From contig JAONGR010000001.1 of assembly GCA_028375605.1 (NCBI GenBank), positions 124,001 through 188,000 on the forward strand: 64,000 bases of DNA, given 5' to 3'. The notes beneath the pieces were generated by a model. It was not told the DNA's origin, made no database searches, and saw only the letters and a list, made by a program, of their open reading frames with translations. How positions within the stretch are numbered: position 1 is the stretch's first letter; every line of letters starts with the position of its first letter. Source of the stretch: Arcobacteraceae bacterium. GTDB lineage: Bacteria; Campylobacterota; Campylobacteria; Campylobacterales; Arcobacteraceae. Below are positions 1-64,000 of the stretch, in pieces. Both the position numbers and the translations under genes were made by a program.

Positions 1-461
1 GTAATATCACAAAAAAAACAGAACAAAAAGAAGAAAATCAAAATGTGATTCCTAATCAATCTTGTTCTCCTCTTTTTAGAATAAAAGCATTTATTACAGA
101 TATGTTTATGATTATGATGCCTATAATGTATATCACCACATATATCATTTTAGATGGGAAAGACTCATTTCAAGGAAGTGAAATGGCTAGATGGATTACA
201 ATGGGAATCTATGGACTTATTGTTGTTGTATTATGGGTTAAAAAAGGTCAAACTCCAGGATTTAAAGCATATGATATTATTCTTATAAGTGATAAAGATA
301 AAAAAACATTAGGATTTATTTCTGCACTTTTACGATATTTTATGTTTATTGTAAGTGCTATTAGCATTATCGGTGTACTGTTACCATTTTTTAGAAAAGA
401 CAAAAAAACATTTCAAGATTTAGTTATGAATACTTCAGTTATCATCGTCGAAAAGAAATAG
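1..461 (+). CDS. RDD family membrane protein (5' end probably outside window)
   Basis: ORF 45..461 has RDD-type motifs (WVKKGQTPGFKAYDI, SALLRYFMF, KKTFQDLVMNTSVI). The frame is open upstream of the GTG at 45 to the window edge (NITKKTEQKEENQN...), so the true start may lie upstream. Confidence 0.8.
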   Translation, partial: NITKKTEQKEENQNVIPNQSCSPLFRIKAFITDMFMIMMPIMYITTYIILDGKDSFQGSEMARWITMGIYGLIVVVLWVKKGQTPGFKAYDIILISDKDKKTLGFISALLRYFMFIVSAISIIGVLLPFFRKDKKTFQDLVMNTSVIIVEKK

Positions 462-466
462 AATTT

Positions 467-1549
467 ATGTTATTTTTTAAACTTTCAGCATTTTATTTTT
501 TTTATTTTGCTGCAGTTGGAGTGTATGTAATATTTTTACCGAAAGTTCTTTTAGATATTGGATATACAACTACAAACATCGGTATTGTTTTAGCACTAGC
601 TCCTTTGATGAGATTTTTAACACCATTTTTATTTTTAAAACATGTAAAATTAGATCAAAAACTTTTTAAATATGTTCTTCTATTATCAGTTACATCTGCT
701 TCTTTATTTTATGTAACTATAGAATCCTTTTATCTCTTTATGTTAAATAATGCAATCTTAGGTGTATGTTTGAGTCTGCTATTACCATATATAGAACTCA
801 TTGCCATCAAAGAATTAAAAGATAGATATGGTAAATCTAGGCTTTATGGTTCTATAGGATTTATGCTTGTAGGTTTGGTTCTTGCAAAATATCTTACTGT
901 TCCACAAGTCGCATTACACTATTACTTAATTGCAACACTTATGACGGCATTGTTTGCGTTTAGTTTACTCAAATATGATGATGTACAATTATCAGCTAAT
1001 GAAGACGACGAGAAATTTTCCCTTTTAAAATACTGGCCATTTTGGGTCAGTATATTTTTAATGCAAGTAAGTTTTGGTGGATTTTATAACTTTTTTACTA
1101 TTTACGAAACAGCACACGGGATTAGCTTAGAGATGGTGAGTTATCTATGGGCATTTGGAGTAATTTGTGAAATACTTATATTTTACTATCAAGCACCATT
1201 ATTAAAGAAGAATCTATTATTGATGATAAAGTTTTCTATTATAATTACTTCGTTTAGATGGTTTTTGTTGTATCTTTATCCTGATTCTTTAACTATATCG
1301 TTTTTTACTCAAAGTTTACATGCCTTTAGTTTTGGACTTTATCATAGTGCTGTTATTTTATTTTTGTATCAACTTTACTCAAATAAAAAACTTGCACAGC
1401 AATTTATGTTAGGTATCGCTTATGGATTAGGTGGATTTTTAGGAGCTATTGTCTCAGGACAATTTTATGGGGAGTATCTCTTTTTATACTCTTCAGTCAT
1501 CGCACTAATCTCATATTTAAGTTTGTACTATATGAAAAATAAGTTATAA
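467..1549 (+). CDS. MFS transporter (3-phenylpropionate/nucleoside transporter-like)
   Basis: 360 aa, multiple hydrophobic helices, MFS_1-like layout (YFFYFAAVGVYVIFLPKVLLDIGYTTTNIGIVLALAPLMRFLTPF). Confidence 0.75.
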   Translation: MLFFKLSAFYFFYFAAVGVYVIFLPKVLLDIGYTTTNIGIVLALAPLMRFLTPFLFLKHVKLDQKLFKYVLLLSVTSASLFYVTIESFYLFMLNNAILGVCLSLLLPYIELIAIKELKDRYGKSRLYGSIGFMLVGLVLAKYLTVPQVALHYYLIATLMTALFAFSLLKYDDVQLSANEDDEKFSLLKYWPFWVSIFLMQVSFGGFYNFFTIYETAHGISLEMVSYLWAFGVICEILIFYYQAPLLKKNLLLMIKFSIIITSFRWFLLYLYPDSLTISFFTQSLHAFSFGLYHSAVILFLYQLYSNKKLAQQFMLGIAYGLGGFLGAIVSGQFYGEYLFLYSSVIALISYLSLYYMKNKL

Positions 1550-1586
1550 TATAAAAAATAAATCACACAATAATAAGGAAATATAT

Positions 1587-2093
1587 ATGTTAGAAATAGG
1601 GAATGTAGCCCCAGCTTTTTGTATCCAAAATCAAGATGAAGTAGAGATATGCTTACGAGATTTAAAAGGGAAGTGGATAGTTTTATACTTTTATCCTAGA
1701 GATAATACACCAGGGTGTACAACTCAAGCTTGTGACTTCACAGAAGCCTTACCACAATATGATGATCTTGATGCTGTAATATTAGGGGTTAGTCCAGATA
1801 CTCCTAAAAAACATCAAAATTTCATTGCTAAATATGATTTAGATATTACGCTATTAGCTGATACTGAAAAAACAACTTGTGAATCATATGGAGTATGGCA
1901 ACTTAAAAAGTTTATGGGGAAAGAAAGTATGGGAGTAGTAAGAACTACTTTTATTATCAATCCAGAAGGAAATATAGCTGCTATTTGGGATAAAGTATCA
2001 GTAAGAAAGAAAACTAAAAAAGCGGGTGTAACAACAGAAGTTTTACATGTTGATTTAGTAAAAGAAGAATTAAAAAAACTACAAGCTATTTAG
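1587..2093 (+). CDS. bcp: Thioredoxin-dependent thiol peroxidase (Bcp/PrxQ-type peroxiredoxin)
   Basis: YFYPRDNTPGCTTQACDF peroxidatic motif; length and ending typical of Bcp. Confidence 0.9.
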   Translation: MLEIGNVAPAFCIQNQDEVEICLRDLKGKWIVLYFYPRDNTPGCTTQACDFTEALPQYDDLDAVILGVSPDTPKKHQNFIAKYDLDITLLADTEKTTCESYGVWQLKKFMGKESMGVVRTTFIINPEGNIAAIWDKVSVRKKTKKAGVTTEVLHVDLVKEELKKLQAI

Positions 2094-2550
2094 CTTCTAG
2101 TTTCTTTTTATTTTTAGAATCTTTATAGTTAATAATAAGAATTAAAACAACTCCGATATCAATCAAGACATCAGCTAAATTAAACACTGCAAAATCAAAT
2201 CTACAATGCCAGTAGACGTAATCTACAACTCCACCGTGAATAAATCTATCATAAATATTACTAACTCCACCTGCAAGTATCAATGTAGCTGGTAAATAAT
2301 ATAATTTAAAAATATCTTTATTAAAAAAGAAGTATAAAATACCAGCAAGCATAATAGCTATCTGGATATATTTAAGATTACCTTCTAAAAATGCAAACAT
2401 AGAAAATGCTACACCATAATTATAAACTAGAATAAAAGAGATACACTCTCCTTTATGCTCAAAACCATCAACAAATAAAAACTTAATATATTGGTCAATT
2501 AGAAACAGACCTATAAAAAGAAAAATTGTAAAAAATAGTTTTTTTAACAT
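2086..2550 (-). CDS. lspA: Lipoprotein signal peptidase (signal peptidase II)
   Basis: Four TM helices; [23 protein letters not shown] and [12 protein letters not shown] catalytic Asp motifs. Confidence 0.93.
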
Positions 2551-3881
2551 ATATTACTTTTAATTAATTGCTGTAATTCATCCATAGAGTTCTCTACTAA
2601 TGTTTGATCTTTACCTTCAAGTAAAAGTCTAATTTTATTTTCAGTACCAGAATATCGAATTAAATCACGTAAACCTAAAGTTCTGAATTTATTTAATAAC
2701 TCTTCTAGTCCTTTAATATTTTCTAGTGGAACTTTTTCTTCAACCATTAGATTTTTTAAAATTTGAGGATATAATTCAAAAGGATTTAGAACTTCACTTG
2801 CTTTTTTTCCACTACATAAAATCATAGCTATAACTTGTAGAGCAGAAGCTAAACCATCACCAGTCTTCGCTACATTAGAAAAAATAATATGACCACTTTG
2901 TTCACCACCAAAATTAATCTTCTCATTTTTCATGATTTCTAAAACATATTTGTCGCCTACATTAGATCGGTGAAGTTTTATTCCATTTTCTGACAAATAA
3001 TCTTCTAAAGCTTTATTACTCATAACAGTTGTTACACAACCTTTACCTTCAAGTAAGCCTTTATTTTTAAGATAAACAGCCATGGCACCGATAAGTTTAT
3101 CACCATCGATAACACTTCCATTTTCATCAACGATAACTAATCTATCTGCATCACCATCAAGAGCGATACCTATATCAGCTCGATATTCGGAAACTAATTT
3201 TCCTAAAGCTTTTGGATGTAAAGCTCCACACTCTTCGTTGATATTAAATCCATCAGGTTTATCATTTACAACTATTACATCAGCACCGAGTTCTTCAAAA
3301 ATTGTAGGACCCACTTTGTAAGCTGCTCCATTTGCACAATCAAGAACAATTCGCATATCTGTAAGTGTTAATTCTTTTGGAAATGAACTTTTAATGGATA
3401 CAATATATCTGCCGATTACATCATCAATTCTTTTTGCTTTTCCAATATTTTTATCAGTACACTGAGAAGAGATAATTAATTCATTATTAAAAAAGATATC
3501 TTCTATCTCTTTTTCAATTTCGTTACTTAATTTATCACCATTAGAATTAAAAAACTTCACTCCATTATCTTCAAAAGAATTATGTGAAGCACTTAACATA
3601 ATTCCAGCATCACATCTCATAGATTCAGTTAAATATGCAATAGCAGGTGTAGGCATTGGTCCTATTTGGATAACATCATATCCCACACTAGTAAAACCAC
3701 TTACTAATGCATTTTCAATCATATAACCACTTCTTCTAGTATCTTTTCCTAAAAGAATTCGTTTTGTTTTTGAATGTTTTCTAAAGTAGATTCCCGCTGC
3801 TTGGGCTAATTTTAGTGCAGTCATAGCATCTAAAAAAGTCCCTGCTTTTCCTCTTACCCCATCTGTTCCAAATAGTCTCAT
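2544..3881 (-). CDS. glmM: Phosphoglucosamine mutase
   Basis: [14 protein letters not shown] start, [19 protein letters not shown] active-site serine, DGDADR metal loop, [11 protein letters not shown]-terminus. Confidence 0.95.
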
Positions 3882-3882
3882 T

Positions 3883-4854
3883 TTATACTGTTCCTTGTTC
3901 GAACTGTGCTCGCAACTTATCTTTATCTTTTGATCTTTTTTCTTTTAATGCTTCATTTTCTCTATAATTAGAAATAGAAAAGTTAAGCTGAACTAAAAAT
4001 GATGCCGCAACAAAAATCGAACTATACGTTCCTACGATAATACCAACTAGAAGAGTAAAACTAAATCCATTGATAATCTCTCCACCAAAAAGATAAAGTG
4101 TTAAAACAACAAAAAAAGTTGTAAGAGACGTAAGTGTTGTTCTACTTAAGGTATTTGATACTGATTCATTTACTACTTTATTTAATTCATTTTCTTTAGA
4201 TGTAGTAACACCTTCTCTAATTCTATCAAATACAATAATCGTATCATTTAATGAATATCCTAAAATTGTTAAAATAGCTGCTAAAATATCTAAATTTACA
4301 TCAACACTAAAAAGTACAATTGCACCAAGAGCAATAGATATATCATGAATTAAGGCTAAGATAGAAGCAATTGCAAATCTCCATTCAAATCTAAATGATA
4401 CATAAATTAAGATTACTAATAAGGCTAAACTTAAAGCCATAATACCTTTTTCTTGTAAAGCATCACCTACTTTAGGTCCTACAATATCAACTCTACGTAC
4501 TTCAAAGTCTCCTGTTGGTTTCAGGATGTTTCTTACTTCATCACCAATATCTTTTTCAATAGATGAACTAGTTGTAGGAATTTTAATAATTATCTCATCA
4601 GGTGAACCAAATTCTGTAACTGTAGATTTCTCAAACTGAATATTAGTATTTAATATAGTTCGTACCTCTTTAATAGGAGCAGTTTGAGTATATTTTACTT
4701 GTACTAAAGTTCCTCCAGTAAAATCTATTCCTAAGTTTAAACCTTTAGTAAATAGTAATACAAAAGATGCAATCACTAGTAAAGCTGAAAAGCCTAAAAA
4801 AGGTAATCTCTTACCCATAAAATCATATGATTTATTTGATTTAAATATTTCCAT
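3883..4854 (-). CDS. secF: Protein translocase subunit SecF
   Basis: [31 protein letters not shown] motifs; adjacent to secD. Confidence 0.95.
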
Positions 4855-6425
4855 TAATTAACCCCAAACCATTTTTTTAAGTTTTTATCTTTAGCAATTT
4901 TTGATAACAATGCTTCATATATACCATGTGTACCTAAAATTGCAGTAATCATAGAAGCTAAGATACCAATACTAATTGTTATTGCAAAACCTTTGATTGG
5001 TCCCGTTCCATAAACATATAAAATTACAGCAACAAGAAGAGTAGTTACATTTGCATCTAGAATTGCACTCATTGCATTTGCATAACCGTTTTCAACTGCT
5101 TTATGTACACTTTTACCTTGCTTGAGTAATTCTCTGATTCTTTCATTTATAATAACATTTGCATCAACTGCCATACCAACAGTTAAGACTATACCAGCCA
5201 TTCCCGGTAAGGTAAGAGTTGCACCAAACATTGCCATTACTGCAATTATTATAAACAAATTTGTCACAAGTGCTACATTTGAAATCATTCCAGCCCTACC
5301 ATAATAAATAACCATAAAAACAACAACAAGTAAAAATCCAGAAATTAAAGCAAACATAGAAGCATTAATACTATCAGCACCTAAGCTTGGTCCAACACTT
5401 CTTTTCTCTAACATTAAAACCGGTGCAGGTAAAGCTCCACTTCGTAAAGCAATAGCAACATTTCCAGCTTCATTTACTGTGAAGTTTCCAGAAATTTGAC
5501 CACTTCCTCCACCAATTCTTTCTCGAATATTTGGAGCAGAAAATACTTTTCCATCAAGTACAACAGCAAGTCTTTTTCCAATACTTCTAGAAGTGAAATC
5601 TCCAAATACTTTTGCACCAAAGGTACTCAAGGTAAAGTTGATAATAGGAGAATTTGTTTGCTGATCAAATGCAACTTTTGCATCTACAACTTGAGAGCCA
5701 GTCAAAATTGGTATTTGTTTTACTAAATATTTAATTTGAGGATCATTAGTATCTTCTAAGATTAGATTTCCCATCTCTTGAGCTTCTTCATCAGTCAAGT
5801 TATAAACCTGATCTGACTTGAGTTCATCAACTTCCATCAACTCCAGATTTGCAGGTTTTGCTATTAGTTCTCTCGCTCTTTGCTCTTCCTCTGGTGTTTT
5901 GATACCAGGAAGTTCAACTACAATGTCAACTTTTCCTTGTCTCGTTACAGATGGTTCAGCTAATCCAAATTGATCTAGTCGATTTCGTATAGTTTCTACA
6001 GCTTGTCCTACTGCCATGTCTTTTACTATCTCAACTTCTACAGGAGTTAATTTAATTGTATAAATTAACTCAGAGCTTTTATCGATCTCAAGACCTTTTA
6101 TCTCAGCTAACATTGTGTCAAGCTTAGATGATTCATCATTATCTAATAAAATAAAACTTAATTGTTCTTTTTGAATAGTCAAGTCTTCAATCAACATATC
6201 TTCATTATCAGTATAATATTTCACTGTAGCCGCTATAGATTTTATTTTACCTTCAACTGCTTTTTGTGTTTCAACACCTAAAAGCATATGAAGTCCACCT
6301 TGTAAGTCAAGGCCTAATGATATTTTTTTACCATCATCTGTTTGTAAAAAAGATGGTATAGAGAAAACTATACCAAAGATTGTAACTAGTGCGAAAATCA
6401 CTAGTCTATAATTTAAAAATTGCAA
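4854..6425 (-). CDS. secD: Protein translocase subunit SecD
   Basis: LGLDLQGGLHMLLGV, GMAVDANVIINERIREL motifs. Confidence 0.95.
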   Translation of the reverse strand: MQFLNYRLVIFALVTIFGIVFSIPSFLQTDDGKKISLGLDLQGGLHMLLGVETQKAVEGKIKSIAATVKYYTDNEDMLIEDLTIQKEQLSFILLDNDESSKLDTMLAEIKGLEIDKSSELIYTIKLTPVEVEIVKDMAVGQAVETIRNRLDQFGLAEPSVTRQGKVDIVVELPGIKTPEEEQRARELIAKPANLELMEVDELKSDQVYNLTDEEAQEMGNLILEDTNDPQIKYLVKQIPILTGSQVVDAKVAFDQQTNSPIINFTLSTFGAKVFGDFTSRSIGKRLAVVLDGKVFSAPNIRERIGGGSGQISGNFTVNEAGNVAIALRSGALPAPVLMLEKRSVGPSLGADSINASMFALISGFLLVVVFMVIYYGRAGMISNVALVTNLFIIIAVMAMFGATLTLPGMAGIVLTVGMAVDANVIINERIRELLKQGKSVHKAVENGYANAMSAILDANVTTLLVAVILYVYGTGPIKGFAITISIGILASMITAILGTHGIYEALLSKIAKDKNLKKWFGVN

Positions 6426-6453
6426 GTTTTGATCCTTTTGAAGATTCTATAGG

Positions 6454-6723
6454 TTAGGCATCTTCCCATTTACTAGAGATAAATGTTCTAGCAATTCTCA
6501 TTGTAGTCGCATCAATATTTTTAACTGTTAAAAAAGTTTCTTCAACTTTTACTATTTCTACAATTAATCCACCAGAAGTTACAATTTTATCACCTTTAGA
6601 AAGGGCTTCTAACATTGCTTTGTGCTCTTTTTGTTGTTTTTGTTGTGGTCTGATAATCAGAAAATAGAATATCGCAAATAATACGACAAGTGGCATAAGT
6701 GAACTTAATAAATCATTGTTCAT
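6454..6723 (-). CDS. yajC: Preprotein translocase subunit YajC
   Basis: 89 aa, FYFLIIRPQQKQQKEHKAML; upstream of secD. Confidence 0.93.
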   Translation of the reverse strand: MNNDLLSSLMPLVVLFAIFYFLIIRPQQKQQKEHKAMLEALSKGDKIVTSGGLIVEIVKVEETFLTVKNIDATTMRIARTFISSKWEDA

Positions 6724-6771
6724 AGTGTAATCCTTTAGATATAATTTGTCGATATTTTATCTAAAGGATAC

Positions 6772-8895
6772 TTAAAACTCTAATGTACCTTCAATAGTAA
6801 ATTCAGCTCTTGAATCAAGTTCCGCGTGACTAAGTACTGCAATTTCCAATCCAAACTTTTCAAATATTTCTGCAATTCTTCTTCTTAAACTTGGATCAAC
6901 TATCATAGATACGGTACTAACACCTTTTGCTTCTACTGTATTAATGAGTTCTCTTGTTTTAGTTACAAGATTATTAATCTCTCCAATACTTAATAATAAT
7001 TGACTTACCCCATGTTGTTCTTGTAATTTACCAATAAAAGATTGTTCAAGTTCAGATTTAATAGTGATGATATGTAAAGCACCATCAGATGATGTAAACT
7101 TATTTGTAATTAATCTAAATAGTTTTGATCGAACATGTTCAAGTAAAATATCTGGGGATTTTGTAAGTTCAGATATATCAGAAACTGCTTCTAGAATTGT
7201 AATCATGTCTACTAATGGAATTTTTTCATGTAGTAGGTCTTTACATACTTTAAGAAGAGATCCATATGTCGTTACTTTCATTGCTTCTTCAACAATAATA
7301 GGAAAATCTTCTTTTAATCTATCAATCATATTTACTAAATCTTGTCTTGTTATGATATCTTCTGCATGTTTTTTAATTAGTTCTGATAAATGAGTAGATA
7401 TAATTGTAGGTGCATCAACAACTGTAAATCCACGATTTAATGCTTCGTCTTTATTTTCTGGGGCTATCCAAGTTGCGTCAAGTCCAAAAACAGGTTCTTT
7501 AACTCGCTTACCCTTTATTTTAGCTCCTGCAATTCCACCCATTGCTAATAATTGGTTTAACTCCACATTACCTTTTGCAATAGGAATTCTTTTTAAATTA
7601 AAAGAATATTCGTTCATATTAAGTATCGACTCATCACTGATTCTAATTTGTGGTATTACAAATCCTAATTCGCCAGCAATTTTATTTCTAATACCTTTAA
7701 TCTTATCTAATAACTCACTATCCCCTTGTACAAGACGTAAAAGCTGTGCTCCTAGTTTCAACTCAAGTACTTCAAGTTTCATCGTTTTATCTATAGTTTG
7801 ATCTTCGGTTAATACATTTGGTTTTTTCTGTTTTTGTTTTGCTTTTTCAGCTTCTTCAACTTTTTGTTTTGATTTATTAGTTGGTTCTGTTCCTCTTATA
7901 AATCTAGTAAAAGCATTATCTTTATCAGCTTCTACCATATAAATTATATATCCAATAGAAATTAATAAAATACCCATAAAAAGTAATATACCAGTTGGAA
8001 ACCCTGGTACCAAACCAAATAATAATAATGCTAAACCAGTAATAACTAATGATTTACTATCATTAACAAGTTGTGCAATCGTACCACTTGCAAATTTTTC
8101 TTCATCATTATTTGAACGAGTAATTATAATTGCTGTTGCTGTTGAAATGATAAGTGCGGGTATTTGAGCAACTAAACCATCTCCAATAGTTAAAATAGTA
8201 TATATTTCAGAACTTTGGGCAGCGGATAAATCGTGTTCAAAAATACCGATCATTAATCCACCAATTAAATTTACTAATGTAATAATAATACCAGCAACGG
8301 CATCACCTTTTACAAACTTAGCAGATCCATCCATAGTACCATAAAAACTCACTTCACTAGCTAATTCTTCTCTTCTATGTTTTGCTTGTTTATCATCAAT
8401 AAATCCAGCATTTAAATCAGCATCAATTGCCATTTGTTTACCCGGTAATGAATCAAGAGAAAATCGAGCTTGTACTTCGGCAACTCTACCAGCCCCTTTT
8501 GTTACAACCATAAAGTTAATAAGTACTAATATAATAAATATAATAACACCAATAACCATATTTCCACCAACTACAAACTCACCAAAGGCAGAGATAATGG
8601 AACTAACTGCATCAGGACCATTATGACCTTCACTTAATATAGATCTTGTTGTTGCTATATTTAAGGACAAGCGAAAAAGAACAAGGATTAAAAGTAAAGT
8701 TGGAAATGTTGATAAATCGGTAGGTCGTTCAATAAAAAGAGATATTAAAAGAATTAAAATTGCTGATGTAAGAGATAATATTAAAAAGAAATCAAGCAGT
8801 CCTTTTGGCAATGGAACGATAATAATCGCCAACATTGCAAAAATAAAACCAATAAGTACATATTCTTTACGAAAAAATATTTCTCTTATATTCAT
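6772..8895 (-). CDS. flhA: Flagellar biosynthesis protein FlhA
   Basis: 707 aa FHIPEP-type export gate (RFSLDSLPGKQMAIDADLNAG, conserved TM region). Confidence 0.96.
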   Translation of the reverse strand: MNIREIFFRKEYVLIGFIFAMLAIIIVPLPKGLLDFFLILSLTSAILILLISLFIERPTDLSTFPTLLLILVLFRLSLNIATTRSILSEGHNGPDAVSSIISAFGEFVVGGNMVIGVIIFIILVLINFMVVTKGAGRVAEVQARFSLDSLPGKQMAIDADLNAGFIDDKQAKHRREELASEVSFYGTMDGSAKFVKGDAVAGIIITLVNLIGGLMIGIFEHDLSAAQSSEIYTILTIGDGLVAQIPALIISTATAIIITRSNNDEEKFASGTIAQLVNDSKSLVITGLALLLFGLVPGFPTGILLFMGILLISIGYIIYMVEADKDNAFTRFIRGTEPTNKSKQKVEEAEKAKQKQKKPNVLTEDQTIDKTMKLEVLELKLGAQLLRLVQGDSELLDKIKGIRNKIAGELGFVIPQIRISDESILNMNEYSFNLKRIPIAKGNVELNQLLAMGGIAGAKIKGKRVKEPVFGLDATWIAPENKDEALNRGFTVVDAPTIISTHLSELIKKHAEDIITRQDLVNMIDRLKEDFPIIVEEAMKVTTYGSLLKVCKDLLHEKIPLVDMITILEAVSDISELTKSPDILLEHVRSKLFRLITNKFTSSDGALHIITIKSELEQSFIGKLQEQHGVSQLLLSIGEINNLVTKTRELINTVEAKGVSTVSMIVDPSLRRRIAEIFEKFGLEIAVLSHAELDSRAEFTIEGTLEF

Positions 8896-8916
8896 TAAGT
8901 ATTATTCTACGTTAGT

Positions 8917-10143
8917 TTATAAATAGTTAAGTAATGAAAGTTTATTCATCTTACCAATAGTTGTGTATAAAGACTGATATGTTAAGTCTAAAGCTGCTGA
9001 TTCCATAGCTAATTTAGCTAAATCAGCACCACCAGTTTCCTGAATCAAAATATTATAGTTTGTTTCTTGAGCCAATAATGTATCATACGCATTTTCAAAT
9101 ACTGCATTTCTTCCACCAAGTTCACCATGCCCAATATTTGTTGCACTATACTGTTCTGTTGTTTGTTCTAGTCCATTACTAAGTGTTAGACGTACTTGTT
9201 CATCAGTAAGTTCTACACCTACAGTTCCATCTGCGTTGGTAGCTTGACCTTCTAACGCATTGATTATTATATTTAAATCATCAAAGTAATTATGTTTTGC
9301 TTCGAAAACTCTTCCTGTAGGGTCAGTTGGTAATGAAGTAGTTACATATGTAGCAGCAACATATTGACCAGTTGTTGTATCTGTATACCCACCAGTAGAA
9401 GTAACGTCTATTTCAGTTACATCTCCATTATTGATATCATCATTTAACGGGTGATAAATATTTCCATTATAATCATATTTTTGTAATTTATCTCCATCCG
9501 TATTTAATTTCCATTCAAAACCACTTTCATCGATAATTCGTTCACCTTCTTCAAAAGAAAATGTTTCTCCTGCATACGCTTTACTTGCTGTATAAAAAGT
9601 AACATCATATCCAGTAACACCTCTATCTCTATAACTACCTGGTTGAACGGCAACTTCCCTTAAAAAACCATCACCTTCAAAAGTAACAATTCCATTATTT
9701 TCAAAATCATCATCTTTTACAAAAGATTGTATAGAAGTATCAGAACCAGCAAAAACATATTCTCCATCAACTCTAGTATTGATAAAATCAAACATAGTAT
9801 CTCTAATCCCTTCAAGATTAGTTGCTAAGGCAAGCTTATCACTTCGCACCATTCCTGAATTTAAACCTTTTAGTAAATCAATTTTAATATCATCTAAAGA
9901 TAATTTTAAACTTGCCATACTTGAATCCGAGTTATCATTAATCACAGATGTTTTTGTCATTTGAAGCATTAATCCTTCTGTAACTCTTAATTTATCATCT
10001 AAATTAATTAAATCTGAATATAAAATCGAGTCTTCACTCCCTTTATCCTGATTTGTACCTGTTGCCATTTGATAAGAAATCCGTTCGCTTTCACTATTCA
10101 GATTACCAATATGGTATAACATATTTTGACTTGTACTAATCAT
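8917..10143 (-). CDS. flgL: Flagellar hook-associated protein 3 (FlgL)
   Basis: Flagellin-like termini (MISTSQNMLYHIGNLNSESERISYQMATG; C-terminal ESAALDLTYQSLYTTIGKMNKLSLLNYL). Confidence 0.85.
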   Translation of the reverse strand: MISTSQNMLYHIGNLNSESERISYQMATGTNQDKGSEDSILYSDLINLDDKLRVTEGLMLQMTKTSVINDNSDSSMASLKLSLDDIKIDLLKGLNSGMVRSDKLALATNLEGIRDTMFDFINTRVDGEYVFAGSDTSIQSFVKDDDFENNGIVTFEGDGFLREVAVQPGSYRDRGVTGYDVTFYTASKAYAGETFSFEEGERIIDESGFEWKLNTDGDKLQKYDYNGNIYHPLNDDINNGDVTEIDVTSTGGYTDTTTGQYVAATYVTTSLPTDPTGRVFEAKHNYFDDLNIIINALEGQATNADGTVGVELTDEQVRLTLSNGLEQTTEQYSATNIGHGELGGRNAVFENAYDTLLAQETNYNILIQETGGADLAKLAMESAALDLTYQSLYTTIGKMNKLSLLNYL

Positions 10144-11443
10144 TTGTCACCTCCATGAGCCCTTTGACTATTGATTCATAAGTATAAAGATCATTCATGC
10201 CTTGTGATAAAAAAGATTTAATTTTCTCTTTTTTTTGTAAAGCACTATCTAGTTCTTTATCCATACCTCTTTTGTAAGCACCAATTCTTATAAGTACTTC
10301 ATTCTCGTTTATTAAAGATAATACCCTTTTTAACTTTAAAAATCTATTATATTGCTCCTTAGGGACAACTTTATCTATTACCCTTGAGGCACTTTGTAAA
10401 AGATCTATAGGGGGATAAAAGCCCTCTTCTGTTAGTTTTCGAGTCAATACAATATGCCCATCCAAGATTGATCTACTTTGATCAGCAATAGGATCGCTCA
10501 AATCATCTCCATCAACAAGAACCGTAAAAAAAGCCGTTATAGTTCCTTTTGTATTCGAACCAGCTCTCTCCATTAGTTGTGGCAAAAGTGCAAATACAGA
10601 AGGTGGATAACCTCTTTGAGTAGGTGGTTCTCCTGTACTTAGACCTATCTCTCTTTGTGCCATAGCAAATCTAGTTACGGAATCCATCATTAATAAAACA
10701 TCATGTCCTTGATCTCTAAAAAATTCTGCAATAGCCATTGCAGTAAAGGCTGCATATTTTCTCATTAATGATGATTCATCACTTGTTGCAGTTACTATTA
10801 CAGTATTTTCAAGATTATTACCTAAATTATAGTGAATAAATTCAGGAATTTCTCTCCCTCTTTCTCCCACAAGTGCAATAACTTTAATTTTTGCAACACT
10901 TCCTTTAACAATCATACCCATCAACGTAGATTTTCCAACTCCTGAACCTGCAAAAATACCTACCTTTTGTCCTTTTCCACAAGTAAGCATAGAATCTATA
11001 GCTTTTACACCTGTTGAAAACTGCTGATCTATAATACCTCTATCTAAAGGAGATATAGTCGCTTTATTAATAGACGAACTTTCATTAACATCTCTTAATT
11101 TACCATGTTTATCAATTGGTTCACCTAAAGCATTCACAACACGACCAAGTAATCCATAGCCACATTTTACACTTAAACCTTCTTTCTTTAAAAAAACTTT
11201 ATCTCCTATTGTAAAACCATCTATAAACGAAAAAGGAACAATAGTAAAAAGCTTTTCTGAGATAGAAGCAATCATCCCTAGTACACTATATGACCTTTCC
11301 TCTGATTCAATATTTACAATATCACCAATAGCAACATCCAATCCATTTGCCACGATAGTTGTAGAATTAATATTTACAATTCTTCCAAAAGGTACATATA
11401 AATTATCAGAATCAATTTGATCTATAAAATTATCAATTGTCAT
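10136..11443 (-). CDS. fliI: Flagellum-specific ATP synthase FliI
   Basis: Walker A GIFAGSGVGKSTLMG, Walker B VLLMMDSVTRFAMAQREIGL, type III secretion ATPase signature. Confidence 0.95.
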   Translation of the reverse strand: MTIDNFIDQIDSDNLYVPFGRIVNINSTTIVANGLDVAIGDIVNIESEERSYSVLGMIASISEKLFTIVPFSFIDGFTIGDKVFLKKEGLSVKCGYGLLGRVVNALGEPIDKHGKLRDVNESSSINKATISPLDRGIIDQQFSTGVKAIDSMLTCGKGQKVGIFAGSGVGKSTLMGMIVKGSVAKIKVIALVGERGREIPEFIHYNLGNNLENTVIVTATSDESSLMRKYAAFTAMAIAEFFRDQGHDVLLMMDSVTRFAMAQREIGLSTGEPPTQRGYPPSVFALLPQLMERAGSNTKGTITAFFTVLVDGDDLSDPIADQSRSILDGHIVLTRKLTEEGFYPPIDLLQSASRVIDKVVPKEQYNRFLKLKRVLSLINENEVLIRIGAYKRGMDKELDSALQKKEKIKSFLSQGMNDLYTYESIVKGLMEVTND

Positions 11444-13467
11444 TATAATTTATCACACATTTTTTTATAGAAGCTATCAGTATTCTTTAAATTCTGGCAT
11501 TTTTTTATAGTAGCTTTATATCTATTATTTTTCTTTTGAAATTCATAGATCTTTGCAATTTCATAATATATACGAGCTTTATCATCATTTGTAATATCCC
11601 GATCAATACTTTTTCCATCTTTAAGTCTTTTTATATTTAATGCATATTTTAAATAACCTAAAGAAGTTTCATAATCATCATCAAGTTTTGCATATTTGGC
11701 TAGTTCTATTTCAACAAAAGGAGAATAGATTCGAGCATTCATATCATTTTGTTTTTCATAAAGTTTATTTAAAATTGAGATAGCCTCTTCCTCTTCGTTT
11801 TCTTTTAATAGATATAAATAATATTCATAATAAAAGTCTATAATTAAAGGATTATTTTCATTGTTGATAACAAATTCTTGATTTGCTCTTGCGTAAGCAA
11901 AAAAGTTTTGCATACTTAAAGGATTGTTTTTCTGTGTATTAATAAGAAATCTATATAAAAATTCGTCTGATAATAATTTTGAGTCACTAAACATATCTAA
12001 TTTTTGAGAGAAACTTTGTGCATCTTCAAATTTATTTAATGCTATAGCAATTTTTTCCAAATAAAAATAAATTTCACTATTTTGTGCTTTTCCATAAGCA
12101 TTTTTAGCAATTATATATGCTCTTTCTTCTGGGAGATCAAGCATACAACTAAACATACTATGGATATTTTTCTTGTCTTGAATTAATAACAAAAGCACAT
12201 CATCTGAAACATCTTTGATAACATTATTTAATTGTTTACATTGTTTTGTTTCTAAATAAAATTGTACCATTCTTGAATTTACTATATTATAAATCTGTTC
12301 AATACTTTCATATCCAAATCTTCTTATAATCGAATGATAAATACTATTATATATTTTACGCATTCGTATAATTTGTTCATACTTTTCATCTTCTATTGCA
12401 TTTAAAAGTTCTTGCATCATTGCTTTATATTGCATAGATTCGTATGCACTATATTTGGCAGCAATCATTGCTGGTTCAAACTTACCCTCTCTCATAATAA
12501 TTTCATCAAGATACATTTTTGATCTAGTTAAATAAGGATTATTCCCCTTCATTTGAATAAGTTCTTCATAAATATTTTTAGCTAAGGGCAAATATTCTTT
12601 TTCAAATCCAGCTATCTCCATATACGTATTTGCTAATTTAAATTTAAAACTATCAATACTATCTGTTTCACTTGCATTTAAAATAAGTTTCTTAAGAATA
12701 TCAATAGCAAACTTTGGCATCTCTGACTTCACCAATTTGTCAACTTTTTTTAATGCCTTATAACTATCATTAGCATAGTAATCAATATTTTTATTTAGAA
12801 CTTTTTGAACAAGGGTAAATGCTTCTTCTCTTTGCTTATTAGCAATATAAGCATCATATAATTCATCTGCAATAATAGTTGCAACCTCAAGGCTAGTGGT
12901 ATTTACTAACTCTTTTCTTAATATTTTGATTGCTTTATTATAATTTCTACTATCCATATAAATTTGAGCATATGCAACTTTTCCATATACTTTTGATAAG
13001 GGATCATCAAAGCTATATTCAATAGCTTTAGCATAATATTCTGCTTCTTTTGGTTTGTTAACTCTCAGTTTAATTAATACCAATAATCGATATGCTTCTA
13101 GTAAATCATTTTGATTTATAGTTGAATTATTTATCGAAGTTTCTAATAATACATTTGCTTGGTCAGATTTATCACTTGTATTTAATTTATACAATATTTC
13201 ATTTTTAAGTAAAACTGCAGTTGACTCTAATATTTTAACTTTATTAGTATTTACAAATAGATTAATATTTTTTAAGGCAAGTTCTAATTGCCCCTCTTTA
13301 ACATATCTTCTAATCGTTTTAAGCTTATTACTTGCACCGACAATTTTCTCTTTCTGATCCTGTGAAATTTGTGTTAAATCTTCATTAATAAAACTATAAT
13401 AAAAATCTTTTTTAGCTTCACTTGTAGCTAAAAAAATTAAAAGTAAAAAAAATATTTTATTAATCAT
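11443..13467 (-). CDS. Secreted TPR-repeat protein in flagellar cluster (candidate motor scaffold, PflA/PflB-like)
   Basis: Signal peptide MINKIFFLLLIFLATSEA followed by alpha-helical TPR-like repeats; directly abuts fliI and flhB. Confidence 0.6.
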   Translation of the reverse strand: MINKIFFLLLIFLATSEAKKDFYYSFINEDLTQISQDQKEKIVGASNKLKTIRRYVKEGQLELALKNINLFVNTNKVKILESTAVLLKNEILYKLNTSDKSDQANVLLETSINNSTINQNDLLEAYRLLVLIKLRVNKPKEAEYYAKAIEYSFDDPLSKVYGKVAYAQIYMDSRNYNKAIKILRKELVNTTSLEVATIIADELYDAYIANKQREEAFTLVQKVLNKNIDYYANDSYKALKKVDKLVKSEMPKFAIDILKKLILNASETDSIDSFKFKLANTYMEIAGFEKEYLPLAKNIYEELIQMKGNNPYLTRSKMYLDEIIMREGKFEPAMIAAKYSAYESMQYKAMMQELLNAIEDEKYEQIIRMRKIYNSIYHSIIRRFGYESIEQIYNIVNSRMVQFYLETKQCKQLNNVIKDVSDDVLLLLIQDKKNIHSMFSCMLDLPEERAYIIAKNAYGKAQNSEIYFYLEKIAIALNKFEDAQSFSQKLDMFSDSKLLSDEFLYRFLINTQKNNPLSMQNFFAYARANQEFVINNENNPLIIDFYYEYYLYLLKENEEEEAISILNKLYEKQNDMNARIYSPFVEIELAKYAKLDDDYETSLGYLKYALNIKRLKDGKSIDRDITNDDKARIYYEIAKIYEFQKKNNRYKATIKKCQNLKNTDSFYKKMCDKL

Positions 13468-13481
13468 CTTTTATCTATCCT

Positions 13482-14528
13482 TTATTTATTATTTAGATTA
13501 TACACAAAAGTAAATATTTCTGCAATAGCTTTGTATAAACCTTCTGGAATCTCTTGTTCAACTTCAACTTGTTCATATAAAGCTCGAGCAAGTACAGGGT
13601 CTTCAACAATTGGAATTTTACTCTCTAACGCAATATCTTTAATTCTTAGTGCAAGGAAATTAATACCTTTAGCTAAAACAATTGGAGCTTCTGATTTATC
13701 TTTATCATATTTTAATGCAACAGCATAGTTTGTTGGATTTGTAATAACTACATCAGCATCTGGTACATCTGCCATCATTCTTTGCTTTGACATTTTCATC
13801 TGTATTTGACGAATCCTACCTTTTACAAGGGGATCACCCTCCATTTGTTTGTGTTCATCTTTAATCTCTTGTTTAGACATTTTTAATTGTTTAAAATAAT
13901 AATGTCTTGTAAAAAAGAAGTCAATTATTGCAAAAATGATTATGATAAATAAAATTGTTAACAAAAAATATAAAATAAGAATCATCATTGATTCTAAAGC
14001 GGCCTCTATTTCCTTATTCATCATAGCTAATATACTATCCCAAACTATTGCTAAAATTATTAGCATAATAATAAAGATCAAAATTAATTTGGCAGTCAGT
14101 TTTAAAGCCTCTAGAGCTTTTTTAGCACTAAAAATATTTTTAAATCCACTAAGGGGACTTATTTTCTCCAATTTAATTTTTAAAGGTGTAAATACAAAAC
14201 CAAATTGCATTACATTAAAAATAACTCCTAAAAACAATACTAAAAAAAATAAAGGTAACATTCCAATAAGCATTACTTTAATTATTGTACTTGTTATCTC
14301 GTAATAAATTTTGCCATTTAATTCTGACCCTATAAAAGAATAAATATATATTATAGTTTTCTCTATTTCTTGAAAAAAAGAACCTGCAAAAAAAAGTAGA
14401 TAGATTGAAGTAAAAAATAAAATCGCAGCTCCTGGAACTTCAGCAGATTTAGGGACATTCCCTTCTGCTTTAGAATCTTGAATTTTCTTACCAGTGGCCT
14501 CTTCGGTTTTTTCTTCTTCTTCTGCCAT
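13482..14528 (-). CDS. flhB: Flagellar biosynthesis protein FlhB
   Basis: EEKTEEATGKKIQDSKAEGNVPKS start; NPTNYAVALKYD autocleavage motif. Confidence 0.96.
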   Translation of the reverse strand: MAEEEEKTEEATGKKIQDSKAEGNVPKSAEVPGAAILFFTSIYLLFFAGSFFQEIEKTIIYIYSFIGSELNGKIYYEITSTIIKVMLIGMLPLFFLVLFLGVIFNVMQFGFVFTPLKIKLEKISPLSGFKNIFSAKKALEALKLTAKLILIFIIMLIILAIVWDSILAMMNKEIEAALESMMILILYFLLTILFIIIIFAIIDFFFTRHYYFKQLKMSKQEIKDEHKQMEGDPLVKGRIRQIQMKMSKQRMMADVPDADVVITNPTNYAVALKYDKDKSEAPIVLAKGINFLALRIKDIALESKIPIVEDPVLARALYEQVEVEQEIPEGLYKAIAEIFTFVYNLNNK

Positions 14529-14537
14529 AGTTACACT

Positions 14538-15293
14538 CTAATATTCAAATTTAGAAATAAAATAATTATTAAAACTATCAACAAAAATATCTAAACCAAA
14601 CATTAAAAATATGAAAATCAATGCAAATTTAATTTGAAAAGTAATAACAAAAGGTGAAAATGCCGGCATTGATTTTGTACCATATGCATAATAAACATCA
14701 AGTATAAATCCAACAAAAAACAAAGGAAAAGCAAAAGCAAAAGCAAAAGCAAACATACGATTAATTTCACTTGATGCATATGCAATACCATCATAAGAGA
14801 ATAAGTTAAATGTACCTAATGAGACTTGTCCAAAGCTATCAGCTAACATATACAAGGTAACCTCATACATACCAGATTCTAAATAGATCACTAAAATTAC
14901 CATATATAAAAATCTACTAACTATACCTTGTTGTGTACCTGTAGCAGGATCAAACATATTAGCCATTGATAATGCCGTAGCATAACCAATTAAATCTCCT
15001 ATAATTTGAATTGCAGAAAATATTATTTGCACTAAAAATGAAGCAACTAAGCCTAATGTAATTTCACTAATTAGTGCTAATAAAAATGTTTCTTCTGTAA
15101 TAGATGTACTTTCATAATCAATTAAAGGAAAAATAAAAATAGTTAAATAAAAAGAGATTGCAATACGAATAGTTGGATTAACAGTTTTATGACCAACAAT
15201 TGGCATAAAAGCCATAAAGCTTAATATACGAGCTAGTAGAAGTAAAAATGCAAATACTGTCTGTTGATCTAATAAAGATATTAACTCTTGCAA
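14538..15293 (-). CDS. fliR: Flagellar biosynthesis protein FliR
   Basis: Six-TM export protein, adjacent to flhB; FliR-like motifs (ALSMANMFDPATGTQQGIVSRFLYM). Confidence 0.92.
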   Translation of the reverse strand: MQELISLLDQQTVFAFLLLLARILSFMAFMPIVGHKTVNPTIRIAISFYLTIFIFPLIDYESTSITEETFLLALISEITLGLVASFLVQIIFSAIQIIGDLIGYATALSMANMFDPATGTQQGIVSRFLYMVILVIYLESGMYEVTLYMLADSFGQVSLGTFNLFSYDGIAYASSEINRMFAFAFAFAFPLFFVGFILDVYYAYGTKSMPAFSPFVITFQIKFALIFIFLMFGLDIFVDSFNNYFISKFEY

Positions 15294-15304
15294 TCGATTA
15301 CCTT

Positions 15305-17374
15305 TTACATATAATCGTTGTTTTCAATTATTTCTTGTTCTTCATTATTATTAGATTCTGCGTCTGCATTTTGATTATTATTTTGATTATTATGATCTTG
15401 ATTATTGTTACCATGAGTAAATTCATTATCTGAACTTTTACCTTCCATACTAAAGTTAATAGATACATTGGAGCTATCATTAAACTGTCGTTGTATTGCC
15501 GATTGTAATGCTACTTTATTTTCACTAAAAGCTTCCATTGTATTAGAGTTACTTAAATTCATACTAACACTTAAACTATTATCAACTTTATTCGCTTTCA
15601 TGATAATTGAAATTGATCCTAAGTTTGCAGGATTTAAATTTACTCTAAAGGCAGTTACAGGAGGTTTATAATTAAGATACATATTACGGGCAACATCATT
15701 CATAAAAGTACCCATTTTCTGTTGCGCACCGATAATCTTACTCTGAAAACTCGGAACTATTTCTTTTGGAACTACCATCTCAACTATTTCAATATTCTTT
15801 TTTGACTGATTATTTATTACATTATTAATATCTTTAGTTACAACTGAAGTTTGCTCTTTTATAATTAATTCGGATTCTATCTTCTGATTAATTAAGGCCT
15901 TATTTAAAGACTTATTATCAATCAATGTACTTGCATTTAATTCTAATGTTTTAGACTTGGAAATAGGCTTTTTACCTTTTTCTTCTTCATGCGATACTTT
16001 TGTATCTTTCAGATTTAAATCTAATTTTTCAGCACTCTGTTTAACTGAATCTATAGATTTTTTTTCTATTATATTATTCTTTGCGTCTTTCATTTGTTCT
16101 AAACTAGTTTTATCTTTTGTTACTTTTTGTGCAGTTAAAAACATAGCTGCTAGTAATGGTTTTTTTAAATTCTCATCAATATCTTCAGTATTTTCTACAA
16201 TTTTACTAAGAGATTCTAAATTTTCTTTTTTTAAGGTATTCACAATAATTATTTCCGAAGCTTTTTCTTTTATATTTACAACTGAATCTTCAATTACCAA
16301 AGTTTTATATTCTATTTTTGTCTCTAAGTCTTTTAGGTGATTATTTGAGGTGTTGTTTTTTTTATTGTTTATATCTTCTTTATTCAAAAGATCTTTAATA
16401 TCATCTACACTCATATCTATAACAGATAGATTTTTGTCAATTTCATTCTTAACTTCTATTGTATTCTCAGAATCTTTAGTTATATCCAATTCTGATTTAG
16501 CATCATTCAAACCAGGATTATCATTTAATGATAATTCTTTTTGTAGTGTATTAACACTCTCTTTTATGAGACTAACTTCTTTTTGTATTATAGAATCTTG
16601 ATTATTAGTTATTGTTTTGTTTTTCGAAATAACTTCTGATTCATTTTTAATTACTTTTATACTGTCACTAACAATCTCAAGCTTTTTATTAATCACACTT
16701 TGTAAATTATCTTTTCCAATAATATCCGTAATTTTGTTTTCTACAATTTTCTCTACAGTATTTTTTAATTCATTTGTACTTATTGGTTTATCTTGGTCGG
16801 TAGTTAATACATCTTTGGCTGCACTAACAACTATATCAACAAGTTTATCAACTAACTTTTGTATCGATTCATCAGAAGTATTATTACTAACATTTTTAGG
16901 ATCATTAACTTGACTTTTAATATCTTTTGCTTCATTTTCCTCAGAAGTTGAGATTTCATTTGTGTGAGTATTGTCAATTTTTATTTTTGGATCAATATTT
17001 GATTTTAACTCTTGATTTATATCTACTTTTTTACTGTCATTAACTTTAATTTTTGATTCATTAACAGTATTATTATTGATCTCTTTAATTACTGATTCTT
17101 TTGTATTTTGAATAGTTGTTTCGTTTAGTTTTATTTCTACTTTCGAATTTTTAAGAATCTCTTTTTCTCTATCCGTATTATTTATGTCTTTTTTTGTATT
17201 TTCTGATGTTACATCATTTAACGTTACAGCTTTTTTTGCATCATTCATCATAGAATCAAAAAGAGACGTTCTTTCTATTTTTTTCGTAGAATCTAATGAT
17301 TTTATGGACTTATCATTTGTTACTGTAGATTTACCTGTATTTTTGTCAAAATTTAATAATAGTTCTGCAGACAC
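15305..17374 (-). CDS. fliK: Flagellar hook-length control protein FliK-like
   Basis: Long N/K/I/S-rich low-complexity N-terminus, then FliK C-terminal-like block (VTAFRVNLNPANLGSISIIMKANKVDNSLSVSMNLSNSNTMEAFSENKVALQSAIQRQF). Confidence 0.75.
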   Translation of the reverse strand: MSAELLLNFDKNTGKSTVTNDKSIKSLDSTKKIERTSLFDSMMNDAKKAVTLNDVTSENTKKDINNTDREKEILKNSKVEIKLNETTIQNTKESVIKEINNNTVNESKIKVNDSKKVDINQELKSNIDPKIKIDNTHTNEISTSEENEAKDIKSQVNDPKNVSNNTSDESIQKLVDKLVDIVVSAAKDVLTTDQDKPISTNELKNTVEKIVENKITDIIGKDNLQSVINKKLEIVSDSIKVIKNESEVISKNKTITNNQDSIIQKEVSLIKESVNTLQKELSLNDNPGLNDAKSELDITKDSENTIEVKNEIDKNLSVIDMSVDDIKDLLNKEDINNKKNNTSNNHLKDLETKIEYKTLVIEDSVVNIKEKASEIIIVNTLKKENLESLSKIVENTEDIDENLKKPLLAAMFLTAQKVTKDKTSLEQMKDAKNNIIEKKSIDSVKQSAEKLDLNLKDTKVSHEEEKGKKPISKSKTLELNASTLIDNKSLNKALINQKIESELIIKEQTSVVTKDINNVINNQSKKNIEIVEMVVPKEIVPSFQSKIIGAQQKMGTFMNDVARNMYLNYKPPVTAFRVNLNPANLGSISIIMKANKVDNSLSVSMNLSNSNTMEAFSENKVALQSAIQRQFNDSSNVSINFSMEGKSSDNEFTHGNNNQDHNNQNNNQNADAESNNNEEQEIIENNDYM

Positions 17375-17384
17375 ATAAGATCCT

Positions 17385-17837
17385 TTACATTTTAATTATA
17401 TCAAGAGTTTTTGTATCCATCTCTTTTTGAGTTGTAAATGCTGACACATTTGCTTCATAAGAACGCATTGCTTCAATTAAATCTACCATTTCTATTACAG
17501 GATTTATATTAGGGTATGCAACATATCCTTCATTATTAGCATCGGGATGATCAGGTTCGTATTTTAAAATTGCTTCATCTTTAGAATCGATTATTTCTTT
17601 TACAGCAACACCACGTAACGATAAAGAATCCATTTTTTCAGATGATTTTTTAGGAGAATTATCTTTTGTGGAATTTAATAAAATTTCCTCAAATACGACA
17701 TTTTGTTTTTTATAAGGACCACCATCAGTTGTATGAGTAGTTTGAGCATTTGCGATATTTGAACTCACCATATTAATTCTTGTTCTTTGTGCTGACATAC
17801 CTGATGTAGCAATATTATATCCATCAAAAAAACTCAT
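17385..17837 (-). CDS. flgC: Flagellar basal-body rod protein FlgC
   Basis: FDGYNIATSGMSAQRTRINMVSSNIANAQTT; C-terminal VEMVDLIEAMRSYEANVSAFTTQKEM. Confidence 0.95.
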   Translation of the reverse strand: MSFFDGYNIATSGMSAQRTRINMVSSNIANAQTTHTTDGGPYKKQNVVFEEILLNSTKDNSPKKSSEKMDSLSLRGVAVKEIIDSKDEAILKYEPDHPDANNEGYVAYPNINPVIEMVDLIEAMRSYEANVSAFTTQKEMDTKTLDIIKM

Positions 17838-17855
17838 AAATTATCCTTTATTATT

Positions 17856-18179
17856 TTATACTTGCATTGCCATAACTTGTTTAAATGCACTAAGGGCTTT
17901 ATTTTTAACCTCTAATCCTAACTTTAAACTTAGTTCAGCTTCTTCAATTTTTTGTACAGCTTCTTGTAAATTTTCAACTTTTCCAGTAGCTATATCACTC
18001 ATTGCATCATAAGCTTTTACTTGAGTTTGGTTTACTTCTTCAATAGAATTTTTGAGTACATTTGAAAATGATTGACTATTTTCTTTATTTTGAGACATAT
18101 CTGTTTTTAATCCAATAGAATCCAATAAAGAAATTTTATTATTATTTCCAAAAGAGTTTGAAACTTCTGATAACTTCAT
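17856..18179 (-). CDS. fliE: Flagellar hook-basal body complex protein FliE
   Basis: 107 aa, FliE pattern (SFSNVLKNSIEEVNQTQVKAYDAMSDIATGKVENLQEAVQKIEEAELSLKLGLEVKNKALSAFKQVMAMQV). Confidence 0.92.
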   Translation of the reverse strand: MKLSEVSNSFGNNNKISLLDSIGLKTDMSQNKENSQSFSNVLKNSIEEVNQTQVKAYDAMSDIATGKVENLQEAVQKIEEAELSLKLGLEVKNKALSAFKQVMAMQV

Positions 18180-18196
18180 GCTATATCCTTTTAAAA

Positions 18197-18526
18197 TTAT
18201 TTATTACTATTTTTTCCACTTTGTATTGCAGCTTCTTGTATTGCTAAATCATTTACCAATGACTCTAAATTATCTGCATCTTTCTTAAAGGCAACACTGT
18301 TTTGTGTATTATCTAAATTTACTAATGAAATTGTCATTGACAACATAATATTTGCAACACCTTTAAAAAGTACAGTACTAATAACTATACCAAACATCAT
18401 CTCTAATGGTGTAAATATTGATGAATTTAAAACAAAAAAGATAAGTGAAGCAAAAAAAACTGTAGCAACATATGTATCAAATATTTTACTTTCAATCATA
18501 TGTTTTGAAAACTTTTCAATTATCAT
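18197..18526 (-). CDS. Small membrane protein in flagellar operon, function unknown
   Basis: 109 aa, two or three hydrophobic segments, closely spaced between fliE and flhG. Confidence 0.6.
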   Translation of the reverse strand: MIIEKFSKHMIESKIFDTYVATVFFASLIFFVLNSSIFTPLEMMFGIVISTVLFKGVANIMLSMTISLVNLDNTQNSVAFKKDADNLESLVNDLAIQEAAIQSGKNSNK

Positions 18527-18532
18527 TTTAAA

Positions 18533-19348
18533 TTACCTTAAACTTTTTAACAAATTTTTAACAACTAAATTTAATTCTACTGATGCGATATCTTGTTTTA
18601 ATTCTTTCGCAAATAACTTTCTTAATCTTCCAGTTGTCGAAATACTATTCATTTGACTTATATTACCCATATATTGTACCATAAATTTTTCATTTAGTTT
18701 GTTTTTTAATGCTAAATTCTTTAGTGATTTTGTTATTGCTGCACCAACATCGTATTTCGCAGTAAAATTAAAACATAACATCAGCTTTCTTTTTTTTAAA
18801 CTTACCATTTTCATTAAAGCATAAACATCCGTTAATGCGCTAGGATCAGTTGTTGTAATAGCTAAGATATTATCTGTCAATTCTATAAATTCTTGAACTT
18901 GTTCATTTAAACCTGCCCCTGTATCAATAAGTAAAATATCATATTTATTTAAAGAACGTATATCATCAACCAATCTTGAAAAATGCATACTATTATTAAT
19001 ATTACTATACTGATAACCGCTTTTACCAGCAACTAATGTAATATTATGGTAACTAGTAGTAAGTAAAATATCATCTAATTCACATTCACCTTCTAAATAG
19101 TCAAAAAATGTTTTTTTAGGTTTGAGGTTAAACATCACCTGTAGATTAGAAAGTCCAATATCTGCATCGAGAACAACAACTTTTTTCTTTTCTTTAGAAA
19201 GTAAATATGCCATATTAGAGGTTAAAGTTGATTTTCCAACTCCCCCTTTACCTGATGTTACCACAACTATTTTAGTTTTTGAAGTAGAGTGAAGAGTCTT
19301 TGTTAAGGATACAAGTTTATTCGCTTGTGTCGAGATTTTATCAAACAA
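18533..19348 (-). CDS. flhG: Flagellar number regulator FlhG (MinD/ParA-like ATPase)
   Basis: KIVVVTSGKGGVGKSTLTSNMAYLL deviant Walker A; DILLIDTGAGL; next to flhF. Confidence 0.92.
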   Translation of the reverse strand: MFDKISTQANKLVSLTKTLHSTSKTKIVVVTSGKGGVGKSTLTSNMAYLLSKEKKKVVVLDADIGLSNLQVMFNLKPKKTFFDYLEGECELDDILLTTSYHNITLVAGKSGYQYSNINNSMHFSRLVDDIRSLNKYDILLIDTGAGLNEQVQEFIELTDNILAITTTDPSALTDVYALMKMVSLKKRKLMLCFNFTAKYDVGAAITKSLKNLALKNKLNEKFMVQYMGNISQMNSISTTGRLRKLFAKELKQDIASVELNLVVKNLLKSLR

Positions 19349-19363
19349 TATATCTACTTACTA

Positions 19364-20506
19364 TTAAGATACTTGACGATTCATAAAACAATCAATCAAA
19401 TAATTACTATCAGCTTCATGCAAGTCATCTGGAACATTTTGACCTACAGATACATAACAAATAGATTTTTTAGTTTTATGAGCAAAAGAGATAAGATTTC
19501 CATAACTAATCGTTTCATCTAGTTTTGTAAAAATTAAATTATGTATATGCAAAGAAGAATAGCTATTATATATTTCATATAAATCAGTTGTTTTCACATT
19601 TGCGGGTAAAACTAACATTTTTTCAATAGGTGTTTCTGTCAAATGCTGTTGATATTGATTAATTAATTCAATTTTATCCATATCATATTGACTTCCACCA
19701 GCAGTATCAATTAAGATATAATGACAATCTTTTAATCTAGCAATAGCTTCACTTAACTCTTCTGGTCTTTTAACAACTTCCAACGGTAATCTCATTATAT
19801 TTGTATATGCTTTTAGTTGTTCTACGGCACCTACCCTAAATGAATCTAATGTAATAATTCCAACTCTATAATTTGTACCTAATTTATATGCATAACGAGC
19901 AGCTAATTTTGCAATAGTAGTAGTTTTTCCAACACCTGTAGGACCTACAAACATCATTATTTTTCTCTGATGTGTTCGTAAAGGTATTTCATGTTTAACT
20001 GCGATAATACGTCGTAATATTAATTTAAAAAAATTATTAATTTTAATTGGATTAGATTTCATAGAAACAGGCAATTGTTCTATAGTTTTTTTCATAATAC
20101 TATACGTCATTTCAGGATCAAATTCATTTTTCTCAAATAAATTATAAATATCAATAAATTCGGGAGGAATATTTAAATCATAAAGTTGACTTTTAGGTTC
20201 CCATAAAGTTTTTTGTACCTTTTCTAAGGACTCTTGCATATTCGTAATTTGATCTTTAAAATCATAAAATTGAACGTCAACTTGTTTATTTGATTTCGAG
20301 GGAGAAACTATTCTTTTTTTAGGAATCGATTTTTTTCTATCATTACCTTCTTCAATTGCAATAGTTATTTCATACATGTTTTCATCATGTGTATCTTCTG
20401 ATGATATTTTTTTTGTTGATATTACGACTGCATCAGATCCACATTCTTTCTGTGCATTCTGTAAAGCTTTAGTAGGTGTTTCACCTAAAAATGAGAGCAT
20501 TTTCAT
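19364..20506 (-). CDS. flhF: Flagellar biosynthesis SRP-type GTPase FlhF
   Basis: MMFVGPTGVGKTTTIAKLAARYA, ILIDTAGGSQYD, FTKLDETISYGNL. Confidence 0.94.
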   Translation of the reverse strand: MKMLSFLGETPTKALQNAQKECGSDAVVISTKKISSEDTHDENMYEITIAIEEGNDRKKSIPKKRIVSPSKSNKQVDVQFYDFKDQITNMQESLEKVQKTLWEPKSQLYDLNIPPEFIDIYNLFEKNEFDPEMTYSIMKKTIEQLPVSMKSNPIKINNFFKLILRRIIAVKHEIPLRTHQRKIMMFVGPTGVGKTTTIAKLAARYAYKLGTNYRVGIITLDSFRVGAVEQLKAYTNIMRLPLEVVKRPEELSEAIARLKDCHYILIDTAGGSQYDMDKIELINQYQQHLTETPIEKMLVLPANVKTTDLYEIYNSYSSLHIHNLIFTKLDETISYGNLISFAHKTKKSICYVSVGQNVPDDLHEADSNYLIDCFMNRQVS

Positions 20507-20908
20507 CTACTGTTTTCTTCCATCTGTATAGATTTTTTCTATTGTACCATCAAGGTTCTTAATTTTTATATAACTTTTTGTTTCTCTAATTAATTCTGCT
20601 TCTTTTTCAATTTCTAAATTTCCAAACCTAAAATTAACTTTATTCATTTCCCTAATGTATACATCTTTTGCACACAAAGGTTTATTTTTACCAATATAAT
20701 GTGTAGTGAAATATTTATTCTTCTTAAGGGTTTTAATATCTAGATATTTTTTACAAGGGTTTTTACCTGTAATCTGAATTAATCTAACATCTTGACTATA
20801 TATCTTATTTTTAAAATTAATAGATTTATTTGTAAAAGGTATAACCTGTACCTCTTTAGCATTTACAATAGTAACAAAAAAAACTATTAATAATATCTTT
20901 TTAATCAC
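20507..20908 (-). CDS. Secreted small protein, possibly FlgA/SAF-like
   Basis: Signal peptide MIKKILLIVFFVTIVNAKE; C-terminal NLEIEKEAELIRETKSYIKIKNLDGTIEKIYTDGR resembles the C-terminal part of FlgA-type proteins (weak). Confidence 0.4.
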   Translation of the reverse strand: MIKKILLIVFFVTIVNAKEVQVIPFTNKSINFKNKIYSQDVRLIQITGKNPCKKYLDIKTLKKNKYFTTHYIGKNKPLCAKDVYIREMNKVNFRFGNLEIEKEAELIRETKSYIKIKNLDGTIEKIYTDGRKQ

Positions 20909-21285
20909 TATGCCATCACCTCTACTAGTGAACCGCCATTTTTCTCTGTAATTTCATTTATGATATCTTTATACATCTCTTTAACTGGTAATACAATTGA
21001 AGCTAATTTTCCATTTAACTCATATAGTTCTCGAAGCCCTTTTTCCAATTCATCTACACTAGATTTATAAACAGAAATATCCTTACCTTCTTTGTATTCT
21101 TTAGATAAATCTTCATTTAGCTTTTTCTTTAATTCGCCTAGTTTCTCCATTAATACTAATTTAATATCATTTCGAGTCACTAAACTTTCATGATTCGCTT
21201 TTTTTACATCATCAATATCTAATAAGATTGATTTTTTTAATTCTTCTGTAATACTTTGTAATTCTAAAACTGTAATATCAATCAT
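20908..21285 (-). CDS. FlgN-like flagellar chaperone (helical)
   Basis: 125 aa all-helical coiled-coil protein between flgJ and flhF; FlgN assignment rests on size and position. Confidence 0.4.
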   Translation of the reverse strand: MIDITVLELQSITEELKKSILLDIDDVKKANHESLVTRNDIKLVLMEKLGELKKKLNEDLSKEYKEGKDISVYKSSVDELEKGLRELYELNGKLASIVLPVKEMYKDIINEITEKNGGSLVEVMA

Positions 21286-21578
21286 GATTTTTTCTCACTT
21301 AAAAATTTATATAGCATATCGCTAATACCTAAAGAACCTGATGATTCTTGCGATAATGCATCGGTATACATCCCTTTAATAATATCAGAACCACTACCTT
21401 CACCTGCAATTGAAGATGATTTTAACGAAGCTTCTAAGATTTGATTCATAAAAAATGATTCAAAATCATTAGCGACTGAACGTAAAGCATCATCATTTTT
21501 TAAATCTTTTGAAGATACACCCTCTAATGAATTAGGCTTTAAAGTTTTTATATCTAATATCTGATTACTAATTTCCAT
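21282..21578 (-). CDS. flgJ: Flagellar rod-binding protein FlgJ (N-terminal domain only)
   Basis: VANDFESFFMNQILEASLKS...GSDIIKGMYTDALSQ rod-binding motif; no muramidase domain. Confidence 0.85.
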   Translation of the reverse strand: MEISNQILDIKTLKPNSLEGVSSKDLKNDDALRSVANDFESFFMNQILEASLKSSSIAGEGSGSDIIKGMYTDALSQESSGSLGISDMLYKFLSEKKS

Positions 21579-21592
21579 TTTAAAATCCTCTT

Positions 21593-22387
21593 TTATTTTT
21601 CAATTCTATCGAAAAAACTTTCATCTTGTTCCATTCGATTACTATCTTGACTTGTAGATACAAAACGTAGTTCAACTCTTCTATTTTCAAAAGCATCATC
21701 ACTTTTTGGACGATAAGAGCCAAATGCACTTACTTTTAATGTAGCAGGATCTATTTTATTTTTAATAAATTCTTTAACCACAGAAATTGATCGTAATGCA
21801 GATAAATCCCAAGAATCTCTAGGTATTCCATTAGATCTTTGGTAATTTGAACCGGTATGTCCTATTACTTCAATATCAAACTCTTGAGTCATTGTTCTTA
21901 AAATTTTAGATACTTTTGTTATAAATCTTTTTGCATTAGGATTACCTAATTGATATTCTGCTTCCTCAAATAGTAAAGCAGAAGGTATATCTAATGTAAA
22001 TTCATTATTACCTTTTAAAGTAAGCTGAACCTCTTCATTATCTTTATCACTTGTATCATTAAATTCTTGAGTTACTTCTTCTATTAACTGAGCAACATCA
22101 GCTGATTCACTATCTTGTCCAACATCATCACCACTACCCGATTCACTTTTATCAGCATGATATTGAGATAAAGATTCTTTTTCTGCTTCAGCCGTATCTT
22201 GTGCACCTTCTAAAAAGCCCATACTTCTTCTCATAATCTCAAAATACTCTTCCACTTTCTTTTTATCCATTGTTGCCATAGATAACAATAAAATAAAGAA
22301 ACAAAGTAATAGTGACATTAAATCACCAAATTGAACTAGCCAACCAGGTAAACATTTAGGACAATCAGGACATTTTTTTTTAGCCAT
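21593..22387 (-). CDS. motB: Flagellar stator protein MotB/PomB
   Basis: LVQFGDLMSLLLCFFILLLSMATMD TM with conserved Asp; C-terminal OmpA-like domain (IEVIGHTGSNYQRS...NRRVELRFV). Confidence 0.93.
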   Translation of the reverse strand: MAKKKCPDCPKCLPGWLVQFGDLMSLLLCFFILLLSMATMDKKKVEEYFEIMRRSMGFLEGAQDTAEAEKESLSQYHADKSESGSGDDVGQDSESADVAQLIEEVTQEFNDTSDKDNEEVQLTLKGNNEFTLDIPSALLFEEAEYQLGNPNAKRFITKVSKILRTMTQEFDIEVIGHTGSNYQRSNGIPRDSWDLSALRSISVVKEFIKNKIDPATLKVSAFGSYRPKSDDAFENRRVELRFVSTSQDSNRMEQDESFFDRIEK

Positions 22388-22400
22388 TAAAAACTACTAT

Positions 22401-23156
22401 TTACTCTTCAACTGATGGCATAATAGCACCAAGTTTCATTTTAACATTACCAATTGATTCTTCAGATGCAATCATATGTGCACCTTGAATAATTATTTGA
22501 CAAGATATCATCTCTTTAGTATGTTTTTCAGATAGCTTACTTTCAAATATACCCGCAAAAGCTGTACCTATTAATGCACCATACATTGTCGTAAGTAAAG
22601 CAACCGCCATAGCAGGACCAACAGCAGAAGGATCTGATAAGTTTGCAAGCATTGCTACCAATCCTACAAGTGTACCAATCATACCCATAGCACCAGCACT
22701 CCCACCAATAGAAGAAAACATAGAAATCATAGTTTTATGTCTATTTTCCATATGTTCAAGTTTTATTTCTAACAGGTTTTCAAGAACATCTGGTTTTGTA
22801 TTATCAACTAGTAAATTAAAGGCTTCCTTAAAAAAAGGATTTGATTCTTCTTGAATCTTACCTTCAACAGACATAACTCCATTTTTTTTAATGTCAGTTG
22901 CATAAATGATAATTTTTTCTATTAATTCATCTATAGGCTCAACTTTTACAGGATTCATTCCTACCCCAACAGCTTTACCAAATTTACCAAGTGCATCACC
23001 TTCAAATTGTCCTATAGTAACAGAGGTAGTTCCACCAAAAACAATAATAACAGATGGGATATCTATGTAAGCACCAAAACCAGCACCACCAAGAATAATT
23101 GCTAATGCAACAAGTCCCCAAACTCCTGCTAATCCGCCTGCTGTTGTTTTATCCAT
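22401..23156 (-). CDS. motA: Flagellar stator protein MotA/PomA
   Basis: Four TM helices, GTLVGLVAMLANLSDPSAVGPAMAVALLTTMYGALIG. Confidence 0.94.
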   Translation of the reverse strand: MDKTTAGGLAGVWGLVALAIILGGAGFGAYIDIPSVIIVFGGTTSVTIGQFEGDALGKFGKAVGVGMNPVKVEPIDELIEKIIIYATDIKKNGVMSVEGKIQEESNPFFKEAFNLLVDNTKPDVLENLLEIKLEHMENRHKTMISMFSSIGGSAGAMGMIGTLVGLVAMLANLSDPSAVGPAMAVALLTTMYGALIGTAFAGIFESKLSEKHTKEMISCQIIIQGAHMIASEESIGNVKMKLGAIMPSVEE

Positions 23157-23167
23157 CTTTTCTCATT

Positions 23168-24007
23168 TTAATTTATTTTACCTATATGTTTAATTTTAAC
23201 ACCAAATTTACCATCAACAATAATTGCTTCTCCACTGCCAACGACAACACCATTTATCAATATATCTAGTGGTTCATTAGTCATCTGCGACAATTCAATA
23301 ATTTCACCTATATCCCAAGAAATTACGTCTCTCAACAAACAAATTTTTGTTCCTAAACGTACACTTAGCCTCATTTTAATATCAAATAGGAGTCTTAAAT
23401 TATCAACAGATTCTTCACCTAAAAGAGAACTTATAATTGATGTTGACTTATCATCACTCACTATTGCTTCTGAATTAGATTCAACACTATCTTCAGTTAA
23501 TGATTTAACAAAGGGAACAGCAACCGAATCAAAAGAGACATATATTTCAAGATTATCATCATTTAATTTTACTATAAATTTATAGATCTTATTTGTTTCT
23601 GTTCGATCAGAAATTGATAAAACAGTGCTTTCCCCTAATGTAGATTTTACTCCAGTAAGATCGGAAAAGTTCTGAGCATTAACACTTGTAGAAATACTAC
23701 CAGAAATTGTTGATATAATCTCTTTTACTGCATCTGTGATTTCATCATCTATAGAATCTTTGAGGTCGGTAACACCTCCCAACATTAAGTATTCAAATTG
23801 TGTAGCAGTAGCTGCAGGAATATAATAATTCCAATGCGTTTCTTTCCCTGCGAACTCTAATAAAACTTCAGTACTAATACACTGATTATTCTCTATTTCA
23901 TCATTACTTACAAGAACTACTTCTTCCACATTACTACTTGCAGATAGTAAACTCTCTAAAGTACTAGAAATTTCACTTTTTATTATATTTGATATATCAG
24001 ATGCCAA
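23168..24007 (-). CDS. fliY: Flagellar switch protein FliY (CheC/CheX-like N-terminal domain + FliN C-terminal domain)
   Basis: C-terminal FliN/SpoA domain (LLFDIKMRLSVRLGTKICLLRDVISWDIGEIIELSQMTNEPLDILINGVVVGSGEAIIVDGKFGVKI). Confidence 0.9.
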   Translation of the reverse strand: MASDISNIIKSEISSTLESLLSASSNVEEVVLVSNDEIENNQCISTEVLLEFAGKETHWNYYIPAATATQFEYLMLGGVTDLKDSIDDEITDAVKEIISTISGSISTSVNAQNFSDLTGVKSTLGESTVLSISDRTETNKIYKFIVKLNDDNLEIYVSFDSVAVPFVKSLTEDSVESNSEAIVSDDKSTSIISSLLGEESVDNLRLLFDIKMRLSVRLGTKICLLRDVISWDIGEIIELSQMTNEPLDILINGVVVGSGEAIIVDGKFGVKIKHIGKIN

Positions 24008-24021
24008 TTAATTTTCCTATC

Positions 24022-24330
24022 TTAAGATTGTGTATTAGAATAAGCTTCCATTAAGCTTTTCTTTAAATTCATCATATCTTCTGTAGGATATTTATATTCT
24101 ATATCACCTTTTGTAATTCTTACAAAAAAATCTTTTGTTTCTGAGTTGTATCCAAACTTTACATTATCTAGCATCACTTCATTATCTGCAATTTCAGATT
24201 TAGCTTGTGCATTTTTATATTGTTCGTCAGGATCAATTTTTGTTTTTTTATCAGTTTCTTGAATCTTAGAAATTTTTGAAACATAATCCACTTGGGATTG
24301 TTCTATAACCTCGAGTCTACCTAGTTGCAT
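24022..24330 (-). CDS. FlaG-like / hypothetical protein
   Basis: 102 aa; short C-terminal beta-rich segment (NVKFGYNSETKDFFVRITKGDIEYKYPTEDMMNLKKSLMEAY) resembles FlaG-type proteins. Confidence 0.45.
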   Translation of the reverse strand: MQLGRLEVIEQSQVDYVSKISKIQETDKKTKIDPDEQYKNAQAKSEIADNEVMLDNVKFGYNSETKDFFVRITKGDIEYKYPTEDMMNLKKSLMEAYSNTQS

Positions 24331-24401
24331 ATCATCCTCCTTAGTTAAAATTTATTAATTATAACATAAAATTTATAATATTTGTACTATTTACCTGTTT
24401 A

Positions 24402-26411
24402 TTATAATTCTTCCAAAAATAAATCAAAATTTTTAAGTCTTATATCAATTAAATTACCCTTTAATTTATCTCTAAAATATTGTGGAGCACTATTTAATTT
24501 CATATCTTGAAGTAGACGGATTCCTCCTAAGAATTTTGCATCTTTATCTTGATAAAGAAATTCAATCTCTGTCAGTGTAGCGTATGCCAATTCATTTTTT
24601 CCAGAATTAAATAAAGCAGCAATCAAAATATAATAAGAATCGATACTCTGTAGGTTGTATTCATTTTGAATATGTTCAATAATTTTAATTGTTTCTTCCG
24701 GTTTCTCACTATAAAGCTGAATTATTGCTTTTGTTCTTAAATATGAGGGGCTTTTATTATCATCAATATTAAAATCAGTTCTATTAAAAATACCAAGTGC
24801 CTTTAAAATGGAAATGTAATAATCTGTAATTACTAAACTTCCCTTTAAAAATGTATTGTTATATATTTTTGGTAATTCATCTTGAATTCTAGAAATATAT
24901 AAATAATCATTTTCATTTTCTTTTTTTGCAATTAAATTAAATAAATGTACTAAAGGATCTTTATCAAATTCAACTAATAATGGGGATTTTTTCATTATCC
25001 CATTAGATTTTATGTTTTCAATAAAATAAAGAGCTCGAAAAAAGATAGATTTTTTTTGTTTATTAGATAAATTTTTATTTTCTAATTTAATAGAACTATT
25101 AACAAAAATTTTATATAAATATTTAGCTAAATAATCGTATGAACCTTTTTTGGATAATATATTTTTTTCTAAAAACTCTAAAAATACCTTATCTTCATTT
25201 ACATTAAACTTTTTTGTTGTAATTAACGTCATAACAGAATAAAGTTTATTACCATGGTCTAAATTATAAGCTTTTTTAAAATATTTATAAGCATTATTAT
25301 AATCAAATATTTGAGCATACGAAAGGCCTAAATTATAATATTCATAAGCCTTAGCGTCATATTTCTTATCAATCATCTCTTGAAGTATTTGAGTTCTTTT
25401 AATTGGGTCATTTTTTACAACTTTAAGAAATCTAGAATTATAATCAATCATAGTATTTAATTCATTAACACTATTCTTATCTTTAATAATAAAACCATTT
25501 GTTTCATTTATATTCATCACATCATAATCTTCAAAAATAAATGGAGCAAAGTAATATGCAAAATCGAGTTTTAAATCAAAAGATGGATTAATAATTTTAT
25601 CAAAATATTCTTTAGCTGTATATTTATCTTTATTAAAAAATAACTCTAAACCCAAATGTTTCTGTATATGAAAAAAATTTTTACGTTCTTCTATTTTTAA
25701 GATATTTTCAGTAAGATTTGCAAGATCGTTATCTTTAATATTTCTATATAATTGTAACCATAAAACTTCATTTTTCGCTCTATCACCCTTTGCAAGATTT
25801 GATGCTTTTTCCAAATAAAATTTTGCTTTACTGTAGTCACGTAATTTTATACATAACATAGCAACTTTGATTTTTGATATATTCTTAATCTCTTCTGCAA
25901 TTTTTAAAGCTTTTCTATATTTCTTCTGAAGAATTAAAGTATCAACTAATAATAATTTTTCTTGTTCAGTTAATCTTTTTGCTTTATTGCTTACTTTAGT
26001 TATCTCTTTTATGTATTCTTCATTATTTGTTATTTTATATAAATAATACGCAGCACTAAAATATGAATATCTGTCATTATATTGTAACTCTTTAAAGTCA
26101 TATATTTTTTTGAGATATAAATAAGCATTGTTATTTGATTTTAATTTATAATAAGCAATTCCTATATTTAAATATGATGGTACTTTTAATATTTTTGAAG
26201 ATTGCTTTAATAATTTAATTGCATGGAGATACTTTTCTTGTTCTAAATATAAAACAGCAGTATTAAACTTTAATAATAGCTCTCTTTTTTCTTGTTTATT
26301 TTGTAAGTTTTTATGTTCAAATAAAACTTGAGGTTGTGATTCGATTGTTTTATTATCTAATGAGAATAAAACAATCGGTAATAATAATACAAAATAAATA
26401 AATCTTTTCAT
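24402..26411 (-). CDS. Secreted TPR-repeat protein in flagellar cluster (candidate motor scaffold, PflA/PflB-like)
   Basis: Signal peptide MKRFIYFVLLLPIVLFS; many TPR-like helices (EYYNLGLSYAQIFDYNNAYKYFKKAYNLD). Confidence 0.6.
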   Translation of the reverse strand: MKRFIYFVLLLPIVLFSLDNKTIESQPQVLFEHKNLQNKQEKRELLLKFNTAVLYLEQEKYLHAIKLLKQSSKILKVPSYLNIGIAYYKLKSNNNAYLYLKKIYDFKELQYNDRYSYFSAAYYLYKITNNEEYIKEITKVSNKAKRLTEQEKLLLVDTLILQKKYRKALKIAEEIKNISKIKVAMLCIKLRDYSKAKFYLEKASNLAKGDRAKNEVLWLQLYRNIKDNDLANLTENILKIEERKNFFHIQKHLGLELFFNKDKYTAKEYFDKIINPSFDLKLDFAYYFAPFIFEDYDVMNINETNGFIIKDKNSVNELNTMIDYNSRFLKVVKNDPIKRTQILQEMIDKKYDAKAYEYYNLGLSYAQIFDYNNAYKYFKKAYNLDHGNKLYSVMTLITTKKFNVNEDKVFLEFLEKNILSKKGSYDYLAKYLYKIFVNSSIKLENKNLSNKQKKSIFFRALYFIENIKSNGIMKKSPLLVEFDKDPLVHLFNLIAKKENENDYLYISRIQDELPKIYNNTFLKGSLVITDYYISILKALGIFNRTDFNIDDNKSPSYLRTKAIIQLYSEKPEETIKIIEHIQNEYNLQSIDSYYILIAALFNSGKNELAYATLTEIEFLYQDKDAKFLGGIRLLQDMKLNSAPQYFRDKLKGNLIDIRLKNFDLFLEEL

Positions 26412-26423
26412 ATTATTCTCATT

Positions 26424-26753
26424 TTATTGTAATGTACCAACTGAAGCATATAGTTCATTAATTCTTTCTTGAAGAAGTTTATTTCTATGATCCAATTCAG
26501 TATTCTGTAGTTTTAAATCTTGCACATCTTCTCTTGAGTTTTTTAAACTTTCTTGTGAATCATCAATAGTTTCAAGAGAAAACTTTACCTGTCTTTCAAA
26601 TTTTTCTTTTAATTTTTCTAAATTATTATTTTTTTCCTCTACCAATTCTTTCTCTTCCGAAATTTTTCGATAAAGAGATTTATATACATTCATGCTACTA
26701 TAAAAGTATATAACAAGAACTCCAAGTACTGATAAAAGTAAAAAATTATCCAT
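26424..26753 (-). CDS. Membrane-anchored coiled-coil protein, unknown function
   Basis: N-terminal TM (LLLSVLGVLVIYFYSSMNVY) followed by a long heptad-rich coiled coil; sits between flgE and the TPR gene. Confidence 0.6.
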   Translation of the reverse strand: MDNFLLLSVLGVLVIYFYSSMNVYKSLYRKISEEKELVEEKNNNLEKLKEKFERQVKFSLETIDDSQESLKNSREDVQDLKLQNTELDHRNKLLQERINELYASVGTLQ

Positions 26754-26761
26754 CTAAAAAA

Positions 26762-28963
26762 CTATCTCTTAAGTGCAATTAATGTAGTCAAAATAGCATC
26801 TGCTGTTGTAATTGATTTTGCATTTGCTTCAAAAGCTCTTTGAAATACCATAAGATTAACTAATGATTCGCTTAAATCTGCAGTTGATAGTTCTAAAGAA
26901 CCCCCATCAATTTCTGCCATATTTACATTATCAGTATTAAAAATAGCAGTACCACTTCTAGCAGTAGCTTGTAGTAAATTATCACCGACAGCTTCTAATC
27001 CTAAGTTATCTGTAAATCTAGCAATAGCTACTTGCCCAACTGCATAATCAACACCATCTTGTTTCATAGTGATTAAACCAGTAGAATCCACAGAAAAATC
27101 TCCAAATGCACTATCTGTAATACCTAAACTATCAAGTCTTAATTGAATTTCACTTTTAGATGCAGTTTGATTGATAGATGTAGTTATTTTTAAAAATTCC
27201 GCTCCTGCTCCTTGACTACCACTATAATTTGCATCTTTTAATATTTCAGATGCTGAACTTATAATAGTATCATCATAATCATCTGAAGAAATGGTAGCGG
27301 CAGTTGGTCCTGTTGTATTTGTTGTAGAATCAACTACTACAGGACCAATATTTCCAGCACTTTCTTCATAAATAATTGTTACTACACCACCTGTAACTGT
27401 TACATCAGATACAGAACTGTAACCCTCTGCTAATATTGCACTTCTAATTGCAGCAGCTTGTGTTGTAGTATCATCGGTAGCACCAATAGCAACACTAAGA
27501 AGACTTTCTCCTTCTATTGTCACATCGATAGTACCTGCAGATGTAGTATTAGCACCATTTAATGTAATTGTTTGTTCTTCTGCTTCTATAATTGTTACAG
27601 GTCCAGTCATAGTTCCTGTAAAATCTACATCAGAATTTTCATCATTAGTTTTTACAACTAAATTACCATTAATATTAAAAGCTTCTACATATTCAGCTAA
27701 ATCAGTATTACCATTAATTGCAGTAACCAAATCATCGATACTATTAATTGTTCCTAAATCTAATGCGTTTGTTGGTACATCTATATAAGTACCAGTGCTG
27801 TCAATAATATTAATTTGATATGTATAAGTTTCACTATTATCTATGGTGATTTCATCATATACATCCATTTGTTTACCGGCAACAGCTAATTTTAAAGCAT
27901 CTTCAATACTTTTAATATGACCCGTTCCTGCACCAAGTGTTGCCGTTGATATAGGAGTTACATTACCTTTGCTTGTATTATTTGACGAGTCTGTCCATCC
28001 AAAATCAGTTATTGGGTACGATTCACCAGGAAGAAGTCCTTCTACAACTAAATATCCCATTGCAGCAGTAGTATCGTCAGTATTCAAGTCATATGGACTA
28101 ATTACATCATCTGTTAAATATGCATTAAATCCTGTAGCATTAGAGATTTCATCTGCCATATTTTTCATAGTTTTTGCTTGACTACCTGCATAAACTGTTG
28201 AATACCTAACACCATCTATATATGCATATACTTCGTCTCCCTCAGTTAAATCAGACGTTGTGTCAAAAGGAAAATTTAACAAATCTTTTTGTGTTGTTGA
28301 ATTAATAGACGTAGGTTTAGGATCTGCATCTGCATACACAGCTAATGCTGCATTATAAAGGGTAATAAGTGCTTCAACATCTGCTGTTTTAGTAGCGGCT
28401 GTTTTTTGTCCTGCACCTGTGAAAATTGTCTCATCATCTGAAGTTGCACTAGCATTGTAATCAGTCGCTTTAGATACAATTGTTTCTATAGAATCAGTAT
28501 CTCTAATAATTTTATTTCCCAAGATTTTACTATAATCACTTGTAAAAAATGAACTATTTGGATCTGTACTATCTACATAATCAGAGGTAACTGTAGATAC
28601 AGCCCATCCTTGTACTTCATTTGCACCTACATCTTGAAGTGTACCTGATTCACCCATTCTAAAGTTACCCGCTCTAGTATAATAAATATCATTTCCATCA
28701 GCCACCTGAAAAAAACCATCTCCAGAAAGTGCCAAATCATATGAGACACCTGTAACTTTTAGGTTTCCTTGAGTATATTGCTTCTCTACATCAAAAGAAG
28801 TAACCCCTTTACCAATCTTATCTTGATAAACTTGATCAGCAAAAGACACCCTTGATGCTTTATAGCCTATTGTATTAACATTTGCAATATTATTTGACTC
28901 ATTGTCTAGCCCAGTTTGCGATCCTGATAATCCAGATATCCCTGTCCAAAGTGCTCCAACCAT
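26762..28963 (-). CDS. flgE: Flagellar hook protein FlgE (long form)
   Basis: N-terminal ALWTGISGLSGSQTGLDNESNNIANVNTIGYKASRVSFADQVYQD; C-terminal DLSESLVNLMVFQRAFEANAKSITTADAILTTLIALKR. Confidence 0.94.
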   Translation of the reverse strand: MVGALWTGISGLSGSQTGLDNESNNIANVNTIGYKASRVSFADQVYQDKIGKGVTSFDVEKQYTQGNLKVTGVSYDLALSGDGFFQVADGNDIYYTRAGNFRMGESGTLQDVGANEVQGWAVSTVTSDYVDSTDPNSSFFTSDYSKILGNKIIRDTDSIETIVSKATDYNASATSDDETIFTGAGQKTAATKTADVEALITLYNAALAVYADADPKPTSINSTTQKDLLNFPFDTTSDLTEGDEVYAYIDGVRYSTVYAGSQAKTMKNMADEISNATGFNAYLTDDVISPYDLNTDDTTAAMGYLVVEGLLPGESYPITDFGWTDSSNNTSKGNVTPISTATLGAGTGHIKSIEDALKLAVAGKQMDVYDEITIDNSETYTYQINIIDSTGTYIDVPTNALDLGTINSIDDLVTAINGNTDLAEYVEAFNINGNLVVKTNDENSDVDFTGTMTGPVTIIEAEEQTITLNGANTTSAGTIDVTIEGESLLSVAIGATDDTTTQAAAIRSAILAEGYSSVSDVTVTGGVVTIIYEESAGNIGPVVVDSTTNTTGPTAATISSDDYDDTIISSASEILKDANYSGSQGAGAEFLKITTSINQTASKSEIQLRLDSLGITDSAFGDFSVDSTGLITMKQDGVDYAVGQVAIARFTDNLGLEAVGDNLLQATARSGTAIFNTDNVNMAEIDGGSLELSTADLSESLVNLMVFQRAFEANAKSITTADAILTTLIALKR

Positions 28964-29059
28964 AATGATTCCTTTAAATATAAAATACGAACATTTTAAT
29001 GCTCAAATTTAAAGATTTAGCAAAGAATTAATCTTAACTAAATACTTAAACTAAAGCAC

Positions 29060-30490
29060 TTATGAATTTTTAAGTGCTAACGCTGTTTGTAACAACTCAT
29101 CTGAAGTTGTAACTGTTTTAGAGTTTGCATCAAAAGCTTTTTGCCAAACCATTAAGTTTACTAAAGCTTCGGAAAGATCTGTTGAACTCTGTTCTAAATA
29201 ATTATTAAGTATTTCCGCTTTTTCAGCTACAAAAAGTGGCTCACCCGACTCTACAGTAGCCGAGAATAAATTATTCCCTTCTGGATTTAAGGATGAACTC
29301 TCTTGAAATAATACAGGAGCTAATTTAGCAATTAAATAAGTCGCTCCATTTTGTGTTAAATAAATATTTCCGTTATCATTCACTAAACTACCAACAAGAT
29401 TATCACTAATACCTAAAGTATCTAAATTTAATGATACTACACCTAATGTTGGAGGTGTACCAGATGGGGTTTTTACAATTTCAGTTTGAACTGTAGCAAT
29501 TTTACCACCATTAGATTCTATTAAGTTTTTCAATTCAGTATAGATAGAATCAACAAGATTTTTACCCGAACCTGATTCCGTTGATACATTAGTAATTACC
29601 ATTACATCTTCATTTAAAAATGATTTTGATGCTAAAAGGTCTTGACCAGGAATTATTGATTGAATAGTTAAAACTCCAGTAGTTGTATCAACGTGAGATA
29701 TAATCCCCGCTGTATCATTAATATTATCCGATAAATTATTTAAAGTTGTAGCTACATCTGTATCAAAATCTTCTTGATACTTTACCCCATTAATTGTAAT
29801 TTCTACTCTATATTCACCATCAGCATTAGTTATTAATGGGAAAGTAACTTCATCAATATGAAAGGAGGCTTCTTCTCCTTCTGTTATATCTTTTTCATAT
29901 GCAGATATAGCTGACTGATATGCAATCCTTAATTCTTCAATATCACTAATATTATTACTTGCCGTTTTATAATCTGTACCACTAATACCACTTGTTGTAG
30001 CAGTTTTAGTATAATCTGTTGCAAATGTATTTGAAGAAATTATAGTTGTATCATCTTCAATAATTGTTGATCCAATATTCTTACTAAAATCACTTGTTAT
30101 TTTATCTCCTGTAATTGTAGGTAGTACGCCCATTACATAATTATCACTACCATCTACCAAATTACTTGCAGCATCTGTTTGAAAGTTTCCAGCTCTTGTA
30201 TAATATGTAGATCCATCAAGAGGATCAGTTACAGTAAAAAAACCTTCACCACTTATAGCAAAATCATAATCTAATCCAGTTTCTACTAAACTCCCTTGTT
30301 CAAAATGTTTAATAGGATCATTCATACTAACACCCATACCAACTGAATCTTGATACATCATATCAGCAAATGAAACTGTATCTGATTTAAATCCAACGGT
30401 GTTAACATTTGCAACATTATTTGATTCAACATTTAAAGCACTTTGATACGATAATAATGCTGATGCACCTGTATAAATTGAACCATTCAT
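29060..30490 (-). CDS. FlgE-family hook/rod protein, second paralogue (short form)
   Basis: N-terminal SALLSYQSALNVESNNVANVNTVGFKSDTVSFADMMYQDSVG; C-terminal DLSEALVNLMVWQKAFDANSKTVTTSDELLQTALALKNS. Confidence 0.9.
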   Translation of the reverse strand: MNGSIYTGASALLSYQSALNVESNNVANVNTVGFKSDTVSFADMMYQDSVGMGVSMNDPIKHFEQGSLVETGLDYDFAISGEGFFTVTDPLDGSTYYTRAGNFQTDAASNLVDGSDNYVMGVLPTITGDKITSDFSKNIGSTIIEDDTTIISSNTFATDYTKTATTSGISGTDYKTASNNISDIEELRIAYQSAISAYEKDITEGEEASFHIDEVTFPLITNADGEYRVEITINGVKYQEDFDTDVATTLNNLSDNINDTAGIISHVDTTTGVLTIQSIIPGQDLLASKSFLNEDVMVITNVSTESGSGKNLVDSIYTELKNLIESNGGKIATVQTEIVKTPSGTPPTLGVVSLNLDTLGISDNLVGSLVNDNGNIYLTQNGATYLIAKLAPVLFQESSSLNPEGNNLFSATVESGEPLFVAEKAEILNNYLEQSSTDLSEALVNLMVWQKAFDANSKTVTTSDELLQTALALKNS

Positions 30491-30499
30491 AATAAATAC

Positions 30500-31180
30500 C
30501 TATCTTACTTCGTTAATATTACTAAATGCAATTACTGTTATCTCATCAGAATAAGAAATTGATGAACCAGCATACACATATTTATCTGTAATATCTGTAC
30601 TTGTTACGACAATATTATTATCATCTAAAATTGTTAAAGTACCATCTTCATTATATTGAAATCTTCCATCTTCATCTAGTGATACGTTATAATCTGTCAT
30701 TTCACCATCTTCATAGATATTTCCATTTGCATCATATAGAATTAATTCTTCTGTCTCTGCATTCATTAAACCATCTATAATGCCAACTAACTGTTTCGTA
30801 TTAGCAAATAATTCACCATCTATACTTTCTACCGTTTGAACGGCATATGACTTTAATAGTCCCTCTGAATCTAATGTTCCATCCTCAACAACATTACCTA
30901 TTAAATTAGAGGCTGTTGCCAAAGCAGATGATGAGTATGATGATTGAAGAGAAGTCATTGCAGCTGTCATATCTGTATTTGCTTGAATTGTAGACATTTG
31001 AAGTTGACTATCCATTAAGGCAGCACTATCTTGAGGGTCTGTGGGATCTTGCTGTTTTAACTCTTCCAACATCAACGTTAAAAAATCTTCATTTGTTAAG
31101 GTATCATTACTTACAGATGTTGTATATGCATTTCCATCAATACCTGTTGAACTACTTGTTAGCACATTATCTATAGCCAT
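30500..31180 (-). CDS. flgD: Flagellar hook assembly (scaffold) protein FlgD
   Basis: LTNEDFLTLMLEELKQQDPTDPQDSAALMDSQLQMSTIQ signature. Confidence 0.94.
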   Translation of the reverse strand: MAIDNVLTSSSTGIDGNAYTTSVSNDTLTNEDFLTLMLEELKQQDPTDPQDSAALMDSQLQMSTIQANTDMTAAMTSLQSSYSSSALATASNLIGNVVEDGTLDSEGLLKSYAVQTVESIDGELFANTKQLVGIIDGLMNAETEELILYDANGNIYEDGEMTDYNVSLDEDGRFQYNEDGTLTILDDNNIVVTSTDITDKYVYAGSSISYSDEITVIAFSNINEVR

Positions 31181-31189
31181 TATTTACTC

Positions 31190-31477
31190 CTACACTGTTT
31201 TTTCATCGAAAAAGAAATTAACTACTTTTTCTGGACTCATTGAATCTTGCACACGGATAGCAAGCTTCTCATCAATTACAATAATATCACCGATTCCAAT
31301 TACTCTTTCATTCACAAAAATATCACCGCCACCACCAGCAACTTTATTTAATGCAATAATATCACCTTCAGTAAAATCTAAAAAATCTTTTACTGTTATA
31401 TCAGTATGACCAAGTATAACATCAACGACTGCTTCTGTGTCAACAAGTACATTATAATCTTGTGTTGTAATTTCCAT
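31190..31477 (-). CDS. fliN: FliN-type flagellar switch protein (short)
   Basis: 95 aa SpoA domain (AVVDVILGHTDITVKDFLDFTEGDIIALNKVAGGGGDIFVNERVIGIGDIIVIDEKLAIRV). Confidence 0.85.
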   Translation of the reverse strand: MEITTQDYNVLVDTEAVVDVILGHTDITVKDFLDFTEGDIIALNKVAGGGGDIFVNERVIGIGDIIVIDEKLAIRVQDSMSPEKVVNFFFDEKTV

Positions 31478-31563
31478 ATTAGTTCTTTGTAATCTTAATT
31501 TTTACAAGTATAACATAAAAAAATACATTTTGTATAATTATTTTGTTTAAATAATGCATCTAA

Positions 31564-32226
31564 TTATAATAATGCATCTAAGGAACCAAGCATTGTATCT
31601 ATTTTAGACTCAACGCTACCATCAAAATTACCTAAATCACTAGCAATTACAACACCTCCTGCTGCAACATTTGAATCCTCTTGTAAATTAATAAAACTAT
31701 CAAGTGTCAAGGTATCTTTTAGAATTACATAATCTTTTGGATTTAAATGGATTGTAACTTTAGAAGAAGTTTTAATTTTATCCATCATTCCTTTAATAGA
31801 TTCTTCAGCAATTTTAGCAGAGTTTTCGCCGATTTCTATCCCAATTATTTTCTTAGCTATAGAAAATGAAGTTTTTACTAATTTTGTTTCCATTTGAAAT
31901 GTAGCCTGCTCAAAAAATGTTGAATAATTCTTTAAATCTTTTAATGCTTCAATAAGTTGCTTATCTAAATCCCTTCCTTTAACACCATCATTTTCTATAG
32001 ACTCTACTCTTTGTCCTATTTGTACCAATGTTTTTTGTAAATTTTGTATCTCTTCTAATACAGGATCAACATTACCATTAATAGATTTATTATTTAATGT
32101 TGCAACATTTTTCATACTCTCATTTTGATTTTGATCATTTGTAATAAAAGTACCAAGTTCATAAGGAACTGTTTCATTATTTGCTTTCATTACCTTTGAA
32201 GTTGTATTTACATTATTGCCAGACAT
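31564..32226 (-). CDS. fliH: Flagellar assembly protein FliH
   Basis: Downstream of fliG; FliH/YscL-like C-terminus (FSIAKKIIGIEIGENSAKIAEESIKGMMDKIKTSSKVTIHLNPKDY). Confidence 0.9.
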   Translation of the reverse strand: MSGNNVNTTSKVMKANNETVPYELGTFITNDQNQNESMKNVATLNNKSINGNVDPVLEEIQNLQKTLVQIGQRVESIENDGVKGRDLDKQLIEALKDLKNYSTFFEQATFQMETKLVKTSFSIAKKIIGIEIGENSAKIAEESIKGMMDKIKTSSKVTIHLNPKDYVILKDTLTLDSFINLQEDSNVAAGGVVIASDLGNFDGSVESKIDTMLGSLDALL

Positions 32227-32228
32227 TT

Positions 32229-33239
32229 TTATTCCTCATCATCAATTCGTTCAATCTCACCACTTTCTAATAATCTCATTGCAACTTCAAGAATCTTACG
32301 TTGAGCATCTTCAATATCTTTTATTTTAGTTCTACCCAACATTTCAAATTCTTCTTGGAATCTATCACGTGCTCTTTGAGACATTGAACCAGTTATAATT
32401 GCCATATCTTCTTCAGTAGCATTTTTTAAAGCTATTGTTAAATCTTCAGTTTCAACATTTCCAATTACTTTCATAATATCATTTGGATCAAGAGCTAAAA
32501 GATCTTCAAATACAAACATGTTTTCTTTAATTTTTGCTGCAAGTACAGGATCTAAGCCATTTATATTTTCAAGTATATCTGTAGATTTAGAACCCATTTT
32601 ATTTAACATATCCGCAACTGTTTTTACTCCACCCACAGTAACAATAGAAGCCAGTAGCGATTCTAGTTTCTTCTCTAAAACTTGAGACATAGAACGAACA
32701 ATACTAGGAGATACATCTTTAATTGTTGCCATTTGCATAGATATTTTTACTTTTAATGTATCATCTAATTTAGACAGCACAGCAGAGGCATCTTCTGCAT
32801 CCATATGTGCTAATACTACTGCGATTGTTTGTGGAGATTCATCTTTAATAAAATCTGCAAGTTGTTTTGGATCTATATTTTCTAAATATGCAAATGATTG
32901 TTTTGCCTCTTGTAATCGAGCTAACTTTGCAAGCACTTTATCAGCTTCTGCTTTTCCTAGTGATTTATACAAGATATCTTTTGCATAATCAAAACCCCCA
33001 GAACTAATATATGAGCTTGATTGAATAAATAAATGAAATTCTTCCAATATTGCAAGAGAGGTATCTTTATCAATTGATCTTATTTGTGTGATTGAAATAG
33101 ATAAATCTTCAACTACTTCTTTTGGTAAACTTTGAAATATTTTAACAGTTGCTTCTTCTCCAATAAGTACACAAAAATGTGCAACTTTTTCAATCATTGG
33201 CATACCATCTATTGTATTTTTAAGAGATTCTTTAGACAT
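32229..33239 (-). CDS. fliG: Flagellar motor switch protein FliG
   Basis: FIKDESPQTIAVVLAHMDAEDASAVLSKL; FVFEDLLALDPNDIMKVI; MSQRARDRFQEEFEMLG. Confidence 0.96.
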   Translation of the reverse strand: MSKESLKNTIDGMPMIEKVAHFCVLIGEEATVKIFQSLPKEVVEDLSISITQIRSIDKDTSLAILEEFHLFIQSSSYISSGGFDYAKDILYKSLGKAEADKVLAKLARLQEAKQSFAYLENIDPKQLADFIKDESPQTIAVVLAHMDAEDASAVLSKLDDTLKVKISMQMATIKDVSPSIVRSMSQVLEKKLESLLASIVTVGGVKTVADMLNKMGSKSTDILENINGLDPVLAAKIKENMFVFEDLLALDPNDIMKVIGNVETEDLTIALKNATEEDMAIITGSMSQRARDRFQEEFEMLGRTKIKDIEDAQRKILEVAMRLLESGEIERIDDEE

Positions 33240-33240
33240 T

Positions 33241-34926
33241 TTATTTACCTTTTAACTTCGCGTCACCTTCATTTAATAACATCAATATCATTTGTGCTAT
33301 ATCTTCGGGTTGCTCATTTACACTTTGTTCTATTTGTTCTATTAAAACTTCATATTTTGCAGATTCTTCCGCACTTAATCCATCTAAGTTACTTAATATT
33401 TGACCTTTAACTCTTGCTTTTAATTTACTTTGTTCTGTTCTTGAATCAAATTCATCAAAAATATCTTCCATTTCACTATTATTTGATCCTTCACCTGAAG
33501 CATTTCCTCCAAGTAAAGCAATCTCATTGTTTGCTATAAATTTTTTATAAAATACAAATAACAAAATCATTGCTATTAAGTACTGTATATACTCACTGTA
33601 TTCTTTTAACATCGATTCCGTTGACAATAAACCCAAACCATCATCGCTACTTGTTACTTCTATCGCTTTTTCACTACCAAATGGTTGTAAGCCAAGAAAT
33701 TTAAAAGATTTAACAGTTACATTATCTCCTCTTTTTTCTTGATACCCAATAGCTACTTGAACAATTGAATTTAAACTATTAAGAAATTCTTCTTTATTAT
33801 CAAGTTTTTCCAAAACAGCAGAGTCAAATGTAACTGCAGCTGTAATCTTTGCTATTCCAGCATATGCATTATTTTTTTGACTTATTATTTTTTTCGAAAT
33901 TTCATAGTTAGTAACATTTTTAGCTTCTTCTTTTGAAGTTTTTTTTGTTTTAAGCTGATTTTCTTGTTCTGGATCTTCAATATTACTTTCTGCTCCAGGT
34001 ACTCCACCAACATTTGGTTCTTGTGCATCTGAATTAGCAGCTACTTCACTTGTTTGTTGACTTCTAATTGTTCCTTCAGGTTCATATATCTCTTGGTTTA
34101 TAATTTGTTTAGTAAAATCTAGTTCAATTGAAACTTTTGCAACAATACGTTGATCTCCTAAAAAAGGTAATAATAAATCTTTAATTTTATTTTCATAATC
34201 ATTTTCTAATTTAATCTTATATTTTTCATGTTCTATATATTTTAAACTCTCTAAACTTTCAAGATTATTTTCTAATAATGATCCATTTTGATTTATAAGT
34301 TTTATATTTTCAATCTTTAATTTAGGAATAGAAGAAGCAATAAAATTTTTTATCCCTTCAACTTGTCTTTGAGATAATGCGGTACCTTCTCTTAAATTAA
34401 GTACTGCAGATGCAGTTGGATCTGTTTTTCTTTGTGTAAATACTGATTCTTTAGGTATCGCAATTTTTACAGATGCGGCAAGAATACCTGATATCGATTC
34501 TAAAGAACGACCAAGTTCACCTTCTAAAGCTCGTAAATATTTTACTTTATTTTCAAAATTTGTAGTTCCCAAAGAACTCTTATCAAATATTTCCCAACCC
34601 GTATGCTTACTTGTTGAAGCATCACTTGTTACTAGTTTTATTTTTGCAATATTAATATTATTTTTATTTGTTCGTAATGTTAAATTATTACCTGAACCTA
34701 AAATCGAATAAGGTATTGAAGCTGCGTCTAACTCACTACTAGCCAACATTACTTGTGCTTTTGTTAAATTTGTTGCTATGTTATAATTTAACTCTTCATC
34801 TTTAGATTTTATATTTGAATAAATTAACAATCCAATTAAAAATAAAAATAATACAGAAAATCCACCTATTATTACAGCACGTTGTGCAGAATTAAGATTA
34901 TTGATAAACTTAAAAATTTGTTCCAT
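33241..34926 (-). CDS. fliF: Flagellar M-ring protein FliF
   Basis: 561 aa; IFDKSSLGTTNFENKVKYLRALEGELGRSLESISGILAASVKIAIPKESVF. Confidence 0.96.
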   Translation of the reverse strand: MEQIFKFINNLNSAQRAVIIGGFSVLFLFLIGLLIYSNIKSKDEELNYNIATNLTKAQVMLASSELDAASIPYSILGSGNNLTLRTNKNNINIAKIKLVTSDASTSKHTGWEIFDKSSLGTTNFENKVKYLRALEGELGRSLESISGILAASVKIAIPKESVFTQRKTDPTASAVLNLREGTALSQRQVEGIKNFIASSIPKLKIENIKLINQNGSLLENNLESLESLKYIEHEKYKIKLENDYENKIKDLLLPFLGDQRIVAKVSIELDFTKQIINQEIYEPEGTIRSQQTSEVAANSDAQEPNVGGVPGAESNIEDPEQENQLKTKKTSKEEAKNVTNYEISKKIISQKNNAYAGIAKITAAVTFDSAVLEKLDNKEEFLNSLNSIVQVAIGYQEKRGDNVTVKSFKFLGLQPFGSEKAIEVTSSDDGLGLLSTESMLKEYSEYIQYLIAMILLFVFYKKFIANNEIALLGGNASGEGSNNSEMEDIFDEFDSRTEQSKLKARVKGQILSNLDGLSAEESAKYEVLIEQIEQSVNEQPEDIAQMILMLLNEGDAKLKGK

Positions 34927-34944
34927 ATTTATTATATCCTATGT

Positions 34945-35349
34945 TTAGTTTTTACTTGAAGAATCTATCATTGTTTTAAACCAAGTAGAATCTTTTTTAA
35001 TTGAATTTTGTATAGCACCAAACATAACTGAGTTTTTAGACATCTCACTCATTTGAGTATCTAAATTTATATTGTTCCCGTCATTTTGTTCAACAAGACC
35101 TTGGACTTCGTACATTTCAAAATTTGATTTTGAATCATCCATACTTACATTCATATGATTATTATGAGTAGTCATTAACTTTAAACTTTGTTCTTCATTT
35201 GATTTTTTTAATTGGTCAACAAATTTTAAATCTTTTGTCTTATAATCAGGTGTATCTATATTAGCTATATTCGATGAAATAGCTTTTTGTCTTTCACCTC
35301 GATAGTTTAATTGCTGAAACAAAAGTTCTGTAACACTACTTGGCTCCAT
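34945..35349 (-). CDS. flgB: Flagellar basal-body rod protein FlgB
   Basis: LLFQQLNYRGERQKAISSNIANIDTPDYKTKDLKF. Confidence 0.93.
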   Translation of the reverse strand: MEPSSVTELLFQQLNYRGERQKAISSNIANIDTPDYKTKDLKFVDQLKKSNEEQSLKLMTTHNNHMNVSMDDSKSNFEMYEVQGLVEQNDGNNINLDTQMSEMSKNSVMFGAIQNSIKKDSTWFKTMIDSSSKN

Positions 35350-35365
35350 GTTCTACTACCTTTTA

Positions 35366-36082
35366 TTATGATTTACCTATAGAATCAATTACCGTACCAT
35401 TAATTTCATCTATAGTATTTATAGCTTTTTGAGACTGTTCAAATTTTCTTTGAGCTTCAATCAATCCAACCATTGTTCTTATACTATTTACATTACTATG
35501 CTCTAAAGCACCTTGAAGAACATATTCCCCAGAATTTGCAACTAACTCTACTTGGGTGTTATCAATCACTTTATAATTATTGTTTCCTAATTTATCTACA
35601 TTAGTAAAATCAATTTTAGATACAGCAATATTTGCAGCAAAATCAGGATCATCAATTGATATTTCTTCATTATTAGAATTTAAAACAGGATAACCATTTT
35701 GATTTATTAGTGTTCCATCAATACTTTTAAAAGAACCATCTCTTGTATATTCCGTCTCACCTTGTTCATTTCTTATTTTAAAAAACATATTTTTATCTTT
35801 TAGTGCAAAATCTAAACCGTTACCTGTTTGTTTTATAGCACCAACTGATTCATTTTTAAAACTTCCATCTATTTTAGGTATAGTATCCATCATAAGACTT
35901 TCTTTTAAAATAGTTTCATCTTTAATCTCTTGCTGTTTTAAGTATCGATTAAAAGTCCCTTCTGATAAATGTTCTTCTTTAAAGCCAACCGTATTCAGAT
36001 TTGCTAAGTTATTAGATATTACATCAACTCTATTTAGTTGATTTACCATACTTGCTGTTAATTGATGTATACCTTGTGTCAT
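35366..36082 (-). CDS. flgF: Flagellar basal-body rod protein FlgF/FlgG family
   Basis: GIHQLTASMVNQLNRVDVISNNLANLNTVGFKEE; NSIRTMVGLIEAQRKFEQSQKAINTIDE. Confidence 0.85.
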   Translation of the reverse strand: MTQGIHQLTASMVNQLNRVDVISNNLANLNTVGFKEEHLSEGTFNRYLKQQEIKDETILKESLMMDTIPKIDGSFKNESVGAIKQTGNGLDFALKDKNMFFKIRNEQGETEYTRDGSFKSIDGTLINQNGYPVLNSNNEEISIDDPDFAANIAVSKIDFTNVDKLGNNNYKVIDNTQVELVANSGEYVLQGALEHSNVNSIRTMVGLIEAQRKFEQSQKAINTIDEINGTVIDSIGKS

Positions 36083-36094
36083 AATATCCCTTTT

Positions 36095-36925
36095 TTAATT
36101 CGCTGAAAATTCTGAAATTAATGATTCGATATCATCACTATCTACAATATCATTTGAATCACCTGAAATATGTTTAGCAATTTGAACTTCTGCTTTACCT
36201 GAATCATCTTCAAATATTCCATTTAAATAGCTACTTAATTTTTTAATTACAGCCATCACTCTTTCTATTTTTTGACGATTTATATCATGGTATTGCATTA
36301 ATTCCATGGCTTCAAAAACTTTATTATTTTCAGCATCAACTTTTAATGACAATTCATTTGATGTCTCAATCAATTGTTTTGCATTTGTTAAATTATCTGT
36401 AAAAATATCTACGTTAGGAAATTTTATAGATAATGACTCTAATAATTCTGATTGTTGTGTTATGAATTCAGACATATTCTTATTGTATTTTGATATTTCT
36501 GCATTCTCATCTAATATAAAACTTAAAACGTCAAATATTTGAGAAGCTTTTTCTTCACTATCATCAGCAACTTCATTAAGCTGATTAACAACTTTGTTTT
36601 CATCACTGGCAGGAAGAGGATATTGGTTATTATTGATTTTTGATTCCATCTCTGATACTTCTGAGTCTTTACTCTCATTAGGTTCATCAACAACGCCATC
36701 AATACCAGCTAAAATATCATCAACATTAACATCTTCTTCATCTACAATACCATCAATACCAGCTAAGATATCATCGACATTAATATCTTCATCAGGATCA
36801 ATATTTTCTACAGATTCTGGTTCAATATTTAATTCATCACCTGCTATATTTTCTTCTACTTCGTCAACTTGTATATCATCAGCACCACTCATTAATGCTT
36901 CAATTTCTTCTTGACTCATACTCAT
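36095..36925 (-). CDS. cheZ: CheZ-family CheY-P phosphatase (HP0170/Cj0700 type)
   Basis: MSQEEIEALM N-terminus; C-terminal ELMQYHDINRQKIERVMAVIKKLSSYLNGIFED (CheZ-like D-x3-Q helix) and VDSDDIESLISEFS tail; adjacent to cheY. Confidence 0.75.
   Translation of the reverse strand: MSMSQEEIEALMSGADDIQVDEVEENIAGDELNIEPESVENIDPDEDINVDDILAGIDGIVDEEDVNVDDILAGIDGVVDEPNESKDSEVSEMESKINNNQYPLPASDENKVVNQLNEVADDSEEKASQIFDVLSFILDENAEISKYNKNMSEFITQQSELLESLSIKFPNVDIFTDNLTNAKQLIETSNELSLKVDAENNKVFEAMELMQYHDINRQKIERVMAVIKKLSSYLNGIFEDDSGKAEVQIAKHISGDSNDIVDSDDIESLISEFSAN
36683..36790. repeat. Two-copy 54-bp in-frame tandem repeat inside cheZ-like gene
   Basis: Copies 36683-36736 and 36737-36790 encode near-identical 18-aa units around (I/V)NVDDILAGIDG(I/V)VDE. 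Confidence 0.9.
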
Positions 36926-36928
36926 AGG

Positions 36929-37297
36929 TTATCCCTTAACTAGACCATCTAGTTTTTCTTTTAATATCTCTGCACTAAAAGGTTTTACTATATAGTTATT
37001 TACTCCAGCTTTTAATGCGGTAATAACTTCACCTTTACCACCTTCTGTTGTAATCATAACAATAGGAACTTTTTTGTCTACAGACCGAATAGTCTTTACA
37101 AGCTCTAATCCGTTCATATTTGGCATATTCCAATCTGTTAATACTACATCATAATTATTATTATCTTGAAATAATTTCCATGCAACAACACCATCTTCAG
37201 CTTCATCAAAATCTTCTTTAGCTACACCCAGCTGCTGCACTACATTTCCGATGATTCTTCTCATTGTTGAACTGTCATCTACTATCAATATTCTCAT
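36929..37297 (-). CDS. cheY: Chemotaxis response regulator CheY
   Basis: Single receiver domain: MRILIVDDSSTMRRIIGNV, VVLTDWNMPNMNGLELVKTIR, VNNYIVKPFS. Confidence 0.95.
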   Translation of the reverse strand: MRILIVDDSSTMRRIIGNVVQQLGVAKEDFDEAEDGVVAWKLFQDNNNYDVVLTDWNMPNMNGLELVKTIRSVDKKVPIVMITTEGGKGEVITALKAGVNNYIVKPFSAEILKEKLDGLVKG

Positions 37298-37433
37298 AGA
37301 TATCCCTTTATTAAATAAAATACTAAATACATTATACTTAATTTTCTTTAAAATTTATCTTAATTTTGTTTTATATATTTTTAATACATTATGATGTAGA
37401 ATTATAGTAATTAATACCAATAAGGATATAGAG

Positions 37434-38222
37434 ATGATTAGAGGATTATACACAGCCGCAGCAGGTATGACAGCTCAGCAACAAAACATTGATGTAATTT
37501 CAAATAATATTGCCAATGTTAATACCGATGGATTCAAACAAGACCGAGCAGAATTTCAAGATTTGATGTACCAATCGCTAAATTATACAGCAGGTGCTAC
37601 ATCTTCAAATACAAATAATCCAACAGGAATTGACACAGGTCTTGGGGTAAGAGTTTCTGGTATACAAAAAAACTTTTTACAAGGAAGCCTTAAAGAAACT
37701 GGAAATGATTATGATATTGCGATTCAAGGGGATGGATTCTTCCAAATTGCTACACCCGCTGGAGAAACTGCTTATTCTCGAAATGGTGCATTCAAATTAG
37801 ATAGTGAAGGGACAATTGTAAATGCACAAGGATATGCTTTAGAACCTGAAATAACAATTCCTTCTGAGTTAGTTAATATATCAATCGCTCAAGATGGTAC
37901 GGTAACGGGACAAGATGCTACGACAGGGGAAAGTACTGAACTTGGTCAAATTACTCTAGTAAATTTTATTAATTCAGCAGGACTATCACCTCAAGGTAGT
38001 AATTTATACCTAGCTTCCGATACTTCAGGTGATCCAATTGAATTAACACCAGGAACTGATGGAATTGGTTCTTTACAACAAGGGATGCTCGAAGGTTCGA
38101 ATGTTCAACTTGTAACGGAAATGGTAAATTTAATTACAGCACAAAGAGGTTATGAAGCAAATTCAAAAGCTATTAATACAACAGATTCTATGCTACAGAC
38201 TGTTAATGCATTGAAACGATAA
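37434..38222 (+). CDS. flgG: Flagellar distal rod protein FlgG
   Basis: MIRGLYTAAAGMTAQQQNIDVISNNIANVNTDGFKQDRAEFQDLMYQ; 262 aa. Confidence 0.96.
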   Translation: MIRGLYTAAAGMTAQQQNIDVISNNIANVNTDGFKQDRAEFQDLMYQSLNYTAGATSSNTNNPTGIDTGLGVRVSGIQKNFLQGSLKETGNDYDIAIQGDGFFQIATPAGETAYSRNGAFKLDSEGTIVNAQGYALEPEITIPSELVNISIAQDGTVTGQDATTGESTELGQITLVNFINSAGLSPQGSNLYLASDTSGDPIELTPGTDGIGSLQQGMLEGSNVQLVTEMVNLITAQRGYEANSKAINTTDSMLQTVNALKR

Positions 38223-38232
38223 TCATAGATAA

Positions 38233-38670
38233 TTGGGTATGGATTTAGCTGAATTAAAGAAAAAAAGGGAAGAAAAGCTTTTAGAGCATAAGCGAAAAAA
38301 AAGAGCTTACTACCTTAAGTCAAAAATAGAGAAAAAAAAAGATACCATCAAAAAAATTAATTCTATTGATTATGAGAAGGAACTCTTTGGGGGAAACTTT
38401 TCTGAAAAGCTAAAAGATATTGCAAAAAAGCAAAAACAACATATACAATCTAGAGAAGAAATTATTCGTCACAAAGTTGATGAATACAGATCTAAAAAAC
38501 AAAAATACTATAAAGAACATAAAGAAATCCGTTTAGAGTATGACAAAGAATATAGAGATAAAAAGAAAGAAAAACTTAAAGAATATCGAAAAGAATACTA
38601 TAGAAAAAATAAAGAAAAGATACTAGAACAGCAAAAACAAAATAGATTAAATAAAAAAATGGAAAAATAA
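38233..38670 (+). CDS. Highly basic, charged coiled-coil protein, function unknown
   Basis: 145 aa, K/E/R/Y-rich (REIYR-like KEYRDKKKEKLKEYRKEYYRKNKEKILEQQKQNR); starts 10 bp after flgG and ends 2 bp before the next gene. Confidence 0.6.
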   Translation: MGMDLAELKKKREEKLLEHKRKKRAYYLKSKIEKKKDTIKKINSIDYEKELFGGNFSEKLKDIAKKQKQHIQSREEIIRHKVDEYRSKKQKYYKEHKEIRLEYDKEYRDKKKEKLKEYRKEYYRKNKEKILEQQKQNRLNKKMEK

Positions 38671-38672
38671 AT

Positions 38673-40238
38673 ATGGCATCAGATTTATCAAAAATAATAC
38701 AAGATAGTATTACTCTTACGCTTAATGGTCTTCTTGCAAAAGATGCGAATATTATTCAAATCACCAAAACTCATATAAAAGATATAGAAGAATTACAATT
38801 GTTAAAAGTCCAATCGGTATTTGATTTTTCAAATTTTACTTCAGAATTCTCGTTTCTCGTTCCTGCAACAAGTTCTTCTTTAATTTTTAATACAATGATG
38901 GGTTCACCTATTACCGAGCTTGCTGAAGAATTAGATGATGATGCAGAAGATGCAATAGGTGAATTTATATCCAATACATCAGGTACTTTAACTACTTCAA
39001 TTAATGGTGCAAATTTTCAAGATGTTGGACAAACAAAATTTAATATAGCGAATAAAGAGATTATTCAAGGAAATAATTTAAATGACCTTGAGAGTACATA
39101 TAGGTTTTTAATCGATTTAGAAGGTAATGAACTCATTATTTTTATTACGTTTGATGATGTGATTTTACCCTATATTAAAGAGATATCAGAGTCAGTTATC
39201 ACTCACCATGAAGAAGAGGTAATAGAAGAGATTGAAGAAACAATAATTGAAGAAGTTCCAGAGGTAAAAGAGGAACCTAAAATAGAAAGTACAGACGAAA
39301 TCAAAGAGATTAAAAAAGAAAATCAAGATGAACAAGAAAAAGAAGAGTCAACTCCCGAGGACAAAAAAGATAAAAAACTAAAACTTATTATCTACATTAT
39401 TGGGGCTTTCTTGGGATTGATTATATTCTCCTTTTTAATAGCATATTTTATGGGGGCATTTGATCAAGAGCCAGTTATCGAAAAAAAATCAGATTTTAAC
39501 AGTACAAAAAAAATAAAAGATAAAAATCAGCTCGAGATAATTAAATACAATACTCTACAAAAAGTAATATTCAAAGCGTCAGACATAAATAAAGAAAGAC
39601 TGAATAATAAATTAGCAGCACTAACGAAGTATAATGTATTAAATAAAGAAGAACTCGAAGCGCAAAAATTGGCTGAAAAAAATAGACTCTTTGAACTAGA
39701 AAAAGAAAAAGAATTACTTGCATTCTCTAAAAAGAATCAAGAGGAAACAATTTTTGTAAAAGAAGAACCTAAAGTAGATAGAGTTATTGAAAAAAAGACA
39801 AAATTCAAACAAGAAACATTTATCGTAGAAAAAGATAAAATTACTGTGACAGATAACACGCAACCTATTTCTAATGAATTAGAAAAAGAAGAAAAAAAAC
39901 AAATAGTACAAAATACTCCTACAATAGAACAACAAACAACAAATATTCAAAATAATTCCATAACGGATATTATTAGTACAAAATTAAGTTATGTGGTTAC
40001 GAGTAGTTTAAAATACAGTTTATTTAAGGTTTTAGTTCAAGAAACAAATACTAAACAAGCCAGAATATCAATATGTAATAATGAAAATGGCAAAACGGCA
40101 ATATATATTGGTCCTTTTGAAACAATTCAATTACAGCAGAAAATGATTGATCTAGTAAAGAAAAATAATTCAGATATAGTTGTAAATCCTATATCAATTA
40201 ATGAAGAAGAATTTAATACTAGATGTAATTTAGAATAG
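38673..40238 (+). CDS. Membrane-anchored FliY-N (CheC/CheX-like) domain protein with C-terminal SPOR-like region
   Basis: N-terminal ~170 aa align by eye with FliY of this window (MASDLSKIIQDSITLTLNGLLA vs MASDISNIIKSEISSTLESLLS; ITFDDVILPYIKEISES vs VSFDSVAVPFVKSLTED); acidic linker; one TM (LIIYIIGAFLGLIIFSFLIAYFMG); C-terminal ...KTAIYIGPFETIQLQQKMIDLVKKNNSDIVVNPI. Confidence 0.7.
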   Translation: MASDLSKIIQDSITLTLNGLLAKDANIIQITKTHIKDIEELQLLKVQSVFDFSNFTSEFSFLVPATSSSLIFNTMMGSPITELAEELDDDAEDAIGEFISNTSGTLTTSINGANFQDVGQTKFNIANKEIIQGNNLNDLESTYRFLIDLEGNELIIFITFDDVILPYIKEISESVITHHEEEVIEEIEETIIEEVPEVKEEPKIESTDEIKEIKKENQDEQEKEESTPEDKKDKKLKLIIYIIGAFLGLIIFSFLIAYFMGAFDQEPVIEKKSDFNSTKKIKDKNQLEIIKYNTLQKVIFKASDINKERLNNKLAALTKYNVLNKEELEAQKLAEKNRLFELEKEKELLAFSKKNQEETIFVKEEPKVDRVIEKKTKFKQETFIVEKDKITVTDNTQPISNELEKEEKKQIVQNTPTIEQQTTNIQNNSITDIISTKLSYVVTSSLKYSLFKVLVQETNTKQARISICNNENGKTAIYIGPFETIQLQQKMIDLVKKNNSDIVVNPISINEEEFNTRCNLE

Positions 40239-41133
40239 TTTTAATCACCTTTTCTTTACTCTCATGAAGGTCAGAAGAAGTAATACTAAATTCAGAAAAA
40301 TTTATATTACCTCTACCTTCATATGAAGAGGTAATTAAGGACACATCCAAATTTCCCTTACTCTGTAAAGAAACCTTGACTTTATTATCAATAATTCTAA
40401 AATAGGCAACTACATTGACAATACCAATGCTTAAGACTGTATCAATTATATCATCACAATCAGTTATCAATACACCTGTTTCTTGAATACAAGAGTCTTC
40501 TAAATGTACTGTAGCTATTCTTCCCTCACCAAATAAATCTAATGTATCCATAATCTTAGATTTTGCTTTAAAAGTAGCTAATGATTCTCTATTATTCAAA
40601 TTATTCATAACTTCTGAAACATTCATTTTGGAATTTAACAACTCACTTATTAAGCTAAATGTGTGTTGATCAGTTGTTTTTGATTTAAAAGCTAAAGTAT
40701 AATCATATACAGCAATATATAGGCATTCTGCCATCTCTTTTGAAATAACTAAATCATTAGACTTATAGAAATCATACAATAAAGTGGAAGCACTTACTTT
40801 TGATAAGTCTCCAATTGATAATCTCTTAACTCTTGTATCAATAAGTTTTTCTCCAATATCCACAGAAGGACAATCTATATCAATTATAAGGTCATAATAT
40901 TGAGGTAAAGAGAAAGATATTTTATCAAATTTTGATAAAAAATTTAATCTTCTCGGTAGTTTCTTCATTGAGGTAAAGACTTTATGTTTTATCTTATTCT
41001 CAAAAAAACAGTTACTAAGTGATAGTGCAGATGCTAATGAATCTACATTTGGATTAGAATGAATAACGATTACAATATAGTGAGCATCTTTAATCTCCTC
41101 AAACATCTTTTTACATAAAGCTTTATTTATCAT
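40219..41133 (-). CDS. DHH-family phosphoesterase (NrnA-like oligoribonuclease/pAp phosphatase)
   Basis: IVIVIHSNPNVDSLASALSL, LIIDIDCPSVDIG, DHHA1-like C-terminus (YEGRGNINFSEFSI). The canonical DHH triad looks divergent. Confidence 0.65.
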   Translation of the reverse strand: MINKALCKKMFEEIKDAHYIVIVIHSNPNVDSLASALSLSNCFFENKIKHKVFTSMKKLPRRLNFLSKFDKISFSLPQYYDLIIDIDCPSVDIGEKLIDTRVKRLSIGDLSKVSASTLLYDFYKSNDLVISKEMAECLYIAVYDYTLAFKSKTTDQHTFSLISELLNSKMNVSEVMNNLNNRESLATFKAKSKIMDTLDLFGEGRIATVHLEDSCIQETGVLITDCDDIIDTVLSIGIVNVVAYFRIIDNKVKVSLQSKGNLDVSLITSSYEGRGNINFSEFSITSSDLHESKEKVIKTILNYI

Positions 41134-42895
41134 CTATATATCCTAATTCAATTAGTTTATCATAAATTTTACCTACCATAGGACCAGCAGCACTTCCTCC
41201 ATGTCCTCCATGTTCTACTAATATAGTTACAACATACTTTGGATTTTTATAAGGAGCATATGTAGTAAGCCATGCTTGTGATCTTTTAAAATATTCTAGT
41301 TCATGCTCTTTCATTCTTTTCTTCTCAGATTGAGGAATACCTACAACTTGAGCTGTACCAGTTTTTGCTGCTACTTTTACTTTACTTTTTATATATTTTG
41401 AAGCTGTCCCATTTACATGATTGCTTACTTCATACATACCCTTTTGTAAAAGCTTTAATTCTCTCTTTCCTATTGCTACTTTTTGTTTTTTATTATTTAA
41501 TTTATCAGACTGTATAAAATGAGGAGTAAGAAGTTCCCCTTTTGTCAGAGCTGCTGTATAACGTGCAACTTGCATAGGAGTTACAAGAATATATCCCTGA
41601 CCAATTGATGAGACTACTGTTTCTCCCATATACCAAGGCATTTTATACTTTTTCTTTTTCCATGCTTTATTTGGATTTATACCTTTAAATTCATTTGGAA
41701 GATCTACTCCTGTAACATGCCCAAAACCATATTTATCTAATGTATCATGAATCTTATCTATACCAACTATCAAAGACCCCTTATAGAAAAAAACATCAAC
41801 ACTTTGTCTTATAGCCTTTGTATAACCAGTAAGTCCATGCCCATCTTTTTTCCAATCTCTAAATTTTCTATTTCCCAATTCAATTTCACCAGAAGCAAAA
41901 ACTTCATAGTTTCTTCCTAATCCATTTTCCATAAAAGAGTGAGCAACTCCCATTTTTATAACTGACCCTGGAGGATAATGTCCATTGATTAATTTATTTG
42001 TAAAAGGATGATTAAGGTCATTAATAATATTTTCCCAGTCTTTATGAGATATACCATTTACAAAGATATTATTATCAAATTCGGGATAACTTCCTGCTGC
42101 TAATATTTCACCATTATTTGAATCCATCACTACAACAGCACCAGCTTTTTTTCCAAAGAGTTCATGTATATATTTTTGTAATTCTATATCAACTGTAAGA
42201 TTAATATCTTTTTTTTCTGCTTTAACTTCATTTAAAACTTTTATTTTTTGATATAATGAATTAACTTTTATCTCTTCATACCCTAGAGTTCCACGTAGGA
42301 CATTATCATAATACTTTTCGACTCCACTTTTACCTGAAGTATCATAATATTTTGCATATTTATCTTTTGCTATATCTTCTTTAGTTGTTTTTCCCATATA
42401 ACCAAGAATATGAGCACCTACGTCATTGTAAAGATATTCACGAATTGTAGATGATTGAATTTCAATATTTTCATTTGAATTAAAAATTGAATAATATTTA
42501 AAAAATTCATCATATGCTATATAATCAACGATTTTCACTAACCCATGCCGATAAGGAGAGTCCAACTGTTGATATTTTTTTAGTAGTTTTTCATATTTAA
42601 ACTTGGGAAAGTATTGAACAATCAAACGGGCAACATCTTCTACATTTTTAAAGTTCTTTTTACTTTTTAAATGCGGTTTAATACTAATGCTAAACCCTAC
42701 TCTGTTTACAGCTAAATATTTTCCATTTCTATCTAAGATAGAACCTCTAGAGGCTGTATTATAGACTTTTTTTATATAATTTTTCTGAGATAATTCTTCA
42801 AAATGTTCATTAGAAATAATACTTAGATAATACACTCTACCTAACAATAAGGATACTATAAATACTATAAATACTATAATTATTTTTAATCTCAT
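41123..42895 (-). CDS. mrdA: Penicillin-binding protein 2 (elongasome transpeptidase)
   Basis: PPGSVIKMGVA (SxxK), AAKTGTAQVVG (KTG), N-terminal TM and dimerisation domain RGSILDRNGKYLAVN. Confidence 0.93.
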   Translation of the reverse strand: MRLKIIIVFIVFIVSLLLGRVYYLSIISNEHFEELSQKNYIKKVYNTASRGSILDRNGKYLAVNRVGFSISIKPHLKSKKNFKNVEDVARLIVQYFPKFKYEKLLKKYQQLDSPYRHGLVKIVDYIAYDEFFKYYSIFNSNENIEIQSSTIREYLYNDVGAHILGYMGKTTKEDIAKDKYAKYYDTSGKSGVEKYYDNVLRGTLGYEEIKVNSLYQKIKVLNEVKAEKKDINLTVDIELQKYIHELFGKKAGAVVVMDSNNGEILAAGSYPEFDNNIFVNGISHKDWENIINDLNHPFTNKLINGHYPPGSVIKMGVAHSFMENGLGRNYEVFASGEIELGNRKFRDWKKDGHGLTGYTKAIRQSVDVFFYKGSLIVGIDKIHDTLDKYGFGHVTGVDLPNEFKGINPNKAWKKKKYKMPWYMGETVVSSIGQGYILVTPMQVARYTAALTKGELLTPHFIQSDKLNNKKQKVAIGKRELKLLQKGMYEVSNHVNGTASKYIKSKVKVAAKTGTAQVVGIPQSEKKRMKEHELEYFKRSQAWLTTYAPYKNPKYVVTILVEHGGHGGSAAGPMVGKIYDKLIELGYIDDK

Positions 42896-43323
42896 AATAC
42901 TAAACCTATGATAATAATATCAATAAAAAAATTCATAAGAAAGATAGTTATAAGTGATAAATCAAATGCAATATATGATTGTGTCAAAATATAGAAAAAT
43001 ATGTACAAAATAAATATATAAATAAAATCTAATATAACTGTAGATGAAAAAAGATTTTTTAATCGAGGAACAATAAATAGATAAATCACCATAGCACTAA
43101 GAGTTAAGGAAAAAATCTTTAACCCTTGACTATTCTCAATTACTAAAAATGTAATTATAGAAAAAAGAATAAGTAGATTTCGTTCTTCTTTAATGGAAAC
43201 AGTAAGTATTTTAAACGTAACTCCAATAAGTAACAGAGTGATAAAATACGTGCTAAAAAATATATTCATTATATTTACTGAAATTAACATTGTAATATAA
43301 GGGGGTGTATATACTTTCAACAT
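42892..43323 (-). CDS. Multi-pass membrane protein (possibly MreD-like)
   Basis: 143 aa, 4-5 hydrophobic helices, overlaps mrdA start by 4 bp. Confidence 0.5.
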   Translation of the reverse strand: MLKVYTPPYITMLISVNIMNIFFSTYFITLLLIGVTFKILTVSIKEERNLLILFSIITFLVIENSQGLKIFSLTLSAMVIYLFIVPRLKNLFSSTVILDFIYIFILYIFFYILTQSYIAFDLSLITIFLMNFFIDIIIIGLVL

Positions 43324-43328
43324 CTAAT

Positions 43329-43907
43329 TTATAAATCCTCTAAAATATTATCTCGAAATAATTCTCTTGAAATTTTATCATAGTCTTGGCTTGAAGCTTC
43401 TAAGTTTAGGCAAATTTTATCTGTAAATATTTTATCTATAATTTTAATTTCATATTGAGTTAATAAATATTCAATTTGAGAGAGTTGAGGATAAGTAATA
43501 TAAAGTTTTTTCTTTTCTAGCTTTACATACTCTTGTATAACACTTGACTTTAGAACTAAATTCACAGCATCACTATATGCCTTAACCAAACCACCAGTAC
43601 CAAGTCTAATCCCGCCAAAATAACGTACTATAATCACCGATGTATTTATTAATTCAGCACCAGAGAGTACACTTAATGCAGGTCGTCCACTTGTACCCTT
43701 AGGTTCTCCATCATCACTACTGTTTTCAACTACTTGATTAAACTCATTTAAATATCTATATGCATATACAAAATGTCTCGCTTTTGTATGCTCTTTTTTT
43801 AAAGACTTCATCATTTCATTAAATTCGGAATAAGGACTTATATACGTAATAAACTTAGATTTTTTAATTTCTAAAGTTATAGAGCTTTGAGAAGTTATAC
43901 ACTGCAT
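43329..43907 (-). CDS. YigZ/IMPACT family protein
   Basis: KARHFVYAYRY...SSDDGEPKGTSGRPALSVL...VIIVRYFGGIRLGTGGLVKAYSDA signature. Confidence 0.93.
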   Translation of the reverse strand: MQCITSQSSITLEIKKSKFITYISPYSEFNEMMKSLKKEHTKARHFVYAYRYLNEFNQVVENSSDDGEPKGTSGRPALSVLSGAELINTSVIIVRYFGGIRLGTGGLVKAYSDAVNLVLKSSVIQEYVKLEKKKLYITYPQLSQIEYLLTQYEIKIIDKIFTDKICLNLEASSQDYDKISRELFRDNILEDL

Positions 43908-43916
43908 TATAATTTA

Positions 43917-44732
43917 TTAACTAATTAAATTATTATAGATATCTTTAACATTTTTCCCTGTTAATTTAGATAGTATTTTTGCTTTTTGTTTTGGAGGTAA
44001 TTTCAGTTCATGGATATCTTCTTCTGTAATAATACCTCTATTTAAAGATTCAATAGGTTTTATAATAACCACCCACTCACCTCTAATAGTAGTTTCTTTT
44101 AATTGTGCTAAGATATCTACTATTTTACCCTTATATCGTGTTTCATATTTTTTTGTCAACTCTTTAGTTATAAAAACTTCTCTAGAAGAGTCAAGATAAA
44201 AAATCTCCTCTACTAGCTTCATTAATCTATGTGGAGACTCATAAAGAATTGCTAGATTTTCACTGTTCATAACCTTATCTAATATATCAGATCTATTTGT
44301 ACCTTTATGAGGTAAAAAACCAAAAAAAGTAAAAGTTGTATTTGAAAAACCACTAGCTGCATATGCAGTTAAAATAGCATTTGCCCCAGGTAAAACATCA
44401 TACTCTATATTATTTTCTAAACAAAAATCAACTAAAAAACTACCAGGATCACTAACACAAGGCATTCCTGCATCACTCATGTATATACATTTTTTTGATT
44501 CAAGTAAAATTTGATTATCTTTAGTTAAAAAATCTTTCTCATTATGAGAATGGACACTGATATATTCAAATGGAGGGAATGTTATCTCAAGTCTTTGAGA
44601 TATTAAAGAAATAAGTTTTTTTGTCACTCTTGTGTCTTCACACAAGATAAGTTCACCATCTTTTAAAACTTCGATAGTTCTAAAAGATATATCTCCTAAA
44701 TTACCAATAGGAGTGGGAACAAATGCAAGCAT
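43917..44732 (-). CDS. rsmI: 16S rRNA 2'-O-methyltransferase RsmI
   Basis: FVPTPIGNLGDISFRTIEVLKDGELILCEDTRVTKKL; MSDAGMPCVSDPG; GFLPHKG. Confidence 0.95.
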   Translation of the reverse strand: MLAFVPTPIGNLGDISFRTIEVLKDGELILCEDTRVTKKLISLISQRLEITFPPFEYISVHSHNEKDFLTKDNQILLESKKCIYMSDAGMPCVSDPGSFLVDFCLENNIEYDVLPGANAILTAYAASGFSNTTFTFFGFLPHKGTNRSDILDKVMNSENLAILYESPHRLMKLVEEIFYLDSSREVFITKELTKKYETRYKGKIVDILAQLKETTIRGEWVVIIKPIESLNRGIITEEDIHELKLPPKQKAKILSKLTGKNVKDIYNNLIS

Positions 44733-44932
44733 TATTTCATTGCGTATCTAGCTTTGAATTTTTCAACTCTACCAGCAGCATCTACAATTTTTTGCTCACC
44801 TGTAAAGAATGGGTGACATTCAGAACAGATATCAATTTTCATTGTTTCTACATTTGATTTTGTTTCAAATGAATTTCCACAAGCACAAGTAACTGCACAA
44901 GTTTTGTAATCTGGGTGTATCTCTTTTTTCAT
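44732..44932 (-). CDS. rpmE: 50S ribosomal protein L31
   Basis: 66 aa; [26 protein letters not shown]...[25 protein letters not shown] (C+ zinc-binding form). Confidence 0.96.
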
Positions 44933-44956
44933 GAGGTTTCCTTTTTAATTTTATAT

Positions 44957-44986
44957 TAAAGGGTCGAGTCTAGATGTCGCCCTTTA
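44957..44986 (-). promoter_or_regulatory. Hairpin in predicted 5' UTR of rpmE
   Basis: Inverted repeat TAAAGGG(44957-44963)/CCCTTTA(44980-44986) extended by CGA/TCG with one bulge, 9-nt loop; no U-tract follows on the minus strand; lies just downstream of a TATAAT box. Confidence 0.5.
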
Positions 44987-44998
44987 TTAAAGTTGCGA

Positions 44999-45004
44999 AT
45001 TATA
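44999..45004 (-). promoter_or_regulatory. -10 box (TATAAT) upstream of rpmE
   Basis: Perfect TATAAT on the minus strand in the rpmE / GGDEF-gene intergenic space. Confidence 0.5.
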
Positions 45005-45021
45005 CAAGTTTTAAGCTAAAA

Positions 45022-45990
45022 TTAAAATAAATCGATAGTACTATTATCTTCTTCTTTATAAATAGCAACTTCACCTCTACCATTATTTCTTGCTTCATTT
45101 AAAAAACTGTCTGCATTTTTTAGAACTTGATTAATATCATTACTATCTTCAGGGAAAGAAGATATTCCTATACAAATTGTTTTTTTTAATATCTGATTCG
45201 TGTTCTCATTTACGATGATTTCTGCTTGCGCAAATTCATTAATAATTCTCTTCGCAATATTTTCAGCTTCACTATTTGACTTTAAATTTACCAATGCAAC
45301 TAAAAATTCATCACCCGTTAATCTCGCAACAATATCAAAATCCTTTACACTTTTGTGAATCACTTTTGCTAATTCAATAAGAACTTTATCTCCAATATCA
45401 TAATCAAACTCATCAATTACTGCTTTAAATCTATCTATTCCAATCATTAAAAAAGATATATTTTCTTCTTTTTTATTTGAGAGCGAAATAATTTTATGTA
45501 TATGTTCAATTAAATATTTTCTATTATGAACATTTGTTACACTATCTATTGAAGAGGCTTCAATATGATGTTTTTTCATTATCCCATTTTGTAAAATTGG
45601 TGATATTTGAAAAAAAGCAGCATCTAAAAAATCTTTATCCTCAGTCAGTAAATTATATTTAGTTTCATTTTGAGTATTAAAAGAGATAATTGCATTTATT
45701 TCAGTATGTGTATTCACAATAAAATAAACTGTAAATTCACCATCTAAATAAAACTCTTCACCTTTTTTAAGAATAGAGCTTGTGGTTTCATCTTTTAAAT
45801 CAAATAACGAAAAATTAATACTTTTTAAATCATATTTATTTTCCAACCATTCGAAAAGGGTATTTGCCATCTCGTTTAAGTTTTCACTGTATTGTAACTG
45901 ATCATACAAATCATAAATACCCTCAAGTTTCTTGAGTTTAGTTTTATCATCCATCGCCAGTTGAATTAAATTAAGCATTCTTGTTTTCAT
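45022..45990 (-). CDS. Diguanylate cyclase-type (GGDEF) protein
   Basis: C-terminal GGDEF domain (TNVHNRKYLIEHIHKI...IGIDRFKAVIDEFDYDIGDKVLIELAKVI...ARLTGDEFLVAL). Confidence 0.88.
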   Translation of the reverse strand: MKTRMLNLIQLAMDDKTKLKKLEGIYDLYDQLQYSENLNEMANTLFEWLENKYDLKSINFSLFDLKDETTSSILKKGEEFYLDGEFTVYFIVNTHTEINAIISFNTQNETKYNLLTEDKDFLDAAFFQISPILQNGIMKKHHIEASSIDSVTNVHNRKYLIEHIHKIISLSNKKEENISFLMIGIDRFKAVIDEFDYDIGDKVLIELAKVIHKSVKDFDIVARLTGDEFLVALVNLKSNSEAENIAKRIINEFAQAEIIVNENTNQILKKTICIGISSFPEDSNDINQVLKNADSFLNEARNNGRGEVAIYKEEDNSTIDLF

Positions 45991-46007
45991 ACTAATTATT
46001 CTAACGG

Positions 46008-46895
46008 TTATAAACTTAGTTTTGAGTAAATTTTATATTTTATATTCTTATATTGAAAACTTAAATAGTTAGCATGCAGTAAAAGTCTATGATGACCAGT
46101 TTTATTTATCCTTACATTCATTTCTAATTTTTTTAACAAATACATATCTGCAATATCTTCCGAAATACCATAAATTGGGTCTCCAACAATTCGATGACCA
46201 ATACTATCTAAATGAACTCGTATTTGGTGTTGCCTTCCGGTCATTGGAGTAGCTTCAATTAGAGTCTGATTTTTTTCAGAATCATATTTGATAGGTTTAA
46301 TATATGTTAAAGAATCTTTCCCTTCAATTGACGTTTCCATTTTCACACCAATTTTACTATTTATGGCTTTACTGATTCCACTATCAATTGGAAATGATTC
46401 TTTAATCTTTCCATCAACTACCGCTAAATAGTTTTTATCATATTCCTTATTTTCAAACATCTCTTTTAAAATAATATCACTGCATTTATTTTTAGTCACT
46501 AACACTAAACCTGATGTTTCTTGGTCTATTCTATGCGCTAAATTTGCACTTTCTCCGAAATGAAATCGTATTTCGTCAAGCAAAGTATATTCAGTATTTC
46601 TTGATGTTGGATGAACCATGATTCCAGAAGGTTTATCAAATACAGCAAAGTCTTCAGTTTCAAATATAGGTTTTAAACCTCTAGTATGACCTTCAAATAA
46701 AGCAACTTGGATAAACTCACCTTGAACTTTTTGTCCATTTTGCAAAACTTTATTATTTTCATCAAATACACGCCCTTTTGCCAATAATTTTTGAGAATTA
46801 GAAATATTTAAATGTGTATTATCTATTAAGAACTGTTGTATTTTTTTACCTGTATCAGACTTTATGTAAAATTTTTTTAACATGAATGGCATCAA
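46008..46895 (-). CDS. RluA-family pseudouridine synthase
   Basis: NLAHRIDQETSGLVLVTKN catalytic HRLD-type motif; TGRQHQIRVHLDSIGHRIVGDPIYG. Confidence 0.93.
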   Translation of the reverse strand: MMPFMLKKFYIKSDTGKKIQQFLIDNTHLNISNSQKLLAKGRVFDENNKVLQNGQKVQGEFIQVALFEGHTRGLKPIFETEDFAVFDKPSGIMVHPTSRNTEYTLLDEIRFHFGESANLAHRIDQETSGLVLVTKNKCSDIILKEMFENKEYDKNYLAVVDGKIKESFPIDSGISKAINSKIGVKMETSIEGKDSLTYIKPIKYDSEKNQTLIEATPMTGRQHQIRVHLDSIGHRIVGDPIYGISEDIADMYLLKKLEMNVRINKTGHHRLLLHANYLSFQYKNIKYKIYSKLSL

Positions 46896-47006
46896 TAACC
46901 TTCTATATCTAGTTTGTGTAATTTAATTATAGCAAAGTGCTATCTAATAACATATTAAGTAGTTTTTATGTAAAATTCGTAACTTTTTTACACACTAAGG
47001 AGATAT

Positions 47007-48131
47007 GTGAATGATATAACATTAGTTGTTTTATGTGCTGGAGAATCATCTCGATTTGAATTATCAGTAAAAAAACAATGGATTAGACTAGATGATGAAC
47101 CATTGTGGTTAAATGTTTCTAGAAGACTATCATCCTATTCTAACTTTCAACAAACTATTGTAATTGGACACAAAAATGAATTATCCTATATGGAAAACTT
47201 TTCAGAAGATTTTTTATTTGTAACAGGAGGGGAAACAAGACAACAATCCATTGTCAATGCGCTCACACATGTAACTTCAAAATATGTTATGATTACTGAT
47301 GTTGCAAGATGTTGTGTTCCTCAATCGGTAATTATGAACTTAATTACTCACAAAAATGACGCTTCAATAATAGTTCCCATATTAAAAATATCAGATACAG
47401 TTGTATACGAAGATAACACAATCAATAGAGACAATGTAAAAATCGTTCAAACTCCCCAATTATCTCAAACCAATATCTTAAAAAAAGCTACTCTCTCATC
47501 AACTGAATTTACTGATGATAGTAGTGCAATTAAAAGTATTGGTGGTTCAGTTAAATATATCGCTGGTTCTGATAAGTCTATAAAAATCACTTTTGGTGAA
47601 GAGATGGATCAATTAACTTGTCTTAAACAAGCAAATTCAAACACATTTTTAGGCAATGGAATAGATATTCATGTCTTTGAAAAAAACAAAAAAATGGTTT
47701 TAGGTGGCGTAGAAATAGAGTCAAAATTTGGATTTAAAGCACATAGTGATGGAGATGTTCTCATTCATAGCGTGATTGATTCTTTATTAGGTGCTTGTGG
47801 AGCGGGTGATATCGGTGAATTTTTTCCGGATACTGATCCTCAGTATAAAGGCGCTGACTCAAAAGACTTACTAAAACATATCGTAAAATTCATAACTAAT
47901 GTTGGTTACGAAATAATCAATGTTGATTTAACAATTTTAGCAGAAATACCAAAAATAAATCCTCACAAAAAAGCTATTAGAAGTACAATGGCAAAACTAT
48001 TAAATATAGAAACACAAAAAATAAACATAAAAGCAACAACAGCGGAAAAAATGAGCTTTGTTGGAAGAGAAGAAGGTGTAGTAGTACTGAGTAGTGCAAC
48101 ACTAAAATATTATGATTGGACAAAAAAATGA
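47007..48131 (+). CDS. ispDF: Bifunctional IspD/IspF
   Basis: N-terminal IspD (LCAGESSRF...KKQW), C-terminal IspF (GNGIDIHVFEKNKKMVLGGVEI...AHSDGDVLIHSVIDSLLGACGAGDIGEFFPDTDPQYKGADS). GTG start. Confidence 0.95.
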   Translation: MNDITLVVLCAGESSRFELSVKKQWIRLDDEPLWLNVSRRLSSYSNFQQTIVIGHKNELSYMENFSEDFLFVTGGETRQQSIVNALTHVTSKYVMITDVARCCVPQSVIMNLITHKNDASIIVPILKISDTVVYEDNTINRDNVKIVQTPQLSQTNILKKATLSSTEFTDDSSAIKSIGGSVKYIAGSDKSIKITFGEEMDQLTCLKQANSNTFLGNGIDIHVFEKNKKMVLGGVEIESKFGFKAHSDGDVLIHSVIDSLLGACGAGDIGEFFPDTDPQYKGADSKDLLKHIVKFITNVGYEIINVDLTILAEIPKINPHKKAIRSTMAKLLNIETQKINIKATTAEKMSFVGREEGVVVLSSATLKYYDWTKK

Positions 48132-49012
48132 ATATATTAATATTAGATGAAGAAGTTTATTTAGCACAAAAAGTTGCGATGAGATTACAAGAAGAAGGAA
48201 ATGGCTGTACTCATGTATCAAACATAAAAGAGATACAATTTGATACTAATTACGATGCAGTTTTACTTTCAACAAATATAAGTAGTAGTGATGTTCATAA
48301 AATTATTACACATTTTAATAATAGTATCATAATATTATTGGTTTCATATATCAATGATACAACAGTAACAAAACCTTTAAAAGACGGAGCAAACGATTAT
48401 ATTGTTAAGCCTTTTATTATGGATGAATTAGTACGAAAAATATATCATTATGATGAATTTAAACGTCTAAAACAAAATAACATAAATTTAGAAAACTATA
48501 TAAATTTTGCATTTAATAATATTAAACATGAAGAAGAAGTACCAAATAACTTGCCATTTGTAATTGAAACAAAAGACCAAAGAATAGCAGATAAAATAGT
48601 ATTTGATGTTGCAAAAAAACTCAATAAAACAATCAAATTTATTTCATTAGAAAAACACACAAAAGTCAATCCAGAAGACTTTCGTAATGAATTGTTATAT
48701 ATTTATGATTTTCATTATGCAAAAAAAGCCTCTAAAGATCTTATTTTAAATACTATATCCGAATATGATGTAATCATATCTTCCCTCGAAGATTTAGGTG
48801 AGATTGAATATCCTAAAATTACAATAGAATCAGCAAATAAATTATCTGTTGTTGATTCTATTTTGACAATCAACGATTATGTTAAACTAATGGTTGTTAG
48901 TTTTCAAAATAAATATCCTGATACTGAACTTAGTCGACGTCTTGGAATAAGTAGAAAATCTCTTTGGGAAAAAAGAAAAAAATTCGGTATAGAAAAAAAT
49001 AGGGGTAACTAA
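48116..49012 (+). CDS. Orphan atypical response regulator of the HP1021/CemR type
   Basis: Receiver fold with LDEE acidic pair and VKPF lysine but no phospho-acceptor Asp (YDAVLLSTNIS); Fis-like C-terminal HTH (DTELSRRLGISRKSLWEKRKKFGI); located directly after ispDF. Confidence 0.8.
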   Translation: MDKKMNILILDEEVYLAQKVAMRLQEEGNGCTHVSNIKEIQFDTNYDAVLLSTNISSSDVHKIITHFNNSIIILLVSYINDTTVTKPLKDGANDYIVKPFIMDELVRKIYHYDEFKRLKQNNINLENYINFAFNNIKHEEEVPNNLPFVIETKDQRIADKIVFDVAKKLNKTIKFISLEKHTKVNPEDFRNELLYIYDFHYAKKASKDLILNTISEYDVIISSLEDLGEIEYPKITIESANKLSVVDSILTINDYVKLMVVSFQNKYPDTELSRRLGISRKSLWEKRKKFGIEKNRGN

Positions 49013-49013
49013 G

Positions 49014-49484
49014 ATGAGAAAACTTTTTCTAACTCTTGGATATAGTGGGCTTAGTCCAAAAGCTCCTGGTACTATTGGTAGTATTGTAGCTTTAGCACTT
49101 GGGTTACTTTTGCTAAATTACATTAGCATCACAACATTGTTTTTATTAGCTTTACTTATTTCTGCATTTGCCGTCAAACAAATTGATATCTATGAAAAAG
49201 AAGTAGGAGTACATGATGGTTCTGAAATAGTAATAGATGAACTAGCTGGGATGTGGATTGCACTAGGAATTGCAAATGCAACATCAGATAATTACATAAT
49301 TGCAGGTTTAGCTTTCATATATTTTAGACTTTTTGATATTTGGAAACCTTCTATTATAGGTAAAATTGATAGAGATGTAAAAGGTGGATGGGGAGTAATG
49401 GGTGATGATATCGTTGCTGGATTATTTGCTGGACTGTGTACTAGTATGACATATTTTCTACTACTTAAATACTCGATTTTATAA
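49014..49484 (+). CDS. pgpA: Phosphatidylglycerophosphatase A
   Basis: GYSGLSPKAPGTIGSIVAL, VIDELAGMWIAL, GWGVMGDDIVAGLFAG. Confidence 0.93.
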   Translation: MRKLFLTLGYSGLSPKAPGTIGSIVALALGLLLLNYISITTLFLLALLISAFAVKQIDIYEKEVGVHDGSEIVIDELAGMWIALGIANATSDNYIIAGLAFIYFRLFDIWKPSIIGKIDRDVKGGWGVMGDDIVAGLFAGLCTSMTYFLLLKYSIL

Positions 49485-49500
49485 AATCAAATCATTATAA

Positions 49501-49540
49501 AAAAAGGCTTGATTCAAAGAAATCAAGCCTTTTTTATTTT
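49501..49540. terminator. Strong Rho-independent terminator between convergent pgpA and nadC
   Basis: Perfect 14-bp stem AAAAAGGCTTGATT (49501-49514) / AATCAAGCCTTTTT (49521-49534), 6-nt loop, T-rich on both strands (bidirectional). Confidence 0.93.
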
Positions 49541-49551
49541 TGCTCTAAATT

Positions 49552-50376
49552 TTAATCAAATTTCATAGAAAAATCAAGCCATGTGGCTTGATGAATTATA
49601 CTACCACTACTAATAGCATTTATCCCTGTATCTAAATACGATTCTATTGTTTCTTGAGTAATGTTTCCACTAGCTTCTAATAATATATGAGGGTACTTAT
49701 CATCTCTAAAAGCTGATACTTCCTTAATCTCATTAGGTGTCATATTATCACACATAATAATATCAGCACCCGCATGCATAGCTTCTTGAACCTGCGCAAA
49801 TGTTTCACATTCAATTTCTATTTTCGTAACCCATGATATTCTTTTTCTTGCTTTTTTTACAAACTCTTCTAAATTATCTATTGTTTTAAGATGAGTATCT
49901 TTTAACATTAAACAATCATCAAGTCCTAGTCTATGATTTATCGCACCACCAACTCGACTTGCATATTTCTCAAAATTTCTAAGCTGTGGTCTTGTTTTTC
50001 GAGTATCCAGTAATACAACTTGACTATCTTTTAAAAGTTTTGCATAAGAGTTAGCACTAGTAGCAATTCCTGAAGCATGTTGTAATAAATTTAAAAATGT
50101 TCTTTCACTACTAAGTAATACTGATGCCTTCCCTTCAAGTTCAGCAATAACATCACCTTTGTAAACATTTTCACCATCTTTAATCAAAAATTTACAATCA
50201 AATTTTTCAGCACGAGCTAATACTCTGGCATATTTTACACCTGCTAACACACCATCATCTTTCGCTATAACACGCGCTGTAAATCTTCCTTTGGGAGCTA
50301 TATCAAAAAATAAATCTCCTCTACCATTATCTTCAACAATAGCATTTTTTACAAATTTTCTTATATTAATACCCAT
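49552..50376 (-). CDS. nadC: Nicotinate-nucleotide pyrophosphorylase (quinolinate PRTase)
   Basis: LLDTRKTRPQLRNFEKYASRVGGAINHRLGLDDCLMLKDTH. Confidence 0.95.
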   Translation of the reverse strand: MGINIRKFVKNAIVEDNGRGDLFFDIAPKGRFTARVIAKDDGVLAGVKYARVLARAEKFDCKFLIKDGENVYKGDVIAELEGKASVLLSSERTFLNLLQHASGIATSANSYAKLLKDSQVVLLDTRKTRPQLRNFEKYASRVGGAINHRLGLDDCLMLKDTHLKTIDNLEEFVKKARKRISWVTKIEIECETFAQVQEAMHAGADIIMCDNMTPNEIKEVSAFRDDKYPHILLEASGNITQETIESYLDTGINAISSGSIIHQATWLDFSMKFD

Positions 50377-50378
50377 AA

Positions 50379-51371
50379 CTATACCTCAAACATTCTATTT
50401 AATGCAATTTTTGCATATTTTTCTGTTTCTTCTGGAATAATAATTTCATTCATATAACTTCCATCTTTAATTGAAAGTAACGTATTATATAAATCTTCTA
50501 TTACTGTTTCATTCATTGTTGGACATTCAGGTTTTGTGGAGCTTAATACATATGTATTTTTAGGACGAAGTCTATTTACCATATTATATTCTGTTCCAAC
50601 CACAACCTTTTGATCAGGAGATATCTCATTAGTTATATAATTAATAAGTTGAGAAGTTGAACCAGAGAAATCAGCTTTAGCGACAATAGCAGGATCACAC
50701 TCAGGATGAACTGCAACTAAAATATCAGGATATTTTTCTCTATAAAAATCTATATCATCAGTAGTAAAAAGCTGATGAACTGAACAAAAACCATTAAAAC
50801 AAATGATATCCGAATTTATTACATCTTCTATTTCATCAATCCCAACAACTGACGATTTTAGTTTCATTTGATTTGCAAAATTTTGTCCTAAACAACGATC
50901 AGGAACAAAAAATATTTTTTTACCACTTTCTAAACCTTTAGTAATAATCTTAAATGCATTTGAACTAGTACAAACATATCCACCCATTTTTCCAACTTCT
51001 GCTTTTACTTCAGCAGAAGAATTAATATATGTAATAGGCAAAATATCTTCATTTGCTAATCCAGCTTCATTTAAAGTTTTTAAATTTTCTTTAAAATATT
51101 GTACATCAATCATTTTAGCCATCGCACAACAGGCAATCTTAGGCATCATAACTCTTTTTTCAGGGGCAAGTACTTTTAAGCTTTGTCCCATAAATCCAAC
51201 TCCACAGAAAATAATATTCTTTTGTGGTGCTGCCATACCTCTTTTTGCAAGCTCTAAACTATCACCCGTAATATCTGCCATGTCAAAAACTTCATCTTTT
51301 TGATAAAAGTGTGCAACTATAGCAACATCAAGTTCTTGTTTTAACTTTTCAATCTCTTCTTTAAAATTCAT
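50379..51371 (-). CDS. nadA: Quinolinate synthase
   Basis: VAHFYQKDEVFDMADITGDSLELAKRG; NSSAEVKAEVG; FVPDRCLGQN; HPECDPAIV. Confidence 0.95.
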   Translation of the reverse strand: MNFKEEIEKLKQELDVAIVAHFYQKDEVFDMADITGDSLELAKRGMAAPQKNIIFCGVGFMGQSLKVLAPEKRVMMPKIACCAMAKMIDVQYFKENLKTLNEAGLANEDILPITYINSSAEVKAEVGKMGGYVCTSSNAFKIITKGLESGKKIFFVPDRCLGQNFANQMKLKSSVVGIDEIEDVINSDIICFNGFCSVHQLFTTDDIDFYREKYPDILVAVHPECDPAIVAKADFSGSTSQLINYITNEISPDQKVVVGTEYNMVNRLRPKNTYVLSSTKPECPTMNETVIEDLYNTLLSIKDGSYMNEIIIPEETEKYAKIALNRMFEV

Positions 51372-51552
51372 CTATTTTATTTCCTAAACTTTTCTATATA
51401 CGTAAATATATCAAATTCTTAGTTATATATAGATATTTTTTATACCAATTTACCTTAAATTGATTGATTATTGCAAAATTTTTATAATATAATGTTAATT
51501 ATGAATAAAACTATATTTAGATAAAATACAGCAATTAACAAAAAGGAATTTT

Positions 51553-52176
51553 ATGGACTTTTTTACAAATCCAAATATTATATTTTATATTTTAGCTTAT
51601 TTAATTGGATCAATTCCATTTGGATTATTACTTGCAAAAAAATATGCAGGTGTAAATGTACAAGAATCAGGTAGTAAAAGTATTGGAGCTACAAATGTTT
51701 TAAGAGTTGTTAAACAAACAAATCCAGCTTTAGCAAAAAAACTTGGTATTGCAACAGTATTGTTAGATGCAGTAAAAGGGGCTGTCGTTATTGGCATTGC
51801 CATGGCGTATGGAATGAGTATAGAGACATTATGGGCTATTTCCGTTATTAGTGTACTTGGTCATTGTTATAGTGTTTATTTAGGATTTGAGGGTGGTAAA
51901 GGTGTGGCTACTGGACTTGGTGTATTTTTAGTTCTAATTCCTATTCCTACAATTATAGGCGCACTCGTATGGGGATTTTGTGCGAAGGTATTAAAAATAT
52001 CTTCTATCTCTTCGCTTTTAGGACTAATAGGTGTTGTTATATCTGCCATAGTATTAAATAATGGATTAGAAATAGAATCAAATGCACCTATGTATATCAT
52101 TACTTTTATTATTTTTTATAAACATATACCAAATATTATGAGACTTGTAAAAGGTGAAGAGGCAAAGGTTGCTTAG
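51553..52176 (+). CDS. plsY: Glycerol-3-phosphate acyltransferase PlsY
   Basis: AYLIGSIPFGLLLAKKYAGVNVQESGSKSIGATNVLR; GHCYSVYLGFEGGKGVATGLG. Confidence 0.95.
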   Translation: MDFFTNPNIIFYILAYLIGSIPFGLLLAKKYAGVNVQESGSKSIGATNVLRVVKQTNPALAKKLGIATVLLDAVKGAVVIGIAMAYGMSIETLWAISVISVLGHCYSVYLGFEGGKGVATGLGVFLVLIPIPTIIGALVWGFCAKVLKISSISSLLGLIGVVISAIVLNNGLEIESNAPMYIITFIIFYKHIPNIMRLVKGEEAKVA

Positions 52177-52189
52177 TTCATCTAAAAAT

Positions 52190-52507
52190 ATGAAAGTGTC
52201 TATAGATAGTTTAACATTTAAAACTATCATAGGTATTTTACCATTTGAAAGAGTGACAAAACAAAAAGTTGTTTTAGATATATCTTTTACTTATAAATTT
52301 GTCAAAGGTCAAAAAGATTTTATAGATTATAGTCATGTAGCTAATATGGCAAAAATGATTATGAAAAAAGAAAAATTTTTACTTATTGAAGATGCAATTA
52401 TCTATTTGGATAGGGCTTTATCTTCAGAATTTCCTATCAAAAAACTAAAAATAAAAGTTACAAAACCAGACATTTTAAAGAACTGTACAGTAAGTGTTTC
52501 AGGCTAA
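52190..52507 (+). CDS. folB: Dihydroneopterin aldolase (FolB)
   Basis: VSIDSLTFKTIIGILPFERVTKQKVVLDISF; ORF is 52154..52507 but the Met at 52190 is the more plausible start because it lies beyond the plsY stop. Confidence 0.85.
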   Translation: MKVSIDSLTFKTIIGILPFERVTKQKVVLDISFTYKFVKGQKDFIDYSHVANMAKMIMKKEKFLLIEDAIIYLDRALSSEFPIKKLKIKVTKPDILKNCTVSVSG

Positions 52508-52872
52508 GAAACCTTTTCTCGATTAAAATAAACCATATTTGAAGCAACATCTCTTTTAATAAAATACCAAGTATCATCTCTTTTGATAAGTTCTTGACAA
52601 ACCAATAATCCAACGAATTGAGCAGAATAACAATCATCACTAGAACAGGCTTGGGTATAAGCTTCATTCCAAAGACTATGTCGCCAGTCTAGTTTAGGAA
52701 TAATTCTTTTTACAACTAACTTTTCATCGATTTTTTTTGTATTATCAATAAAATCATGAACTACTTCTAACATATGAGTATATGCTTCATCAGATAATCT
52801 TTTTTTACAGATCTCAAAATAGTCATGATGCCAAACTTCTTCAATAAGTGTTTCGTTAATATTTCTTACCAT
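52504..52872 (-). CDS. Hypothetical protein
   Basis: 122 aa ORF with a normal start, no recognised domain; longer than its overlapping antisense/alternate ORF. Confidence 0.55.
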   Translation of the reverse strand: MVRNINETLIEEVWHHDYFEICKKRLSDEAYTHMLEVVHDFIDNTKKIDEKLVVKRIIPKLDWRHSLWNEAYTQACSSDDCYSAQFVGLLVCQELIKRDDTWYFIKRDVASNMVYFNREKVS

Positions 52873-52999
52873 ATTTAAATTTTTCCTTCTTCTATATTTT
52901 TATAAAAATTATTATTAAGTATATACCAGATTTGAAGTTATTCGTATATATTTCTGTATAATAATTAATCATTAAATATACAGTGAATTAGTAGAGATA

Positions 53000-53632
53000 C
53001 TAAATCAAGTCTAAAAAATCACTCTTGTAAATCAAAATTTCTTTTGATTTTTTATTGTAAATAAATCTTTTATCGGATTGTTTTACTTTATCAAGAATAA
53101 TACTTTTTATTTGAGCATCTGATTTATTATGGTTTTTCATAAAAACAAAAAATTCTTTTATATCCATAAATTCCATCCCTACAGAAGTGTCGGATACAGA
53201 TTCATTGGATTTGTTTATTTGAGTTGTTTCTTGATGATCAAGCTTATATATATTTCGCATCTCATTAAATGCACTCTTTAGGAGATCTACTTCACTTTGA
53301 AATACTTTTAACACTTGTGTTTGATTTTTATCTAAACGATGAATTTCACTTGTGTATTGTTTTTTCATAAATTTAATTGTTTTTTTTAAAAGATGAATTT
53401 GTTCATCTTTTGAACTAATAATCTTTTCTTCTAAATATTTATAATCGTTTGTTTGAGAGGTTAGAGGAGAAGAGATTTGTTTTGTATTTGTTTGAGTAGT
53501 ATCAACATACACAAATATTTTACCATCTCTTTTAATAGATTCAAGTTGCCCTTTTTTTATACGGTAATGTATCCCTTGAAGAGATAATCCTAAAAGTTGT
53601 GCGGCCTCACTACTTGAAACTAATTTTTTCAA
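53000..53632 (-). CDS. Helix-turn-helix (MerR/excisionase-like) DNA-binding protein with coiled coil
   Basis: N-terminal SSSEAAQLLGLSLQGIHYRIKKGQLESIKRDGKIFVYVD; central coiled coil. Confidence 0.65.
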   Translation of the reverse strand: MKKLVSSSEAAQLLGLSLQGIHYRIKKGQLESIKRDGKIFVYVDTTQTNTKQISSPLTSQTNDYKYLEEKIISSKDEQIHLLKKTIKFMKKQYTSEIHRLDKNQTQVLKVFQSEVDLLKSAFNEMRNIYKLDHQETTQINKSNESVSDTSVGMEFMDIKEFFVFMKNHNKSDAQIKSIILDKVKQSDKRFIYNKKSKEILIYKSDFLDLI

Positions 53633-53644
53633 AATTTAAATTTC

Positions 53645-54025
53645 CTACTTATTATCTTCACTATCTACAGTGATAACTGTGTGAACATTACCTCGAGGAT
53701 TATAGTCAGCAATTATTTTCATTTTTTTAGGTTGTAGATTTTTATATAACACATCATATATTTCATTTGCGCTATTTTCATGAGATATATGTCTGTACAT
53801 AAAAGAATTAATATATAATTTAATCGCTTTTAATTCTACAACTTTATCACTTGGAACATACTCTAATTTAATAGTAGCAAAATCTGGATATCCGCTTCTA
53901 GGACATAAACACATAAATTCTGGTAAATCAATATTTATAGTATAATTTTTTTCATTTTGATTTGGCCAATAATTTTCACTAGCATTTATATCGAATTCTC
54001 GAATTTCTTTTTCACCATATTTCAT
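53645..54025 (-). CDS. queF: NADPH-dependent 7-cyano-7-deazaguanine reductase QueF
   Basis: FMCLCPRSGYPDFATIKLEYVPSDKVVELKAIKLYINSFMYRHISHENSANEI. Confidence 0.94.
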   Translation of the reverse strand: MKYGEKEIREFDINASENYWPNQNEKNYTINIDLPEFMCLCPRSGYPDFATIKLEYVPSDKVVELKAIKLYINSFMYRHISHENSANEIYDVLYKNLQPKKMKIIADYNPRGNVHTVITVDSEDNK

Positions 54026-54111
54026 ACAATATTCCCTTTATTATCTACTTTTAAGTTCATTATACAAAAAATTATGTTAAATTCACTTAATTATAAGAGA
54101 AGAGGTTTTCA

Positions 54112-55725
54112 ATGGATATATTGACAATGATTGTTGCCATATTATTTTTATCACTAGTATTAAGTCTAATCCTAAAAAAGATCAATGTATCTCCTATTGT
54201 GGGGTATATATTCACTGGTGTTATTGTTGCTTATTTTATCGACCAATCACATCTAAATCAAGATAATATTGCACATATTGCTGAATTTGGTATTGTTTTT
54301 TTAATGTTTACGATTGGACTTGAGTTTTCACTTCCACACCTTAAACAGATGAAAAAAGAAGTATTTGTATTTGGTGCTTTACAAGTTGGATTAACTACAA
54401 TCATATTCACATATATTTCAAATATAGTATTTAGTCTCGATATGAAAACATCTATTATTATAGGTTCAGCATTAGCTTTATCTTCAACTGCAATAGTTTT
54501 AAAAACACTTAATGAAAATGGAGATATTCATAGACCCTATGGAAGGAATAGTGTTGGAATTTTAATCTTTCAAGATTTAGCTGTAATCCCTATTTTATTG
54601 ATGATAACAATACTTGCAGATTCTTCAGTATCCTTGGATGAAATACTTTTAAATACTTTTTATTCTGCCATTATAGTTGGTATTATTTTATTTATTTTAG
54701 GAAAATATTTAACAGAGTTATTTTTAGCCTATGTTGTAGATACAAAAATAGAAGAATTATTTATTTTATCTATTATTCTTATTGTTTTAAGTTCAGCGCT
54801 ACTTGCTCATACTTTTGGATTTTCTTACTCACTTGGTGCATTTATAGCGGGTATGCTAATAGCTGAAACAAAATATAAATTTCAAATTGAAGCAGACCTT
54901 GTTCCTTTTAGAGATATTTTATTAGGTGTATTTTTTATATCTGTAGGGATGCAAGTAAACTTTACGACAGTAATTGATAATTTTTTCACTATTGTTTTCC
55001 TTACTGCAGCCATTTTAGCAATTAAAGTAATTATAATTTTCACTATTTTAAAGTTTTTCAATAAAGCAAGTAGAGCTTTTAAAACAGCACTTACATTAGC
55101 ACAAGTAGGGGAGTTTTCCTTTGCAGTATTAGCACTTGCGAGTTCAAATCATTTACTCGATGGACAACTAAATCAAATTATGATATCTGTCGTTATTTTA
55201 TCCTTATTATTTACATCTTTAGTGATACGTCATGTTAGACGTTTTGTTAAACTTTTTAATAAAGAAGAAAAAGACATTATAGAAGAACCTGTAATGACAA
55301 ATGCAGGAATAAAAGATCATATTATTGTTTGTGGATATTCATTATTGGGTCAGAAAATTGTAAAAAAACTCAAAGCAGTTGGGATTAATTATGTTGCAAT
55401 TGAACATGAACGACAGCATGTAAAAGAAGGTCATGAAAAAGGTGATATAGTATTTTTTGGAAATGCAGCATCAAAAACAATGCTAAATTCACTCTTCATT
55501 AAAGATGCGATAGGTGTAATTATAGCAATTGATAACGATGAAAAAATAAGATTAATTACACAAACAATTAAAAATATAGACCCAAATATTAAAGTAACGG
55601 TAAAAATCTCTCACGAATCACAATTTGATGATTTTGCAGATTTAAATATAGATGCATTTGTGCATGAATATGAACTTGTAGCAAGAAGACTAATTGAAAA
55701 AGCTACTAAATGTAAATTAAAATAA
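54112..55725 (+). CDS. KefB-type cation:proton antiporter with RCK/TrkA-N domain
   Basis: Na+/H+ exchanger fold (GIVFLMFTIGLEFSLPHLKQMKKEVFVFG) plus HIIVCGYSLLGQKIVKKL...FGNAA TrkA-N. Confidence 0.9.
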   Translation: MDILTMIVAILFLSLVLSLILKKINVSPIVGYIFTGVIVAYFIDQSHLNQDNIAHIAEFGIVFLMFTIGLEFSLPHLKQMKKEVFVFGALQVGLTTIIFTYISNIVFSLDMKTSIIIGSALALSSTAIVLKTLNENGDIHRPYGRNSVGILIFQDLAVIPILLMITILADSSVSLDEILLNTFYSAIIVGIILFILGKYLTELFLAYVVDTKIEELFILSIILIVLSSALLAHTFGFSYSLGAFIAGMLIAETKYKFQIEADLVPFRDILLGVFFISVGMQVNFTTVIDNFFTIVFLTAAILAIKVIIIFTILKFFNKASRAFKTALTLAQVGEFSFAVLALASSNHLLDGQLNQIMISVVILSLLFTSLVIRHVRRFVKLFNKEEKDIIEEPVMTNAGIKDHIIVCGYSLLGQKIVKKLKAVGINYVAIEHERQHVKEGHEKGDIVFFGNAASKTMLNSLFIKDAIGVIIAIDNDEKIRLITQTIKNIDPNIKVTVKISHESQFDDFADLNIDAFVHEYELVARRLIEKATKCKLK

Positions 55726-55739
55726 AGGTATTATTATAA

Positions 55740-56036
55740 ATGGCAAGTTATAAATATGATTTAGAACACGACTACGAACTAGAAGAACCAAAAAAGTATA
55801 AAGTATTATTACTAAATGATGATTTTTCAACTATGGAATTTGTAATAGAAATATTGACAAAAGTATTTAGAAAATCTATTGAAGAATCTGAAAAGATTAT
55901 GCTGGATGTTCACAACAATGGAAAAGCAATATGTGGTATCTATACAAAAGAGATTGCATTAACAAAAGTTTCTCAAGTCAAAACAATGGCTAGAAAAGCA
56001 AAATATCCATTAAAAGCTATTGCAGAGGAGGAATAA
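55740..56036 (+). CDS. clpS: ATP-dependent Clp protease adaptor ClpS
   Basis: KYKVLLLNDDFSTMEFVIEILTKVFRKS...VHNNGKAICGIYTKEIA. Confidence 0.95.
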   Translation: MASYKYDLEHDYELEEPKKYKVLLLNDDFSTMEFVIEILTKVFRKSIEESEKIMLDVHNNGKAICGIYTKEIALTKVSQVKTMARKAKYPLKAIAEEE

Positions 56037-56039
56037 AAC

Positions 56040-58292
56040 ATGATAAGTCAAAGCCTACAAAAAGTATTTACTGATGCGGTTAACTATGCTCGAGCAAATC
56101 ACCACGAATATATAACTATAGAACATATCTTTGTATATCTACTTAAAGCAGACTCAATTGCTAGTTTATTAAAAGAGATGCAAATGGATGTTGATTTGTT
56201 ATATACTCAATTAAAAGAATACATTCTTAAAAATACTCCAAAATACCCAGAAGGTCTTATAAATGAAGATCCTTTAGAAACAGTAACATTAACTCATACT
56301 ATTGAACAAATGGTATCACACTCATCATTATCTGGAAAATCAGAATCAACTGTTGAAGATATGTTTGTATATATTTTAAAAGATGAAAAAGCATACTGCA
56401 CATATTTACTGCAACAACAAGGATTAGAAAGAATAGATATTTTAGAAGAGATTAGTCATGGAGAATCATCTTCAGAAGATGAAGAATTTGATGAAGAAGA
56501 GTTCCAAAAATTAGAAAAAAAGAAACTAAAAGAAGAAACTCCATTAGAACAAAATAGTGTTGAATTAGTAGAAATTGCATTAGATGGAAAAATTGATCCA
56601 GTTATAAATAGAGGAAAAGAGATTAATAGAGTTATTGAGATTTTAGCTCGTCGTAAAAAAAATAATCCTATTTTATTAGGGGAAACAGGTGTAGGTAAAA
56701 CTGCAATCGCTGAAGGTCTCGCTCTTGCTATTGCAAACAATGAAGTACCAGAGTTTTTAACAGATGCAAAAGTATATTCTCTTGATATGGGTTCTATGCT
56801 AGCTGGTACTAAATATCGTGGTGATTTTGAAAAAAAATTAAAAGCTGTTTTAAAAGAAGTAAGTAAAAAGAAAAATGCTGTTTTATTTATAGATGAGATA
56901 CATACTGTTGTGGGAGCTGGTGCCGTTGGTGGTAGTACAATGGATGCTTCAAATATTTTAAAACCAATGCTAAGTAGTGGAAAATTAAGAGTTATTGGAG
57001 CGACAACTTACGAAGAGTACAGAAATGATTTTGGAAAAGACAAAGCATTTAGTAGACGTTTTGCCAAAGTTGAAGTCAATGAACCTTCAATTGAAGATTG
57101 TATTGTTATTCTTCAAGGACTCAAAGATAAATATGAAGAATTTCATGGAGTTACATACAGTGATGAGAGTTTAAAATTAGCAGTTGAATTAAGTAAAAAA
57201 TTTATTAATGATAGATTTTTACCTGATAGTGCAATTGATGTAATCGATGAAGTTGGTGCAACTATTAAACTAGAAAAGAAAAGTAAGAAAAAGATTAAAA
57301 TCTCTGCAAAAGATGTAGAAAAAACAATCTCTAATATTGCTCAAATTCCACCAAAAACTGCAACATCTTCTGATTTATCATTATTAAAAAAACTCCAAAC
57401 AAATCTTCAAAAAAGAGTTTTTGGTCAAGATGTAGCCATTGAAACTATTGTAAAAGCTATCAAAATTAATCGAGCAGGAATGGGAGTAGATAATAAACCA
57501 GTAGGAAGTTTCCTCTTTACAGGAAGTACTGGTGTAGGTAAAACAGAAGTAGCAAAAGAACTTTCACAAGTTATGGGTATCCACTTTGAAAGATTTGATA
57601 TGAGTGAATATGGTGAAGCACATACAGTAAGTCGTCTAATTGGAGCACCTGCTGGTTACGTAGGATATGAAAAGGGTGGTTTACTAACTGAGGCCATCAA
57701 AAAGCACCCTCATACAGTATTATTACTTGATGAAATAGAAAAAGCTCATCCAGATTTGATGAGTTTATTACTTCAAGTAATGGACAATGCAACGCTAACA
57801 GATAACAATGGGACAAAAGCAGATTTCCAAAATGTAATACTTATTATGACTTCAAACTTAGGTGCCACTCAAGCAAGTGTAATGGGGTTTGCAAAAGATG
57901 ATGGAGTAAATGAAGATAAAGCAGTGAAGAAGTTTTTTGCACCTGAGTTTAGAAATAGACTTGATGCTACAGTTAAATTTATCTCGTTAACGCAACCTAT
58001 TCTTATCAAAATTGTATCTAAATTTATACAAGACTTAGAAGATAGTTTATCTGATAAAAATATCAAAATCTCTCTTTCCATGAAAGCAAAAAAAGAGTTA
58101 GCAAGACTTGGATACGATAAACTGATGGGAGCACGTCCTTTACAAAGAGTAATAAGTGATAAAATTAAGATACCACTTACAGATGAAATTCTTTTTGGAG
58201 AACTCAAAAATGGTGGTAGTGTAAAAATCGATTTTGCAAAAGATGCATTTACCTTTATATACACAAAATTAGAAGTCAAAGAGAAAATCTAA
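56040..58292 (+). CDS. clpA: ATP-dependent Clp protease ATP-binding subunit ClpA
   Basis: Two AAA+ modules (ILLGETGVGKTAIAEGLA; FLFTGSTGVGKTEVAKELS), N-domain; downstream of clpS. Confidence 0.96.
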   Translation: MISQSLQKVFTDAVNYARANHHEYITIEHIFVYLLKADSIASLLKEMQMDVDLLYTQLKEYILKNTPKYPEGLINEDPLETVTLTHTIEQMVSHSSLSGKSESTVEDMFVYILKDEKAYCTYLLQQQGLERIDILEEISHGESSSEDEEFDEEEFQKLEKKKLKEETPLEQNSVELVEIALDGKIDPVINRGKEINRVIEILARRKKNNPILLGETGVGKTAIAEGLALAIANNEVPEFLTDAKVYSLDMGSMLAGTKYRGDFEKKLKAVLKEVSKKKNAVLFIDEIHTVVGAGAVGGSTMDASNILKPMLSSGKLRVIGATTYEEYRNDFGKDKAFSRRFAKVEVNEPSIEDCIVILQGLKDKYEEFHGVTYSDESLKLAVELSKKFINDRFLPDSAIDVIDEVGATIKLEKKSKKKIKISAKDVEKTISNIAQIPPKTATSSDLSLLKKLQTNLQKRVFGQDVAIETIVKAIKINRAGMGVDNKPVGSFLFTGSTGVGKTEVAKELSQVMGIHFERFDMSEYGEAHTVSRLIGAPAGYVGYEKGGLLTEAIKKHPHTVLLLDEIEKAHPDLMSLLLQVMDNATLTDNNGTKADFQNVILIMTSNLGATQASVMGFAKDDGVNEDKAVKKFFAPEFRNRLDATVKFISLTQPILIKIVSKFIQDLEDSLSDKNIKISLSMKAKKELARLGYDKLMGARPLQRVISDKIKIPLTDEILFGELKNGGSVKIDFAKDAFTFIYTKLEVKEKI

Positions 58293-58296
58293 ACTT

Positions 58297-59104
58297 CTAA
58301 TTTATAACTGTTCCTAGATTCCAAATAGGTAACATTATCGCTAAAATAAGCCACAACACGACCAATGATATTATAAAGATAAGCATTGGCTCGATTGAAG
58401 AAGAAAAGTTCTTCAAGCTTTTATGAAATTGCTTTTTATATTGTATTGTAATATCTGATAAAATTGTTTCATAATTATTTGTATTATCAGCTGTATTGAG
58501 CAACTTCATTGTTAAATTATCAAATAAATTACTTCTTTCAAATGATTCTGATATTGAAATGCCATTTTTTATATCAAGAAGAACTCTTTCCATCATTTTT
58601 TGCACATATAAATTATTAACTATATTTTTACTATTACTTATCGCTACTTGAAATTGATATTTAGATTTAACAATAATCGATAAAGATAGAAATAGCCTAT
58701 AAAAATAATACGACTGTATCATTTTGCTAAACAATGGTATTTTTAATAATAAGCTCTTATCATACATATATCTATATTTTTGAATCAACATAGATACTAG
58801 TACCATAAAAAATACGACAGATAAAGAGAGCACTAACCAATATTTTTCAAACATCTCTTGCATCGTAATTAATAAATATGTTGAAAATGGTATATCATCT
58901 TTTAATAAATTCAAAATTAGGTAATACATATATAAAAATCATACCTATAGAAATACAAAGTGAAGCCAATAAAATAATAGGATACCTCATCACTTCATTC
59001 AGCTTAGTACTACTATTTATATCTTCTTCCAATATCTCAACAAGAGAATATATTGATTCTTTTATATTTCCATTTTCAAACCAAGCTAGAATAATACTAA
59101 AAAC
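58297..59104 (-). pseudogene. Truncated and frameshifted GspF/PilC-type secretion inner-membrane protein
   Basis: ORF 58297..58929 looks like a GspF C-terminal half. Immediately upstream in another frame the minus strand reads VFSIILAWFENGNIKESIYSLVEILEEDINSSTKLNEVMRYPIILLASLCISIGMIFIYVLPNFEFIKR*. The two frames meet at an A4 run (58900-58903), and the upstream frame is closed by TAA at 59105-59107. Confidence 0.8.
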
Positions 59105-59162
59105 TTATCTAAATATTTTTAGAAGCTACTAACTATTACTTTATTAGTATAAATTTCAACAT

Positions 59163-60683
59163 TTATACATTAGATAAGCTTTCAATCCCATTATCAATAA
59201 ATTCATTATTATATTTATATAAAGGAGATTCTTTTGCTATATTAAATTTGGAAAATTTTGATGTTTGAACTTTATTGTTCCTAATTGAGAAAAAGAGATA
59301 ATCTTTCTTATTATGCAAAATATCTATATCCTTAGTACAAATAAGTCTATTTGTATAAGCCCCATTTTTAACAGTAATTACTTTATTACTATGCAGAAGT
59401 TCTTTTAAAAAATTCACTAGAAAATATTGATAAGTTCTTTGTTCGTCAAAACTAGGATGTGCACAAGTAAAATATTGAGCATTGACAATGTTCTTAATAT
59501 AATTTTTCTTAGTAAATTTTTCTGATTTTGCCATCGAAAAAACTTTTATATTTGCAGTATCATTACTTTCTTTAATTGCTCTAATAATCTCTTCTGTAGT
59601 TGCTCCGGTAGTAATAACATCATCAATTAATAGAATATTTTTATCATCATCAATATTTTCACAAGAATACGTTTTATATATAATTTCATTTCTTGCACTA
59701 TAGTTTAAGTTTTTTTGATGTGAGAACTTATCATGAGTTTTATTTTGTTTTAACAATACAGGTTTATATTCAGCACCAAGTCTACATGCGATAAAAAAAC
59801 AGATAACATCCATAGCCGATATAGAATTTTTATCATATTCAAGTTCATTTGAACCTAAAGATCTTACTACATAATCTATGTCACCAAAATTTGTCTTTAA
59901 ACTAATTTGTAATAGTGCCCTAATGATATTTACAATAGATTTTTGCTTATTATTTTTCAAGTCCTTAATTCTTTTATGCATTGCATCATAAGAAAATTTT
60001 GTTTTGCCAATATCGTCTGAATCATTTTCTACAGTATTTTTTTCATAATCTTCCTTTGCACTATGTATTAAATCTGGAATAGGTTTGTAACTATCCGTTA
60101 AATAGTAAGAAAGTGTTTTAAATTTACCAATATGCTCATTTTCAGTATCTATTAATGAGAATGATTCATTGTTAATTTGTTTCACTAATGAAAGAATTTC
60201 AGAATATGAATCCATAAAAACTAATTTACTTTCAAAACTATTGTATGCCTCGGATTCTGAAATAGTTAAAAACATAATATTTGATTCTTCACATGCTTTA
60301 TAATCTTTATATGAATCACCTACAAAAAGAATTTCATTTGAATCTAATGCATATTGTTTTTTTAATTCACAAAGTGCTCCCGTTTTTGAAGATGTATATT
60401 CTAAATAAAACTTTTTCAATTCTGCATAACCAAATAAGTCATTATAATTAATATCAAACTTCATTAGTACTTCCTTGGCATAATCAGTTCTTGATGTAGT
60501 CATAATAATTACATAAATATCATTCTCAATTAGTAAATCTATAGTCTCTTTCCCATTACCTATTTCAGTAAATTTATTAATATACTTCGGAAGTTCTTCC
60601 CATTTATTATTATCTCGAGATGTTTTAAAGATTCTAGTATCAACCAAAGTATCATCTAAGTCAAATACCACCATATTTATCAT
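59163..60683 (-). CDS. HAD-superfamily phosphatase + ComF-like phosphoribosyltransferase fusion
   Basis: HAD motifs VVFDLDDTLVDT, VIIMTTSR, LFVGDSYKDYKAC; PRPP-binding motif NILLIDDVITTGATTEEI preceded by ComF-like KPVLLKQNKTHDKFSHQKNLNYSARNE. Confidence 0.85.
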   Translation of the reverse strand: MINMVVFDLDDTLVDTRIFKTSRDNNKWEELPKYINKFTEIGNGKETIDLLIENDIYVIIMTTSRTDYAKEVLMKFDINYNDLFGYAELKKFYLEYTSSKTGALCELKKQYALDSNEILFVGDSYKDYKACEESNIMFLTISESEAYNSFESKLVFMDSYSEILSLVKQINNESFSLIDTENEHIGKFKTLSYYLTDSYKPIPDLIHSAKEDYEKNTVENDSDDIGKTKFSYDAMHKRIKDLKNNKQKSIVNIIRALLQISLKTNFGDIDYVVRSLGSNELEYDKNSISAMDVICFFIACRLGAEYKPVLLKQNKTHDKFSHQKNLNYSARNEIIYKTYSCENIDDDKNILLIDDVITTGATTEEIIRAIKESNDTANIKVFSMAKSEKFTKKNYIKNIVNAQYFTCAHPSFDEQRTYQYFLVNFLKELLHSNKVITVKNGAYTNRLICTKDIDILHNKKDYLFFSIRNNKVQTSKFSKFNIAKESPLYKYNNEFIDNGIESLSNV

Positions 60684-61663
60684 ATTAATTTCCTTATATT
60701 ATCTTGATTCAGTCTATATTCCTGAACAATTTCTTTTTCTTTTTCTTCTAGTAGAAGTAATACTTCATCGTAATTATGTTTACTGTATAATTTTGCTCTA
60801 CCTTCATTTGCCAAATATTTAGTTCCATTTATTTTGCTAAAACCATCCTCATAATTTAGTAAATTAAAATCAGGAACAAATAAATGTCTATTTTGTTCTA
60901 ATGTAAATTTGACTGTATGCATAGTTCCTCCTTTTATATCTGTTTCAATTACAAAAGTCCCTAAAGACATTCCACTTTGAAGTCTATCTCTATCAACAAA
61001 AGCACTTCTAAAAATATTCTTCCATGGGGCAATTTCACTAAAAAGTAATCCTTGATTATTCAATATGTTTTGTGCGAGTTCTCTGTTTTCTGCAGGATAA
61101 ATTTTTACTAAATCTGTTAAGATTGCAATTGTTTTACCATTAACATTTAATGCCCCTATGTGCCCTGCAGTATCAATACCTTTCGCAAGTCCACTCACTA
61201 TTGTATAATCATGTTGTGAAAAATATTCTGCTGTTTTAATTGCAACAGTTTTTCCTATATGAGAATTTTCTCTTGTTCCAACAACAGCAATATTTTTTTT
61301 ATTAGACAACAGTTTTATATTTCCTTTACAAAAAAGAAATAATGGAGGAATTTTTAATGATTTTAACTGTATAGGGTATTCTGTATCATAATACGAAATA
61401 ACAATAACATCTACTAATTCATTTTTGGATAATTCATACTTTATTAAATTGATATTCTTATTTAATTCTTCAATCAAATCATTATCAAATTTTCTATTTT
61501 TCTTTAAAAATTCTAGAAATAAAGTTAATTTAAAGTGATTATTATTGACATAATTAAATTCATCATATATTGATATTATTGTTTTATTACCAAAATTTTT
61601 TATACGATTAAGTGCTAATAATGTTATTGTTTTTATGCTAGGCAAAATTACTTTCCTCTTCAT
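60680..61663 (-). CDS. Divergent DprA-like (SLOG/Rossmann) protein
   Basis: NIAVVGTRENSHIGKTVAIKTAEYFSQHDYTIVSGLAKGIDTAGHIGAL...GKTIAILTDLVKIYPAENRELAQNI...GLLFSEI...FVDRDRLQSGMSLGTFVIETDIKGGTMHTVKFTLEQNRHLFVPD; ATGA overlap with downstream HAD-PRTase. Confidence 0.88.
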   Translation of the reverse strand: MKRKVILPSIKTITLLALNRIKNFGNKTIISIYDEFNYVNNNHFKLTLFLEFLKKNRKFDNDLIEELNKNINLIKYELSKNELVDVIVISYYDTEYPIQLKSLKIPPLFLFCKGNIKLLSNKKNIAVVGTRENSHIGKTVAIKTAEYFSQHDYTIVSGLAKGIDTAGHIGALNVNGKTIAILTDLVKIYPAENRELAQNILNNQGLLFSEIAPWKNIFRSAFVDRDRLQSGMSLGTFVIETDIKGGTMHTVKFTLEQNRHLFVPDFNLLNYEDGFSKINGTKYLANEGRAKLYSKHNYDEVLLLLEEKEKEIVQEYRLNQDNIRKLI

Positions 61664-61782
61664 CTGTAATAGAATATTTTACTTTTAAAAGCAATAATAT
61701 ATTGACTTCTAAAAAATAGTTTTTAGTATAACTATAATTTTATAAAATATTTTTTACAAGAATATATTATATAATATAATAG

Positions 61783-62066
61783 TCACGTTTTCTGTCACAA
61801 AAGTATATTATCTTAATCTTTTGTTTTAATAAGAAAAATAATAAGTATTTTAGAAAATAGAAAATCACTATTAGGTATAGCAGTTCGTACGAATTTATGT
61901 AAGTTTTTTGTATTTGTTTTGTAAGGGACATTAATACTAAATATATAAATCTCTTAAGTAGTAAGTTTTCTCATCGGCGAAGATAAACTTTTACATAAAT
62001 CATATAATACCTTCCTTTTTTATCGTGGAATTATTATAGTAAAAGAGTATCACGTTTTGTGTCACA
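61783..62066. repeat. 17-bp direct repeat pair TCACGTTTT(C/G)TGTCACA in non-coding DNA upstream of the DprA-like gene
   Basis: Copy 1 61783-61799 TCACGTTTTCTGTCACA; copy 2 62050-62066 TCACGTTTTGTGTCACA; 1 mismatch. Confidence 0.8.
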
Positions 62067-62105
62067 TATTCTTTTTATTATAAATATGTGACTAGGGAAT
62101 ATTTT

Positions 62106-62993
62106 TTAGTCGAAGTTATATCCCATTTCACTTAAAGATGCTTTGTTTTTAGTCCAGCCTTTTTTTACTGATACAAAAAGTTCTAGATACACTTTCTTTT
62201 GAGTAAGTCTTTCTATTTTCTTTCTAGCGTTGTACCCTATTCTTTTTATTGCAACTGCACCTTTACCTATAATCATACCTTTTTGAGTAGATTTTTCAAC
62301 AACAATAGTTGCTTTAATTACATCAACATTGTCTTTTTCTTCAACTCTATCAATTACAACATCTGCTTCATATGGTATCTCATCAGAAATATTATCAAAA
62401 ATTGATTCTCTAATAAATTCTCTGTAAATTTCTCTTAAATGTGAAGTTGTCATGATTTCTGTATCGTATAATGGTGGTGAGTCTGGAAGATGTTTTACTA
62501 TTGCATCTAAAATATCTTTTTCTTTAGTTCCTTTTTTAATAGAAACAGGAATTAAAGATTCATACTTATCATCAAACTCTTTATACTCTTCAATTTTATC
62601 AAAAACTTCCGCTTCTGTAACAAAATCTGTTTTTGTTAAAAGAAGGATATGTTTTGTATTTTTTTTATTTTTTGTTAAAAAATCTTCATAATGTTTAATT
62701 TTATCTGTCACAGGAGCCAAATATAGAATAAGGTCACAATCTCCAATAGCTTTAAGTGCTTCTTCAAGCATAAACTGATTTATTAACTTTTCATTCTCAT
62801 GAATACCGGGAGTATCTATAAATACTATTTGATCATCATCATTCATTACAATTACATTTGATCTTTTTCTTGTAGCATTCGCTTTATGAGAAACCATAGT
62901 AATTTTTTCTCCAACTAGCCAGTTTAGTAAAGAACTTTTACCTGCATTAGGTCTTCCCACTGTTGCAACGAATCCACATTTTGTATTTGTCAA
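62106..62993 (-). CDS. era: GTPase Era
   Basis: GFVATVGRPNAGKSSLLNWLVGEKITMVSHKANATRKR; DTPGIHENEKLINQ; KH-domain C-terminus. Confidence 0.95.
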   Translation of the reverse strand: MTNTKCGFVATVGRPNAGKSSLLNWLVGEKITMVSHKANATRKRSNVIVMNDDDQIVFIDTPGIHENEKLINQFMLEEALKAIGDCDLILYLAPVTDKIKHYEDFLTKNKKNTKHILLLTKTDFVTEAEVFDKIEEYKEFDDKYESLIPVSIKKGTKEKDILDAIVKHLPDSPPLYDTEIMTTSHLREIYREFIRESIFDNISDEIPYEADVVIDRVEEKDNVDVIKATIVVEKSTQKGMIIGKGAVAIKRIGYNARKKIERLTQKKVYLELFVSVKKGWTKNKASLSEMGYNFD

Positions 62994-63013
62994 ATTTTTT
63001 CCTTTTTTATATA

Positions 63014-63520
63014 TTACTTTCCAGTAATTGTTCTATCTTCCATATTTAAATATCGAAGTAAATAAGCAGCTTCTCTAGGACTCCACTTAATCTCTTTTTC
63101 CAGTTGATCTACACTCATCATTTTATTTACACCTAGATCATATCGATATACAATGTCAAAAACTTTTATGTGTAACTGATTTCGTGTACTACCCATAATA
63201 AAACTAGGAATGATTTCATCAATATTTGCTATTAAAAAAACTCTATCTTCTTTTATATACCTTAACATAAAACCTATTTCATAGGAATGGAATTCATTTA
63301 TTTTTAATTGCTCTAAAGTCTTATTCTTATAATCTAATGATTTAAAAGTGGCAACCTCTTTTTCAATCATATTTTTAATATCTTCAACATCTAAATTCAT
63401 TAAAGAGTTCGGCAAAGATATATCTTCTATTGACATAGCTTCAGGATCAAAAGTTCTTTTTTTTAATCTTGGAGCTATTTGCTCAACCTTTTTAATCAAT
63501 CGATCCATAAAAGACATCAC
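63014..63520 (-). CDS. Conserved-looking hypothetical protein
   Basis: 168 aa ORF, 20 bp upstream of era; no domain recognised. Confidence 0.6.
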   Translation of the reverse strand: MMSFMDRLIKKVEQIAPRLKKRTFDPEAMSIEDISLPNSLMNLDVEDIKNMIEKEVATFKSLDYKNKTLEQLKINEFHSYEIGFMLRYIKEDRVFLIANIDEIIPSFIMGSTRNQLHIKVFDIVYRYDLGVNKMMSVDQLEKEIKWSPREAAYLLRYLNMEDRTITGK

Positions 63521-63566
63521 TTCCCTTTAAATACTTTGAAATATATATTATTATACAATACTTTTA

Positions 63567-64000
63567 ATGAAAGATAATATATTTGAAAAACCAATAAAAA
63601 AACAATTTGAATTTGACGAAGACGTGGCATCAGTATTTGATGATATGTTATCTCGTTCTGTTCCCCATTATGAAGATATGTTAAACCTCACAACATCCTT
63701 TGCACTTAAATATACTAGTGAGAATAGTACCATCTATGATTTAGGTTGTTCAACAGCTACTACACTTATAAATATAGCTAAAAATTCTAAACATGATTTG
63801 AATCTAGTAGGTATTGATACTTCTAGTGCTATGCTAGATAGAGCAAAGCATAAAACAAATGCCTATGGTATTGATATTGAGTTTATAGAAGATGATATAT
63901 TTAATGTTGATTTTAAAACTTCGAATGTAATAATATCAAACTATACTCTACAATTTATTCGACCAATGAAACGGGAACAATTAGTAAAAAAAATTTATAA
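63567..64000 (+). CDS. cmoA: Carboxy-S-adenosyl-L-methionine synthase CmoA (3' end outside window)
   Basis: Own translation from ATG 63567: MKDNIFEKPIKKQFEFDEDVASVFDDMLSRSVPHYEDMLNLTTSFALKYTSENSTIYDLGCSTATTLINIAK...GIDTSSAMLDRAKHK...NYTLQFIRPMKREQLVKKIY; open to the window edge. Confidence 0.93.
   Translation, partial: MKDNIFEKPIKKQFEFDEDVASVFDDMLSRSVPHYEDMLNLTTSFALKYTSENSTIYDLGCSTATTLINIAKNSKHDLNLVGIDTSSAMLDRAKHKTNAYGIDIEFIEDDIFNVDFKTSNVIISNYTLQFIRPMKREQLVKKIY

Follow-up and report, generated by a model that had tools for sequence, protein, structure and literature searches.

Architecture of the gene pair

The window, by which we mean the whole analysed stretch of 64,000 nucleotides, carries two minus-strand genes that share an ATGA stop/start overlap (Table 1). 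Both open reading frames were confirmed where the preliminary description had placed them, and the two genes are probably co-translated. Promoter-like sites around the pair are not clearly beyond chance expectation, and no terminators were found around it.

The first gene, here called shosA-like, encodes a protein with a strong match to the Pfam family DNA_processg_A (5.5e-57). Its key loop is RDRLQSGMSLGTFVIETDIKGGTMHTV, exactly as quoted at the outset, and the Pfam search detects no C-terminal winged-helix domain, which agrees with the earlier impression that such a tail is lacking. The second gene, here called shosT-like, encodes a fusion of two domains. HAD-type Pfam families match its N-terminus (Acid_PPase, 4.3e-6, and Hydrolase, 1e-5), and phosphoribosyltransferase (PRTase) families match residues ~321-394 (2.5e-5 and 4.2e-5). 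The HAD motifs (DLDDT and VGDSYKD, the DxDDT/GDSxxD pattern noticed before) and the PRPP-binding loop LLIDDVITTGATT are indeed intact. In an alignment with three relatives, residues D8, D10, G122, D123, D127, D354, D355, T358, G360, and T362 are invariant. Neither Pfam nor PADLOC finds a helicase in this protein. A single-sequence structure prediction reached a mean pLDDT of only 33.6 and was set aside.

Table 1. Features of the gene pair and its flanks (window coordinates)
Feature	Position	Strand	Description
shosA-like gene	60680..61663	-	DprA-family (SLOG/Rossmann) protein, 327 aa, predicted antitoxin
shosT-like gene	59163..60683	-	HAD-phosphoribosyltransferase fusion, 506 aa, predicted toxin
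ATGA stop/start overlap of the shosA-like and shosT-like genes	60680..60683	-	
era GTPase gene, upstream flank	62106..62993	-	86% identical in G003, conserved in relatives
gspF remnant, downstream junction	58297..59077	-	Type II secretion/type IV pilus inner-membrane protein, from residue ~124, frameshift near 58903

The genomic location

The surroundings of the pair are best understood by comparison with other genomes of the genus. In G003 (99% complete), era is followed by two more genes, gspE, and an intact gspF, and G002 likewise has era, gspE, and gspF in colinear order. The order in the window is era, the shosA-like gene, the shosT-like gene, and a gspF of which just the rear part remains. 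Compared with G003, about 3 kb of an ancestral operon, covering three genes and the first third of gspF, seem to have given way to the pair. The remnant was recognized by tblastn with the intact G003 gene and by a T2SSF Pfam match, with a GspF model matching from position 200 only; its frameshift, taken alone, could be an assembly error. No gspE was found in the window's assembly, which is 62% complete.

No convincing terminal repeats surround the pair, and its GC content (19-27%, with 23-36% around it) leaves no clear foreign mark. With gspF cut short and frameshifted and gspE missing from the assembly, the secretion/pilus-type operon is broken in the window and intact in the relatives. Elsewhere in the window (about 6772-38222), the open reading frames read as a large, ordinary-looking flagellar cluster with flhA-, flhB-, fliI-, fliF-, fliG-, and flgE-like genes.

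Evidence for a ShosTA-type pair

The two adjacent genes match the PADLOC models for ShosA (7.7e-70) and ShosT (1.7e-6). The second match, to profile PDLC03962, is weak (26.1 bits) and confined to the PRTase part; ShosT proteins are highly divergent, with 20-27% identity. For the shosA-like protein, the structure entry 9vzo (“DprA-like antitoxin protein ShosA”) is matched at 5e-27, and a DprA entry (8zva) is equally good at 4.6e-27. Since the PADLOC ShosA model also matches the canonical DprA of a relative (177 bits), membership of the ShosTA family rests on the pairing itself, the loop, the neighbours, and the tree.

The loop and the neighbours go together. DprA-like proteins with an RDR[LIT]Q loop have a HAD and/or PRTase frame nearby in 17 of the 19 such loci retrieved, and no such neighbour was seen at 76 canonical genome-contig loci, at the one canonical phage-record locus (L055), or at 19 canonical loci of the window's order, where the flanks spanned only about 1.5 kb. 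Eight of the 17 linked loci (that of the window plus seven from plasmids or phages) had also been used to train the HAD and PRTase profiles, and a few of the 17 are near-copies, which leaves the other viral and genome loci as independent support. Because the RDR.Q loop tracks these neighbours, the loop that had looked merely divergent is, on sequence grounds, a signature of the ShosA-type family. The string is almost identical to RDRLQSGMSLGTFVIETDIKGGTMHTV in the DprA-like proteins of Sinorhizobium and Hymenobacter, and a few PRTase-linked proteins are without the exact loop (e.g., RNRIQA in a coliphage).

The two loop-positive exceptions lie on similar viral contigs (L176 and L177). Each encodes a DprA-like protein of the ShosA type (RDRIQA), about 505 aa long (L176:4725-6254 in the first), and has no PRTase or HAD neighbour. 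In L176 the gene directly follows an ORF that reads as SNF2-type helicase-like, which is perhaps a different effector.

A tree of 83 DprA-like proteins places the shosA-like protein as sister to proteins from Escherichia coli and Klebsiella plasmids (support 98/90), inside a group of 24 rows (99/92), 23 of which are PRTase- or HAD-linked. The canonical DprA proteins of the order to which the window belongs fall into a group of their own (100/100). One PRTase-linked row on a long branch (L178) falls outside the group of 24.

Taken together, we consider it very likely that the pair is a horizontally acquired toxin-antitoxin anti-phage system of the ShosTA type. The preliminary description had proposed a self-contained, non-housekeeping DprA/PRTase module, plausibly for defence and outside the canonical DprA lineage, and the tree, neighbours, and locus bear this out. 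Its label “uncharacterised” does not hold, nor does the statement that no function was known: DprA-like/PRTase pairs make up the ShosTA toxin-antitoxin family, whose relatives are PsyrTA/syrTA and RqlHI, and phage protection by such a pair has been published (PMC9122126). The pair is a new, divergent example of this already described family.

Related pairs on phages and plasmids

Pairs of this kind come in several arrangements. Pf phage PfAC02a carries a HAD-PRTase and a DprA-like gene, annotated as ShosT and ShosA in its record, and a Psychrobacter plasmid has a pair of the same architecture with a helicase-less HAD-PRTase. On the E. coli (L046) and Klebsiella (L047) plasmids, a DprA-like gene is followed by a HAD-PRTase gene with a 4-bp overlap, and the E. 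coli toxin runs on into DUF559 and DEAD-helicase regions. Residues 1-387 of the shosT-like protein align with these plasmid HAD-PRTases at 25% identity (E about 1e-26, in a small comparison). PRTase and HAD stand in reversed order within one protein on a Priestia plasmid, and PRTase, DprA, and HAD are three separate adjacent genes on plasmids of Segatella, Sinorhizobium, and Hymenobacter. At L051, L052, and L054 the three proteins are encoded by neighbouring but unfused genes in the order PRTase, DprA-like, HAD, and the Segatella locus (L051) has two more PRTase-like ORFs upstream.

HAD motif I is retained in many family members. The ShosT of the P2-like coliphage P2_4C9 (L048:1199-2473) is a near-perfect fit to a PADLOC ShosT model; it has lost the catalytic aspartates of the HAD, which most of the relatives examined keep, and reads FSIADVV in place of the motif. 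This uneven retention makes the role of the HAD domain testable. With the shosT-like protein as sole query, no related loci were found in the genome contigs and nothing at 1e-5 in the phage collection.

These relatives also bear on how the pair should be classed. One could assign it to PsyrTA/RqlHI and assume that the RecQ-type helicase part was lost, given that its nearest relatives in the tree are the E. coli and Klebsiella plasmid pairs, with the helicase regions in the E. coli toxin, and that PADLOC PsyrA matches the shosA-like protein at 3.8e-30. However, ShosA outscores PsyrA widely, the window's toxin shows neither a helicase match nor a PsyrT match at E up to 1, and the helicase-less HAD-PRTase is the form found in PfAC02a and Psychrobacter. 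We therefore regard this classification as unlikely.

Distribution and the canonical dprA and comF genes

A search of 299 genomes of the order returned no further full-length ShosT, and the HAD-PRTase is hence not the fixed core gene that the preliminary description had allowed for. The pair adds a divergent, chromosomal example of the ShosTA type to a lineage whose sampled genomes almost all lack one.

A rival reading takes the pair for the organism's competence DprA coupled to a ComF-like PRTase, and thus for a housekeeping transformation module. A single DprA domain was indeed detected in the window's assembly, and the PRTase of the shosT-like protein resembles ComF/GntX (about 1e-8). However, the assembly is only 62% complete, and all three genus relatives keep a DprA of the 260-aa type at another locus, judged to be canonical in two of the three. 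The gene adjoining the relatives' canonical dprA is also undetected in the window's assembly, which suggests that this segment is probably unassembled here. A separate comF candidate is present at G000:C54. Moreover, the shosA-like protein stays below the cut-off of the dprA equivalog model TIGR00732 (171.8 vs 191.15 bits) and outside the canonical clade of its order. The tree, the model cut-off, and synteny led us to reject a housekeeping competence pair, and we give the competence reading very little credence.

A metabolic or nucleotide-salvage pair without a tie to conflict, suggested by how common HAD and PRTase domains are in salvage enzymes, is scarcely credible in view of the sporadic distribution, the relatives on plasmids and phages, and the constant pairing with a DprA-like partner.

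Proposed mechanism

In E. coli, a pair of DprA and PRTase proteins confers protection from T7 and lambda, and homologues of DprA act as the antitoxins of shosTA, syrTA, and rqlHI (PMC9122126). A gene annotated “DprA” can thus be an antitoxin. The toxicity of RqlH maps to its PRTase domain, and mutants in the PRPP pocket lose most of it (PMC4670107). A further source (PMC12593503, citing Pu et al. 2025) relays reports that ShosT disturbs purine metabolism and causes DNA damage, that ShosA binds DNA, and that T7 Gp0.7 is a trigger of ShosTA.

By analogy with these members, we infer that the window's copy is active and works in a similar manner; toxicity, neutralization, and phage protection are carried over from the published systems. 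ShosT, the HAD-PRTase, would be the toxin, with its PRPP-binding PRTase domain acting on the nucleotide pool and so leading to DNA damage and a stop in growth. ShosA, the DprA-like protein, would be translated first from the shared mRNA and serve as the antitoxin, countering ShosT either via DNA binding and recombination or through physical contact with it. An infecting phage would then upset the balance between toxin and antitoxin and set off abortive infection.

The mechanism may differ in detail from that of the coliphage ShosT, given the degenerate HAD of the latter. Possibly, though we would not bet on it, the HAD domain is catalytically active in the window's branch and processes the PRTase product or the nucleotide pool, making a two-step toxin unlike the coliphage protein.

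Comparison with known systems

With the ShosTA pairs of PfAC02a and P2_4C9, the window's pair shares adjacent DprA-like and PRTase genes, a HAD domain N-terminal to the PRTase, an intact PRPP loop, and an accessory location, whereas sequence identity is low. The antitoxin gene precedes the toxin gene in the window and in P2_4C9, while the order is reversed in PfAC02a, and the HAD motifs are intact in the window's toxin but degenerate in that of P2_4C9.

The E. coli and Klebsiella plasmid pairs have the gene order and the 4-bp overlap in common with the window, and they provide the closest antitoxin in the tree and a toxin that is alignable over residues 1-387. The E. coli toxin is longer through its DUF559 and DEAD-helicase regions, whereas the window's toxin stops after a short C-terminal part of its own. 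PsyrTA and RqlHI likewise combine a DprA-like antitoxin with a PRTase-bearing toxin, but theirs includes a RecQ-type helicase and the window's does not. Finally, the canonical DprA and ComF of natural transformation share their folds with the pair, whereas canonical DprA has an RNRII-like loop (RNE.VV in the window's order), no HAD or PRTase neighbour, and a clade of its own.
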